Of a stretch of 64,000 bases of DNA, positions 1 to 64,000 are shown piece after piece (positions within the stretch are counted from its first letter, which is position 1; the number at the start of each line of letters is the position of its first letter). The stretch spans positions 1,178,001 through 1,242,000 of the forward strand of contig CM073202.1 in assembly GCA_037042915.1 (NCBI GenBank), read 5' to 3'. The notes beneath the pieces were generated by a model that was not told the origin of the DNA, did not search any database, and was given only the letters and a program-made list of their open reading frames with translations. Origin of the DNA: Auricularia sp. M13. Lineage: Eukaryota; Basidiomycota; Agaricomycetes; Auriculariales; Auriculariaceae. Position numbers and translations under genes: made by a program.

Positions 1-48
1 AGTCGACGTCGAGCAGCAATAAGCAAGAAAGGAGCATTTGAAGAGCAT

Positions 49-1700
49 TTACTGGCCGTATCCGGCCTGCTGGTAGTACTGGGCATACGGGTCGGCGCCT
101 CCGCCGCCGCCGCCGTAGCCCTGCTGACCGCCATAGCCTTGCGGAGCACCACCACCGCCCGCACCGCCCCAGCCCTGGCCAGTATAGCCATCCGGCGCGT
201 ACGAACCCTGCGGGCCACCACCGTACGGCTGCGGGGGGCGATATCCCCCTCCACCGACCGGCTGGGGCGGCTGCCAGACCTCAGGCCGGCGCCAAGGCGG
301 GATGTTGCTGCCGCCGCCGGTGACGTCGCCGCCTGCGCCAGCCCAAGACGGGCGCGAGGGGTCGCCTCCGCCGCCGGGGCCGCCGCCGCCCTCGCCGAGC
401 TCAGCCATCAGGCTGGCGTACTCCGAGTCGAAGCGCTTGTCGCCGACGGGAGGGCCTCCGCCGCCGCCGCCAGGCATGCCGGGCATGCCCATGCTGATCG
501 GCATCCCGTTGGGGTCGCGGCGTGTCGTGCAGTCGCGCGCCATGTGCCCCGCCGAGCCGCAGATGCGGCAGATGATGTTGGCCGTGAAGTTCTTTTGCTC
601 AGGGCAGTCGTACTTGCGGTGGCCGAGCCCGCCGCAGTTCTGGCAGACCTGGTTTTCGTCGTCGCGGAGAGTACCGTTGAGCGCAGCAAGCTCGCGGAGC
701 TGGTTTCTCTTGTGGTCGTTCTGACCTTCAGGTGTCGAGGCAGCCTGGAAATGGAACGATTGAGCCGAGCTCACAGCATGGGCTCGATGTCAATCTTACC
801 GTTTCGATGACTTTGTTGATGAGTCGGACACAGTGCGACACGGCCTCCTCATTATCGGCCATGACGAGACAGTGCAGCTCCTCTTCGGCGTCGTCTGCAA
901 AATGGTCCGGGCGCCCCTTGCCCTCCTTGATACTGCCCTTGCCGCGGATGCTGATCTTTGCGCCGCTCTCGCGCTCCATCTTCTTCAAGCTGTTGCCGCG
1001 AGGACCGACAAGCAGACCGAAGAAATTGATTTCGGGAAATTCTTTGACGGGGATGTAAACCTTCTCCTGCGGCCGGTTGGAGCGCTTCTGCTGGTGGTAC
1101 TCGACCGGCGGGCGGAAGTTGGGGTCGGTCTTGAGCGCCTTGTCGACGAGTCGGACGCGCTCGTCCTCGAGCTTCTTGCGGTAGCGGACCTCGCGCGTGT
1201 TGGTACGACGACCGTGGGCGTCGTACGTGGGCGGCGGCGACGGCGAGCGCTCGTTTTCCGGCGGCACGAAGTTGTTGAGACGCAGCTTGCGGTTGATCTC
1301 CTCGAGACGCAGCTGGATGGCATAGTTGTCGAGCTGGGCCTGCGATACACCCTCGGCGTTGATTGCCGTGGGCAGGCCGGGAATGTCAGCGACGGCGTCG
1401 CCCCAACGGCTGCGCTTCTTGCGCGGCTGGTCGGAGGGCACTGCGAGCGCAGTGAGACTTGCAACGAATTAATTGCTTATTATTATTGGGCGTACCAGAC
1501 GGAGTGCTGCTGTGCGATACGGGTGTTTCGTCTCTGCCGCGACGCTCCTCGTAGTCACGGCGCGGGAAGGCCGAGGGCGAGGGCTGGGCAAGCTGAACAG
1601 GCTCGTTGTTGTTCTCGGGCACGGGCGGGCCAAAGCGGCGGCGGTTGCCCAGCGGAACCTCGTTCGTCCCGGATATCGCGCGCGTTGCTGGCCGCCACAT
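49..1700 (-). CDS. MSL5: Branchpoint-bridging protein (BBP/SF1)
   Basis: Splicing factor that recognises the intron branchpoint in the early spliceosome. Three exons: 1700-1496, 1440-800, 744-49, giving 513 aa. The two introns are 55 nt each (GTACGC..CAG and GTAAGA..CAG). The protein starts [18 protein letters not shown], the usual N-terminus of fungal BBP. It then has a KH/QUA2 RNA-binding domain ([18 protein letters not shown], around 185-290) and two CCHC zinc knuckles ([14 protein letters not shown] and [14 protein letters not shown]). The C-terminal tail is rich in Gly, Pro and Gln and is low complexity. An upstream in-frame ATG would add a Ser/His-rich extension, but the MWRP start matches the family. 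Family and exon joins are clear from the sequence; the exact start is inferred. Confidence 0.95.
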
Positions 1701-2570
1701 GCTTCGCGGAGGGTGCGAGTGAGACTGGGAGTGGGAGTGTGAGTGGGAGGAGGGAGAGGGACGGCGGCTCCTTTGAAAGCCCGCCGCGTGGTCTCGCACT
1801 CGGAACTCGGACTCGGACTTGGGCATGATTCTCGTTCGCAATGCGATCGCTCTTCTCGCTCGTATTTATGCCTGCTGGCCACGCGCTGGTCGTCCCGGTT
1901 GTGCGTGGCGGCGTCTATGAGCTCTTCTGCAACGTTCTAGCCTTTGCCCTGCACCACTGCCCTGCCTGGACATGCCGATTGGGCTCTGAGTTGGCTCAAG
2001 TGCGCTCGACTGGGAATTGCGAAGCCCGCTCTTGACGTGCTGCGCAACGTACTGAATACCTCTGGGTTTCCTATGTCAGACCGCTGGGAGGCTGCTGTCC
2101 TTGCATATCTACGGCATCAGACTCAGACTCAGACTTTACGAAATATGGCCACCCGAAACATATTGAGTCTATTCTCGCCACTTGATTCTACATTTTCAAG
2201 TGCGTAAACCTTTGCACTGACGCACCGCACATACCCAAAGTTCTGCACCACTTTCGGGGCGAACGGAGGATGTCATGGAATACATCGCGCTCTCGGCACC
2301 TGCTGCGCCTTAATGGGAGGCTCTCGTCGAGAGGACGGCACAGGCTCTGAAATCGCTCTCGGAGGGGCCTCTTCCTGCTGACCATGTCATGGCCTTAGCG
2401 GCAAACCCATCGGACATCCGCCACAATCCGTTCGAAGACTTGGAGGTCCCCTTTGTACAGCCTCATAGTCACATCTCCCGTCCGTCAAGGCCATTACGCG
2501 ATGAAATTGCTGACGCAGCAGCTGACATGATATAAGGGTCGTGCCAGAGTCACTGCCCGATCCAGCGAGG
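1701..2570. other. Intergenic, divergent promoter region
   Basis: About 870 bp lie between the start of the branchpoint-bridging protein (-) and the start of the short-chain dehydrogenase (+). Only short ORFs without recognisable motifs are present. The first 100 bp could encode an N-terminal extension of the left gene. Nothing else seen. Confidence 0.5.
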
Positions 2571-3558
2571 ATGCCGCAAACCGTGATCATCACAGGAGCC
2601 TCCAGGTATGTGGCCATCGCACTTGCTGCATGCAGAGCGCTCATGGACCGAATACCGTATGTAGAGGACTTGGCTTCGCGGCCACACAGTTTATGCTGGC
2701 TGACGGCGCGCACGTCGTCGCCGTCCAGCGCACGCGCACGCCGGAGTTGACAGCGTTGCAAGAGCAATATCCGACCGCTCTGCGCATCGTCCAGGGAGAC
2801 TGGTACGTACGCCGCAGCCTCATCCTGTCCATATTCCACAATTGATCACTCTCCCCTGCAGCACCGACGAATCAGTAATCGCGCGCGCGCTGGAAGGCCT
2901 GGACACTCTGGACGGCCTGGTGCTGAACGCCGCGACGAACCTGCCGCTTGGGCGCGTGGGGCAGCTGTCGCTGGACGGCTGGCGGCAGCTCTTCGAGCTC
3001 GACTTCTTCGGCGCCGTGCGCTTTGTACGCGCGGCGCTTCCGCTCCTGCGCAAGAGCGATGGCGCGAGGGTCGTCATGGTCAGCTCCGGGGCTGCCGATG
3101 TAGGCGCGCCTGGCGGCGGGCCGTATAGTGCTGCGAAGGCCGCGCTCAATAGTCTTAATCGGTGAGTACGCGGGTAACTTGACCTCTATCAACGCGCTCC
3201 AACTAAGACTCTCCGTTCAAATCGCCATGCTGACTTGAATAATGCAGTACTCTTGCAGCAGAAGAACAAAACATCACCAGTATTGCTTTCAACCCCGGCG
3301 CCGTGCGAACCGAGGTGGGCATCAAATAAATGTCCTGCTCAGGAAACACCACTGCTGACCTTGGTATGATAGATGGTGCGCGATCTGGAACGTGAGGGCA
3401 AGGGTCACATCCCCGAGCACATCATCAAGCTAGTTGTGGACAACCAGCGCGATCCCGAAGTGCCTGGCCGGGCGCTGGCAACACTGGCGTTGCGGGCTCC
3501 CAAAGAACTATCTGGTCAGTACCTGCGTTGGGATGACCCGAAGGTGGCGGCGCTGTAG
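2571..3558 (+). CDS. Short-chain dehydrogenase/reductase (benzil-reductase-like)
   Basis: NAD(P)-dependent oxidoreductase of the classical SDR family, closest in my reading to yeast YIR035C/IRC24-type proteins. Substrate unknown. Five exons: 2571-2605, 2665-2802, 2862-3161, 3248-3314, 3373-3558; 241 aa, normal for the family. Cofactor loop TGASRGLGFA is formed across the first splice junction. NAA of the central sheet (LVLNAATN), catalytic Ser in VMVSSGAAD and YSAAK for the catalytic Tyr/Lys are all present. The C-terminus GQYLRWDDP matches the YIR035C group. Introns are 59, 59, 86 and 58 nt with GT-AG ends. A GTG codon 30 nt upstream is in frame but the ATG is preferred. Confidence 0.9.
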
Positions 3559-3985
3559 CGTGTCGAACATATTCTCGCCGGCACAGTATCTTCCGCAACC
3601 CTCATTTGTAGCTGCGTTGTTGAGGTGTCGTGCGACGTATTTGTTGTACTGTCGAGCTGCTGGATTAGACTGCGACTTGAGCAGATGTGATGTGTTCACG
3701 TGATGCCCTGTCGATCTGAGAATCGCGAGAGAGAGTGCCGATCTTACAGCATTTAGACATATCGTCTGAGAGTGCTTTCAGATATTGCCTGTACGCTGTC
3801 TGTACGCTTTCTCTACAAGTGCCTGATGATTGCTTTGACGCATGATTCGGCCGAGGCCTGCCGACCGGGGCTGACTCGATTTCTCTGGAGCGGATTGGGC
3901 GCCTTGGCTCTTTGCCTTCACTGACGTCCATAAAAAAGCTCGAGCGCATCTCAGCTCCTGCTCTACTCTCTTTTCTCATACAAAA
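3559..3985. other. Intergenic with homocitrate synthase promoter
   Basis: 427 bp. The last part holds an A/T-rich CCATAAAAAAG stretch at about 3929-3939 and a pyrimidine-rich leader running into the ATG. TGACTC at 3872-3877 and TGACGTC near 3923 resemble Gcn4/CPC1-type bZIP half sites, which would suit a lysine gene. This is suggestive only. Confidence 0.35.
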
Positions 3986-5534
3986 ATGTGCCACCACGAC
4001 AACGCCAACGGGGCCTCGAACGGCACGCCCAACAAGGCGGACATGGTGCAGGTGAACGGCGTCAACGGCAAGGCGAACGGCAAGCCTGCGCCGCCGCCAG
4101 CGTCGAACCAGGCGCCGCGGAATCCGTATGCGCCGCGCTACGCAGACTTCCTGAGCAACATTTCCAACTTCAGCATCATCGAGTCGACGCTGAGAGGTGC
4201 GCATCGAGCCCGGTGGCTGCTGCTGCAATCGGGCGCTCACTGTGGCTGGCAGAGGGCGAGCAGTTTGCCAATGCGTTCTTCGACACCAAGACCAAGATCG
4301 CAATAGCCAAGGCTCTGGACGCATTCGGCGTCGAATACATCGAGCTCACGTCGCCGGCGGCCAGCGAGCAGTCGCGGGCGGATTGCGAGGCCATCTGCAA
4401 GCTCGGGCTGCGGGCCAAGATTCTGACGCATATTCGCTGCCACATGGACGACGCCCGCATCGCTGTCGAGACCGGCGTCGACGGCGTGGACGTGGTCATC
4501 GGCACCTCCTCGTTCCTGCGCGAGTTCTCGCACGGCAAGGACATGGCGTACATCACCCGGACGGCCATCGAGGTCATCGAGTTCGTCAAGTCCAAGGGCA
4601 TCGAGGTCCGCTTCTCCAGCGAGGACTCGTTCCGCAGCGACCTCGTCGACCTGCTCTCCATCTACCAAACCGTCGACAAGATCGGCGTCAACCGCGTCGG
4701 CGTCGCGGACACCGTCGGCTGCGCCAACCCCCGCCAGGTCTACGACCTCGTCCGCACACTCCGCGGCGTCGTCTCGTGCGACATCGAGATCCACTTGCAC
4801 AATGACACCGGCATGGGCACGTCCATCACCGCTCGCTCCACCTTGCGTTGTCACTCATGCGCACTTGACACACAGCGATCGCAAACGCCTACACGGCGCT
4901 CGAGGCCGGCGCGACGCACATCGACACCTCCGTGCTCGGCATCGGCGAGCGCGTCGGCATCACGCCGCTCGGCGGCCTCGTCGCGTGCCTCTACGCCGCA
5001 AACCCGGAGTATGTCAAGTCCAAGTACAACCTGCCCATGCTGCGCGAGATCGAGAACCTGGTCGCCGAGGCGGTCGAGGTCACCATCCCGTTCATGAACC
5101 CCATCACGGGCTACTGCGCCTTCACGCACAAGGCGGGCATCCACGCCAAGGCGATCCTCAACAACCCGTCGACGTACGAGATCCTCAAGCCCGAGGACTT
5201 CGGCCTCACGCGCTATGTCTCCATCGGACACCGCCTGACCGGCTGGAACGCCGTCAAGTCGCGTGTCGAGCAGCTCGGGCTCGAGATGACCGACGAGCAG
5301 GTCAAGGACGCCACCGCCAAGATCAAGGAGCTCGCGGATGTCCGCACGCAATCTATGGAGGACGTCGACACCGTCCTTCGTGTCTATCACTCCGGCATCA
5401 AGAACGGCCAGCTTGTTGTCGGTGCCCGTGAGGTGCTCGACCAGCTCCTCGCAGAGCACCACGCGGTCCACGCCGTCAACGGAAACGGCAAGTCGTTACA
5501 ACAACAGCCTACGCAGACACCAGTCGCGGCATAA
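3986..5534 (+). CDS. LYS20: Homocitrate synthase
   Basis: First step of the fungal alpha-aminoadipate lysine pathway: acetyl-CoA plus 2-oxoglutarate gives homocitrate. Exons 3986-4196, 4253-4816, 4876-5534; 477 aa. A low-complexity N-terminus is followed by a DRE-TIM metallolyase domain: STLREGEQF (active-site RE across intron 1), [17 protein letters not shown], and the metal-binding HLHNDTGM loop. TNPSTYEI-type and [10 protein letters not shown] segments mark the C-terminal region. Intron 2 (4817-4875, 59 nt) lacks any usable GT. It starts GCACGT and ends CACAG, a GC-AG intron directly after the HxH loop; joining there restores [12 protein letters not shown]. Family Cys after TG is Met here. 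Yeast has two isoforms (LYS20/LYS21); the sequence does not say which this corresponds to. Confidence 0.95.
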
Positions 5535-6728
5535 CCTTTGCCACCGTCCCATGTATCTTGTTTCGTTCAATCTGTACTCCATCTCCTCGGCCAGCGCTGC
5601 CCAACAAAATAGTTTTCCATCATCAAAATTTATTCATTCTGGGACAGTAGCGCTGTTAGGTCGCCTGACGCCGTATGCAGCGTGTGCTGTGTATGCGTCG
5701 GGCCAAGGTGGTCTCGAGAGCGGCTTGGTCGTCCACTACAAGATGTTTCGGTTGTAGTCGCGAAAGAAAGGGCAAGGAGGTAACATCTAAATTAATCTAG
5801 TACGGTCTGCCCCAAATCTTGCCATTTCCCACGACAACCAGGAGTTTCAATCATCATCTCTATGTTTTTCAGCGCAGCGCATCAACCGGCCGGTACAGTA
5901 TTGGGCTGGTGGTGAATACGTCGTCGTCGGTGGCCTCCGAATCTCGGAGTCGTGCTCTTTCTCTTACTACTTACCTGCCAGTTCCGGTGCATTTACACCG
6001 TCTTGCCATCACCCTGAATGGCGCAGTGGCCTCGCTAAACTGGCACTATGGCTACACGCGTCGTTTATCGCACTGTATCTGCGTCCATGGTGGTGGGAAT
6101 CTTGCCGTGCGCCCGCCTGTCGGTGGGACTGCTGTCGGTGCCCATGCTCCCCTACATTCATCACACACTACCCGCCGCCCAGGTACTGGCTGTCGACCCC
6201 CCAGCCCTGAGCAGTATAAGCTACACGCTGCATGTTCCAGGCGCGAACGTCATTGTGCGCATCTCCTGAACAGCGGGCTGGCCGTGTTCGTGGGGCTCGT
6301 CATGAAGTGAAAACGCTGCACGTAGCTGTCTCAGGTCTCCGTCTGGGGTTCATTATACGGCTGGATCCAGGTGCTATCTAGCATACCACCCTTCTCCCTT
6401 GTGCGCGTGTGATTACCGTAGAGGAGAGGAGTCGTGTGCTCTTGCCTCTAAGTTCGTGATCCACACCACTCCTGCAAACTGGAAAACGCGTGCTACGGCT
6501 CCTTGAAAACGTTATTTCATCGGGGCATACCTCAAGCAGACACGCTGCGCATTGCAGATCCTATTGTGACCCGCGCCTCGAGGATGACGAGCTGCTTTTT
6601 TTCCCATTCATCCACCTTCCAGCCTGAGCCCTCAGGCGATAACGGCAAACTCCAGGCCATTCCATGGTATATATCTCCTCGTCTAAGAGTCACTTGCATA
6701 CCCAGGCGCACGCACTCTCTTCCCTGAG
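5535..6728. other. Gene-poor interval
   Basis: About 1.2 kb. The first part is the homocitrate synthase 3' region. A 163-codon frame at 5819-6310 (+) has no motif, no convincing splice context and unlikely composition, so I do not call it. Nothing else recognised on either strand. Confidence 0.4.
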
Positions 6729-9195
6729 ATGGATGGCTCGTACAGTCCTCTAGACTCGACAGCAACGGTCTATTTTCCGACCCCCGATATTCAGCAGCCC
6801 CGTCAGATCCAGTTCGTCCCCGTTCTCCCAGGGACCGGGGTACGACCATGGGAAGGAGACAGGTCGGTCGGCCGAATCTTATCTGCCAATCATCTCAACT
6901 GGTCGACAGCGTCAATGTCCAGCGCATGGACGTACCCATTGGACCCAAGAAGGCTCGATCATGGCAAACGCTCAAAACCGGCAGCAGCGCTGAGGTTTCC
7001 AAGTCGCCGCAAACGGCGCCCCTTGATGGGTGGAGCAGGCACGTCCACCCCAGCGGCAGGGTCTACATGTATCATGAAGGCGAGCGCGTGGTCATGGAGG
7101 GAGGCACAGAGCTGTTGACCGGATATTTTGGCGCTACTCCGGTCGCCAATTTGTGGGCTGTTGCGGCGCGAATGCTTTGGGAGAGACTGGCTGCTCATCC
7201 TCGCGACGATGCTGCTACTGGTGACTACGAGCTCTTTCTGCGTATTGATGCTTCTCCGACGTATGCGACTATCAATTACCACTTCGTCGATTGGACGCAC
7301 CGCTCGGTATTTTGGGTAGACAAGATGACCACTTCGCGGCCTATCGCATCCATGTGGCATATGGGTCCGTCCTACAGTCTGAAGATCTCGGACGTCAGTT
7401 CTGACATGGAGCTCAGACATCTTGCAGGAGCTGGACTTCTGGACTTATGTCGATTAGTGAGTAGTTTCCTCGTTCGCGCAAGACCTTTCTGAGCTCTATA
7501 TCCAGTCACCCAATGCACCATCACCTGCCCCCGCAGGCGCGTGAGGAACTCGACGCTGTGCTGGCGTTCCATACGATCGGTGAGGCAGCCGGGCCACTCC
7601 TGCAGCTCATAGCTCACGGCTGCTAGATTCGAAGACATTCAATCAGGCAACTGCGCCATGGAGCCCCGAGGACTCTCACATGTTGGCAAAGACACTCCCT
7701 GACCCGTCAAAACCCGGTCTGTCCATGCAGCCGTGGCTCACATCGAGCACGTTCCTATCGGCTGCTCCGAAGTCCATCGCCGACGAGTCGGACGACTCTC
7801 ACCGCTATACTACGCCGCCTAAACCGTTCCATGATGCATCAGAACCCAGTTCTTCCCGCGGGACATCCCGCAATGGGACCATGGACTCGAGTTCTGACGC
7901 GTCGGAAACAGCAGTCTCGGAACGGTTGGCAGAAACCACTGCCATCTCCCCGGCTTTGTCCCGCTTGTCGAGAGTGGACTCCGCCACAACATTGATAAAT
8001 CAGCCATGTACGCGAGCACGCTATTCAACAGGTCAGCTCTAATGATCTTGCTGGTCTTCTCAGCGGTTTCAGTCTACGAGGGTTGCGCGAACGCCGGCGT
8101 CGGTGAGCCTCATGGAACCTCCTCGCAATGTCCCTATCACCTGACCCACCATCACCACAGCGAGATTGTGGATGCAAATATGTGCGTTCTCACATATCAC
8201 GGGATGCAGCGCACTCTGACGACTTGCAGGCATGTGCAGAGTTCAGAACTTCTATGGTGACAAGTGGGCGAGATTGGCGCGGACAGAGCGAAGAAATCCT
8301 GGCGATAAAGAACCGCCCAAGTGGCTGAGGTGGATACTCTCGCTTATCCTATTCGACCGGCCAAACCGGTTTTATTCTGAACTGCAAGACGTCTTCGTGG
8401 ACGAGATAGTCTATCGAGTCCATTGGAAGGCCTTCGTCGAAGAACAGATTGTACCAGAGTGGACCCAGAACAACTTCATGGTACGCGATTCGACATTCTG
8501 ACTCTGAGGCCATCTGATCAACGCATGAAACAGGCAACTGTGCTGCTCGCGTACGCAGTGAACGTCTGTGCGAATGATCCACGATGCTGACCATTATTGC
8601 TCTCAGGGCGAATATGGCGTTTCTCGCTCTAAACGACGTTCAGGGTGCCAATGGCGGCGCCTTCCTCGTGTCCAAGATTCTCGGTCTCTCATCCAGCATA
8701 TTCTCAACGGCAACGCTATTCACCTCGATGAGTCTGAACGATTTCCATCTCAGGCTCAAATCCGGTACCGCAACCGAAGCCGTGCGTGCAATGATCCATC
8801 CACCTCGTTCGCATCTCATTCATCCTTCGTGTTAGATGGAGTACATGAAACAATGCAGCACGGGACCGCTTGGCTTATTCAACATCGCGATGCTGTATAG
8901 CGTCCCGTTCGCCACCTTCATCTGGTCACTGTTGACGTTCGTCGGCGCGGTCCTCGTATTCAGCTTGCAACACTGGACTGTTGCCGCCGGCGTTCCCTTG
9001 ATTACGACGACCATTGCTCCAGTGGCCGGCATCCTCGTCTGGATGTGGTGGTCCTTCGCAAAGACCTCGCCAAAGGGAAAGAAGGAGAAGGCTCCACCAG
9101 CTGCGAAAGGCACTCCAGAAACCCTAATGGCAGCTGGCGCTGCGCCTTATTCCACACAGCCAGCTGCGGAGAAAGGAGGAGACAGACTCGTGTAA
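6729..9195 (+). CDS. Basidiomycete WW-domain protein with C-terminal membrane segments
   Basis: Function unknown; belongs to a large family that I know only from basidiomycetes. Modelled exons: 6729-6862, 6910-7456, 7537-7579, 7627-7957, 8004-8102, 8161-8181, 8240-8480, 8534-8550, 8607-8781, 8836-9195; 655 aa. It has a WW-like module (LDGWSRHVHPSGRVYMYH) and a second conserved block ending YHFVDWTHRSVFWVD. Next comes the FYGDKWARL segment, then a C-terminal half with several hydrophobic helices (VLLAANMAFLAL, LGLFNIAMLYSVPFATFIW, a third near GVPLITTTIAPVAGILVW) and a basic tail. The last four exons are secure. Exon 1 and the 7.9-8.25 kb part, which contains a 21-nt micro-exon, are inferred from phase alone. 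Likely an integral membrane protein with a cytosolic WW region. Confidence 0.8.
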
Positions 9196-9739
9196 TTGAC
9201 TCTATGCCCGCATAATTTACCAATTTGACAACGCGTGACGATCAGCAAATGGGTTTACGGTCAGTGGGGTCCACGTCCAAGGATGTATATTGGAAGAAGA
9301 CGAAAAATGTTGAAGCGCAAGGGGATGCTAGCGAATGTTCCAGCCAACATGCAACATGGGAGAGCGAGTATGTACGCAAACGGGCCATCCTTTCGAAGAG
9401 AACGAAAACACGGTATGGGCCGCGGTGTGATCCAGCAGATGACAAAGGGGTGGGGACATGGGAAGACAACGAGTACACGCACAGCGGCAGACAGACGACA
9501 GACGGACCGAGAACACTACTATACTGTACAAGATTCACGGGGAGACGAGGGAGACTATCGATGCAGTATGCTATGGACTTGAACTTGGATTTGGGACTTG
9601 ATGGGTGGGGGAGGCAAAGATTAGCAGAGAGATGAAAGACGAAATATGCAGGCGGGAAACAAACGCAGAACGGTACCGCGCGCGGCAAGAGGGGCAAGCG
9701 GAGAAACTCTAGATGAGAGACGTAGAGTTTGCGCCGCTC
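9196..9739. other. Convergent 3' regions
   Basis: 544 bp between the WW protein stop and the transcription factor stop. Purine-rich on the + strand. Overlapping open frames here show no protein-like composition. No gene supported. Confidence 0.5.
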
Positions 9740-12700
9740 CTACTGCCAGCGCGGCGGCAGCGACGTGTACACCGGCGGGTGGTGGTGTGACGGCGTCGGC
9801 GCTGCGTGGTGGGGGTGCAGCTGGCCCAGCGCGTGCTGTGGGTGACCCATGTGCGCGTGCGGCTGCTGCTGATGTGGCAAGAAGTGCGGTTGACCCATAT
9901 GGTTGAAGTTAGGTTCGAGCACGGCGTCGACGCCGCGGGCCTCGATCTGCAGCAGCAGCGCGTGAGCGCAAACAATCCCACGCAAACAAGCCCGCTCTTA
10001 CCATATTCAACAGGTCTTCGATGTTGTTCATCTCCGGAGGGGGCGTCTTGTCGTTCTCCTCGTAGATGTACGACTGCTGCGCGGGCTGGCATCCCACGGC
10101 GCCGTGCGCGCGGTACGCGGTGGGCGACGCGGGCGGCGGCATGGCCGCAGCGGCGGCGACATCCTGCGCGGAGACGGCGGTCGGGCCGGGCGCCCAGCGC
10201 TGGAGGTTCGCCGGGTTTTCCTGGTCGAACGGGTAGAAGAGCCCGATCTGCGGCTCGGGCCACGCGTGCTGCTGCTGCTGCATGCTCGCCGCGAGCTGCG
10301 GTGTCGGTCGGACGAGTGGCGTGTTCATCATGCCCGAATTGTTCGGCCCCGCGGGGACGACCATCGTCGGCGACCCGCCGGCCGGCGTCTGCGGGCCCTG
10401 GATCGCCAGTTGCGGCGCGGGCGAGCTGTTCGCGCTCCACTTGCCCATCTTCTGCTTCAGCGCGCTCTGCGGCCGCGGCTCCGCGGCGTCGTAGTCGGAC
10501 GTCGGCACCTCCGGCACGAGCACGCCCGGCGACGACTCGCACTTGATCTGCGAGAAGTCGATCTTGAACACCTTTTCTGCAATCTTAGAGATGATCGGGT
10601 GCATCCCCTGCATGTCCTTGCGCTCCCATCTCCAGCGCAGGTGCGGGAGCATTGACAGCGCGAGCCACACGTCGTCTAGGGCGCGCTGCTTGTCTTGTAC
10701 GTAGCTTTCGCACATGACGCCGTAGATGATAATCATAGCGCTAATGTGTAAGGGCTAGGAACAATGTAAGCGATTCTCATTGTCTGACTGAATGTGCAAA
10801 TGCGCACCAGGGGAGACACGAAGAATGCAGCGTCTGGGAAGCGCACCAGCGAGCAATGAATCACGATTATATTGTGCGCCGTGATCACCGCTGTGCAACG
10901 GCGTTAGGAAATGAACGACAGGACAACTGCTCGACGCACCGTCTCTGAGCGCCAGCGAGCGGTAGTTGAAGCTCAGGTCTCTGCTCTTGAACAGCACGCG
11001 CAGGAGCAGGATTTTTGCGATCCAGAACTTGAGCAGCGTGAGGCCATGGTCGGCAGTGACGTTCTCGACGATGCTGCGCTTCTGCTGCTCCGTCCAGCGC
11101 TCGGTCCCCGAGAAGTAGCGCGCGTACTCGGCGGGCAGTTCGTCGTTGCGGAACTGCTCCATGCGCTGCAGGATGCGGATCGCCTGGCGCATCTTGGCGT
11201 CGGGCGGCGACGGGCGCGGCGTGTAGAGGCTGCAGATGATGTCGGCCTGCATCTCCATGATGGGAAACGAGTAGTAGAAATGGTCGCTGAAGTCCTGCTC
11301 GCCGTTGCCGTCGTGCTTCGGCTGCGACGTCGTGGTGTCCGCGGGCGCGATCGCGAGCGGGCGCCCGAAGAGGATGGACGTCCCGCGGTCGTGGATCATC
11401 AGCGTGCACCACAGCCGCACGCGCAGCTTGCACTCTTCCGGCGTGAACGTGTCCGGCTGCGCGTACGGGTCGTGGTGCAGCCCGAGCTCGATGGCCAGCC
11501 GGACCATGTTGCCGACGAGCCGCCAGAGCGAGCGCCCGTGCCGTTCGATGTAGAGGTACCACTGCAGCAGAATCATGGCCTGCAGGCTGGAGATGGTGAC
11601 GCGCAGGTCGGGCTTGATCGCCAGCGCGCGCTCGAAGAACTCGTCGACCTTGGGCCAGTCCTGGCGGTAGGACTTCTCTATGACGGAGCGCGTCTCGTCG
11701 CGCGTCAGCACGGAGGTGGACGTCTGGCGGAAGAGCTCGTGGTTGAGTTCGCAGAGCGAGCCGAGCGCGAGGATGAGATAGGCGCTGCAAATGAAGCCGG
11801 GGTCATGCGTGGAAGCGCCCGAATACAAATGTGCGAGCTTCTCGTCGAAGTCGCGTTTAGTGAAGACCGGGCGGTGGAAGTTGAGGTGCTTGAAATACGC
11901 GTCGACGACCTGGCCGACGGCAGCACGGTCCTTGGGCAGGTAGATGAAGGAGAGGCTCTGGATGCCCGGCGTGTAATTGTGGTGGACCTTGACCTCCTGC
12001 CATATGTCGGGCCTGCGCGGGGCGCGCTGCATGGCCTCGACGCTGATGCTCGTGTCTTCGCGGTCTGAGGCATCTGGGCACAGAGTTGTCGATCGAGAGG
12101 AGCATCATGAAAGACAGACGATCAGCACGAAACTGTCGCGGGATCAAAAAGGACAAAGCAAGGAGGGAACGCACGACTGCTATCGGCCGAGTCGAACCAG
12201 CCGGCGGGAATGGTGAGGTCGAAGCTCTCTACCATTGTCTTTGGGTTGGACAGGTCGTTGTTCTTGGGGTCCTGGCCCTTAATGTCGCTCGGTGCGGGCT
12301 TGCGGCGCGGGACCGGCGAGTCGGCCCAGGCATGGCTGCCCTGGTGGTCGGGGGTCGGGTAGGACGACGAAGGGGTCGCTGCCGGCGCAGTGTGGGGCGT
12401 CGCGACGGAGTGCGGGGTGGACATGGAGCGAATGGTGCCGGGCGAGTCTGGGTGCTGAGGGCCGTTGTTGTAGTGGACGAGCGTCGGGTGCAGCTTGATG
12501 GCGGACGCGGACGCCGGCGCGAACGGCGACGACTCTGGGTCGATGCGGGCGCTGGGCGGCGGGCGCGGCGTGGGCGCGACTTCCATGGCTGTCTGGAGCG
12601 GCGCGAGGTGCGGGCGCGCGGCTGAGGCTGCAGCGGAGGTGCCGTTGGCGGCCTGGGCGGCGGCCTGGGCCTGGAGGGCGGCATGCAGGCCGGGCGCGGG

Positions 12701-13273
12701 TATGTGGGGGACGCCGGCGTCGGTGAGGAGGGCGAGGACGTCGTCTGGGATGCCCTGGTGGCGGGCGTAGTCGTGGAGGTAGTCGACGGAGAAGCCGGGG
12801 ACGACGCGCTTGAGCATGGCCTCGCAGACGGCGAGCTGGGCCTCGATCTGCTCCTGGTGGCCGCGCGGGGTGAGCGTCTGGCGGTGGCGGTCTTCCTGGT
12901 GGCATTGCGTGCCGGCCTGCTGGCAGGCGCTGCAGCGCGGATGCTTCGAGTCGCACTGCGCTAGACCGTCAGCCGCGGCGCGCTAGCCAGCTCTCAGTTA
13001 ACTACGACGCGCCTTGATCTTCTTGCTGCGGCACCGCGCACACGCCTCGTGCGACCGCCGCAGCCGCCGCGTGTCCAGCAGGTCGGCCACCGGCGACGTC
13101 TTGCGCTTGCGGACGCCGGCCCCGGCGGCGGCGGCGCCCATCGAGCCCGGCGGCGGCAGCGCGTAGCCGTCGTGGGAGTAGTCCATCCCGTCGTCCGCGG
13201 GGCCGTGCACGATCGCGCGCGACAACGGCGGCGGCGGGCCGTACGGCGTGTGGGGGGAGACCATGCCGGTCAT
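9740..13273 (-). CDS. Zn2Cys6 fungal-specific transcription factor
   Basis: Nuclear binuclear-zinc-cluster regulator. Six exons: 13273-13013, 12955-12175, 12073-10940, 10890-10808, 10754-10002, 9946-9740; 1072 aa. The N-terminal DNA-binding domain is CARCRSKKIK joined to CDSKHPRCSAC, followed by a HRQTLTPRGH linker. The Cys spacing C-x2-C-x6-C is only right if intron 1 (13012-12956, 57 nt) is a GC-AG intron with donor GCGCGT. The middle homology region includes FKHLNFHRPVF, WYLYIERHGRSLWRLVG, LGLHHDPY and RVRLWCTLMIHDRGTSILFGRP. C-terminal tail rich in His, Gln and Pro. The junction near 10808/10754 was chosen by phase and a 53-nt length and is less certain. Target genes cannot be read from the sequence. 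Confidence 0.88.
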
Positions 13274-13562
13274 CACTGCGGCTGGCAGAGTCTCGCGGGA
13301 TTGTCGCCCAAAGTCAATCTTTGCAGCGGCCAAAATGAAAAAACCGCCAGCCAGCCAGCAGACTGTCACTGAGACGAGGAAAGGGTGGAGACCCTCACGC
13401 TCGCTTATCGCCGTGTCACTCGTCTTCTCGCCTTACATACTCTATTACGCCGTGCCTGCCCCCGTCAGAGTTCCAGTCCCAGTTCATGCACGCCCATCAA
13501 CTCCATCAGTATCATTACTGTTACTCGCATTAATACATCCATACACCCCGTCCCGTCTCACT

Positions 13563-15273
13563 CTATTGCTGCACCACGGGCTCCGCGCGCTCCTCGCTCC
13601 CCGCACGACTGTCTGTCCGTTTCGCGCCCGCGCCGCCATCTCCCTCCGATGCGTCCCCACCCGGCCTAGCATTCCCCCGACGCAGCAAGACCGGCACCAG
13701 CGCCGCGACGACGGCAAGCGACAGCAGCGCCAGGTTCTTCCACGACAGCAGGTGGAAGTCTTCTGCCGATGTCATCTGTTCCAGTCCCCCTGCAGCGCAA
13801 CAGTCGCCGAGTAATAATTAGCACAAGCACCATCACTCAGCAAGGCCCATCGCGCCCGGGGGTCACGGTGTGCATGCCGGCCGCGACGACGTACCGCCGA
13901 TGGTCGCATGGATAACCGCCAGAGGCGCGCTGCCCAGAAACGTGGACACCCAGAACATCGCTGGAGTATCCCCTCAGAACACGGTGACTGCGCGCGCGAG
14001 GGAGAGGGCCCGGCTGGCTGATGCGCCACCCGACGTACCGATCCCGATCCGGACGTGCGGCGAGATGAGGCTCACCATCCAATGCGGGATGGGCGAGATG
14101 CTGCAGGACGTGTGGACCCGCGCGGGTTCGCACAGGGAGAAGCAGACCCTCAGCTGCTTTTCACGCGGGGCAAGCTGAGAGAAGGGGGCACGGCGCACCG
14201 GAGGATGATGAGGTACGAGAGGAGATTGGCTCGCTGGCCGTCGACCTTGTCGCCGAACGCGTCAATCCGCGCCCGCCACTTGGGCACTGCGAGAAGCGCG
14301 GGGCCGAAGGCGGCCGAGAGGACGTAACACAGCGTGCTGCCCGTCGCGACACACTGCACGCCAATATGCGAGGTGAGCGCGGGCGCACACACGCCGGGAG
14401 CGGATGGCGGGTTGGGTGGACACGCACCAGGCACACCAAAGCCACCGTCAGCGGGACCCCCCACAGGGCCCCGCCGAGGATGGACAGATACATCGACCCG
14501 GGCACACAGAACGCCTGGATGCTGCGGGGCACGGCGGGCGAGGCGTGAGAAGCAGCGCGCCTGCACTACGCCTGGCCGGGGCCACGCACAATAGATAGGT
14601 TGCCGCCCAGCAGACGACAATGCGGATCGGTGACCGCTTGCGATATCGCTTAAGTAGCGTGTTGAGCCCCTGGAGGTCCTCGAAGTTGCGCGGGAGGTGT
14701 AGAAGATGCCGGTCCTGGCTGCAACATTGCGTCAGACCAGTGACTGGCACGGCATGTCCAGAGCCAGAAGACCACGCACGGTTTAATGCGCGGCAGCGCG
14801 AGCCACAACGTGCCACCGAGCACCGCGGCAGAGACCGCAAACAGCAGGGCAACCTTCAATGCCGCCTTAACCAGGGGCCGCTGGTGCCAGGGAACGAGCC
14901 CAGCCTGCGTTGCTATCCCAGCGAGCTCTGGGTCAGCAGTACCCGTCGCACCGTACGTCCGGTGGTGGCTGCCCGAGCCGGACGCGCGGGCCAGCAGCCG
15001 CGTGCCGTCGGACTCGACGCTGACCGTGTGCGCGTCGACCTCGGGCTCGGCAAGACTGTGCAGCGTGTAGCTGGATGCGCGTCCCATGAGCGTCGGCGTC
15101 GGCGGCGCCTGGAGTGCTGCCGCCGCCGCAACCGGTGACGTTGGCGAACCGAGCGAGCCTTGCCGCACGACGGGCAGTTGGGCTAAACGCGGGCGCGGCG
15201 TCGTGCTGCGCGACGACGAGGGCGTCGACGAGCCCGGCGAGCTCGAGCTGGAAGACGACAAAGGCATGTTCAT
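13563..15273 (-). CDS. VTT-domain (TMEM41/DedA-type) membrane protein
   Basis: Polytopic membrane protein of the SNARE-associated Golgi/VTT family; characterised eukaryotic relatives (TMEM41, VMP1) scramble lipids. Seven exons: 15273-14780, 14718-14590, 14521-14428, 14353-14199, 14100-14039, 13960-13895, 13789-13563; 408 aa. About 140 residues of Ser/Pro-rich cytosolic N-terminus precede a first helix (VALLFAVSAAVLGGTLWLAL). The VTT core follows: QAFCVPGSMYLSILGGALWG, TGSTLCYVLSAAFGPALL, NLLSYLIILRISPIPHW, FWVSTFLGSAPLAVIHATIG, then a last hydrophobic segment and an acidic tail. Introns lengthen toward the 3' end (61 to 105 nt). Two start codons lie 6 nt apart. Family assignment is firm; transport role is by analogy. 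Confidence 0.88.
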
Positions 15274-17285
15274 CGGCCAGTGCGACCGCCGCGTGGCGTA
15301 AGCGAGAAACGATTAGACGCCGGGCGGCGCCGAAGCGTCAGATGGTCATCAGGGAGAGCTGACTACTGCTAGGACATTTCCCAAGCCCACAGCCAAAACA
15401 TTTCGTGAGCACTGAGCAGGACGAGTGCGTCGCGACGCAAACAGACGGTGAGAACTTTAGGATTAACCGCGTTGTCATAAACCATTAAATCAGTTCCAAC
15501 TTTCAAGCTTGTCAACGTTGAAAACAGGAGGAAACAACTTGTCATTGTCAGTGCCGTCCCACGGAGTCCATCAGACAGCGACGACTCCGTGGTGGGAAAG
15601 CTCTCCCACGCTGCAAGTCGCATATACGAAGCAGGAAGAACCATCGCCCCGCGGTAAACTATCCCAGCCTCGCCATCGCCTCGCGGCTCTGTCAGCACAT
15701 TCGTCGCGTTACAGCTACATACTTACTACGGTTATGTACTTACTACGGTTATGAACTCGTGAGTAAGATCTCTTGACAATGGGCTATTACTTCGCGAGCG
15801 CTATCCGTCTCCGAAGCGTCATCGAGCAACAGAAACCCGACATCGGGGATCGTGTGCTGGCCGTACAGCGTAAAGTATACTGAGCCGGCCGGTAAACGTT
15901 TGAAACGCTGTTCTTGTGAGGCACGAGGTGTTTCCAAAATACAAGTATCCTTCGTGGCGAAAGGTCCGCGCGTTGTCGGCGGTGCGAACGTATTCAACAG
16001 TTCCACACCAGCTCGTCCCCTGCCACCGATGCGTCAGGGCCTGACGTAGCTGCGGAGGGCGGGGCTAGAAATGCGAGAGATCCTGTATCATACAGCCGCG
16101 CCGTGTTGAGGGTTACGCAGAACCATTATGCCTCTTCGAGATATTGCACTGGCACTGGCAGGATTCTAAACGTCGCTGTCTTGACGACTATCAGCGCCAA
16201 TATTTGCTGTACGAGCGACCGAACAAATCTGGAGCAGAAGAGACGCCAGACAAGCAGTGAGCGCCGGAAGTGATAGATGGTCATCGCATTCACCCGGAAG
16301 AGGCTATCGGACGCAGTGCTTTGACTGCGCTTGAAGTGTATCAAGTGACAAGTACACCCGCGACACCGCGCCTGTGCTGGTTGTGGACAGGGAAGAACAG
16401 GCTAATGCTCCTGGCTTCGCGAAATCAAGAGTGCGTCAAGATTGAACCCAAGTCAAACAAGCGCTCTTCATCTGGTTTCATGAGCTCTCCGGGGACAGGC
16501 AAGCTCAGGGGCATACCGCTGGCAAGATTAGGATATACTCTGGGGATGTATTGCTTTTAGAGCTGCAGGGCCACAGAAACATTGTAACTGTTTCATGGTT
16601 CCGCGACCCCAGTGCCTCGAGTATTGCGTTCTAGCATGTTTTGAGTGCCTAGGAAGGATACAGCCATCCCCGAAAGAACCAATCCGTTTAAACAGCATGT
16701 AGGAGCGAGCAAGTTTGCCCTAAAGAGTGGCGTGCAACGCTGTGCACCCTTAGATCGTTCATTGAGGAGTAGCAACTGAGCGAGGAACCCTAGGGAACAG
16801 GGAGGGACAGAAACCATGGAGAAACATCCAGTGTATCGCAGGCTACAAGACTAGCTGCCGGCGTGGAAAAAAACGATGATACTGCACCGCACCGGCGTGT
16901 AGAGTTTTCATGAGAAGCCAGGTCGTCGTCCCAAACCAATCGTAGGTCGCACCAAGTATTGGGATACGAGGATCCCCGGTAGAGAGGCCAGCGCGCGCCG
17001 AGCGAGACGCAAATGATTGTAATCAGGGCCCGAAGTCAGATACGCGTGCACACCGTGAGCTGAAGGCAGCCCGGAAGACCCCAGAGAAGAGTCGAAGCTG
17101 CCACCATAAAAAAATTCCCGGGAAAAAAGACAAGTCGACTGTATTCCAAATCGACAGAAGAAATTCAAGGCGCGGGACTCCGAGACGACCGAGTCAGACG
17201 CGGCTCCGCAGCACCACGGGCGGGATGGTGGTGGTAAGGATGACAGAGGGTCTCGGCAACATCCGCAAGTTACTTTCCCGCCACC
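15274..17285. other. Gene-empty 2-kb interval
   Basis: Between the divergent VTT gene and SSL2. Open frames up to about 110 codons occur (15369-15698 minus, 15749-16006 minus, 16270-16560 plus), but none shows a domain I recognise or can be extended by splicing. Base composition is less GC-rich than the neighbours. May hold promoters, a decayed element or an unrecognised short gene. Confidence 0.4.
15721..15754. repeat. 17-bp tandem duplication
   Basis: Two adjacent copies of ACTTACTACGGTTATG plus one variable base (15721-15737 and 15738-15754). Only the last base differs. Too short to classify. Confidence 0.8.
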
Positions 17286-20615
<3,330 letters not shown>

Positions 20616-21291
20616 TCGTGTTGGCGGGGGCGTTGTATCCAGGACATCGTTGCAGTGTAGTGTATGTAGCCGGTCGGTTTCTTTGGAACGATCAGACGGA
20701 TACCATGCGAGGCGGGGAACGCAGGAGAATCGGCTTGAACGGATCGGAGTCTGAGAGCGTTTGCATGGATACGACATCACCTTCTCATCCCTTGGAATTT
20801 TTTTCGCACGCAGAATGAGACGAGATCGGTGCAAGGCACTGCCCACCGAGTCAATGAATTACTCCGGCGTGCACATGCTACGTGTCGATCACCGGAGCGG
20901 CAGAGAGAGCGCGGCCGTGGCGCCGCTCACTGCACGCCGCAGACCACTGCGCGCAGCAGTCCGCTCGGTGCCGGGTTTTGGGCGGGGCGGGGGTACAGCT
21001 GTCATCGTCTCTGTCGCGCGTCGCCAGCCGGCCAGTCCGGATGTGTGTAGCAACGTAGGACGGAGTTGCTACGTCAGAATCCCGAGGCACGGAACTGGGA
21101 GCGACGGTCGCTCGGAGTCGAACTTGTCATCGCTCGGCTCGGGATGCCCAGTCGCTATGGGATCGGCTATCGCCTTCCTCGCGCACCCCTTTTAAGAATG
21201 GGACCCAGCCACGCGAGCTGCACAACGATCCACCCCCCGCGTCCTCTCCGCCACGATTCCTGTCCCAGCCCCCGTCCCAGTTGCGTCCGCA
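20616..21291. other. Intergenic upstream of the bZIP gene
   Basis: 676 bp holding the SSL2 3' region and the bZIP promoter. A TACGTCA-type half site lies near 21069. The last 100 bp before the ATG is pyrimidine-rich. No gene recognised. Confidence 0.4.
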
Positions 21292-22360
21292 ATGTCCACA
21301 TCCAAGCGTGGCAGGAAACGGAACGACAGCCTCCCGCCCAACAGGGCTAGAGACGTCCAGCGCGCGTTCAGAGCCAGACGCGCTGCCCATCTCCAGGTGC
21401 GTCATCATGCAGTCGCTGTTCTCACGCAGTCTCTCACCGTTTCCACTCCGTTCCCAGGCTCTCCAAGACCGCGTCGACATCCTCGAGGCTGAGAACACCC
21501 AGCTCCGCGAGATGTTGCACCTCCCTCCCTCCGACCGTCCCGTCATCGGACGCGGTCCCACCGGCAAGGACAGGCCGCTATACCCCTCGACAAAATCCTA
21601 CGCGCTCCCAGAGCTGTCCAAGGTCCTCCCCTCGACCTCGATGCGCAACGGCTCGCCGTCCACCGAGCATTCTTCCGCGCACTCGAACAGCAGTTCCTCC
21701 CCGACCACCACCTCACAGGTCTGGGGAGACCTCGGGATGCAGCACCATGTTGTCCCAGGCGTGTGGCCCGAGCAGGACGCGCTCGGGTCCAGCCACCTCG
21801 ACGCCGCTCGCTCACCTTCGATGATTACTCTGCCGAAGCCCGCGCCGTTCCCAGGTGCTTCTATTGGATCCCAACAACCCTCGCCTCCACTCCGCCACCT
21901 CTCCGCGACGGAGAATGCGTTCTACTCGTCCTCGAACACCGACAACTACACCGGCGCTACGCCCGGTTCCTCTCCAGCATTCACCCTCCGGGAGATGCGT
22001 GGGGAGGATGCATACCACGGCAACCCATACCCCCCATCGTTCCATAACTCGTACCAGTCCATGCACGCCCATTCAGTCTCGTGCGAGTTGCCACTCCCGT
22101 CGCACCCATATTCCTCGAACCCTGCCCAAAACAACAACTCCCCTCCGAGCCGCGAGTCGTCCGTCGGCTCGATTAGCGGCCACCGGCGCTCTATAACGAG
22201 CCCGGACTTGCATGTCCTCAACGTGAACAGTAGCTTCCCGCAGCCACAGGCTCAGCACCTGCCGCCACCACCCAACTCCCATTTACGCCACTCGGATGCC
22301 CGCTCCCCGCTTCCCCACCAAATACCCAACATCATGCACTCGGCTGCGTTTGGCGCCTGA
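21292..22360 (+). CDS. Atypical bZIP transcription factor
   Basis: Two exons, 21292-21396 and 21458-22360, 61-nt intron inside the bZIP; 335 aa. The protein begins with a basic patch KRGRKRND, then RARDVQRAFRARRAAHL and a short zipper whose heptad residues are L, L, L (ALQDRVDILEAENTQLREML). By alignment on the conserved FR of the basic region, the normally invariant Asn of bZIP proteins is Ala here (RARDVQ). The AP-1-like QRAFR core is kept. The remaining 270 residues are Ser/Pro/His-rich, disordered, with no recognised domain. I recall similar RARDVQRAFRARRAAHL proteins in other basidiomycetes, so this is probably a family trait. DNA target unknown. Confidence 0.85.
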
Positions 22361-22858
22361 ACACGTTGCTCCCTCCCCACGGACATGGACAATTGACTAT
22401 ATTTTTCCCACTGGCATTTCTGCTTCGTTTTGATCCCCCCTCAGCACATATTACCCCGCACACGCTGTTTATACCTACGACATCCTTCTCGTTCTCGCTA
22501 GCATTCGCTGTCGCGCAAAACAACCCCCCTTTGGCTGTATTGATAACGCACCATCCGCTCACTTGATACCATTATTCCTTTACTCTATTTTTTTCTAGTT
22601 GTAGACAAGGACTGGCATTACTCAATTTGTCGCATTAGTTAGTTGCACGCCTTGTCCGAAAGCAATCCAATTCAAAGCATAGGCGAAAGCAATTCGGGGA
22701 CGTGCTCAGGCTGTGCCATTAAGCAGTAAACAAGAGACTCGGGGTCGGTTAGGGATGGATTCCAACTGCCATGCCACACCAGCGCTGGTGGTAAATCTGC
22801 CGGTTGTAGTTGGTGTTAGTTGTCAAGTGACGTCGCGAGGACGTTGGTGTCGATGTGA
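22361..22858. other. Convergent 3' regions
   Basis: About 500 bp between the bZIP and UNG1 stop codons. Includes T-rich stretches near 22400 and 22590. No gene recognised. Confidence 0.5.
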
Positions 22859-24290
22859 CTACGCTGGTCCCGCCACAGAAGTCGCCACGGTTGTTGAGCC
22901 GGCAGGGTCAGGTTCGTCGCCGTCGTCAAGCTTGCACCAGTCGACCGGGCCCTCAGGCCCGTAGCGGTCCTGCAGCCAGCGGTTCGCCGCGAGAAAATGA
23001 CCGTTGCCTGAAAAACCGCGATAGCAGCTCAACGGGGACGGGTGCTGTGCTGGTCGTCAGTTAAAGCTGTCACGGGTCGCGAGAGAGGCTAAACCGCCAC
23101 CGGACTGGCAGCAGGTAGCCGAACAGTTACAGTCACAGCTACGACCCGGGAAGCATGTAATACGCACAGCGCTGGTTAGCACGAGATGTTTGCTCTGCGG
23201 TATGCGGTGTGCGGTGTGTGCGGAAACGAGGTGAGCTCGGGCGGCGACGGACAGACCGCGACCGTCACGGCGCGGTACAGCGGACGCACCTTATTGAGCC
23301 GGGCGGTGCACTTCTGCGCCCAGGCGCCCCAGGCCATGAAGACGACGCCGCGCCCGATGCCGGTTGCCTCGCCGTGTGCATCGCGGATGTTCGCACCGCC
23401 GTACCGGTCGACGAGCGCAAGAACTGCCTCGGTGAATTTCTCCCAGCCCTTGTCCTGGTGGCTGCCCGCAGCTCCGGGACGCACGGTCAGCGATGTATTG
23501 AGCAGAAGGACGCCCTGCTTTGCCCAGCCCTCCAGATTGCCGTGGCAGGGAATCGCGAAGTCGCTGTATTCCGCTTTGACCTCGTTGTAAATCTGGCACG
23601 TAGGTCAGCAAATGCATCACATGAGCGCGTGGCAGGTGCGTGTACATTGACCAGTGACGGAGGAATAGTCACTCCACGAGGGACGGAGAAGCTCAATCCG
23701 TGCGCTTGCTTTGGGCCGTGGTATGGGTCTTGGCCTACAATGACGACCTTGACGCGTCCTAAAGGCGTGTATCGAGACCATGCATAGATATCAGGCGCGG
23801 GAGGATATATCTTGAGGTTCTGCAAAGGCTCAGGGTCCGACAGATCCTTGAGGCCCTCGTCGCGCAAGAATCGCTTGAGCGCAAGGAAATACGGTTTTCG
23901 AATCTCGTCTTTAAGCATCTTGAGCCTGCGACCCATGTAAGACAGAATCACATCGCGCAGCGGGACTACGCACCATACGGGGCTAAGGGTTTCGCATTCG
24001 AGGTTGAGGAGCGCGCGCTGATCCTCGGACAGAGAGTTGAGAAATACGGTCAGCGAGAACGGGACCGAGTTGAGCTTGGTTGGCGACGACGACGTGCTCG
24101 CGGGCAGCGGGTTCGTCTTGCGACGCTTTGTGGCCCCGACGTCAAAGAGGGTCCGCTGCCGCTTCTCGCCACCCTTTGCGCTCGCCGTGTCGGGCGACGC
24201 GTGGGCTCTGGATGCCGCAGCCTTAGACTTCGCGATGTCGGCGGCTGCTATGTCCTCCAGGTAGACGGTGTTTTCGGCCTGCTCAGACAT
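22859..24290 (-). CDS. UNG1: Uracil-DNA glycosylase
   Basis: Removes uracil from DNA in base-excision repair, nucleus and/or mitochondria. Exons 24290-23646, 23592-23290, 23194-23168, 23044-22859; 386 aa. Family-1 UDG motifs are all present: water-activating loop [44 protein letters not shown] and the Leu-loop HPSPLS. The N-terminus (about 100 residues) is charged and carries KRQRTLFD, close to the PCNA-binding/RPA-type QxTLF pattern of Ung N-termini. Exon 3 is only 27 nt, in phase 0, and supplies the strand just before HPSPLS. The start codon lies immediately beside the target-site duplication of the retrotransposon at 24304-35932; only 13 nt of native leader remain. The coding frame itself is intact. 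Confidence 0.95.
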
Positions 24291-24303
24291 GATGCTGACG
24301 CGC
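24290..24303. repeat. Target-site duplication, left copy
   Basis: TGATGCTGACGCGC, identical to 35933-35946 just after the poly(A) tail. The preceding A (24289) also matches but cannot be told from the tail. Its first base is the A of the UNG1 ATG on the minus strand. Confidence 0.9.
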
Positions 24304-25200
24304 GCGGGGGTTTTCCCGTGACCATCATGTCCGGTACGACGCAAGCCGAGAATCGGCCAACCCCCTCACTCTGACAACATCGCGCGGACTGCGCTGCGCT
24401 GGCGAAGTGGCCGAAAGGCCCGGCCGTGAATAAAAGCTGGAATCCCCGGGGCATAGACCCCTCAGACATCGTCTAAATACGTCTGGACGGCCCGTCGTGA
24501 CCAGCCGTAGGCAACAGGCGAGCCAAGGAATGAGCTACCCCTCAGTCGAGCCAGGCAGACCGGCAGGAGGGAACCTACTCGAGACCTGCCGGGCGACGAG
24601 GCGAGCGCCTCGGAGCAAGGCGGGCACAAATGCGGAAAGATGACTAGAATATGAGGCCTCCGTTGGAATATGAATATATGGCAGCCAAGCCACTGCCACA
24701 TGCGCACTTCGGCGAGTAAAGCTCTGGCTACGCCGCCCCAGTCGAGCCCGCCGTCCTAGCTGAATCCACCGGCCGGCCCCGGTCCGAGTTTTAGAGTTCC
24801 GGATGAACTACCGCCAGCACCTGCAACACATGGGCGCTGAAAATAGGTACTTGGCCGACCTTTTGCTATAAGGTATCAATGTGCCGCCAGTTGTCCTCTT
24901 ACGACCGCCCGAGGGAAGCGGCGAAGGGTCGGCTGACCGGCAGGGTTAAAGCAAATAGCACCGAGTATAATAATAACCACGCCTGCTGCTTAGCAACATC
25001 GGGAAATCCCGGGATCAGACCAGGCCTGCGCACAACGACCCCAACGCACCACAGAGACCAAAGTGGGCTAAGGCCAAGACGCACAGCGCCGAGGAGGGCA
25101 TGTGAGCTGTACGAAGACAGGACAAGCGATGAGCAGTGCGAAAACCCAGTTATCAAGCCAAAGTACAGCCCCCATGCCCAGCCCAGCGGCCACAGAGCTG

Positions 25201-25238
25201 GATCGTCGCAGTATTCAACCTCGATCACTGCGACGATC
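25201..25238. repeat. Inverted repeat (hairpin)
   Basis: GATCGTCGCAGT at 25201-25212 and its exact reverse complement at 25227-25238, separated by 14 nt. A 12-bp perfect stem within the LINE 5' region. Confidence 0.85.
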
Positions 25239-25271
25239 TCAGTATTCATGCTCGATCACTACGACGATCTC
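25210..25271. repeat. 31-bp tandem duplication
   Basis: Two adjacent copies (25210-25240, 25241-25271), each beginning AGTATTC and ending ACGATCTC, with a few substitutions. Overlaps the right arm of the hairpin. May be a promoter or structural unit of the LINE. Confidence 0.85.
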
Positions 25272-25984
25272 AGAAGTAGAATGGTGGCGAAAGTAGGACG
25301 TCAACGTCAGCGACGACCACTCCCGCATCTGAGGCGCCTGACCCCCTTCTTCCACTCGCAGTCACCATGCCCGCCCAAGCCAGCCATACCAGCGGCACCA
25401 CCAAGCCCGAACCGGCGCAGGATGAGATGCTGCCCCAATACAGGAGCGCAGACGGTTGGCTCCGCAACCGTGGCATACAGGCGCGTGAGATGCGCAAGCG
25501 CTTAGCACTCCCGACCCCGAGAGCTCTGCGGCCGGCAGACGAGCCAAAGGCTCACGCTCATGGCTCGGGAGGGCCAGCACCCGGCGACGTAGAGCAGCAA
25601 TGTGCTGAAGGGGAAGAGGCGGAGCCTACGGCCGCACGCGCTGAATCAGGCCTCCCCATCAGTGCTGACACACTGCGAGGTTCGTCGTATGACCACAGCT
25701 TGGGCATGCCCTCACAGTACCCCGTCCAGACGCTAGCAACCCCGGCATACCAGATAAGCCGAGCCGCGCAGCTGCGCCCCGTGCGCCTATAACAATCACG
25801 TGCCACGGCGGCTGCGGGAAAACCTTCCGATACTGGCAATCGCGATCCAGGCACTGGGCAAGATACCCGGGTTGTGAGGAACGTCACGCGGCCTTCATAG
25901 TGGGCACGAAGGAAGAGAGGAGCTATAATATACGTGCGGCAAGGAAGGAAAGCGCACGGGCCAAGCAACAGTTTCCCCGTCCCT

Positions 25985-26004
25985 AATTCAATTCAATTCA
26001 ATTA
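25985..26004. repeat. AATTC microsatellite
   Basis: Three AATTC units and a final AATTA in tandem inside the LINE 5' region. Confidence 0.85.
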
Positions 26005-26811
26005 CCTGTGAATCTAATTTATCTTGCGGCGTGATCACACTGGCCATGCAGTTAGGCCTGCAACGGTATAACCAGCAGGCAGCGAGAGCCCTCATTACGG
26101 CAACTACTGGGGGAGACGGTCGTTTCTCCATTTACCGACATGCCTCACGCACGCGCCTCTGAGTTGTCGCCCGAAGCGCGCTTTCTGCATCTGCAGACAT
26201 ACCGGCCACTGCAGCCGAAAGGCGGGCCCGAACCACGCGACCCGGCCCGCCCGGAACTGGCCCGGGACCGCGCGAACGGGCTTCGTACGCCGGGCCACCA
26301 GGACCACGACGCTTCCCTCGCCCATCGTGCGTACACGCTCCGGGCGGACAACAAGCTCGAAGCTGCCGTGCTACAGGCTGGGGATGCGGAGGACTGGACC
26401 GCCGCGGCGCGGGACCGCGGCAGGGCGCTAATTTTCAAACCCAGCGCCCCCTTCAGACTTCCACGCCATCACTGCGGCCTGGAACGGACTGCCCACGGCC
26501 GCGCTGCCCCGGCCTCCTCTGCGGACGCCCCCAGCAGTCGCGCCACGAGCACGAGATGCGCACACTGACATGCGACGGACGCATCAACGCCCCCGCGGAC
26601 AGGCGTCGTGTCGCCGCTTTACAAATGGGCTGCCGGCAACACGTAGGCGCTCGCTCTGGCCCCCAGGTCTGCCAGCCAGATGTCGACCTGCGCCCTATTG
26701 ACTAAACTCGCGGATCGTCTCGCAGCGACGTAGCCTGCCGCGATCGTCCATGCCACCCTCGCCGTCACTGGAACCTGGCTTGTAGCCCCGCCTGTCAGTG
26801 CTGGAAGCGAG

Positions 26812-27726
26812 ATGGCCGCCCTCACATATACGCCAGCCCCACGCCGTGGCGCCCTCCCTTCCCTCCTCCCCCCCTCACGCGCGCCCGCGGAGTCCAGCGA
26901 CATGCAAGATAACGATCAGCCAGACGCGGAACAAGTCCCACCGGCACCGCCGCGTGCAGAGCCAGCCGGCCCCGAACCCCAGTCCTCCACTGCTGCGGCG
27001 CACACGACCGACGCCATACGGGCGACCACGCCTGCTTCAAGCAGTGGGCCGGGCGTAGACGCTGCGCGCGCCCCCCAGGAGACGGAGCCCAGGCTGTCTA
27101 CGCGCACCTGCGAGCCGCTGAGCGCTTCGTCCGTGGGCTCGACACTCGCACAGCCGAGCCGCACGCCCGCGAAGCCCTTGGAAAACAAAAAACGCGAACT
27201 GCCCCCCACACCAAGCGACGAGGCGGCTCAACGCGCTCGCCAGCTGGCGCTCGCGGACCAGTGGCTCCAGAAGTCCCGCTCCGTCGCCATGTCCGCAGGA
27301 CGGGGCCGCATCACCGCGGACATCGCGGAACGGGCAGCGGTCGCGGCGGCATCGATGGCAACAGTCCTCACGCACGCCGAAGAGGCGCTAGACGCCGCAG
27401 AACACGCAACGGAGCCGCACGACGAGGACTGGCCCCCCTTGGGCAGCGCCATCCCGCGACCTGCAACCGCCGCCAACGGCAGCAGCGACAGCCGGGCCGG
27501 AGTCGCCACACTGCCCCAGCAAAACTGGGCGCACGCCGTGACGCACCCACAGGCGCACTCCAAGACGACGCTCACGGCGTTGCCGACGACGAGGTCGGAA
27601 AAGGCGAAGGCTGTCGCAGCCGCGGCCGACACCCTGAACCGGCCGCGACACCTTGTTGTAGGCCTGCCCAAAATCGGCGCATGGGCGACCAAAGTACGCG
27701 AGCGTGCCCACACCGTCTTGCACTAG
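26812..27726 (+). CDS. LINE ORF1, N-terminal frame
   Basis: 304 codons from an ATG at 26812 (another in-frame ATG at 26902). Pro/Ala/Ser-rich first half, then a Glu/Arg/Ala-rich stretch predicted helical (DEAAQRARQLALADQWLQKS to AEEALDAAEH). Ends at a TAG at 27724. Codon use and position fit an ORF1 nucleic-acid-binding protein, but no domain is recognised. Reading past the TAG in the same frame stays open for another 300 nt, and the next ORF1 frame begins 115 nt downstream in a different frame. The two frames may therefore be one protein joined by frameshifting, splicing or in a parental copy without this lesion. Confidence 0.6.
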   Translation: MAALTYTPAPRRGALPSLLPPSRAPAESSDMQDNDQPDAEQVPPAPPRAEPAGPEPQSSTAAAHTTDAIRATTPASSSGPGVDAARAPQETEPRLSTRTCEPLSASSVGSTLAQPSRTPAKPLENKKRELPPTPSDEAAQRARQLALADQWLQKSRSVAMSAGRGRITADIAERAAVAAASMATVLTHAEEALDAAEHATEPHDEDWPPLGSAIPRPATAANGSSDSRAGVATLPQQNWAHAVTHPQAHSKTTLTALPTTRSEKAKAVAAAADTLNRPRHLVVGLPKIGAWATKVRERAHTVLH

Positions 27727-27841
27727 CTAACCCGCCCAGGGGAACGGTTTCACCAGGTCCGTCCCAGCCGACCCGCCGCGCGACGCAGGGTGGGAATCCG
27801 CGCCGCCGCCACTCCCCGCACGCTCACAAGAAAGCACCCGC

Positions 27842-29779
27842 GTGGCGACACAGGGTGCGCGGCGCGCACTGGAAGAACAGGCCGGAGGGATGGGCTCTGC
27901 AGAGATGGATATCTCAAGTCGCTCCTCAAGGCCGGCCGCCTCGCTCAAGATCAACACGGGCTTCCGCCTCCCCCTCCCAGGCCCATCGCCAATGACCCGT
28001 CAACCCGGCCCACTCGCTGCCGCGGACGGAAGCGAGGATGACGACGACGAAGCCGAGTCGCCCTGCGACGGTCCAAGCAGGCGAGCACAACTACTACGGG
28101 CCGCATCTAGCAGCGCGCAGGGCCTTCGCCGCCGCCCGGGCCCGGCTGCGGCCGCAGCCAGTGCTGTGGGAGGACAGGATATATCCATGGCGGAGGACCG
28201 GGCGGTCGACGAGCCCGAAGACGAGCTGGCGTCGCAGCAAGAGGACGCCGAACACGAGCCCTGCGCGCAGCCATTCCCGCCGCCCTCACCGTCCCAGTCC
28301 CCTCCGCCACGAGCGCCGCCCCGCCACGGAGGTATGGACGGTGAAGCACCGCTAGCGACGCCGGCGGAACGCGCCGCCGCCAGCCGCATCTCCGACCTCC
28401 TCGACGACACTACGGTGCGCGTGGTGGCTCTTGGGAACCAGTGCGACCTGGACGGCATGCCTGAGGACGGCCACCTGACCGGGGTACGCGAGCAGCAACG
28501 CGCCCACTTCGACATGCTCGCGCAGGACGGCGAGCATATCATCATCGCCAGGATCCCTATGCCGGGCCTCCGCCGCCGCAAGAACGATACGGTCATACAG
28601 CGCGCGCAGCGTCGCTTCGAGCATAACCTAGACCGCCTCAACATTCCAGGCCTCAACGGCCCGCTACAAGTGGTGCTCGCTAACATCCCGCCCAACGACC
28701 CGGACCCCGACATCATCGACCTCACGTTCTTCATCCGGGGTGCGACGCAGGAGGTCAAAGCTATGTTCGTTGCTGGCGGGCACTGGCTCATCGGAATGTC
28801 CAAAGTCATGTTCTACCCGCACCACGTAGCCCGCTCCAGACTCCTCGTTTCCCTTGGCGGCCTCACCGTCCCCGCGCAGGCCCTCCCCGTCCTTGTCGAC
28901 GCCATCCGCGAACAGTGGAAGAAGGACAAATACCTCGCCCTGCTCTTCACGCTCATGTCAAACGACGAAGTCGACGCGAACATGAACGCGCAGGAGAGCG
29001 ATGTCGCAGTAGCCGCAGCCCGCACGGTGCAAGATACTGACGACACCGGGTCGATGGGATACCATGGCAACGACGAGCTGTCGACACAGCCTGAGCCGAA
29101 GGTGAAGCAGACAGTGTCCGCCCGTGATCATTTCTTCAGGACAATCGAGGTCGTCCAGGCCGAGTCCCGACAATTTGGCACGCCCGTCACCCTGCACCAC
29201 GTCTACGCGGATACACGGGGGATCTCGGACGAGATCCACAAGTCCATCCGCAACGCCGTCGAGGGTATCCGCATCGAGCACCCCATCTTCCAGTACGGCA
29301 CTGCCAGGCCCTGGAAATGCCAACGCTGCCGCTCGCACGCACACCAGACGCACGACTGCCCGCTCGCGAAGCTCGACGCCATCGCGAACGCTGCAGCGCC
29401 CACGCTGTCTGCCATCCCCACGCGCGCGGAGTTCGACGCGCGTGAAGCCGGCGCCGACGTCAAGCAACCAGCCCCCCCGGCGCGCGGACGGGGTCGAGGA
29501 CGGGGCGGCAAACAACAAGACGCGCTGCGCCGTCGCCGGGACGTAGATAGGGGCGCGCGCTCGGGCTGGCAGAACGGCCGGGACACCACTGACGACCGAC
29601 AGGAGGGCCCGAGCCATGGCCATCAGAACCGGCGCACTGGCCAACACCGACGCCGCGAGCAGGCGCAGGGCTGGACAGACGACGAATATGCGCGAGACAG
29701 TGACCGCCGCACGCGCGGCCGGCGCGGAGCACGCCAGGGCGGCCGCCGTCACCGCGAAGATGACGACGGGGACTACTAG
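27842..29779 (+). CDS. LINE ORF1, zinc-knuckle frame (Gag-like)
   Basis: 645 codons from a GTG; first ATG is at 27890 (MGSAEMDISS). Acidic Pro-rich N-terminus, a folded central region (residues about 200-420, with HIIIARIPMPGLRR, LQVVLANIPPNDPD and LVSLGGLTVPA), and a CCHC knuckle CQRCRSHAHQTHDC at 29318-29359. The tail is Arg/Gly-rich. CCHC knuckles and basic tails are the hallmark of ORF1 proteins of several LINE clades, which bind the element RNA. No esterase or RRM was identified. Lies in the same frame as ORF2, with stops between. Confidence 0.75.
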   Translation: MATQGARRALEEQAGGMGSAEMDISSRSSRPAASLKINTGFRLPLPGPSPMTRQPGPLAAADGSEDDDDEAESPCDGPSRRAQLLRAASSSAQGLRRRPGPAAAAASAVGGQDISMAEDRAVDEPEDELASQQEDAEHEPCAQPFPPPSPSQSPPPRAPPRHGGMDGEAPLATPAERAAASRISDLLDDTTVRVVALGNQCDLDGMPEDGHLTGVREQQRAHFDMLAQDGEHIIIARIPMPGLRRRKNDTVIQRAQRRFEHNLDRLNIPGLNGPLQVVLANIPPNDPDPDIIDLTFFIRGATQEVKAMFVAGGHWLIGMSKVMFYPHHVARSRLLVSLGGLTVPAQALPVLVDAIREQWKKDKYLALLFTLMSNDEVDANMNAQESDVAVAAARTVQDTDDTGSMGYHGNDELSTQPEPKVKQTVSARDHFFRTIEVVQAESRQFGTPVTLHHVYADTRGISDEIHKSIRNAVEGIRIEHPIFQYGTARPWKCQRCRSHAHQTHDCPLAKLDAIANAAAPTLSAIPTRAEFDAREAGADVKQPAPPARGRGRGRGGKQQDALRRRRDVDRGARSGWQNGRDTTDDRQEGPSHGHQNRRTGQHRRREQAQGWTDDEYARDSDRRTRGRRGARQGGRRHREDDDGDY

Positions 29780-30382
29780 TCCACACACGCGTTGCGCGCG
29801 TCCCCCCCCCTCTCTCTCTCTCATCACGGACTCTTTCTTGACCCAACAACCGCCACTACGGCGACGCTACGAGTCTTTCTTGCCAGTACCACGCGGCGGG
29901 GATTTTCGCCCCACGCCCTCTTGTCGACCCAACCTCTTGCGTACATTTGCTCCCCACCCGGTAACCCACGCCGCCGCCCACTGCCCACGATGCGCCCCCT
30001 CCTCTCCCACACTGCCGTGTATCTACATGCCTGTGCGACGGTTCCCCCCACCCGCCTGTGCAATTCTTGTCCGCTGGCCTCGTACATATCCTCTTGATGT
30101 GCACACTTGTCCGTAGATACCCGAGTAATAGCACGGCCTTAAAGCGAGCTGTCCGAAGTGAGAAAGCCGAGTTCCCCACTTCCAACATTGTGCCCCCCCT
30201 GAAGAGCTAAGCATCATCTCTGAGGGATGCCCCTGCGATGCCAAATATACTGCTAGACAGAGGCGACGCGGGGAGCGGCGGCCTATTTAGGCCTCGGACG
30301 TGCCGCGCGGAGACGCTGAAGTCCCTCCCCGACGTGCTGCAGGCTCGGCCCCTGCATCACTTCGAAGGTGACATAGTCCGGC
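29780..30382. other. LINE inter-ORF region
   Basis: About 600 bp between the ORF1 stop and the first possible ORF2 codon. Begins with a C-rich and CT-repeat stretch (29804-29822). Short frames only. How ORF2 is translated (reinitiation or internal entry) is not evident. Confidence 0.5.
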
Positions 30383-33300
30383 GTGTTGGTCGCACACCAA
30401 CTATGCCCTGGCCGGCGCGCTGGCCGGCCGGTGGCAAAATATACAGCGCAACCTGCACCACAACCCCATTCACAAACGGTATCCTACAACCGGTCTGGTT
30501 TAGCGTCTCCCGGAAGCGGAGCCGACGCTGCCCCGTCCACGCAGACTGTCGGCAATGATGTGCCGGGAGCCACGGCAAGTGGACTCAGGTCGAGGTACGA
30601 GGGAGCCGACGACGAGCGCCAAGCGCAGCATCGTGCTTTCTCTCAGTCACCTCAGCCCCAGGAAGACATACTGCGCACTGCAAATGGCAGTGCTGGCAGC
30701 CAACAAGAGGCGATGCATGCAGAGTCTCCGCCAGCGGGCAACGACCAACAGGCGGCTACGCCCGCCAACGCATCACGCGGTGCCCCCCCACGCGCCGCCC
30801 CGAGAGCGCGTCGATCGGCGCCGACTGCACAGAGTGCCAAGAAGACAAAGGCCTCCTTACACATTGCATCCGAGAATATGCGCGGTCGCGGGGCCGCGAA
30901 GGTCCAGAAAAGCCAGAAATGGCGGAAAATAGCGGACGACATGAAGAGGCAACAAATCGGCGTCATGGCCCTACAAGAGACGCATCTCGATGACCAAATG
31001 GCGTTAGATATACAACGGCTATATAGACACCTGGCCGTCTACAATACCCCGTTGCCGGAGAATCCGACAGGCGCGGGAGGGGTGGCACTAGTATTCAATG
31101 GCCTGCTCACCAATGCCGCCACGGTCAGAACGAGGACCCTGGTGCCCGGTAGAGCTATCCAAGCTTTACTCAACTGGCACAATGATGACGAGCTGAGCAT
31201 CCTCGCTGTATATGCACCCACCGACCGGAATGAGAACCACGAGATGTGGAATACCGTCCACGACGAGATTCGACGGAACATTGCGAATTTTCCCAAGCCG
31301 GACGTCGTCCTCGGCGACTTCAATTTCGTAGAAGACTCAATAGATCGCTTTCCAGCCGGTATATCGGCGATGGACATGCCGGAAAATTTCGACTGTCTCA
31401 AAACATACCTGCGCGTAACGGACGGCTGGAGGGAGACATTCCCGAGCACGTTGGAATGGTCGTGGCGGAACGCCTCACGCTCAGCCATGTCACGCATAGA
31501 CCGCATTTACTTAACTCATGAGCTAAACCTGGCCAGCTGCGACTGGGAAATTAGACTCTCTGAAATAAACAGAGACGACCACAGTCGTGTCTCGGTTAAG
31601 CTGCGGAACCCGCGTGCCCCTGACATTGGCCCGGGCCGCTGGACGATGCGCCCAGAGCTCTGCAAAGATAAGGTTTTCCTAGACGAGGCCGAAAGACTGG
31701 GCGCTGCAGCGGCAAAGGCATTGCTCTGTGTGGAAATAGAAGGCCGCTCTGAGATCAGGAACGCGCAGTCTGTATGGCAGGGTCTCAAAGCAGACCTCAT
31801 CGTAGCTGCCAAGCGCCGGCTTCGGGACTCAAAATGCGCAAAACTCACAGCCCTAAAAAAGAAGCTCGAACAACGCACCTCAGCCAGGGACGCGTTGCGC
31901 CATGCGACCTCGCCGGAGGATCAGGCCGCTGCACAGGAGCAGCTGAAATCAATAGAATCAGCCATTTTCAAGCTCCAAGATATTTCACGTACCAAAACTT
32001 TTCGCCAGCGCTCAGCAACAGCCTGGGCAGAAGGCGAAACCATGGCCCGATCGTGGTTCAGCTGGGCACGTGACCAAAAGCCACGTGACACCATGCTGGC
32101 CTTAAAACGGCCCGGTGTTCCCGGGCAGCCTATAGTTACCACATCCCAGGCGATGGCTGAGCTAGCTAAAGAATATCATGACAGCGTACAGAATGTGGAC
32201 CTTCAGGTGGACGAGGCCCTTCGTAGCGAAGCTGTCAACAATGTCCTGGAGCACATCGATCACGAGCACGCCCACCATGGCAACAGCGAGCTCATGTCCC
32301 CGCTAAGTAAAGAGACGACGAGGGAAGATGTATTAGAGGCTATCAGACTCTCCCCCTCTGGGAAAGCGGCAGGGACTGATGGGATCATCTACGAGCTGTG
32401 GAAGACCCTGCACCAGAAACACTGCGACTCTGCAAAATCGGAACGCCGGGCCTTTGACGTAGCTGGGATCATGACCGCGGCCTTCAAAGACCTGGAACTG
32501 CATGGACTTAGCGAGGGCTCGAATTTCACCGACGGCTGGCTGTGCCCACTGTATAAAAAGGGCGACCGTACAGATATAGCGAACTACAGGCCGATCACGC
32601 TTCTTAACTCAGACTACAAACTTTTCACCAAAGTCCTTGCGCTGAAACTCGCGAGGATAGCCCCGCAGCTAGTCCACGAATCCCAGGCTGGATTTGTGCG
32701 CGGACGGAGCATCACTGACCATACTAAAATTGCGGACATGGTTATAAACTTCGCGGAAGCCATGGAAGAAAATGGGGCCATAATAGCTCTGGATCAAGAG
32801 AAGGCCTATGACAGAATTAGGCACGACTACCTGTACAACGTCCTCCAAAGATATGGATTCCCGGAACTTTTCGTAAAGACTGTCAAGTCCCTCTATGAAA
32901 ACGCATACACGAGCGTCATGATCAACGGGTGCATGAGCAGCAAATATCGAGTAACACGTGGGGTACGTCAGGGGGACCCCCTGTCGTGCCTGCTCTTCAA
33001 CTTCGCAATCGAACCTCTGCCAGCGATGCTGCGCGCTTCGAACCTGCGAGGTTTCGAGATCGAAGGGCTGGAACAGAAACTGATAGCCACCCTGTACGCG
33101 GATGATACGACTGTATACCTCTCCGAACATGACTCATACGGCCGCCTAGTCGGAATCCTGCAGGAATGGTGCCTCGCAGCAGGGGCCAAGTTCAACATTA
33201 CGAAGACTGAGGTCATCCCACTTGGCACCGAGGCGTACAGAGCCAATATGGTGGCGTCAAGACGCCTGCACGAGGCGGACGACGAGATCCCACAGCCGAT

Positions 33301-35737
33301 CAGGATCGCCAGAGACAGAGAGCCGACGCGAATTCTGGGCTCCTGGCCCGGCAACGAAGTTATAGGTGCCAACACCTGGGCCCCAGTGATCGACAAAGTC
33401 CGCAAAGCCCTAGACAGATGGGAGAGGACCCTGCCGACTTTGAACGGGCGGAGCCTCATCACACAGGTGGTGATAGGAGGGTTCACACAATACCTAACTG
33501 CAGCACAAGGTATGCCGGACGCGATTGAGAAGCGGCTGGATAAAATCGCGATAGACTTCATTTGGCAAGGGAAGAAACGACATCCCGTGAATGTCGAGAC
33601 CCTACAGCTGGCCAAAGACAACGGCGGCATCGGTCTCCTTAGTACTCGCGAGCGGAACGATGCCCAGTATCTGTCATGGCTGAGCGCGTACCTGCGCGAC
33701 GACGACGCACGGCCAACATGGGCGTACGTGGCGGACCACGTCTTTCGAAAATCGATCACGACGAAGGACCGGGGCCGCGTGCACGAGCACCTCCGCACCA
33801 ATCCCTTCGTCCAGTCGTGGCAGCCGAACGCAAGGCGTCTCCCCCTGACGCTCCGCAAAATGCTGTACGTAGCAAAGAGGTACCACCTCACCATAGCCCC
33901 GGCAACCGTCACTCAGGACGCACGAGAGAACGCAAATGTCTGGGTACACCCAGCTCTGATGACGGACCAGCAGCTGAAACTGAGCAATCCCGCCTTCCGA
34001 TGCCTCAGGAGCCATCATGCGGTGTATACGGTTGAGCACCTGATGGAAATCGCTGAGATGGACGAACCGGACCACGAGGACGACGCCGAGTGTGGGTGCG
34101 CAAACTGTGAGGAAGACCGTGCCCAAGGCTGCAGTAACCCAGCCCGGTGCCAAAACGCGGCAGCAGAGGTCCTGAGCAACATTGCGCCACGCTGGAATCC
34201 GTACACAGCCAACACACACCATGAGTCGACGCTGGCGCTGGAATTTGCTGACCAGAGAGAGACAGCTCTAGACACCGGGGAGCTGCTGGTTTTCGACCCC
34301 AACCCATGTGTAAGCCAGAATTTGTCGGACTACTATCGGATCTTCGTCCATGCCTTTGGGATCAGCCCCGGCCCGGCCACGGAGGTGCATAGAGCAGAAG
34401 CTGGCATGCCAGACCCGCTCCCAGTAGCACAGGACGCAGTACACGCGATAATATGCGGCGCAGTCCGCAGAATAGGCGAAGAGAGTGCGACGAGCGGAAT
34501 GGCGATCGTTTTCCCAGACAAGGAACACCCTGATGTAGCCAGCGCCTGCAGCGGCCCGGAACGCAGCGAGGAACTCAGTACGGCGCAAGCAATCATCCTA
34601 GCAGCTGGACTGGTCCCCAAGAATCAGGTCCTGCACATCACCGCGACGAACCGGTCGATTGTAGAGGCCTTGACGCTCAAGTTGCACAAAAACGAGAGCG
34701 ACGGCTGGCTGCGACGGCCCCAAGTAGCCGCGACCATGCGGCACGTTGTGGCAGCACTGCGGACGCGGAACGCCGAGACAACCTTCACATTTGTGGATAA
34801 GCACCGCCGGCAGGCTTGGCCTGAGATTGCGGCGGCCAAGGCGATGGCGAGTTTGGCCGCGGATGGGGGCGAGGACCAGATACAACTGCCAGCGGCGCAG
34901 CCGCTGTACGACCAGCCTGGAATAGCCCTGGCGGGCCTCACGCAGCGACGTGCACATCACGCGATCCGCGCGCTGAATAATGCCAAAATCGCGACGCGTC
35001 GGGCGACTGCGAGGAACCTCGCAACAGTTGGCCGTAGCATCAAGGCGGAGTGTGGCACCACGCCCAGCAATGAACAGATCTGGCGGAGCCTGCGGGACAG
35101 AGATCTGTCGAGGAATGTCAGGAACTTCATCTGGAAAGGCCTGCATGGAGCTCATAAAGTGGGCGATTATTTCAAGCACATGCCAGAACCATGGGGCCCG
35201 CTGAGACTGTGCCCAGCATGCGGAGTAACTGAGTCAATGGAGCACATTCTCTTTGCGTGCCCGAGCTCTGGCCACGAGACCATCTGGGCCTTGACAAAGG
35301 TCTTCCTGGCACACAAGAAGATCAGCGGGGAGATTAATATAGGGCTGGTATGGGGCTGCATGCTAATCCGATCCCGTACCTCCGAGGACTTCGAAGAAAA
35401 GGCCGCAGAGCGCGCCAAACGCATTGTCGTGTCCGAAGCGGCCTTCCTAGCGTGGAAGTTCCGCTGCGAGGCACGGATGGAGCACGCGGATGAGCCAAAC
35501 TGGGCCCCGCCGGCGAGCCGGGTCAGCGACACCTGGCGGGCAATGATGAAGGAACGTCGCGTCCGCGACAAGCTGCTGGCACACAGGAAGACTCGATGCA
35601 CCGCGGCACGCGCGCGCGAGCTGGCCGCCGAAACTTGGCGGTCGCGGACAAATCTACGGGACGCCGCGCCCGACATTAGACAAACCGGAGTTTTAGTGGG
35701 TAACGAGTCGCACGACCTCGCCGACGGCATCGGCTAG
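30383..35737 (+). CDS. LINE ORF2: endonuclease, reverse transcriptase
   Basis: 1784 codons from a GTG, 1674 from the first ATG at 30713; no stop or frameshift. Order: Pro/Ala-rich leader; apurinic-type endonuclease from about 30860 (IASENMRGRG, MALQETHLDD, AVYAPTDRN, VVLGDFNFVE, SRIDRIYLT, DDHSRVSVKL with the catalytic H); reverse transcriptase with ANYRPITLLNSDYKL, QAGFVRGRSITDH, ALDQEKAYDRI, GVRQGDPLSCLLF and catalytic YADD at 33095-33106. An RNase H-like region follows at about 34440-34900, where the acidic residues look lost. A C-terminal CPACGVTESMEHILFAC motif (zf-RVT type) lies near 35210-35265, then a basic tail. All core RT and endonuclease motifs seem intact, so the enzyme could be active. 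Confidence 0.92.
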   Translation: MLVAHQLCPGRRAGRPVAKYTAQPAPQPHSQTVSYNRSGLASPGSGADAAPSTQTVGNDVPGATASGLRSRYEGADDERQAQHRAFSQSPQPQEDILRTANGSAGSQQEAMHAESPPAGNDQQAATPANASRGAPPRAAPRARRSAPTAQSAKKTKASLHIASENMRGRGAAKVQKSQKWRKIADDMKRQQIGVMALQETHLDDQMALDIQRLYRHLAVYNTPLPENPTGAGGVALVFNGLLTNAATVRTRTLVPGRAIQALLNWHNDDELSILAVYAPTDRNENHEMWNTVHDEIRRNIANFPKPDVVLGDFNFVEDSIDRFPAGISAMDMPENFDCLKTYLRVTDGWRETFPSTLEWSWRNASRSAMSRIDRIYLTHELNLASCDWEIRLSEINRDDHSRVSVKLRNPRAPDIGPGRWTMRPELCKDKVFLDEAERLGAAAAKALLCVEIEGRSEIRNAQSVWQGLKADLIVAAKRRLRDSKCAKLTALKKKLEQRTSARDALRHATSPEDQAAAQEQLKSIESAIFKLQDISRTKTFRQRSATAWAEGETMARSWFSWARDQKPRDTMLALKRPGVPGQPIVTTSQAMAELAKEYHDSVQNVDLQVDEALRSEAVNNVLEHIDHEHAHHGNSELMSPLSKETTREDVLEAIRLSPSGKAAGTDGIIYELWKTLHQKHCDSAKSERRAFDVAGIMTAAFKDLELHGLSEGSNFTDGWLCPLYKKGDRTDIANYRPITLLNSDYKLFTKVLALKLARIAPQLVHESQAGFVRGRSITDHTKIADMVINFAEAMEENGAIIALDQEKAYDRIRHDYLYNVLQRYGFPELFVKTVKSLYENAYTSVMINGCMSSKYRVTRGVRQGDPLSCLLFNFAIEPLPAMLRASNLRGFEIEGLEQKLIATLYADDTTVYLSEHDSYGRLVGILQEWCLAAGAKFNITKTEVIPLGTEAYRANMVASRRLHEADDEIPQPIRIARDREPTRILGSWPGNEVIGANTWAPVIDKVRKALDRWERTLPTLNGRSLITQVVIGGFTQYLTAAQGMPDAIEKRLDKIAIDFIWQGKKRHPVNVETLQLAKDNGGIGLLSTRERNDAQYLSWLSAYLRDDDARPTWAYVADHVFRKSITTKDRGRVHEHLRTNPFVQSWQPNARRLPLTLRKMLYVAKRYHLTIAPATVTQDARENANVWVHPALMTDQQLKLSNPAFRCLRSHHAVYTVEHLMEIAEMDEPDHEDDAECGCANCEEDRAQGCSNPARCQNAAAEVLSNIAPRWNPYTANTHHESTLALEFADQRETALDTGELLVFDPNPCVSQNLSDYYRIFVHAFGISPGPATEVHRAEAGMPDPLPVAQDAVHAIICGAVRRIGEESATSGMAIVFPDKEHPDVASACSGPERSEELSTAQAIILAAGLVPKNQVLHITATNRSIVEALTLKLHKNESDGWLRRPQVAATMRHVVAALRTRNAETTFTFVDKHRRQAWPEIAAAKAMASLAADGGEDQIQLPAAQPLYDQPGIALAGLTQRRAHHAIRALNNAKIATRRATARNLATVGRSIKAECGTTPSNEQIWRSLRDRDLSRNVRNFIWKGLHGAHKVGDYFKHMPEPWGPLRLCPACGVTESMEHILFACPSSGHETIWALTKVFLAHKKISGEINIGLVWGCMLIRSRTSEDFEEKAAERAKRIVVSEAAFLAWKFRCEARMEHADEPNWAPPASRVSDTWRAMMKERRVRDKLLAHRKTRCTAARARELAAETWRSRTNLRDAAPDIRQTGVLVGNESHDLADGIG

Positions 35738-35932
35738 GACTGTCGCTCGAGCCCCACACTACCCACATGGGTGTGCGTAAAGCATTTCTCCGGACGGTAG
35801 CGTCCATTGCTCTCCAAAGGCGGTGCTAGCACCGCCGCAAACCAGCCCTGCAAAGGAAGGAGGACGGTTGAGCCACTATGTGGTTGTGACCCCCTCTGAC
35901 GCTCCACAAAAAAAAAAAAAAAAAAAAAAAAA
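35738..35932 (+). other. LINE 3' UTR and poly(A) tail
   Basis: 170 bp of 3' UTR followed by 25 consecutive A residues (35908-35932). The tail length and purity argue for a recent target-primed insertion. Confidence 0.9.
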
Positions 35933-35946
35933 TGATGCTGACGCGC
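35933..35946. repeat. Target-site duplication, right copy
   Basis: TGATGCTGACGCGC directly after the poly(A) tail, identical to 24290-24303. Confidence 0.9.
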
Positions 35947-36298
35947 AAAATGTCAAGAGCCAGGATGCCACGCGCGGTGACAAGTGACAGATCGATTCGC
36001 GCCGCCGGGAATAAGCGATGAGTTCTTTGCCATCCGCCGTCCGGTGCTAACAACCCAACTCACAAACAGAAAGACATAGCCGACGTGCTGCATACATGCT
36101 GCAAGTTCAACGAGGTCGTACATCGCTCAGGTATCACGCGAGTGGTGATTTCAAGAACGTCCGGAAATACTTCGGATGCACGCTTTGAACTCCGCCTTGC
36201 CACTCACCGACAAGACCAGTACTCGCAGCGTCGTACAAGCCGAGAGCACGGTGAGGACTGCTAGGGTTGCTTCATCAGTCCAAAGCTATAATTGTTGA
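35947..36298. promoter_or_regulatory. Probable displaced UNG1 promoter
   Basis: 352 bp between the right duplication and the stop codon of the dehydrogenase gene (-). Removing the LINE would place this stretch 13 bp upstream of the UNG1 ATG, so it is the expected native promoter of UNG1 (and the dehydrogenase 3' region). No specific site recognised. Inference rests on the target-site duplication. Confidence 0.6.
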
Positions 36299-37559
36299 TC
36301 ATAGGAAGTAGGTTGACTTGTCCTCGATGGCTGCACCATCCACGAAGAAATCAAGGTCGATCTGCAAGGCGGCCAGCACATTCCTAGCCGTCAGCTCGGC
36401 CATCTCGCTCCTCGCATATACCTCTGCGGACGCAGAGTGCGGAGTAATGATGACTTTGCGTCGGAGCGACTCGTCCAATAACGGGTGGTCCGTGGGAATA
36501 TCTAGTACGGCGAAGACAAAATGAGCGCTCGGCAGAAGTCTGACCGATAGCAGACTCACTGGGCTCTCCCTCAAGCACATCCAGTGCAGCGCAAAATATG
36601 CCTCCAGTCTTCAGGGTGTCCACGAGCGCGTTGGTATCCACAACTCCGCCGCGGGAAACGTTGACGAGGATAGCATGCTTCTTCATCTTGCCCAAAACTC
36701 GTGCGTCGATGCTGTGCCTAGTTTCTGGGTTGAGAGACGTGAGACACACGAGGAAGTCGCTCTGGGCAGCTAGAGTCTCCAGGTCTGGCTCATTGTGCAG
36801 CACCGTTGCCGGGTAAATGGTGGAGACGATATGGTGGAGGCGGGGAAACGTCTCCGGCGTGAACTCTTTAGGGGAGGACGTTTTGAAGAGTATGCGTGCG
36901 GGCGCCATGGGGAGGATGCGCTCGACGACCTTCTGCGCGATGCGTCCAAACCCATAGAATCCTACGGTGCGTCGCTGAACTGAGAGCCCGCAGAAAGACT
37001 GGAGGGAGAAATTATCAGCTGCAATGCATGGAGCATGCTTCATGACTCACGAGAGGAGTAGTGCTGGTGCTGTTGTAGACTTTGAGCCAGTCGCCGTTGC
37101 GCACGAGTTCGACGTGCTCTATCAGTCGCCGCATAGCGGTGAGCATGAGAAGCAACGTTGCGTTTGCCACAGCATCGTCACTCTTGTAAGGAGCTGCTAT
37201 CCGTGTTCATTCACATATACGTCGCCATTACTGTGCAACTGACTGTGCGCTACAGCGACTCCGCGTCGCTTGCATTCCTCGACGTCGATAAGGTCGTAGC
37301 CGACGGAGAATGTCGCAACTACACGCAGCGACCCCCCGGCTGCGTCGATCTGCTCCTTACCGAAGCGTCCAGCGTCGGACCAAACGATAGCAGCGTGTGC
37401 ACCGGGCAGCTGTGACATGAACCATGCGCGGCGCGTCTCGCCCGTTGCTGAGGCCGTTTCTGGTAGGCTGACCAACTCGATGAGGCCCGCATCATGCGCT
37501 CCTCGCAGGATATTTGAGGGCAGGTCGCGATAGATGCTCACCACACGTGGGGCAGGCAT
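36299..37559 (-). CDS. D-isomer-specific 2-hydroxyacid dehydrogenase (glyoxylate/hydroxypyruvate reductase-like)
   Basis: NAD(P)-dependent reduction of a 2-keto acid, most likely glyoxylate or hydroxypyruvate. Exons 37559-37244, 37193-37051, 36998-36560, 36501-36299; 366 aa, somewhat longer than the usual 320-340. N-terminal substrate domain with FSVGYDLIDVEECKRRGV; nucleotide motif VGFYGFGRIAQ; catalytic triad Arg in VNVSRGGVVD, Glu in LDVLEGEP and His in ITPHSAS. Introns 50, 52 and 58 nt, GT-AG. Tail-to-head with UNG1 before the retrotransposon landed between them. Divergent from the molybdate transporter. Substrate cannot be fixed from sequence alone. Confidence 0.9.
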
Positions 37560-37912
37560 TCTAAGCAGTAAACGGTCCGCCACCACAGCGTCTGTTGAAA
37601 GACTCGGATGACCGGAACGAATAGCGGGTAGGAGATTTGCCACTATGGGCCCTGGCTTGCACCAGGGTCCATTATCATTCTTTTGAGCCGATACATATAC
37701 CGTCCGTCGTTGTGAAATGTCAGGAGGCAAGCGTCGGAGTGGCCATGTCGTGGAGATTGAAATCATTCAACAGCTTTGACAAATACCGTCGCATCAACTC
37801 CAGCCTGAGGCTCACAGCTGCTGCCCGAGTTACTGCCAGCGCTTTGGGACATCCTACTCTACACGCCAAGCTGCTAGCACGTGGAGCTATGCTCATATAG
37901 ACCTGGACGGCT
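37560..37912. other. Divergent promoter region
   Basis: 353 bp between the dehydrogenase (-) and MOT1-type transporter (+) start codons. No gene or clear motif seen. Confidence 0.5.
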
Positions 37913-39205
37913 ATGCACCATTTCAGACGTACAGCGCAATACAACTGGCAGACTCTGCGCGCGTCACCGCTGGGCGAGCTATCTGGCTCGCTGGGCGACC
38001 TGGGCACGCTGCTACCGCTGATCGTTGCACTCACGCTGAATGAATCGATATCTCTGACGGCGACGCTGATTTTTACTGGCGCGTACAACATTTTGACTGG
38101 GATGCTCTTTGGCGTCCCATTACCGGTGCAGCCCATGAAGGCTATTGCATCCATAGCTCTCGCGCGCGACTACAAGTTGGAAGAGACTGCCGCAGCTGGG
38201 ATTGGCGTTTCGGCCGTCATAGCGTTTATGAGCGTGACGGGCCTCTTGCGTTGGATTGCGCATGTTGTGCCCATTCCCGTTGTGAAAGGCATCCAAGTTG
38301 GCGCCGGGCTCAGCCTCGTGCTGTCTGCGGGCGAGAAGATGTTCAAGCCGCTATCGTGGACAGGCCCGTCGCCGCTGGACAACTTGTTATGGGCGGCTGG
38401 CGCTGCTCTTGCACTGCTCGTGTGCACCCGTCGGCCACGCATCCCGTATGCTCTGGGTGTCTTCGTTCTGGGCCTCGTTTTGTCCAGCTGGAGCTACAGG
38501 TCCATTCCCACCATCCCCATCAGCATGCCGCGCTTTCCAACCATCGTACCCAGTTTCCCGACCTTCGTTCGAACCTTCTTCGCCGCCTCGCTCGGCCAGC
38601 TGCCGCTCACAACCCTCAATTCCGTCATCGCCGTCTCCCATCTGAGTGCAGACCTTCTCCGGGACGTACCCGCGCCCAGCGTGACGGCCATCGGGCTTTC
38701 TGTCGCCAGCATGAATTTGGCGGGGTGCTGGTTCGGTGCGATGCCTGCATGCCACGGCTCGGGCGGCCTCGCAGCGCAACACCGCTTTGGCGCGCGCAGC
38801 GGAGCGTCCATAGTAATTCTGGGCACGGCGAAGGTGCTGCTAGGGCTGTTCGCGGGAGACAAACTCGTGCGTCTCCTCGCGGCATTCCCGAAGGCGCTAT
38901 TGGGCGTCATGGTCCTTGCGGCTGGCGTCGAGCTTGCCAAGGTCGGCGTATCCCTCAACGATGGCGCGAGGGACCTGCTGTATGAGGACGAGGAAGGGCG
39001 CAACATTGCTCTGGTGCCCGACGAAGAGGAGAGGAAGGACCGCTGGACTGTCATGCTCGTTACCGTTGCAGGCTTGGTCGCGTTCCGGAACGACGCCGTT
39101 GGCTTCGTTGCAGGCATGGCTTGGCATTATGGCTTACAAGTTGGCAAACAGCCAACGTCGCACGGACGCGGAGAACGGGCCGCACTTCTCAACCACGCGC
39201 CCTGA
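37913..39205 (+). CDS. Molybdate transporter, MOT1 type
   Basis: Single exon, 430 aa, polytopic membrane protein of the sulfate-permease-related MOT1 family, which imports molybdate. Conserved signatures: GELSGSLGDLGTLLPLIVAL near the N-terminus, GVPLPVQPMKAIASIAL, and FGAMPACHGSGGLAAQHRFG near residue 285, all diagnostic of MOT1. About ten hydrophobic segments. A long acidic loop (YEDEEGRNIALVPDEEERK) precedes the last membrane segment. No intron, unusual here where most genes carry several. No STAS domain, as expected for MOT1. Molybdate specificity is inferred from family. Eukaryotic gene symbols in this family clash with the unrelated yeast MOT1, so none is given. Confidence 0.93.
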   Translation: MHHFRRTAQYNWQTLRASPLGELSGSLGDLGTLLPLIVALTLNESISLTATLIFTGAYNILTGMLFGVPLPVQPMKAIASIALARDYKLEETAAAGIGVSAVIAFMSVTGLLRWIAHVVPIPVVKGIQVGAGLSLVLSAGEKMFKPLSWTGPSPLDNLLWAAGAALALLVCTRRPRIPYALGVFVLGLVLSSWSYRSIPTIPISMPRFPTIVPSFPTFVRTFFAASLGQLPLTTLNSVIAVSHLSADLLRDVPAPSVTAIGLSVASMNLAGCWFGAMPACHGSGGLAAQHRFGARSGASIVILGTAKVLLGLFAGDKLVRLLAAFPKALLGVMVLAAGVELAKVGVSLNDGARDLLYEDEEGRNIALVPDEEERKDRWTVMLVTVAGLVAFRNDAVGFVAGMAWHYGLQVGKQPTSHGRGERAALLNHAP

Positions 39206-39831
39206 ATCGACACATCGTTTCAATTGACGGTCTCGACAATGCAATGCATACTTCGGCGAATAGACAAATCGATGCGGGCGAGCTTCCTGTGGCATCTTCT
39301 GTGCACCTGCGAAGCTGTTCGGTGTATGTATGACAACCTTTCCCCTGGTTCCAATGGACTTAACCACGTCAGTGGATGTTCAACACCGGTCAGAATGTGC
39401 GTGCAGGCGGTGGCACCTACCGAAGGCTTCTTACAATAATTAACTGTTCCTTTCAGATATCAGGCGGCCTGCCTGCCTTCCGAGATGGGAACAACAATCG
39501 CAGAGCGCGGTAACGCAGCCCGCGAGGGACCGCTTAGCTGAGTGCTGGGTACTGAGTTGCTCCCCACGCCCGGGTGACATAGCAGTCTCCAAATGTGTTT
39601 TGCCCTTAAACATCCTCGCGCTGCCCGGACACTTTACGCCGCGTGGCGCAGGGATGTCAGGCGCGCAGAATCCGGCGTTAGCAGCAGAAGCGCTCGCTCA
39701 TCTCGGGATGCGTATAGATAGTGTGCTAGCTGGCACGACACTCAGCGGCCTCCCACGGTTCCACCATCGGATCTCTGCCATGATTGTTTTGGGTGACACG
39801 CGGCCCTGGCTCTCCCTCTGTGGCATCGACC
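39206..39831. other. Intergenic
   Basis: 626 bp between the transporter stop and the GMC oxidoreductase start. Upstream in-frame codons from 39784 exist, but the ATG at 39832 directly begins the signal peptide. No other gene recognised. Confidence 0.5.
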
Positions 39832-41846
39832 ATGACCCGTCAGGCTGCCGTGTTCCCGATCTGCTCCCTGGCGGCCAAATTCGCTGTCTTCGCCTCCCTT
39901 GCTGCAGCTGCAGTTGCAGGCGATCTTGACATCAACGTGAATGATCAGACTTTCGACTATATCATCGTTGGCGGCGGTTTGAGCGGCCTCGTAGCTGCCA
40001 ACCGCCTTAGCGAAAATTCTCGTGGTAAGTGTGCGCTTCTGTAGCTGGAATCTTTATTGAGAAGTTGCGCAGTATCCGTCCTAGTCGTGGAATATGGCCC
40101 TATCGACAGGAGCAACAGGACACTCGTTCCCTACTATGCCACTTCCGTGAATAGCGCCGACATGTTCAACATCAGCTCTGCCCGGGAACCCTATATGGGC
40201 AATGTATCGTTTGCTCTAACTGCAAGCTCTGTGGCCGGTGGCGGCTCGACTGTCAATGGAATGCTATTTGGGCGTGCATCAGCTGCAGACTACGACTCCT
40301 GGGAACACTTAGGGAATAAAGGCTGGGGCTGGGCAGGTCTCCTTCCCTACTTCAGGAAGGTAGGGTGTAGGCGCAACCAAAGACCAGTCATAGCTGAAAG
40401 CGGCAACTTAGGCCACAACCTTCACCCCCCCTACGCCCTCCGTCGCACAAACGCTCAAGTATACCTGGAACAAGTTTTACTATGGCTATGGTCCCCAGCA
40501 AGCCAGTTACCCTGATTTTCAGTACCCTGATATCTGTACGCCTGAAATGACTTCCCAGAATGCGCGCCCGTGCTGATTTGTTGATAGACAAGTTTTTCGC
40601 CGGCCTTGAGGAGATGGGCGTGCCTTTCCAGAAAGAACATGCTGCAGGCAATGCTACAGGCGTTTTCTGGGCACCCTCCTCCCTTGACCCCAAGACTCGG
40701 ACACGCTCTTCGTCTCTCACGGCATACTACGATAGCGCGTCGGGTCGCAGGAACCTCAAACTACTGACTGAGCACCAGGTCACGCAGATTGTGCTGTCAG
40801 ACGACCTGACCGCCACGGGTGTCAAGGTGCTTGACCGCGCAACCAAGAAGATGATCACCATCCATGCCCGCAAGGAAGTTATTTTGGCCACAGGCGCCAT
40901 CCACACGCCACACCTGCTGCAACTTAGTGGCATTGGCCCAAAGGCTGTCCTCAACGCCGCAGGCGTCAAAACGAAGCTCGACCTCCCGTCCGTCGGCAGC
41001 AACTACCAGGACCATCCCGTCGCGTACCTCATATTCACACTGAAGCAGAGCTTTCCCGACGCTAGCACCCTATCCACCAACGCAACCTTCAACGCGCTCG
41101 CATTGCAGCAGTACATCGATCACCGCTCTGGCCCCTACACGCGCGCACAGGGCAACTCGCTCGCCTTGCTCCCGCTGCACACCATCGCCGGCGCCGACGC
41201 AACAACATCCCTCGTCGCGAACCTCACCGCCCAAGCCGCAAAGTCCTACCTCCCGTCCATCTACGCCGACAACGCGCTCCTCAAGGGCTTCCAGGCGCAA
41301 CGCGCCCTGCTCGCCGCCCAGTTCCGCGCCGGCAGCGTCGCGGCGGTCGAGTTCCCGTTCTCCGGCACCGGGTTCACGCTCAACGCGCTGCAGAAGCCGC
41401 TGTCGCGCGGGACGGTGCACCTGAACGCGAGCGACCCGGCCGGCGCGCCCGTCGTCACGCACCACGCGCTGCAGAACCCGTTCGACAGGGCCGTGCTCGC
41501 CGCCGCGCTCGAGTACATGCGCGCGCTCTTCAAGACGGCCGCGCTGAGCGTCATGGAGCCCGTGGAGACTGCACCGGGGCCGGACGTGCAGGGCGAGGAG
41601 GCGCTGTTGGAGGCGTTGATCAGCGCGGGGCTCGTCGCGCCGACGTTCGCGCATCCCAGTGGGAGTTGCCCGATGATGCCGCGGCATTTGGGCGGGTGTG
41701 TTGCACCGGACTTGCGCGTGTATGGGACGAAGAGGCTCAGTGTCATCGACGCGAGCATCATGCCCATTATTCCTGCGAATCATCTGCAGGCGACCATGTA
41801 TGCGGTCGCAGAGAAGGCGGCGGATTTGATCAAGGCGAGGGCATGA
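39832..41846 (+). CDS. Secreted GMC oxidoreductase (AA3-type)
   Basis: FAD-dependent alcohol or sugar oxidase/dehydrogenase, probably extracellular and possibly part of lignocellulose decay. Exons 39832-40024, 40073-40359, 40412-40535, 40588-41846; 620 aa. Hydrophobic signal peptide (CSLAAKFAVFASLAAAAVAG), FAD Rossmann motif FDYIIVGGGLSGLVAANRL, GGGSTVNGMLFGR, and GMC signature 2 (GAIHTPHLLQLSGIGP). The C-terminal pair is His in FAHPSGSC and His in IPANHLQATMYAVAEKAADL, positions of the catalytic His pair in aryl-alcohol oxidase. Several N-glycosylation sequons (NISS, NVSF, NATF). The downstream half of exon 4 is much more GC-rich than the start. Substrate not deducible. Confidence 0.92.
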
Positions 41847-41937
41847 GGGTCGCGTCTGGAAGACTTAGTCGACATTAAATGTATAATACATAGGTCTGCG
41901 TTTGTACTGTACATCATCAGGACACCCCGTACAGAGC

Positions 41938-43479
41938 TCAATCGCTCTGTATCTCAGCTTGCACTGCAACTGCTGCCTTCTTCTTTTTCTTCTTCTTTTT
42001 CTTCTTGGCTGGTGCTGTCTCCAGCTCGTCCGTCGCCTTCCGCTTTGCCGAGCTATCGCCAGGGTTGACACAGACGAAGCAAGAGACGAAGAAGCCATTC
42101 GTCTTGTCCTCGCCAGGCATGCAGCGCACCAGGGCGTTGGCGTCAGCTTCTACGCCGTCGCCCTGCAGCTCGTCCGCAAGGCCACGCCGCGGCCACGACG
42201 ACAAAACTTCGCTCCGCGGCGCAAGCGTCCACTTGCCCGCAGCGTGGAGAAGGGCAGCACGGACGACGCGCTCGTTCTCCGTCGCGTGGACGCTGCAGGT
42301 CGAGTACACGATGCGCCGGACGTTGGGGAAGGTCATGGCGTGTGCGATCATGGACTGCTGGAACGCCGCGAGACGTTCCAGGCGTTCTTCGAGCGCGTCG
42401 TCGGCCTCTTCGTCGCCGTCCGAGGAAAGAAGGTAGTCGAGCCGGTTTACGATGCCCGAGCCGCTGCAGGACGGGTCCAGTAGGATGTGCGTCGCGCGCG
42501 CGTACTCTGCGTTTTCTTTCGCGCGCGGGTCGATCGAGAGGAAGTCGACGTTCCGCGCGCGGACGTTTGACGCGCCTGCCCGCGCGAGCATTGTTTCGAG
42601 CGTCTTGAAGCGGCGTTTGTCGCGCTCGAAAGCGTACAACTACGGCGGTGTCAGTTGGGCAATGGGCAAGACGGTTGAGTAAGCACTCACGGTGCCGCGG
42701 TTGCCCATGAGCGCTGCGAGATGCGTCGTCTTGTTGCCCGGAGCGGCAGTCGCGTCGATCACGACGGCGTCGTCGCGCGCGGGCGGGTTGAGCGCGAGAG
42801 CGGGGAAGCACGACGCCTTGTCCTGCAGAATTAAGTCGCCGCGCACGTACGCCGGGTCGTCCGTCATGGCAGCGCGGGCATCGAACGCAAGCAAATTTGG
42901 GACATGGGCGTCTTGCACGAAGGTCTTGCCGCTGCTCTCGTCGCCCAGGACGTAGCCGCGCGACGCGAGGTCGTCCAGAGCGGCCTGCAGACTCGTCTTG
43001 AGCGTGTTGACGCGGACGTAGCGCGGGATGCTCGCCGCGCGCGGGTCGGCGTGCTGGATGAGGTCCTCGTTCGAGCGCGCCCCGCGCTTTATTTTTGCGC
43101 GCGTGAGCTCGGCGTGCAAGCGCGTTTTATGGCGCAGTATTGCCTGCTTGAGCGGCCCGTCGCCAGCCTGGATGCCGCCCTTGGCGAGCAACACGTCGTG
43201 CACGAGCACCAGAGTCAGACTGCGCGACGTGAGCACGCGTTTCTCGGACTGGATGAGCTTGGTCGTGTCGATGATCTCGTTCAGCACGGGCTTGTCTGCC
43301 GCGTGCTCAGCGCTGTGTATTGACAATGGCGGGCAGTAGTTACATTTGAGAGTCTGAAGGACGAGCGCGGCGACCCGCTTCCTGTTCTGGGCGGGGAGCG
43401 CACCGATGATGCCCTTCACTGAGCCCTTCTTCTCATCCAGCTTGTCTAGCACGCTCGCGGCCTCAAAGTAAAAGTTCAT
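41938..43479 (-). CDS. RCM1: 25S rRNA cytosine-C5 methyltransferase (Rcm1/NSUN5)
   Basis: SAM-dependent NOL1/NOP2/Sun-family enzyme that makes m5C in large-subunit rRNA in the nucleolus. Exons 43479-43344, 43295-42691, 42639-41938; 480 aa. Starts MNFY as Rcm1 does. Motifs: RYVRVNTLKTS, QDKASCFPAL, SAM site DATAAPGNKTTHLAAL, catalytic DPSCSGSG and second Cys in YSTCSVHATENE, then TNGFFVSCFV. The C-terminus ends in a run of ten or more lysines, a likely nucleolar signal, encoded by repetitive AAG/AAA. Introns 48 and 51 nt, GT-AG. Convergent with the GMC gene (about 90 bp apart), divergent from DnaJ. Confidence 0.95.
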
Positions 43480-43840
43480 CTCATCTGAAAGTGGAGTGAG
43501 TCAGCATCAGGATATGACTAGACTGGGAGCGGTAAGGATCAGAAAAAAAAGGTATCCGCACACGCACGCGTCGGACAATGTAGATAAGATAGAATTATAC
43601 TAGCATCATGTAGACCAAGGCAGCAGGACGCTCAGACTTACCACGCTGAGGGTCCGGGTGTTGTGAGCAGAACGCCTTCCGGGTGGGAAAGGAAAAAAAA
43701 AGGAAGGAAGGAAGAAGAGCTTTGAGTCGGAACGGACCGGCCTGCACGCTGGATTTCAGAGCCGCTCTTTCCGTTTGTGCTCACCCTGACCTCCGTCGCT
43801 GTGGCATAACCAGCACGAGGCACCTAAACGACCTCCCACA
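43480..43840. other. Divergent promoter region
   Basis: 361 bp between RCM1 (-) and DnaJ (+) starts. Contains purine tracts (AGAAAAAAAAGG near 43540 and GGAAAAAAAAAGGAAGG near 43690). No gene recognised. Confidence 0.5.
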
Positions 43841-45642
43841 ATGGCCGTCGACACGACGCTCTACGATTTATTGGGCCTCGCGCCCAGCGCCAGCGATGGT
43901 GCGACTTTTCGCGCGCCAGTACGTGGGCGCCGTCGCTGACCGCGCGCAGACGAGATCAAGAAGGCATATCGCAAAAAGGAAAGTAAATCTCAGCCATGAG
44001 TGCGGTCAAGTACTTATGAACCCTTGTAGGCCATGCAACACCATCCCGTAAGCCGAGCGAGTAGCCTTGAAGGAACGCCCATGCTAATTGCAGTGGCATT
44101 TGCATTCAGGACAAAGTACGCGTCCCCGCCCTGCGCATAACCTCCTTCTGACATGAACAGAACCCGAATGACCCTTCCGCGCACCAAAAATTCCAAGAAA
44201 TGGCAAACGCGTGAGCATGCCACACGGACCGCATTCGCTGGACGCTGACGGGCCCTTAGCTATGACATACTCTCAGATCCGAATACGCGCGCCGTATACG
44301 ACCGCGGCGGGCTGGAAGCGCTGAACGGTCCAGGCGGCCCCGGCGGGATGACGAGCGACGACCTGTTCGAGACGCTGTTCGGCGGTGGCTTCCAGTTCGG
44401 CTTCGACTTTGGCGGTGGGCCCCGCAGCAAACGCCAGACAAAGGGCGAGGACACGATCGTGCCGCTCGACGTCACGCTCGAGGACCTGTACAACGGCAAG
44501 ACGGTCAAGATGACCATGGAGAAGGAGGTCATTTGCTCCGGCTGCTCCGGGTGCGCCAATTCCACAGCCGAGATTGCGCGCCTCGTGCTCATCACCGCCC
44601 TTGATCCAGGAGCGGCGCGCGCGGGAACCACAAGCCGAAAAAGTGCGCGAAATGCGACGGGAAGGGCTTCACGTATGCGAATAGCCAGGTACGCATGCAT
44701 TGTAAGCAATATGCGTGCATTATTCAATGCTAACAAACCCTACAGCAAGGGCGAGGTCAGCTTGGCGTGCAGCAGATAATATGTCCAGACTGCGACGGAG
44801 AGGGTGAGCGGCTCAAGGAGAAGGATCGGTTTGTGCGCTCGTAAATCCATTCTGGAGGTCCTCACGCGTTTGCAGGTGTAAGAAGTGCAAGGGCGAGCGT
44901 ACGGTAAAGGAGAAGAAGCGGCAAGAAATCACGATCGACAGGGGCATGGGCGACCGCGAAAAGATCGTACTCGCGGGCGAAGGTGATCAGCGGGTGCGCG
45001 TCGTTTTGTTTTGTTAGCGGGCACCCGGCATTCACGCTGCACTACAGCCAGGCGTACCACCGGGCGACGTGATATTCGCCCTGCGCGTCGCGCCGCATCC
45101 GGCGTTCGTGCGCGCGGGGCAGGACCTGCTCGCGCGCGTGCGCATCACGCTGTCCGAGGCGCTGCTGGGCTTCTCGCGCGTCGTGCTCACGCACCTCGAC
45201 GGGCGCGGCATCCGCGTCTCGTCGCCGCGCGGCAAGGTCGTGCGGCCGGACGACGCGATCGTCGTCAAGGGCGAGGGCATGCCCGTGCGCAACTTCGGCG
45301 CGCCCGGCGCGCACGCCAGCCGCGGCGACCTCTTCATCGTGTTCGAGGTGGAGATGCCCGACGCGGAGTGGCTCAAGACTGTTGACGTCGCCGCGCTCGA
45401 GAAGCTCCTGCCGCCGCGAAAACCGCCCATGGTGCCCGCGCCGGCGGTCGTCGAGGACGTGCGGTACGAGCCCACGGATATCGCCGCTGTGAGCCTCCGA
45501 CGCGCTTCTCATTCTTTCCTGTCTGACGCACATGTAGTTCGGCGAGAACGACGAGGAGGGCTGGGAAGACGACGACAGCGAGGACGACGACGACGATCTG
45601 CACGACCATTTGCACGGCCAGCCGGACTGCCAACCGCAATGA
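43841..45642 (+). CDS. Class A DnaJ/Hsp40 co-chaperone
   Basis: Type I J-protein activating Hsp70, similar to Ydj1/Mas5. Eleven exons: 43841-43898, 43950-43978, 44030-44047, 44110-44115, 44161-44210, 44260-44550, 44610-44688, 44746-44828, 44876-44993, 45048-45488, 45538-45642; 425 aa. J-domain YDLLGLAPSASDDEIKKAYR, KKAMQHHPDK; Gly/Phe region (FGGGFQFGFDFGGG); four zinc repeats CSGCSGSG, CAKCDGKG, CPDCDGEG, CKKCKGER; C-terminal substrate domain from GDQRPGVPPGDVIF. Acidic tail ending in CQPQ, a CaaX-like farnesylation box as in Ydj1. Two peculiar points: intron 2 (43979-44029) starts GAAAGT (GA-AG), and exon 4 is 6 nt (GACAAA) and supplies Asp-Lys of HPDK. Both are forced by the reading frame. 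Confidence 0.92.
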
Positions 45643-46431
45643 ACGCGCGCCATTTATTCTCATGCTGCATGCACTATCAACGCCCTTGCATCCCACCCAC
45701 CCACCCACCCACAACTACCCCCCGCTTTGCCTTGCATCGACACCCACCGCTCAATCCGCGTTTAATCCAACATTTGTCTTTCCATTGCAGAATCTTTGTC
45801 GATGTGTTGCGCATATCTTCCGGTGAACATAGATGTTGCCCTTGTCCGCGGTGCCGGCGTACGTCTGAACGGTTGGAGTTGCCAGTTCTGCATGATGTGC
45901 AGCCGTGGCCAGCAGGAGCCGGGCTTCCTTCCGCCAGTTGACTCCTTATTACAAGCGTCGGCGGGACGTTCAATGCGGACGGAAGGACTGTGCTGCTGAA
46001 CTTTGCAATTGGGAGCATCGGTATAAGTAGTGCCCGACCTTCACGCTGGCGGCCAGATGCTTTGCGCCCATCGTCAGCTTGCTGGGTTTGTCAACGAGTG
46101 CGAATCGCGCAATGACCAGAATGACCGAGATGTTGCAGTGGCTCAAACAATCGATCAATATGGATGCTATCTCTTCCTGAGCTCCGTGCGTGACGTGCGT
46201 CCACGCGCCGAGAGATATGCATTTGAATTGCGGTACTGAATCGAGGTCATGTTCACTGATACTTACTATAGATCTGGACGAGTTTTCCATGGCACGGCGC
46301 AGGGGTGCGGATAAAGGGCAAAAACAAGGGGATGCCGCGCAACTTGATTACTTGATCTCGTTCTACCGACGTCGCCTGGCCAATTGGAGTTCTGAGACAG
46401 CCTGTACACTCTGCGCGCTGCTCCTAGAATG
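45643..46431. other. Convergent interval, possible small minus-strand ORF
   Basis: 789 bp between the DnaJ and CFA-like stops. A 106-codon minus frame at 45970-46290 (starts MENSSRSIVSI, contains ISLGAWTHVTHGAQEEIA) has fairly protein-like composition but no recognised domain. Its only donor-like site (GTAAGT) lies 24 nt after the ATG. I do not call a gene. A CCCA microsatellite lies at 45692-45711. Confidence 0.3.
45692..45711. repeat. CCCA microsatellite
   Basis: Five tandem CCCA units in the DnaJ 3' region. Confidence 0.85.
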
Positions 46432-47981
46432 TTACAGTGGCACTCCGTCAAACAGATCCATGCATGTGGCCCGGCTGGCAGTGATGACCAAGTCGCCCAA
46501 CATCCCGCTGCGAAAACCGGCCTCGCAGTACGAGAAGTAATACTGCGAGAAAATAGAATAAAAATATATGAGTACCAAGAGTACCAAAAACGAACATTCA
46601 TATCGATTCGCACTCACCTCCCACTTCCTCCTGAAGAACTCCAAATCTTCATCGTCTTTCATTCCTTCGCGCAGCAATGCAGGCTTGATCCCCGTTTCCC
46701 AGTTGCGAAGATACTTCTCGCGCCAGAGGCGCAGAGCCTTGACGTAGTGCGGGCCGATGGACTGCACGTTGCGGATTTCGAGCGTCCCGTTTGAGCCTTC
46801 GTGGATGGTGTTGAGGATGTAGTGCGGGTGCGAGATGTAGCCGCCCGGGAAGACGTAGCGGTCGATGAAGCCATCTGGGTTCTTGAGCTGCGACTGGTGA
46901 CGCTGCAGGAACGGGTCAGCACTTCCACCCGAGCCAGTATGTAGGCAGCACGATGACGCACATCCCAGACGACAGTAATGGACTGCAACACCATGATGCC
47001 GCGTGTGGGATTGAGCAGGTCGCTGATCGTCTTGAAGAACGTGGCATAATGTTTCCGCCCGACATGCTCAATCATCTCGACGGAGATGACCTTGTCGTAG
47101 CCGCCGGGGACAGCGGGGATCTCGCGATAGTCGCACAGGACGATCTGGATCTTGTCCGCGAGCCCCGCAGCGCGGATGCGTTCCTCCGCCAGGCCCTTCT
47201 GCTCCTGCGACAGCGTCACGCCGGTGACGCGGCAGCCCGTCGCGCGCGCCGCGGCGATGGCGAAGGTGCCCCAGCCGCAGCCGATGTCGAGTACGTGGTC
47301 CGCGGCGCCGATGCGCGCTTGCGTGATGATGTTCTGCACCTTGCGCTGCTGCGCCGACTCGAGCGTCTCCTCGGCGTTGCCGAGCTCCCAGATGGGCGAG
47401 GAGTAGTTCATGTCGTCCGAGAGGAAGCCTTGGAAGAGCGCGTTCGACGAGTCGTAGTGCGACTGAATCTGCGTACGCGTGCGCCCGAGCGTGTTACCGC
47501 TTGAGAAGAGCTGCTGGATGCGTGGGATGATCTGAAGACCGAGCGTTCCAGTAGATAGGTTGTTGCGGTTCGCGATGTAAATCTGGAATGTTACAGTGTA
47601 AGTGTTTCCTCAGTAAGTGTGTAACTCGTCTTACCATGAAGAGCTTCACGAAATCATCACAATCGACATCCCCATATAGATATCCTTCCGAAATGCCCTA
47701 CACGAGATTTATGAAGCTGAAGAACACGCTTTGTATTCACGCAGGCGCACCAGATCCATGTTCCTGCACAACTTCCACCAGATACTCCTATTCTTGATGG
47801 TAACAGTCGTTACAAGTTGCTCGTCGACGTCGTCTCCGCGCTGGCCGAAGACAAGCTTCTCCTCCAATGCACCAGGATACTGAAGTAGAATGTGGATTCG
47901 CCCAACGCGCAGAGCCGACAGTGTGCTTTCGACGAGACTACGGGCGAAGGCATCGCGTTTCGCAGAGAGGTATGCGCCCAT
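46432..47981 (-). CDS. Cyclopropane-fatty-acyl-phospholipid synthase-like methyltransferase
   Basis: SAM-dependent enzyme acting on unsaturated acyl chains of phospholipids (family knowledge). Exons 47981-47751, 47697-47635, 47582-46962, 46902-46618, 46542-46432; 436 aa. N-terminal region of CFA synthases (LRVGRIHILL, EGYLYGDVD), then HYDSSNALFQGFLSDDMNYS, SAM motif VLDIGCGWGTFAIAAA, VTLSQEQ, VISVEMIEHVG, and IDRYVFPGGYISH. A final block has YYFSYCEAGFRSG, with the conserved Tyr/Cys/Glu of the lipid site. Intron 3 (46961-46903) hides DPFLQ-like codons that look coding, but they contain a CTGAC branch site; phase supports splicing. Introns 52-75 nt, GT-AG. Divergent from CCT5. Confidence 0.9.
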
Positions 47982-48429
47982 GGCTGTAAGGGAGGAAGGC
48001 AAGAGGCAAGAGGTCGTTGATCGTCCTAGCCGGCAGCAGAGACCTTAAGAAGGCTGTCGGCGTTTACCCTGAGCAGCGTAGTCACTCCAGCGTAGAGATC
48101 CCCAAATCGGGGCCTTGACAAACGGAAGACATCTCCCAGCAGCATCAGTGCAGAGACTTCAAGTCATCCCTAGAGCTTGCAGCTTTGTGGCAGTAAAAAC
48201 GCGAAAAGACCTCCTTGTTTGTGAGCTGTGCAACTGCACCCTGAGTTCGCGAGAGCCGAGCAGAAGAGATGGGTCCAGTCGCGTATTCATAGTGCAAGCA
48301 CAGGCCGCTCTGTGCGGAATCGTGCAGGGACGGGCGAGACAGCAGATACTGGCAGTGAATTGGAGGAGGAAGAGAGCCGTAAACTCCGCCACGCGTTTTG
48401 GAAGCCCTCTGCTTTGTGCGCCATCCGCG
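47982..48429. other. Divergent promoter region
   Basis: 448 bp between the CFA-like (-) and CCT5 (+) starts. Short frames only. Confidence 0.5.
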
Positions 48430-50548
48430 ATGAACATCCCACAGCTCGGCGAAGGTCAGGCCGTATACACGACCGACGAGGTGCGCCTGCCGCTGGACGA
48501 TGCCGCTCTGTGCTGACCCGTAGTCGCAGTACGGCCGTCCGTTCATTATCGTGCGCGAGCAGGGCAAGAAGACGCGTACTCACGGCATCGACGCGGTCAA
48601 AGTACGCCCATCCATCCTGCGCCCACTATCAAGCTCTGATTATATGAGCGCAGAAACATATTATGGTCGCGCGCGCGATATCGAATATCCTGCGCACATC
48701 GCTGGGGCCGCGCGGACTCGACAAGATTCTCGTATCGCCCGACGGCGACATTACCGTCACCAACGACGGCGCGACCATCCTTGGCCAGATGGAGGTCGAG
48801 CACCAGATAGCCAAGCTGATGGTCCAGCTCTCCAAAAGCCAGGACGATGAGATTGGCGACGGCACGACGGGCGTCGTTGGTAAGCTTCTAAAATCTCAAA
48901 TGCATGCAATGGCTTGCTCAAACTGGACTGTAGTATTGGCCGGTGCGCTGCTGGAGCAGGCTGAATCCCTGATTGAACGGGGCATTCATCCGATCCGCAT
49001 TGCGGACGGCTTTGAGCGCGCATGTGCGCTCGCAGTAGACGAGCTGGACCGCATTTGCGATCGGGTGCCTTTCTCTGCAGCTGAAACTGACAACCTGCTC
49101 GCGTCTGCAATGACCTCTCTGGGCAGCAAAATGTACGCGAACGAATCCCTGATTGAGTGCAGTAACTCACATGCGCCACCCTCAGCGTCTCCAAAAATCA
49201 GCGCCAGTTCGCGCAAATAGCGGTGGACGCCGTGCTCGCGGTGGCAGACCTCGAGCGGCGCGACGTGCCGTTCGACATGATCAAGGTGCTGGGCAAGGTC
49301 GGCGGCGCGCTGAGCGACACGACGCTGGTGAAGGGCGTGATCATCGACAAGGACATGTCGCACCCGCAGATGCCGCGCGAGGTGCGCGACGCGCGCATCG
49401 CCATCCTCACCTGCCCGTTTGAGCCGCCGCGGCCCAAGACGAAGCACAAGCTCGACATCACGAGCGCGGACGAGTACCGCAAGCTGCGCGAGTACGAGCA
49501 CAAGACGTTCGCCGACATGATCGCGCGCGTCAAGGCCGCCGGCGCGAACCTCGTCATGTGCCAATGGGGCTTTGACGACGAGGCGAACCACCTGCTCCTG
49601 CAGAACGAGCTGCCCGCCGTGCGCTGGGTCGGTGGGCCCGAGATCGAGCTCGTGGCCATCGCGACCCACGGCCGCATCGTCCCGCGCTTCGAGGACCTCG
49701 CGCCCGAGAAGCTGGGCAAGGCGGGCCTCGTGCGCGAGCTGACGTTCGGCACGACGCGGGACAAGATGCTCGTTGTCGAGGACTGCGCAAACTCGCGCGC
49801 TGTCACCGTCTTCGTGCGCGGCTCTAATAAAATGGTAAGCTCCGTCCGTGGCGTTGCAGGGAAATTTGCTGATATGCGGTTGTAGATCATCGACGAGGCC
49901 AAGCGTGCGCTCCACGACGCAATGTGCGTCGTGCGTAACCTGATCGTCGATAATCGCATCGTATACGGCGGTGGTGCGGCTGAAATCAGCTGCTCCATCG
50001 CTGTCGCCAATGCCGCGGACAAGGCAAGCTTCTGCCTGCTTTAGCTTCTACTATCCTTCTCATCGCTGGTATTAGACCCCGACAATTGAGCAGTACGCGA
50101 TGCGTGGGTTTGCTGCAGCATTGGACGCCATCCCGCTTGCGCTGGCCGAGAACAGCGGTCTGCCGCCGATTGAGACGCTCGCGGACGTCAAGAGCCGGCA
50201 GGTCACCGAGGGTAACTCGAGACTTGGCATTGACTGCAGCGGCAAGGGGGAGAACGGTGCGTGGAATGTTTCCACCCTGCTCACAGGACGTCATCTCATA
50301 CGTTCTGTAGATATGCGCAAGCAATTTGTTAAAGACCCGCTCATCTCCAAGCGTCAACAGTATCTGCTTGCGACACAGGTTCGCCCCCTTCACTTTCTCT
50401 GCATTTTGCGATGCTCATGCCTGTTCACAGCTTGTTCGCGCGGTACTGAAGATCGGTACGCGAACCTATATATCCGTAGCGTTAGCTGTAGGACTGACCC
50501 ACTCTTTTTGCAGACGACGTTATTGTTGCGGGTCAGGCGGATGAGTGA
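48430..50548 (+). CDS. CCT5: CCT/TRiC chaperonin subunit epsilon
   Basis: ATP-driven cytosolic group II chaperonin subunit that folds actin, tubulin and others. Ten exons: 48430-48480, 48524-48601, 48654-48879, 48934-49132, 49186-49834, 49886-50023, 50076-50256, 50311-50378, 50431-50455, 50514-50548; 549 aa. Epsilon-type start ([16 protein letters not shown]), [27 protein letters not shown], ATPase [48 protein letters not shown] and C-terminal [15 protein letters not shown]. The intron at 50024-50075 (52 nt) is GC-AG with donor GCAAGC. Intron 1 is only 43 nt. Exon 9 is 25 nt. Length is normal. Confidence 0.95.
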
Positions 50549-50652
50549 TAGATTTACATTCGACATGAATAAAATCTGTGGGTGATTTAGACTCGATGTT
50601 CAGTTTTACACTTGCAAGTAATCGTCGTTCCGTTCATTTGGTCCAGTACTGG

Positions 50653-51090
50653 TCACAGATCCTCAAGTTTGTACACGTCGTACGCCACCTCTTCGTACGG
50701 ATGTGCCTGCGATGCACCGTTGATATGCTTTCTTCGTATTCTTGCTCGCGCACCTTCTTTAGCTCCTCGATCACGTTCTTCACGCCGTCGCGTTCTGCGG
50801 CTACGAGGACTTCTACTTTGTCTTCGTCGACAAACTCCGCTTGGCCTATTGTGCCGATTGCAGGATTTGCACCTCTATTGTCTGGCTGTCAGCATGGCAT
50901 CGCAGGAAGCTGCATGCACACACGAGAGCGGTCGAAATTGGCCCTGGCCAGGCGTTACGAAAGCGCAGCCCTCGTACAGGCCGATGCGGCCCACAGTCGT
51001 TGGGAAGGCGGTAAACAGGCTTTTGAGCACGGCCTGGGTGTTGGCGCGCGGGCAGAAGAAGACGAGCTTGAAGCGAGAGATGGTGGCCAT
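50653..51090 (-). CDS. Small Nif3/YqfO-like (CutA/PII-fold) protein
   Basis: 113 aa in three exons: 51090-50924, 50874-50754, 50706-50653. Begins FKLVFFCPRANTQAVLKSLF; contains GRIGLYEGCAFVTPGQGQFRP, ANPAIGTIG and HPYEEVAYDVYKLEDL. These motifs match the insert domain of Nif3/YqfO proteins that also exists as a free-standing protein. The metal-binding Nif3 halves are absent. Biochemical role unknown. Introns 49 and 47 nt, GT-AG. Convergent with CCT5 (104 bp) and head-to-head with the kelch gene (94 bp between starts). Confidence 0.85.
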
Positions 51091-51184
51091 GATCTAAGGA
51101 TCTGATCTTATCACCGTCACGTCCGGTCCGGTAACTTGCGCCACTTGGATTCTTATTTTCTGTCAAGCTCCAGTTCACGGTGCA

Positions 51185-52416
51185 ATGCGACTGTCAGCGT
51201 CGTGGTCGCTGCTCGGCGACGACTGGTCGAAGCGGTCGTCGCACGTGGTCGGCTTCCTGTCGCCGTCGCACGGCGTGGTGTTCGGCGGCGAGCTCGAGCC
51301 GCACCGCCCGCTGCCGCCGGCGTCGTACGCGTACCCGCTGCTGCCCAACTTCCCGCGCCGCAAGAACAGCGAGCTCCCCAGCACGGGCGACGTTCCCGCG
51401 GGCCGCGTTGGCGCCGTCTTCGTGCCGCACGGCGAGGCGGACACGTTCTGGATGTGGGGCGGCTGCTGTGCGCGCGTGATGAAGCCGCTCGAGGGCGAGG
51501 AGGCCGGCTGGTACATTGTACGCTACCGCAATGGTCGCTCCGTCTGGGAGTACGTCAAGGACTCCAAGGGAGACATACCCAACGGTCGCATCTACTGCGC
51601 GGGCGCCATCGCGGGCGTACGTCCCTCGGTCTCCCGCCGCTCAAATGGGCTTGGAACGCTGACTCTGCACTTTGCCTTTTGCTAGGACACAATCTACGTC
51701 CATGCGGGACGCCTGCTGCACGACCGTCTCAACGATCTCTACGCGTACGACATCCCCACCAAGACCTGGTCGCGCCTGGCGGACGCGCCGGACGACCCGC
51801 GTAGCGGCACCGCGCTCGTCGCGAGCAGGGTCTTCATCGACGGCAGCGAACAGGACGTGCTGCTGCGCTGGGGCGGCTATGCGGATCGAACGCTTGGTGA
51901 GGACAACGCCTTGGGCGTCTACGTTCTGTCCACGAACACCTGGCACTCGTTCACGCCGAATTGTCCGGCGGGGATGCCTGGACCTCGCAGCGTGCAAGGC
52001 TTTGTGTCGCTTAATATCGCGAGTCCTGAGGATGACCCTGAGAAGGCCCTCGCGCTGATGTGGATGGGCGAGCGAGCTCCGGCGTCCGATCGGCCAGACG
52101 GCGTGGCCTTGTACTGGGACGATGTGTGGGCGCTTCTCCAAGTTCCCGTACGTACTGTGTCCCATGAATGCACTCCTTCAATGCTAAATCGTGGGCATAG
52201 AATGTAACGGATACCTCGGGAGGCTTCCTCTGGCGATATTTGGATACTCCCCGAAAGTCCAGGCCGCAGGGTCGAGGATGGTTCGCAGCTACGAATATTC
52301 CTGTAGGTGCAGGTGAGCGGGACACGCTGGCCAGAGTCCTTATGCACGGCGGGCTCATCTCCAGCAACGAGCCGAGCAGTGAGGCTTGGCTCCTCGAGGT
52401 GCGCCGTGAGTCTTAA
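51185..52416 (+). CDS. Kelch-repeat protein
   Basis: Three exons: 51185-51616, 51686-52147, 52201-52416; 369 aa. Kelch-type beta-propeller repeats with the usual Gly-Gly and Trp positions: HGVVFGGEL, DTFWMWGGCCARV, DTIYVHAGRL with LYAYDIPTKTWSRL, VLLRWGGYAD, VYVLSTNTWHSF, and RVLMHGGLISSNEPSSEAW. No BTB, F-box or oxidase domain is attached. Probably a cytosolic interaction scaffold; partner unknown. Introns 69 and 53 nt, the second with a GCTAAAT branch site. Confidence 0.85.
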
Positions 52417-52729
52417 AGCCTTAAGCTTGTATGAACAATGCTGCTATCGAGCTATCAATGGACTGGGACTGTGTAATGTAAACCAACTGGAAGGAAGGTC
52501 CATGAGCTATTGTACGAATTACAGTATTGAAGCAATAACGTTCGGTGCTCGTCTGAAGTGCAGATAGTGAAAAATGCTGTCGAATTATGTCGTCAGATCT
52601 GCTTTAAAGTATATTATAGATGATGGGATTCGGTACAGAGGCGGCGATACGAATCTGGGTGGATTGGACGAAGCTCTCGTTACCAGTTCGAGGTAGCGAG
52701 TTTGCAACTTTGCAAGTCTTCGAATCCAT
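52417..52729. other. Convergent 3' regions
   Basis: 313 bp between the kelch stop and the stop of the unidentified ORF (-). A/T-richer than surroundings. No gene seen. Confidence 0.5.
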
Positions 52730-53245
52730 TTATCGCCTAAGCCGCCTTATGTCCAGAGGCTCATTTTCGGCCACGACACGGACGGGCGTCCGGCTGTACA
52801 ACGACGCCTGAGGCGTTAGCGTCAGCGGCGGGGGCGCGGTCTTCGCGTCCGTATATGCTGCGCCGAGCACGCCGAAGATGAGCTGGGCTGTTATGCGTGT
52901 TTCGTGTCTTGGTTCGATCGCGGGAGGGCTCACATCCGAGTTCATGATCAAGGGTGCGCGCACCTTCTGGACGAGCGACGCTTCGAATTCGATGTTGTGG
53001 AACGTCTGTGCGGCGGCGAACGCGGCGCACCCGCCGATTGTTAACTCTGGATGTAACGAGGCAGCATACACCTTAACGCTGTCGCGTTCTCGGACGAAGC
53101 TGACGCGTGCAGCCTCGGACATAGAAGGTGCCATTCTTGCGATACTCAGTGTAAGAGCGCAAGTTGCAGAATAACCCGTTATCATCGCACCGGCGTTTCG
53201 GCGTCGCGCGCGCAGCTGTTGGACGTTCGAAGATATGGGTATCAC
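52730..53245 (-). CDS. Hypothetical protein
   Basis: Open frame of 171 codons; in-frame Met residues at 53245, 53185 and 53134 are possible starts. The part after MSEAARVSFVRERD has even, protein-like composition (KVYAASLHPELTIGGCAAFA, FHNIEFEASLVQKVRAPLIM, TAQLIFGVLGAAYTDAK). It ends Arg-rich. A hydrophobic and Ser/Thr/Arg-rich N-terminus, if used, could be a mitochondrial or secretory signal. No family recognised. The stop codon is 313 bp from the kelch stop and the MINDY stop lies about 90 bp upstream. An intron near the 5' end cannot be excluded. Confidence 0.55.
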   Translation of the reverse strand: MIPISSNVQQLRARRRNAGAMITGYSATCALTLSIARMAPSMSEAARVSFVRERDSVKVYAASLHPELTIGGCAAFAAAQTFHNIEFEASLVQKVRAPLIMNSDVSPPAIEPRHETRITAQLIFGVLGAAYTDAKTAPPPLTLTPQASLYSRTPVRVVAENEPLDIRRLRR

Positions 53246-53333
53246 TAAGTACTAGCAAGGGTTACTGTACAACACAGAGGGATAGGCAAAGTGCCACTGC
53301 ATGCGGTCTATAGAGTGTACGGTGCGAGCCTCA

Positions 53334-54916
53334 TCACATAATAAGACAATCGTTCTTCTTCTTGCCCTGGGGCGGCGCGTGCGAGTGGCGCAGCTGCTCC
53401 TCCTGATCGCGTCGCTGCAACGCCTGCAGTCTGCGCTGTTCCGCATACGCCTCGCGCGCGTGCGCGTCCTCCTCCTTTTGCAAGCGGATCGCGAGCTCGC
53501 GACTAAAGCAAAGTAACAACGGTGTAAGCTCAAGGAGGGAATGGGAGAGACAGAGAGGGAGGGAGGGAGGAAGACGTACTCTGCACGCGACGCCTCGTCC
53601 TCATGTATCTCCTCGATGGCGCGGAGGGCCGCCTCGGCGGAGGCGCCGGCAAAGTCGCCGCCGGCGGGCGCGGCGGGGCGGAAGGCGGCGTCGAAGAAGG
53701 ACGACGCGCCGCCCTCGACGTCCTCCATGCGCTCCCAGACGACGGAGGGCTCGTTCGCGAAGACGTGGTCCGTGACGAGCGCGTAGAGCGCGTCGCTGCG
53801 CTTGTAGAGCACGCTCAGGTGTGAGTTGCGGAAGAGCGCGGCGAGCGTGCCCGGTGCCAGCGTGCTCGAGAGCGTGAAGAGCCCGTGGTAGGTCAGCTGG
53901 CTGGACGTGCTCGCTAGGAAGTGCCGGATCGTGAGTGCTGCGAGGAAGATTGTTAGCTTGGGGTTGGGAATGATGCAGATGCGTGAGCTGGGCCGAGCAT
54001 GAGAAGCGCGATGCTGGATTGGACGGCGAGGCGCTGGAGTGCTCGCAGCCAGTATGAACGCTTGCGCAACTCCAAGTACTTGTAAAGGAGACGCGAGAAA
54101 TGCGAACTCTAAACGTACCGTCATGCAGTTGTTGCTTCTGCTCGGGCGACATGCTCTCGAGATGATCGAACTCGCCACCAGCGGTGTCTCCACCGGCCGA
54201 GGACGAGTCGACGACGCGTCCCTTGGACACGTAGTCCGCCTCGACGATGAGATTCACGGCGGTATCGTAGTCTGGGCAATATGACGCGCGTCAGGGTGCT
54301 GCAGCTCACGCCAAGCTGGGGTGGTGCGCACCTTGTATCCGCGAGACGACCTCGAACTCCTCGCCGTCTGGATCTACGAGCCAGCCATGGTACAGCGGCA
54401 CGCCCGCCAGCTCGAACAGCTTGAGCTCGCCGCCGTTGCCCGCAGGCCGGAATGCATCCACGGCCGTGAACTGCGGATTCAGGTCCATGCCCCCTGCCAC
54501 CGCGGGTCAGCACAAGCACAAGTGTGTACGAGAGGCCACGCACGTTGTGTATTGGGCAACGTCGAGAGCGCGGCGGACAGCGCGGGGTCCGTCTGCTCCG
54601 TGACGAGCGCGTCGGCCAGGAGCGCCGAGAGGTACTCATACGACACGCTCGTGCGCTCCGGCGGCTGGATCTCGATCTTGCCGCGCAGAATCAGTATGTT
54701 ACCTGGGCGGGGCTAGCGTGAGCACGCAGGGCGGCGGCGGGCAGTGAGCACGGGAGGCACGGACGGACATAGCGATATGAGCGAGCAGGGCCCGTTGAAG
54801 TTCTGGGTGATGATCTTGAGCTGGCGCGGCTCCTGGTCGGGCTCGGGCTGCCAGAGGATGGGCTTGAGGTACCAGATGTCGGCGCGGACGCTGCGCACAA
54901 AGTCGCTGTTGCTCAT
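53334..54916 (-). CDS. MINDY-1/2-type deubiquitinase
   Basis: Cysteine protease of the MINDY family, which trims K48-linked polyubiquitin. Exons 54916-54769, 54702-54544, 54493-54332, 54271-54119, 53937-53580, 53502-53334; 382 aa. Catalytic Cys and oxyanion Gln in IITQNFNGPCSLISLCNILI; catalytic His in FELAGVPLYHGWLVDP; later blocks FLASTSSQLTYHGLFTL, ALFRNSHLSVLYK, LYALVTDHVFANEPSVVWE. The C-terminus is charged coiled-coil (RELAIRLQKEEDAHAREAY), typical of the ubiquitin-binding tail. It ends CLIM, a candidate CaaX prenylation box. Intron 4 is long for this locus (181 nt). Head-to-head with PCC1, 106 bp apart. Confidence 0.93.
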
Positions 54917-55022
54917 AGCCTGCCAGTGCTCCGAGTCGGATGATGAGCTCGGCTACTGCCTGTGGCTTGTGAACTTGAGCTGCGACTTTGTACTTGCGCT
55001 CGGGCCGTACGCAGCAGCTGCA

Positions 55023-55456
55023 ATGGTCCCCGCACCGCCCGACGGCCACGCCCCATGGCACACAGTGTGAATACCCGTCCCACCGCCCGCAGCAGCGTGT
55101 CCGTGTCCTCAACCGCGCAGGACCGTCCGCGTGCCGTTCCAGTCGCCGGAGCACGCGCGCATAGCCCTCCAGGTCATCCAGGTCGACAGGGAGCTCCAGC
55201 CCAACGCCGTCAAACGGACGCTTGCACTGGAAGGGAACGTGCTGGTAGCGTGAGTGATTGGTAGCCGCATCGCATCTCATCTAATCTCGTCTACGATAGC
55301 ACCTTCGATACCCTCACCGTCCGTCTGGCACGACTCGTCATCAACGCCTTTCTTGAGAACCTCCACCTCGTCGTGCGCACGCTGAGCGAATTTGGCGACG
55401 CGGCGGCGACCAAGCCCGAGAAACCGAGTAGCAAAGTCGATATAAACCCAGCATAA
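55023..55456 (+). CDS. PCC1: EKC/KEOPS complex subunit Pcc1
   Basis: Small dimerisation subunit of KEOPS, needed for the universal tRNA t6A modification and linked in yeast to transcription and telomeres. Exons 55023-55066, 55121-55249, 55300-55456; 109 aa. Core matches Pcc1: HTVTVRVPFQSPEHARIALQ, VIQVDRELQPNAVKRTLAL, ATFDTLTVRLARLVINAFLE, then VVRTLSEFG. The donor is the second of two overlapping GT sites (GTGAAT); the alternative breaks the frame. Introns 54 and 50 nt. Short promoter shared with the MINDY-type gene. Confidence 0.9.
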
Positions 55457-55785
55457 TCGTAGTCCACATGGCATGGCCTTTGTCACAGCTTGCAGTGGAC
55501 AAGCTTACAGCGCCGTGCAATATCTCTCAGTCGAATAAAACAAATGTGTACACCTGCAGCCTTCTCCCACCAGCTCTTTCTCCTGAAAATATTGTCAAAA
55601 CTTGCTTAAAATTGCCCTTAGAGCCATAGGTGGTAATAATAAGGTTCAGTGCCTGGAGTGGGCGAGGAATGCAAGTGAGTGTCACTCAATCAGCGCTCCG
55701 GCCCCGCATTTGCTCAGTTCTGACTTTCTTCTTCCGAAGCCGCGTCCGTCGCAAAACCCGACCCGCGTCTCCTGAACCAACCCCC
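55457..55785. other. Intergenic
   Basis: 329 bp between PCC1 and the PA2G4 homologue, both on +. A/T-rich middle part (around 55500-55640). No gene seen. Confidence 0.5.
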
Positions 55786-57332
55786 ATGTCGAGCGAGACC
55801 CCCACGCCCGCCGCCGCACCCGCTGCCGCTGCCGCCGCGCCGCCCAACACGGCGGACGCCGACCTGACCAAGTACAAAGTGCGCGTTGGAGCGCGTGCAC
55901 GGGTTCTGGCCGCTCACGCGCGCATGTGCAGACTGCGGCGGACATCGTGAACAACGCGCTGAAAAAGCTGGTCGAGCTGTGCGTCGAGGGCGCGAACGTG
56001 CTGCAGCTGTGCGAGGAGGGCGACAAGCTCATCGAGGCCGGCACCGGCGGCGTGTACAACAAGGCCGTCAAGGGCGTCAAAGTCCCCAAGGGTGCGCGCG
56101 TCTGTTGCCCGCAACGCCCGTCCCGCCGCAGCTGAGCCCCCATTGCAGGCCTGGCCTTCCCGACGTCGATATCGGTCAACAACTGCGTTGCGCACTTCAC
56201 GCCGCTGCCGTACGTCTTATACCCGCACGTGCGCGCCTACTGAGCCTGCGCACAGCTCGGACCCGCTGGCGAGCCTGACGCTGGCCAAGGACGACGTGGT
56301 CAAGCTGCACCTGGGCGCGCACATCGACGGCTTCGCGAGCATCGCGGCCGAGACGCTCATCGTCGGCGCGACCGAGGCCGAGCCGGCGACCGGGCGGCGC
56401 GCAGACGTGCTCAAGGCCGCCTGGCACGCCGCCGAGGTCGCCATGCGGCTCATCAAGGTCGGCGGCAAGAACTTCGCCGTCACCGACGCCGTCAACCGCG
56501 TCGCGAAGAGCTGGGACTGCCATGCCGTCGAGGGTGCGTGCCAGCGCGCGTGGGACATCGAATCTGACTGATGCGCCCCACTTGCAAGGCATGCTCAGCT
56601 GCCAGCACGCCAAGAACGTCATCGACGGCAAGAAGCGCATCGTGCTCAACCCGACCGAGCAGCAGCGGCGCGACACGGAGAGCGTCACCTTCGCCGAGGG
56701 CGAGATCTACGGCATCGACATCCTCGTGTCCTCCGCGGAAGACGGCAAGGCGCGTCCCCCGCGCACTCTCTTGCAGAACCCCCCAAAGCTAACGCGACCG
56801 GCCGCAGGCGCGCACGGAAGAGTCGCGCACGACGATTTTCCAGCGCGCGTCGGACGTGACGTACCAGCTCAAGATGAAGACGTCGCGCATGGTGTTCTCC
56901 GAGATCCAGAAGAAGGCGGGCCCGTTCCCGTTCACGCTGCGCTGCCTCGAGGACGAGAAGCGCGCGCGGATGGGCGTCCAGGAGGCCGTCCAGCACGGCC
57001 TGCTGCGGCCGTACGAGGTCCTGTGCGTCCCCCCCCCCCTCCGCTCTTCCCCCGCGCAAACTCACAAAATCCGCGCACGCAGCTACACGCCGGCAAATAC
57101 GTTCGTCGCCGCGTTCCACTTCACGATCGCGCTCCTGCCCGGCGGGCCGTCGCTCATCACGCACAAGCCCGTGTGGTACTCGCCGGCCAAGGTCAAGTCG
57201 GAGAAGGAGCTCGAGGACGAGGAGCTCAAGGAGCTCATCAGCAAGCCGCTGCGCGAGACGAAGAAAAAGGCCAAGAAGGCCAAGCCGGCGGAGGGCGACG
57301 AGCCCGCTGCTGAGGAGGCGAAGGCGGAGTGA
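55786..57332 (+). CDS. PA2G4/Ebp1 (Cdb4) homologue
   Basis: Methionine-aminopeptidase-fold protein without expected peptidase activity; relatives bind ribosomes, RNA or curved DNA. Exons 55786-55878, 55932-56091, 56149-56209, 56256-56533, 56589-56749, 56808-57022, 57083-57332; 405 aa. Ala-rich N-terminus, TAADIVNNALKKLVELC, GLAFPTSISVNNCVAHFTPL, VVKLHLGAHIDGFA, GMLSCQHAKNVIDGKK, KMKTSRMVFSEIQKK, PFTLRCLEDEKRARMG, FTIALLPGGP. The tail is Lys-rich (LRETKKKAKKAKPAEGDE) as in Ebp1. The intron at 56750-56807 (58 nt) is GC-AG with donor GCGCGT; splicing there gives DGKARTEESRTT. Other introns GT-AG. Convergent with RMI1. Confidence 0.93.
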
Positions 57333-57574
57333 ATTCGATCGAAAAGCCTAAGGACCTGAATGTAGAACAAATTTTTTGCCCAGGGCCGTTGCTGGATGTT
57401 TGCCCTCTATTTGTGAGCATTTAATACAGTGATATGCTGCTGGACGTGCGACCGTGTTCGCACCCGTACGATTCGTTATGCTGGATAGTGTTTGCACTGC
57501 GCTTGCTCAGAATCGCGGATAGTTCAGACACAGCGCGTTGCAGACGCGCGACAGATGGGCAAGAGGGGAATATA

Positions 57575-59013
57575 TTAGTCTGAAATCTCTATCACATCGT
57601 CGTCCACGACACGTCTCCGCTGCGTCGCAGGACGCGAGCGCTGCGAAGGCGGCACCGAAACGCGCACATCCTCCTTGTCGTCGTCCGAGTCGATCATGAT
57701 GACGGAGCCCCTCCTCGCCCCACTGGAAGTGGACACGAGCGTGTCCTCGCTTGGCGCCGGCGCCGTCCGCTCCTTCTCGAGCTTGTCGACCATGGCGAGC
57801 ATGTCCTCGTCGATGCTCATGCTGTCGTCGTCAAACTCCAGATCGTCCTTCGCTTCCCCTTTCTCGTCCTGCTTGGGCTTCTCGAGCGCGTCGAGCCGCT
57901 CGAGCATCGCGTCGTCGAACTCGAGGTCGTCGAATGCGGCGTCGTCGAACTCGTCGTCGTCGGTGCGGGGGCGCATGGATACCGGGGACATGATGCGCCG
58001 CGCTTCGGCGAGTTCGCGCGGGGGAGGCGACGCGCCTGGGAAGTATGGGGATCTTGTGGGTGCCTGTGCGCGGGCGGGAGGCGGCTCACGTTGGGCTGGC
58101 GCGGGCGCGGGCGCTGGTTGGCGTTGCGGGGCAGCTGCGGGTGGAGGTGGTGGGGGAGGCGGACGAGGATCTTGGGCTGCGTCCGGATCGTCTTCTTCTG
58201 GTTGTCTGAGGAGATGCAGGTGAATCTATGCGCTCAATATGCGAGAGGTGCGCGTACCCTAGACGAATACGCAGACCGCGGGCAAAGTCACGATCTCGAT
58301 TCACGTCCAGGTCTTCGCACGCGTATCCTTTGAGCGTCACGCATGCCGGCTCGAGAAAGATATACCCTCTTCGGACAAGGGCGTTGCGTACTATCAACTA
58401 AACGTGCCGTCAGGTAAATATCTACGACTGTGGCGCAGCAACGCACCTTGTAGCCAAGCGGCGTCTCGCCCAGCACGAGCTGAGGTATCTTCCTAAACTC
58501 GATCGCGTTGATAGCCACGCTCCCATCCGATAGCTGGAACCTGAGCATGCTGCGCGGGTACCGCGGAATTGGGCCCTCGTCCTCAGCCGCCTCCTCGTCG
58601 CCCTGCGCGAGCGCCAGGCCGGTCATATCCGCCTTGTCGATCCGGTTCTGCCGCGTCGTGTGCAGGCTGAACGCGCTGTGCCCGATGTCCGTGAGCGCGA
58701 CGAGCTGGCAGAGCACAGGGCCGGCGATGCGGCCGTTGGGTGCGACTGGAAAGCCCGTTCCTGGGAGCATCGAGTCCGCCAGGTCAGATTGCAGCAGCTG
58801 CGAGTCAACGTTCTTGATAAACTCGTCCGTCCGTGTGGGCGGTATGTTGAGCTCAGTGGCGATCCATTCGCAACATGCCTCAAGCCATTCCTATGTGCGA
58901 ATCTGCTCAGTGTTGTGGCTGGCGATGTGGGGAGTGCACTCACGCACTGGGTTGACCGTCGGTTTGGGGTACGTCCTTCGCAGCCAATCTGTTACCGCAT
59001 GTGGCACCGGCAT
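57575..59013 (-). CDS. RMI1: RecQ-mediated genome instability protein 1
   Basis: OB-fold partner of topoisomerase III and RecQ/Sgs1 in double-Holliday-junction dissolution. Exons 59013-58948, 58890-58447, 58397-58258, 58205-57575; 426 aa. N-terminal helical domain (DWLRRTYPKPTVNPEWLEAC), OB-fold with VLCQLVALTDIGHSAF, RSMLRFQLSDGSVAINAIEF and the diagnostic LVLGETPLGYK, then VRRGYIFLEPACVTLKG. The second half is Pro-rich followed by acidic repeats (EFDDAAFDDLEFDDAML). It carries two SUMO-interaction-like motifs near the end (SVIMIDSDDD and DDDVIEISD, the latter being the very C-terminus). Introns 57, 49 and 52 nt. Head-to-head with EFM4, 108 bp between starts. Confidence 0.9.
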
Positions 59014-59121
59014 TTGATTGCTGATCAGAGCAGAGGAAGGAGACAAAGAGTCGGAGTCGGAGATTCGGACGCGCTTCGTCACGCGTTTTGCGGTCACACG
59101 TCTTATCTCCTGACCATCATC

Positions 59122-60017
59122 ATGTCCGATTCGGAATTCAACCCGTCTAAGCTGGGCACCAAAGAACAGTAAGAGATGAGTGAGAATGCGAGCCGCGTTG
59201 CCGATCGCTGCTCAGCTGGGACTCGGTGTACCAAGAAGAGATCGAGAATTTCGAGGAGCTGGGCGAAGAAGGCGAAGTATGGTGCGTACCTTCTGCCCAG
59301 CTTATGTGGATTCAACATAATATGCAGGTTCGGCATAGAAACGGTAGAAAAGATGGTCGAGTGGGCCGAAGAGCACGCTCCCGCGTCGAAAGGACCGTCT
59401 ATTCTCGACATCGGCACCGGCAACGGCGTCATGCTCTTCTCACTCGCAGAAGTCGGATACAACACCCGAAAAATGCTCGGCATTGATTATAGCGAAGACT
59501 CAGTAAAACTCGCGCGGCTCGTCGCAGGCGCGCGTAAGTGGCCGGATGTGGCTTTTGCGCGCAGCGACTTTCTCAACGACGATCCGCCTGTGATACATGG
59601 GATGGAAACCCCTCTCAGCTCGTGGGATCTCCTGCTTGACAAGGGAACCTACGATGCGATCGCCCTAGCCGCTAAGGGCGATGCGAACAAACACCCCAAA
59701 GACGTGTATCCGTCACGCGTCGCCCGTCTTCTCAAGCCCTCGGGACTCTTTCTCATCACATGTACGTGTATTCAACCGACTGCAATCTCAAAAAAAGCTC
59801 AAAAATATAGCCTGTAACTTCACGGAGGAAGAGCTGAAAGCGCAGTTCGATACGCCTGAGACCGGCCTGAAATACCAGTTCAGTCTTTGCTCTGTTTTCT
59901 CCTACACCGAGGTCTCACGCTGTGTTCCGTAGCTCACGCATCCAGCATCCGACATTTACGTTTGGTGGAAAGTCGGGCAGCGTCTGCGCGAGCGTTGCAT
60001 TCCAAAAGGTCGAGTAA
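59122..60017 (+). CDS. EFM4: Elongation-factor lysine methyltransferase (Efm4/METTL10)
   Basis: SAM-dependent methyltransferase; yeast Efm4 modifies a lysine of eEF1A. Exons 59122-59168, 59216-59281, 59328-59761, 59811-59877, 59933-60017; 232 aa. N-terminal LGTKEHWDSVYQEEIENFEE is typical of the family. SAM motif I ILDIGTGNGVMLFSLAEVG, acidic loop MLGIDYSEDSV, and post-motif DLLLDKGTYDAIAL, then VARLLKPSGLFLIT and GKSGSVCASVAFQ at the end. Introns 46-55 nt, GT-AG. The final exon lies beyond an in-frame read-through that would otherwise give an aberrant tail. Convergent with WSS1 (248 bp). Confidence 0.93.
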
Positions 60018-60265
60018 ACGGCGCGTCCGTTTCCCGTCTCCGTTCTATCTCTCCCATATCAGCACCCTGTATCGACATAAAAAGGACTTGAGAACCGCAA
60101 TGGAACTCTTGCATTGCTCTGTGCAAAGCCCATTCCCGACAGACACCAACTTGTTTCGCCAATTCCGCGGCTCGGGGCACTGCGACTCCAGACTCATAGA
60201 ATTTCTTTGCTTTCCAATTCATGACGGTCATAGGACAACATGGTAATACATACACACTCATCATA

Positions 60266-62319
60266 TCATCTGCGCTGCGTCTCACATGCCCCGCACAAGG
60301 GTGCAAGGGGCGGGTTAATTCTGCGATCGACCGTTAGTTCGCGCTCATCGCCGCAGATGATAGCCACTCACAAAGTACAGACTTTACAGACCCACTTGCC
60401 CAACGGCTCCGGTGCAGGAGGGGGTGTGCTCGTCTTGGCAGCGACTGCTGCCGCGGCGGCGCGGGTGTTATCCCAGTGCTCGGCCTCGCGCATCCACCAC
60501 ATGTCATGCTCGGTCTCGATCTGATTCTGGTCAGGGCCAGTCCGCGGGGCAGCACACGTTTTGCACTTCAGGGTTGACGTAGGATTGTCTCTGCAACGAA
60601 GTGAGTGACAGATTCCTACGCGCGCTCCGAGGGCGTGCTCACAGAGCGCAGGCGGTACATTTCCACGACGGAGGTATCGAAGTGGGGACGGGCTGCACCA
60701 TGGAGATAACTGCGCGGACTTGTTCCATGCGCAATTCCTCGCGCGCCCGAGCCTCGAGTTCTGCCTTCAAGACCGACTTCTTCTTCTTCTTCTTCGCTTT
60801 TAGCGCAGAGGAAGCTGGCTGTGTTTGAATCGTCTTTGCCTTCTTACGCGGAGGTTCTTGCGCTGTTTGCGGCGGTGAGACAGAACGTTTCCCACATGTG
60901 ACCAGTCCACGTTGTCCGTTCGCTATGCGCAACTGTTCCAGCGCGTCCTCGCCGTCATCGCCGTCGTCTTGCATGGAGTCGAGCAGCATCTGTCGCCTGT
61001 CTTCGTCCGTTTCTTTCGGCACGTCCTCGTCGTTGACGGCGTCGTCATCGTCATCGTAATCGTCATAGCTGTTGTCATCTCCTTCGTCCGGTTTAGAAGA
61101 CGGTCCTGCTTCCAATTGCGCGAGTCGGCGCTCGGCCGCAGCAGCACGCGCCTCCCTGGCAGACTTGCTGAACAGACAGCATGAGCAGAGTTTCGCGGAC
61201 CAGCCCAAACATACGTACCTGCCAGCCTGCTTGCGGAAACCAATGCCTACGTTCTTCGCATCCCCATCGAGCCCCTCATTCACGGCGTGACCGTCCCCAA
61301 CAAACTGGGCGTTTCCCCGGATACGGCGACCGGGTTTCCCGCGCTTCTCCGTTTGGGGCCCCGTGAAGCCTGCTTTGAGACGCGTTGCGTTCCCCCTCCG
61401 CCGGAACGCGCGCTGTCGTGATTGCTTGTGGGCGCCTCCGCACTAACAAAGTCAGATGAGTGTGAATGAGCCTGGGCGGCAGTTAGGGTGGGCATACAAT
61501 GTACTCTGGGGCGTCACCCTCCGGCCAGTCGGCCTGGTGAATCGTGGCGCCGTCGCCCAAACGGGTTCCTGCAGACCACATCCCTGCGGTTTCATGTTGA
61601 GTTTACAGAGCAGAAGCCAGAAGAGAAGGCGCGGAGCTTCTGACATACCATCTCCGAAGTAGCCGCGGGCCTGAAGTTCCTCGACTTCTCGCCGCAGCTG
61701 CGCCCAGAGAACGTGGAAGGCCCGCGAATGGTTCATATGCTAGGATGCAGTGTCAGTAGGTACCTTCAAGCAGCCGTGCAGTGTTTTGACGTACCGTGAT
61801 ATGAGCCAGCTGAGCCGGACAGGTCAGTGCGCGGCGGGCTGTCCGAGGAGCGACGCACCTCGTGGCATAGGGTGTTGAGCAGGCTGTATGTCGGGTAGAA
61901 GCCACCTCCGGGACGACGGAGCACGATTTCTATGCGTGATAGGCGTTAGCACGCTACATGGGTCCAATATGAGTAACAGCTGACCGATGGTCTCGCCAGC
62001 ATTCCAGTTGCGGCCTAGGAATACGGGATTGTGCTCGTACTGCAGACCGATCAGCACCCAGGCGTATGCAAGTCAGCGAACAGCCTGTATATACCTCTTC
62101 AAAACTGTTCACAGTGTAGCCATGGTCCTTCATGACCGGCTGCGACGGGCGTCGGCGCCAGCTCATGCGGCTGCATTGGATGTGGCGCACCTTAACCTGA
62201 GCGGCCAGCGCTCGCAGCAACTCTCGCGCATCGTCCTCGCCCTTCCCTGGCAAAGGGCAGATGAAGTTGATCGCGTCGTTGGGGTTGGCCTCGCGCTCGT
62301 TGAGCCGTACGTGCACCAT
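60266..62319 (-). CDS. WSS1: DNA-dependent metalloprotease Wss1
   Basis: SPRTN-like protease that degrades DNA-protein crosslinks and works with Cdc48 and SUMO. Eleven exons: 62319-62191, 62139-62095, 62039-61985, 61929-61859, 61809-61795, 61739-61649, 61583-61498, 61442-61219, 61167-60643, 60590-60372, 60320-60266; 504 aa. WLM domain: MVHVRLNERE start, FICPLPGKG, FLGRNWNAGETIEIVLRRPG, and zinc site TLCHELAHITHMNH (HExxHxxxxxH). The 15-nt exon 5 encodes LAHIT in the middle of it. A basic linker and an acidic stretch (YDDYDDDDDAVNDEDV) are followed by two RanBP2-type zinc fingers, WKCTACALDNPTSTLKCKTC and WVCKVCTLINPPLAPLCGAC. The second needs the last short exon. FVGDGHAV could be a Cdc48-binding SHP-like motif (tentative). 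Confidence 0.93.
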
Positions 62320-63515
62320 CGGATGTGGCTGGGAACAAACCGCGTCTCGGCTCTTTCCGCATCTCCTCCTCCTGCTTCTCAGTTCTCTCACGTTCTATGA
62401 CGCCCCTGCTGACGAGCGCACTACCCCGCCCCCCGCTTCGACCCTTTGATTGCTCGATTTCTCGGCGCCAACTCTTTCCTTCACTGTATGAAAAGCAATC
62501 AGCCTCCTGTCGGCCTGACGTCTGGGCACCCGGTCTGGCACTGATATCATTGATGCTGCCTTCGACGCTACAAATAAATGCCGCTTCTGCTCACACGGCA
62601 GCTTATAGTGGGCTCAGTATCCCCACTTCGGCCCTTGCGTGTGGCACGTGCTAGGGGGTCCCAGACGATGTTATCGCCCGACTTGCTGATTCTTCGGAAC
62701 TTCGAAATCTTGCCCATCGATCTCGCTGAATGCGTGGCCTCCAGTGCCTTACCCACGCGACTCAAGTTGCTATGCACCACATGTTAAATTCTGGCTTCTC
62801 AACCCTCTTGACACAGCGTTCACAGTTGCCGAGCTCCCTCAGCTTCGTCAAGCTGCGTCCTGTCCGATCCGATGCTCGTCTCTCAGATCGATGGTCTGTG
62901 CCCAGACATAAGCGGCATGTAATGTCATTGTAGCTCGTGATTCACCCTATCGTACCTCGGCATTGACGTTAAACAAACCGCTGCCGTCGCTGATAACTTT
63001 CAAGCAGTTGAGGTGATGCATCCCATGCTCACGATCAACTCGGGCGAACCTTCATCAGAAATACGTATGGAGAGATGGGCTCTGCAGCTGCAATGCTGGT
63101 GGCTGCGAGGAAGAGATTTCGGAAAGGGACGTTTTCACCTGCCGTTCGAGTATTCGTCAGTCTACCATGGCACGGATACCGAGACTGGGACATCCAAGGT
63201 TGTCGTCTTAATCGGGATTCTGTATCGTCAAAAACTGCAGGCTGTTTCTTCCGAGCGTGCTGGCCTCTGCGTTTTATACTCAAGTTACACCTCTACATAT
63301 CCCATACCGACCCTTCGCGGACCCCGGGATGGCGCATCTCTGGAAGGCTCCAAGAAGCAGCCGGTGGCGCTTCTGTATTACAACTCAGTTAGTCAGGAGT
63401 GTGACCGGCCCCTACTAGACGCTGACACGAAGGACAGGTGCGCCACAACCTACGTACCTGCGCGTGTAGGCCTTATCATCTTCGGCAAGGCCCTTCGTGC
63501 CATCCTCGTCTTTTC
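62320..63515. other. Gene-poor interval
   Basis: 1.2 kb between the WSS1 start (-) and the partial gene at the right edge (+). Frames of up to about 200 codons exist (63013-63624 plus), but this frame overlaps the better-supported gene start and has no motif. Promoters of both genes must lie here. Confidence 0.4.
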
Positions 63516-64000
63516 ATGGCACCACTACCTCCCACATCGCTACTCAGCAACGAGTTACCATCTTTGGAGACAGCTCTGGCCAATGTCACGCAAGCCCTGT
63601 CAGATCTCGTCGCTATGGGCCTGAAAAAGGTCCTCATTATGCTTGTGTGCCGTGATAAGGCTGACTCCTTTTGTAGTCAAAGGACAAGAACGAAGTTATT
63701 CGCGCTGCGCGGGACTTCACAGACCTCGCTGGGGTATTTGTTTCCGCAGTAGTCCTTTCGTCTCCCCGACAACAGCCGCACGATTCAGCGTTCCTTTCGG
63801 TGGCCGCTGTAATTGTTGCATGCGAGTAAGTACGTCTCGCAACTATGCATCGAGTTCTCAACGATCGCAGAATATTCGAAGGCGTCGTCACTATCATCAA
63901 AGGGTATGCGACCCAGAGCGCGAATAAAGCCCCGAACTTGTTTGGCCGCATGGCGTCGTCCGTCAGTCAAGCCGTAGGGAAGCTTACGTCAAGCGACCCT
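63516..64000 (+). CDS. Hypothetical protein, 3' end beyond window
   Basis: Partial gene running off the right edge. Exons 63516-63629, 63677-63825 and 63871 onward; 131 codons visible and in phase. Sequence: MAPLPPTSLLSNELPSLETA, ALSDLVAMGLKK, SKDKNEVIRAARDFTDLAGV, EIFEGVVTIIKGYATQSANK, APNLFGRMASSVSQAVGKL. Mostly helical and soluble in appearance. No family recognised. Introns 47 and 45 nt with GT-AG ends (GTCCTC..TAG, GTAAGT..CAG) and a continuous frame support the call. Confidence 0.6.

Follow-up and report, generated by a model that had tools for sequence, protein, structure and literature searches.

A full-length LINE at the start codon separates one of two UNG genes from its upstream region in Auricularia sp. 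M13

The closest known systems to the retrotransposon described here are fungal APE-type non-LTR elements with an RNase H, putatively those of the Tad1-like clade. It resembles Tad1-like elements in its APE endonuclease, reverse transcriptase (RT), RNase H-like fold, 3′ A tail and target duplication. It differs from them in a further upstream ORF, common to a relative on contig C2, and its RNase H-like domain seems, by eye, to be without most of the catalytic acids. Human LINE-1 provides a second comparison: in both elements the 5′ region faces a neighbouring gene head-to-head, and the window protein bearing APE and RT matches L1 ORF2p. Unlike LINE-1, the window LINE is 11.6 kb long and has an RNase H-like domain, and an antisense promoter is only putative here.

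Transposable elements (TEs) next to fungal genes have been described in Pleurotus ostreatus, where repression is expected in part of the cases according to extracts of that report (PMC4905642). As excerpted, that work concerns mainly Gypsy LTR elements, whereas the present case is a LINE lying exactly at a start codon and known from sequence alone. Active fungal LINEs are represented by MarorLINE of Marasmius oreades; in the excerpted account, MarorLINE-6 is single-copy and inferred to be a master copy, and new insertions vary in 5′-end length, whereas the window LINE is 5′ complete (PMC9674265). Tad, Deceiver and L1 elements are recorded in extracts concerning Laccaria bicolor (PMC3411680). 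None of the titles and abstract openings listed from the open-licence literature described a LINE at UNG in a fungus. The mechanism at the present locus is an ordinary one and the case is neat: the point at which a full-length LINE parts a repair gene from its upstream sequence is resolved to the base.

Insertion boundaries and the interrupted UNG gene

The window is the whole 64-kb stretch of DNA that was analysed (C10:1178001-1242000), and genome searches covered 52.1 Mb on 14 contigs. The features that define the insertion are as follows, in window coordinates:

22859..24290, minus strand: UNG gene, 370 aa, hand-made model without cDNA, intact in the model
24290-23974, 23925-23646, 23592-23290, 23194-23168 and 23044-22859, minus strand: the five UNG exons
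24290..24303, plus strand: left copy of the target-site duplication, TGATGCTGACGCGC, whose opening base is paired with the A of the UNG ATG on the minus strand
24304..24334, plus strand: LINE 5′ terminus, closely matched by that of the C2 relative; its antisense carries two out-of-frame ATGs
24304..35932, plus strand: APE-type non-LTR retrotransposon (LINE) at full length, 11,629 bp with the tail counted
35908..35932, plus strand: A25 tail, exactly 25 A
35933..35946, plus strand: right copy of the target-site duplication, an exact TGATGCTGACGCGC
35947..36298, minus strand: native upstream region of UNG, now 11.6 kb off; the end coordinate is that of the earlier, sequence-only reading

The left and right copies of TGATGCTGACGCGC were identical at 14/14 bases and were the only two sites of this 14-mer in a scan of the plus strand of the window. 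Each has an A in front of it; as this additional base cannot be distinguished from the tail, the length of the duplication is 14 or 15 bp. The right copy directly follows the A25 tail, the sole run of 12 or more A or T in the 64 kb. As a control, 10,000 14-mers were drawn at random from the window, and 26 of them had a second exact copy on the plus strand. With one copy following the sole long A tail and the other standing at the 5′ boundary of the LINE, chance is excluded. The UNG start codon occupies 24290-24288 on the minus strand, the duplication begins with the A of this ATG, and 13 nt of the native leader are left. The sequence-only reading had described an exact 14-bp repeat after a 25-A tail as the target-site duplication of a single full-length 11.6-kb LINE, with the left copy opening on the A of the UNG start codon and 13 nt of leader kept. 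These boundaries were borne out, and the element was 5′-complete.

The four introns of the UNG model measure 48, 53, 95 and 123 nt and have GT-AG ends throughout. Retaining the 48-nt intron, which keeps the frame, yields a 386-aa protein, the version with which the genome was searched. The model scored 238.2 bits against the TIGR00628 cut-off of 185.75, identifying it as a family-1 UNG. This model and that of a second UNG, on contig C4, each passed four of the five NCBIfam UNG models listed, NF003591 being missed. GQDPYH and HPSPLS are kept in the window UNG, and the expected motifs were found in both the window and the C4 models. With its introns left in, the window frame had no Pfam hit at 0.001.

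A 2-hydroxyacid dehydrogenase gene lies beyond 35947-36298 on the same strand as UNG; UNG's own upstream region should therefore fall mostly within this interval. No match to a TATA or CCAAT pattern was found in 35947-36298, and its position makes it the putative UNG promoter. As anatomy, the separation of UNG from its native upstream region had been read correctly, and the UNG frame is intact in the model. The name UNG1 given in that reading is not established, the genome having two UNG loci.

The LINE, its relatives and its age

The coding content of the LINE comprises three frames, all of which have counterparts in the C2 relative:

26812..27726, plus strand: upstream ORF, 304 aa; its counterpart at the equivalent place in the C2 relative is longer, with 55% identity over 222 columns
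27890..29779, plus strand: ORF1-like frame, 629 aa from the first ATG; 51% identity over 630 columns to the C2 relative
30383..35737, plus strand: ORF2, 1,784 aa as listed from a GTG; APE endonuclease, RT and RNase H-like fold

ORF2 contains a LINE-type RT (PF00078, 8.7e-34; human LINE-1 ORF2p among PDB sequences, E 1.3e-41), preceded by an APE-like endonuclease at residues 181-388 (PF03372, 2.2e-11). Matches to zf-RVT in ORF2 (E 0.019) and to a zinc knuckle in the ORF1-like frame (E 0.033) were below threshold, and the upstream ORF had no Pfam match at E up to 10. The latter frame is 304 aa long vs about 430 in C2, counted from the first ATG; being shorter, it indicates that the window copy may not be fully intact. 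The 3′ end is that of a LINE, with A25 and the 14-bp duplication and without long terminal repeats; a repeat search of the window found no repeats of 30 bp or more. Upstream of the first conserved ORF, the LINE carries a 31-bp unit present 2.1 times at 91% (window 25209-25273). A known RNA element at the LINE 5′ end was considered and rejected: the single Rfam match in 22.8-36.4 kb had E 2 and 22.1 bits vs a gathering score of 96.

The region after the RT (window 34430-35182) had no Pfam name at E up to 10. A structural model built from 6 aligned sequences had a mean pLDDT of 78.8 and a pTM of 0.62. In Foldseek, its best matches were to RNase HI (best E 1.3e-07; best 50 of 95 matches at E up to 0.001), and the model thus predicts an RNase H domain as a fold. 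When the alignment was inspected by eye, the canonical first Asp was replaced by Cys, Gly or Ser in the 6 sequences; other catalytic acids seem absent too. From its sequence, the RNase H-like domain of ORF2 may be catalytically dead.

The C2 relative has an ORF2 protein 65% identical to that of the window LINE and is bounded by its own duplication, AAGATACGATATCAAG, of 14-16 bp depending on tail bases, with an A31 tail. Its first ~30 bases are a near match to those of the window LINE and, in each element, directly follow the duplication. A 20-base core, CCCGTGACCATCATGTCCGG, is identical in the two termini, with a few differences before it. Without mismatch, CCCGTGACCATCATGTCCGG occurred exclusively in the window and C2 elements; 7 other matches were found at 3 mismatches, and the reversed pattern, used as a control, gave 4 hits. 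Because the terminus is nearly common to the two copies and directly follows the duplication of each, the LINE is read as 5′ complete, and 24304 is taken as its true 5′ end, C2 being the one relative compared. The 5′ end of a relative on C9 was not found: stretches of at least 10 bases from the start of its 3′ flank were absent from L004, L035 and L048. In one copy of a 50%-identical family (L016/L047), 7.1 kb held no credible duplication; the best candidate, 11 bp long, lay within the element. The C2 and C9 copies each stand at 65% identity to the window LINE, and their tails are A31 and A33.

The exact duplication, the pure A25 tail, the open ORF1 and ORF2, and the CpG content suggest that the window insertion is young. 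Specifically, CpG observed/expected was 1.06 in the LINE vs 1.12 and 1.19 in the flanks, so that CpG is not depleted in the element. No near-identical copy was found in the genome using the 5′ 2.5 kb, the 3′ 2.9 kb and the ORF2 protein as queries; copy counts from these searches are lower bounds. The 5′ 2.5 kb matched three other places, in short stretches at 72-84%. The 3′ 2.9 kb gave at least 43 rows including itself (40/43 candidates scored); among the matches listed, other stretches of at least 200 bases were 64-71% identical, and higher identity was confined to short stretches, reaching 89% over 46 bases. With the ORF2 protein, 26 rows were scored out of 355 candidates, itself included, and the best others stood at 65%. 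ORF2 was open, with no stop inside, in 24 of these 26 rows.

An A run of at least 15 was present in 24 of the 45 LINE loci scanned, the window copy included, with run lengths of 18-38. The base after the run was G in 16 of the 24; otherwise the flanks had no obvious likeness by eye. No site specificity was seen for these LINEs, 5′ duplications being confirmed for the window and C2 copies alone. A preference for gene starts was also considered and is not established, the flanks viewed being those of C2, as frame lists. Assuming 15,000 genes, the probability of landing at random within 15 bp of an ATG is about 0.009 per insertion; as the genome has 26 or more copies of ORF2, landing at the UNG start codon needs no special explanation.

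Expected consequences for UNG expression

We favour, with fairly high confidence, an explanation in which target-primed reverse transcription inserted a 5′-complete LINE at the UNG ATG, this UNG copy is strongly reduced and repair is buffered by the C4 gene. A staggered cut at the UNG initiation codon would have led to duplication of 14-15 bp. The LINE now lies head-to-head with UNG, whose frame is preceded by 13 nt of its own leader and then by the antisense of the LINE 5′ end. Most likely, the native promoter no longer makes UNG mRNA, and a transcript that started in the LINE 5′ region and ran through UNG would meet two out-of-frame ATGs, at -38 and -35.

Antisense to the LINE, the 600 bp ahead of the UNG ATG contain seven further ATGs. 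The pair at -38/-35 opens a frame other than that of UNG, which runs to a stop near +43 counted from the UNG A and so overlaps the UNG start; the -35 ATG has A at -3 and G at +4. The ATGs at -164 and -179 have this frame and stop in common with the pair. In-frame ATGs at -90 and -411 and an out-of-frame ATG at -541 all stop before UNG. The -38/-35 pair is inside the 5′ terminus common to the C2 element, which carries an identical antisense ATGATGG. Because of this pair, a UNG mRNA initiated in the LINE is expected to be translated poorly; exceptions would be transcripts that begin no more than about 35 nt from the ATG or that are rescued by splicing. With the same exceptions, strong reduction of the window UNG copy is most likely but not certain. 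The out-of-frame ATGs would thus form an obstacle to antisense rescue, one that is new here and absent from the sequence-only reading.

Silencing of the window UNG, as a reading of the locus, is unproven. According to extracts of the P. ostreatus report (PMC4905642), about half of the genes with a TE upstream or downstream were unaltered, 21 genes that were active in the TE-free allele were shut off under TE influence, and silencing across the models compared occurred exclusively with active cytosine methylation. Given the unaltered half, silencing is not to be taken for granted here. Counting against the favoured explanation are also the undepleted CpG of the LINE, the failure to find a near-identical source copy and the shorter upstream ORF.

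In an alternative that we consider unlikely but worth weighing, the LINE 5′ region acts as a bidirectional promoter that drives UNG normally or at a higher level, the insertion amounting to a promoter swap rather than a loss. The head-to-head orientation is consistent with this, as are the 2.5 kb of LINE ahead of the first frame conserved in C2; in addition, L1 antisense promoters yield chimeric mRNAs, according to an excerpted source (PMC4908685). An AG remains at 24296-24295, as read by hand, such that a chimeric splice is possible and could skip the upstream ATGs. However, the out-of-frame ATGs at -38/-35, together with those at -164/-179 in the same frame, argue against a swap that leaves UNG output unharmed, and no TATA or CCAAT pattern match occurs within 600 bp antisense. 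A more elaborate form, in which the bidirectional promoter controls one of the two UNG genes and the conserved antisense ATG pair gates translation, appears doubtful. Were this form true, how strongly a uracil-repair enzyme is expressed would depend on whether the adjoining retrotransposon is active or methylated. Promoter loss, antisense rescue and blocking by upstream ATGs are all directly testable here, in a fungus.

A second UNG and the less probable readings

The second UNG gene bears on what strong reduction of the window copy would mean for the genome:

C4:1404771-1406089 (L036): second UNG, family-1, 296 aa, 8 exons, hand-made model without cDNA

The C4 model has GT-AG introns and requires exons of 12 and 19 nt. 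It scored 259.5 bits on TIGR00628 (cut-off 185.75) and was 48.6% identical to the window UNG over 253 columns. Searched against its own genome, the window UNG gave 6 matches, 3 at the window gene and 3 on C4, the latter with E values of 4.0e-14, 0.0015 and 0.021; the genome thus has a UNG besides the window gene. In the reverse search, at E up to 10, all 9 matches of the C4 protein fell at the window and C4 loci, and hence at no third locus. A genome search with Pfam UDG returned no match and missed even the window gene, probably because introns split the gene; this result was not used as evidence.

With an intact model on C4, total uracil repair is probably buffered by the second gene. The sequence-only reading had held that the window UNG must be silenced or driven by antisense transcription from the LINE, and that reduced uracil repair would raise C-to-T mutation genome-wide. 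The separation of the window UNG from its promoter is in line with silencing; nevertheless, a second UNG stands on C4, above the family cut-off and complete in the model, so the genome-wide prediction does not follow and is unsupported. We consider a genome-wide loss of repair very unlikely. The insertion accordingly carries little weight for genome-wide mutation unless the C4 UNG cannot substitute.

A highly improbable alternative is that the native promoter still serves UNG through an ancestral 5′ exon with a donor GTGAGT at 36063 and an acceptor in the duplicated site, the LINE being spliced out as part of a very long intron. By hand, a candidate ATG at 36077 and this donor join in frame to the acceptor at 24296-24295, and the candidate intron would be 126 nt in the empty site. 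No clear branch point was seen by eye, however, the introns of the UNG model are 48-123 nt, and so short an in-frame candidate can be chance. Splicing across 11.6 kb would, moreover, be extraordinary in a fungus. An assembly artefact that wrongly joined the UNG flanks and the LINE merits almost no credence, as a perfect target duplication, an A25 tail and a 5′ terminus common to another full-length copy are not what a misjoin is expected to yield.

The paralog on C4 provides a built-in comparison for the window UNG. Two divergent family-1 UNGs thus occur in one genome.
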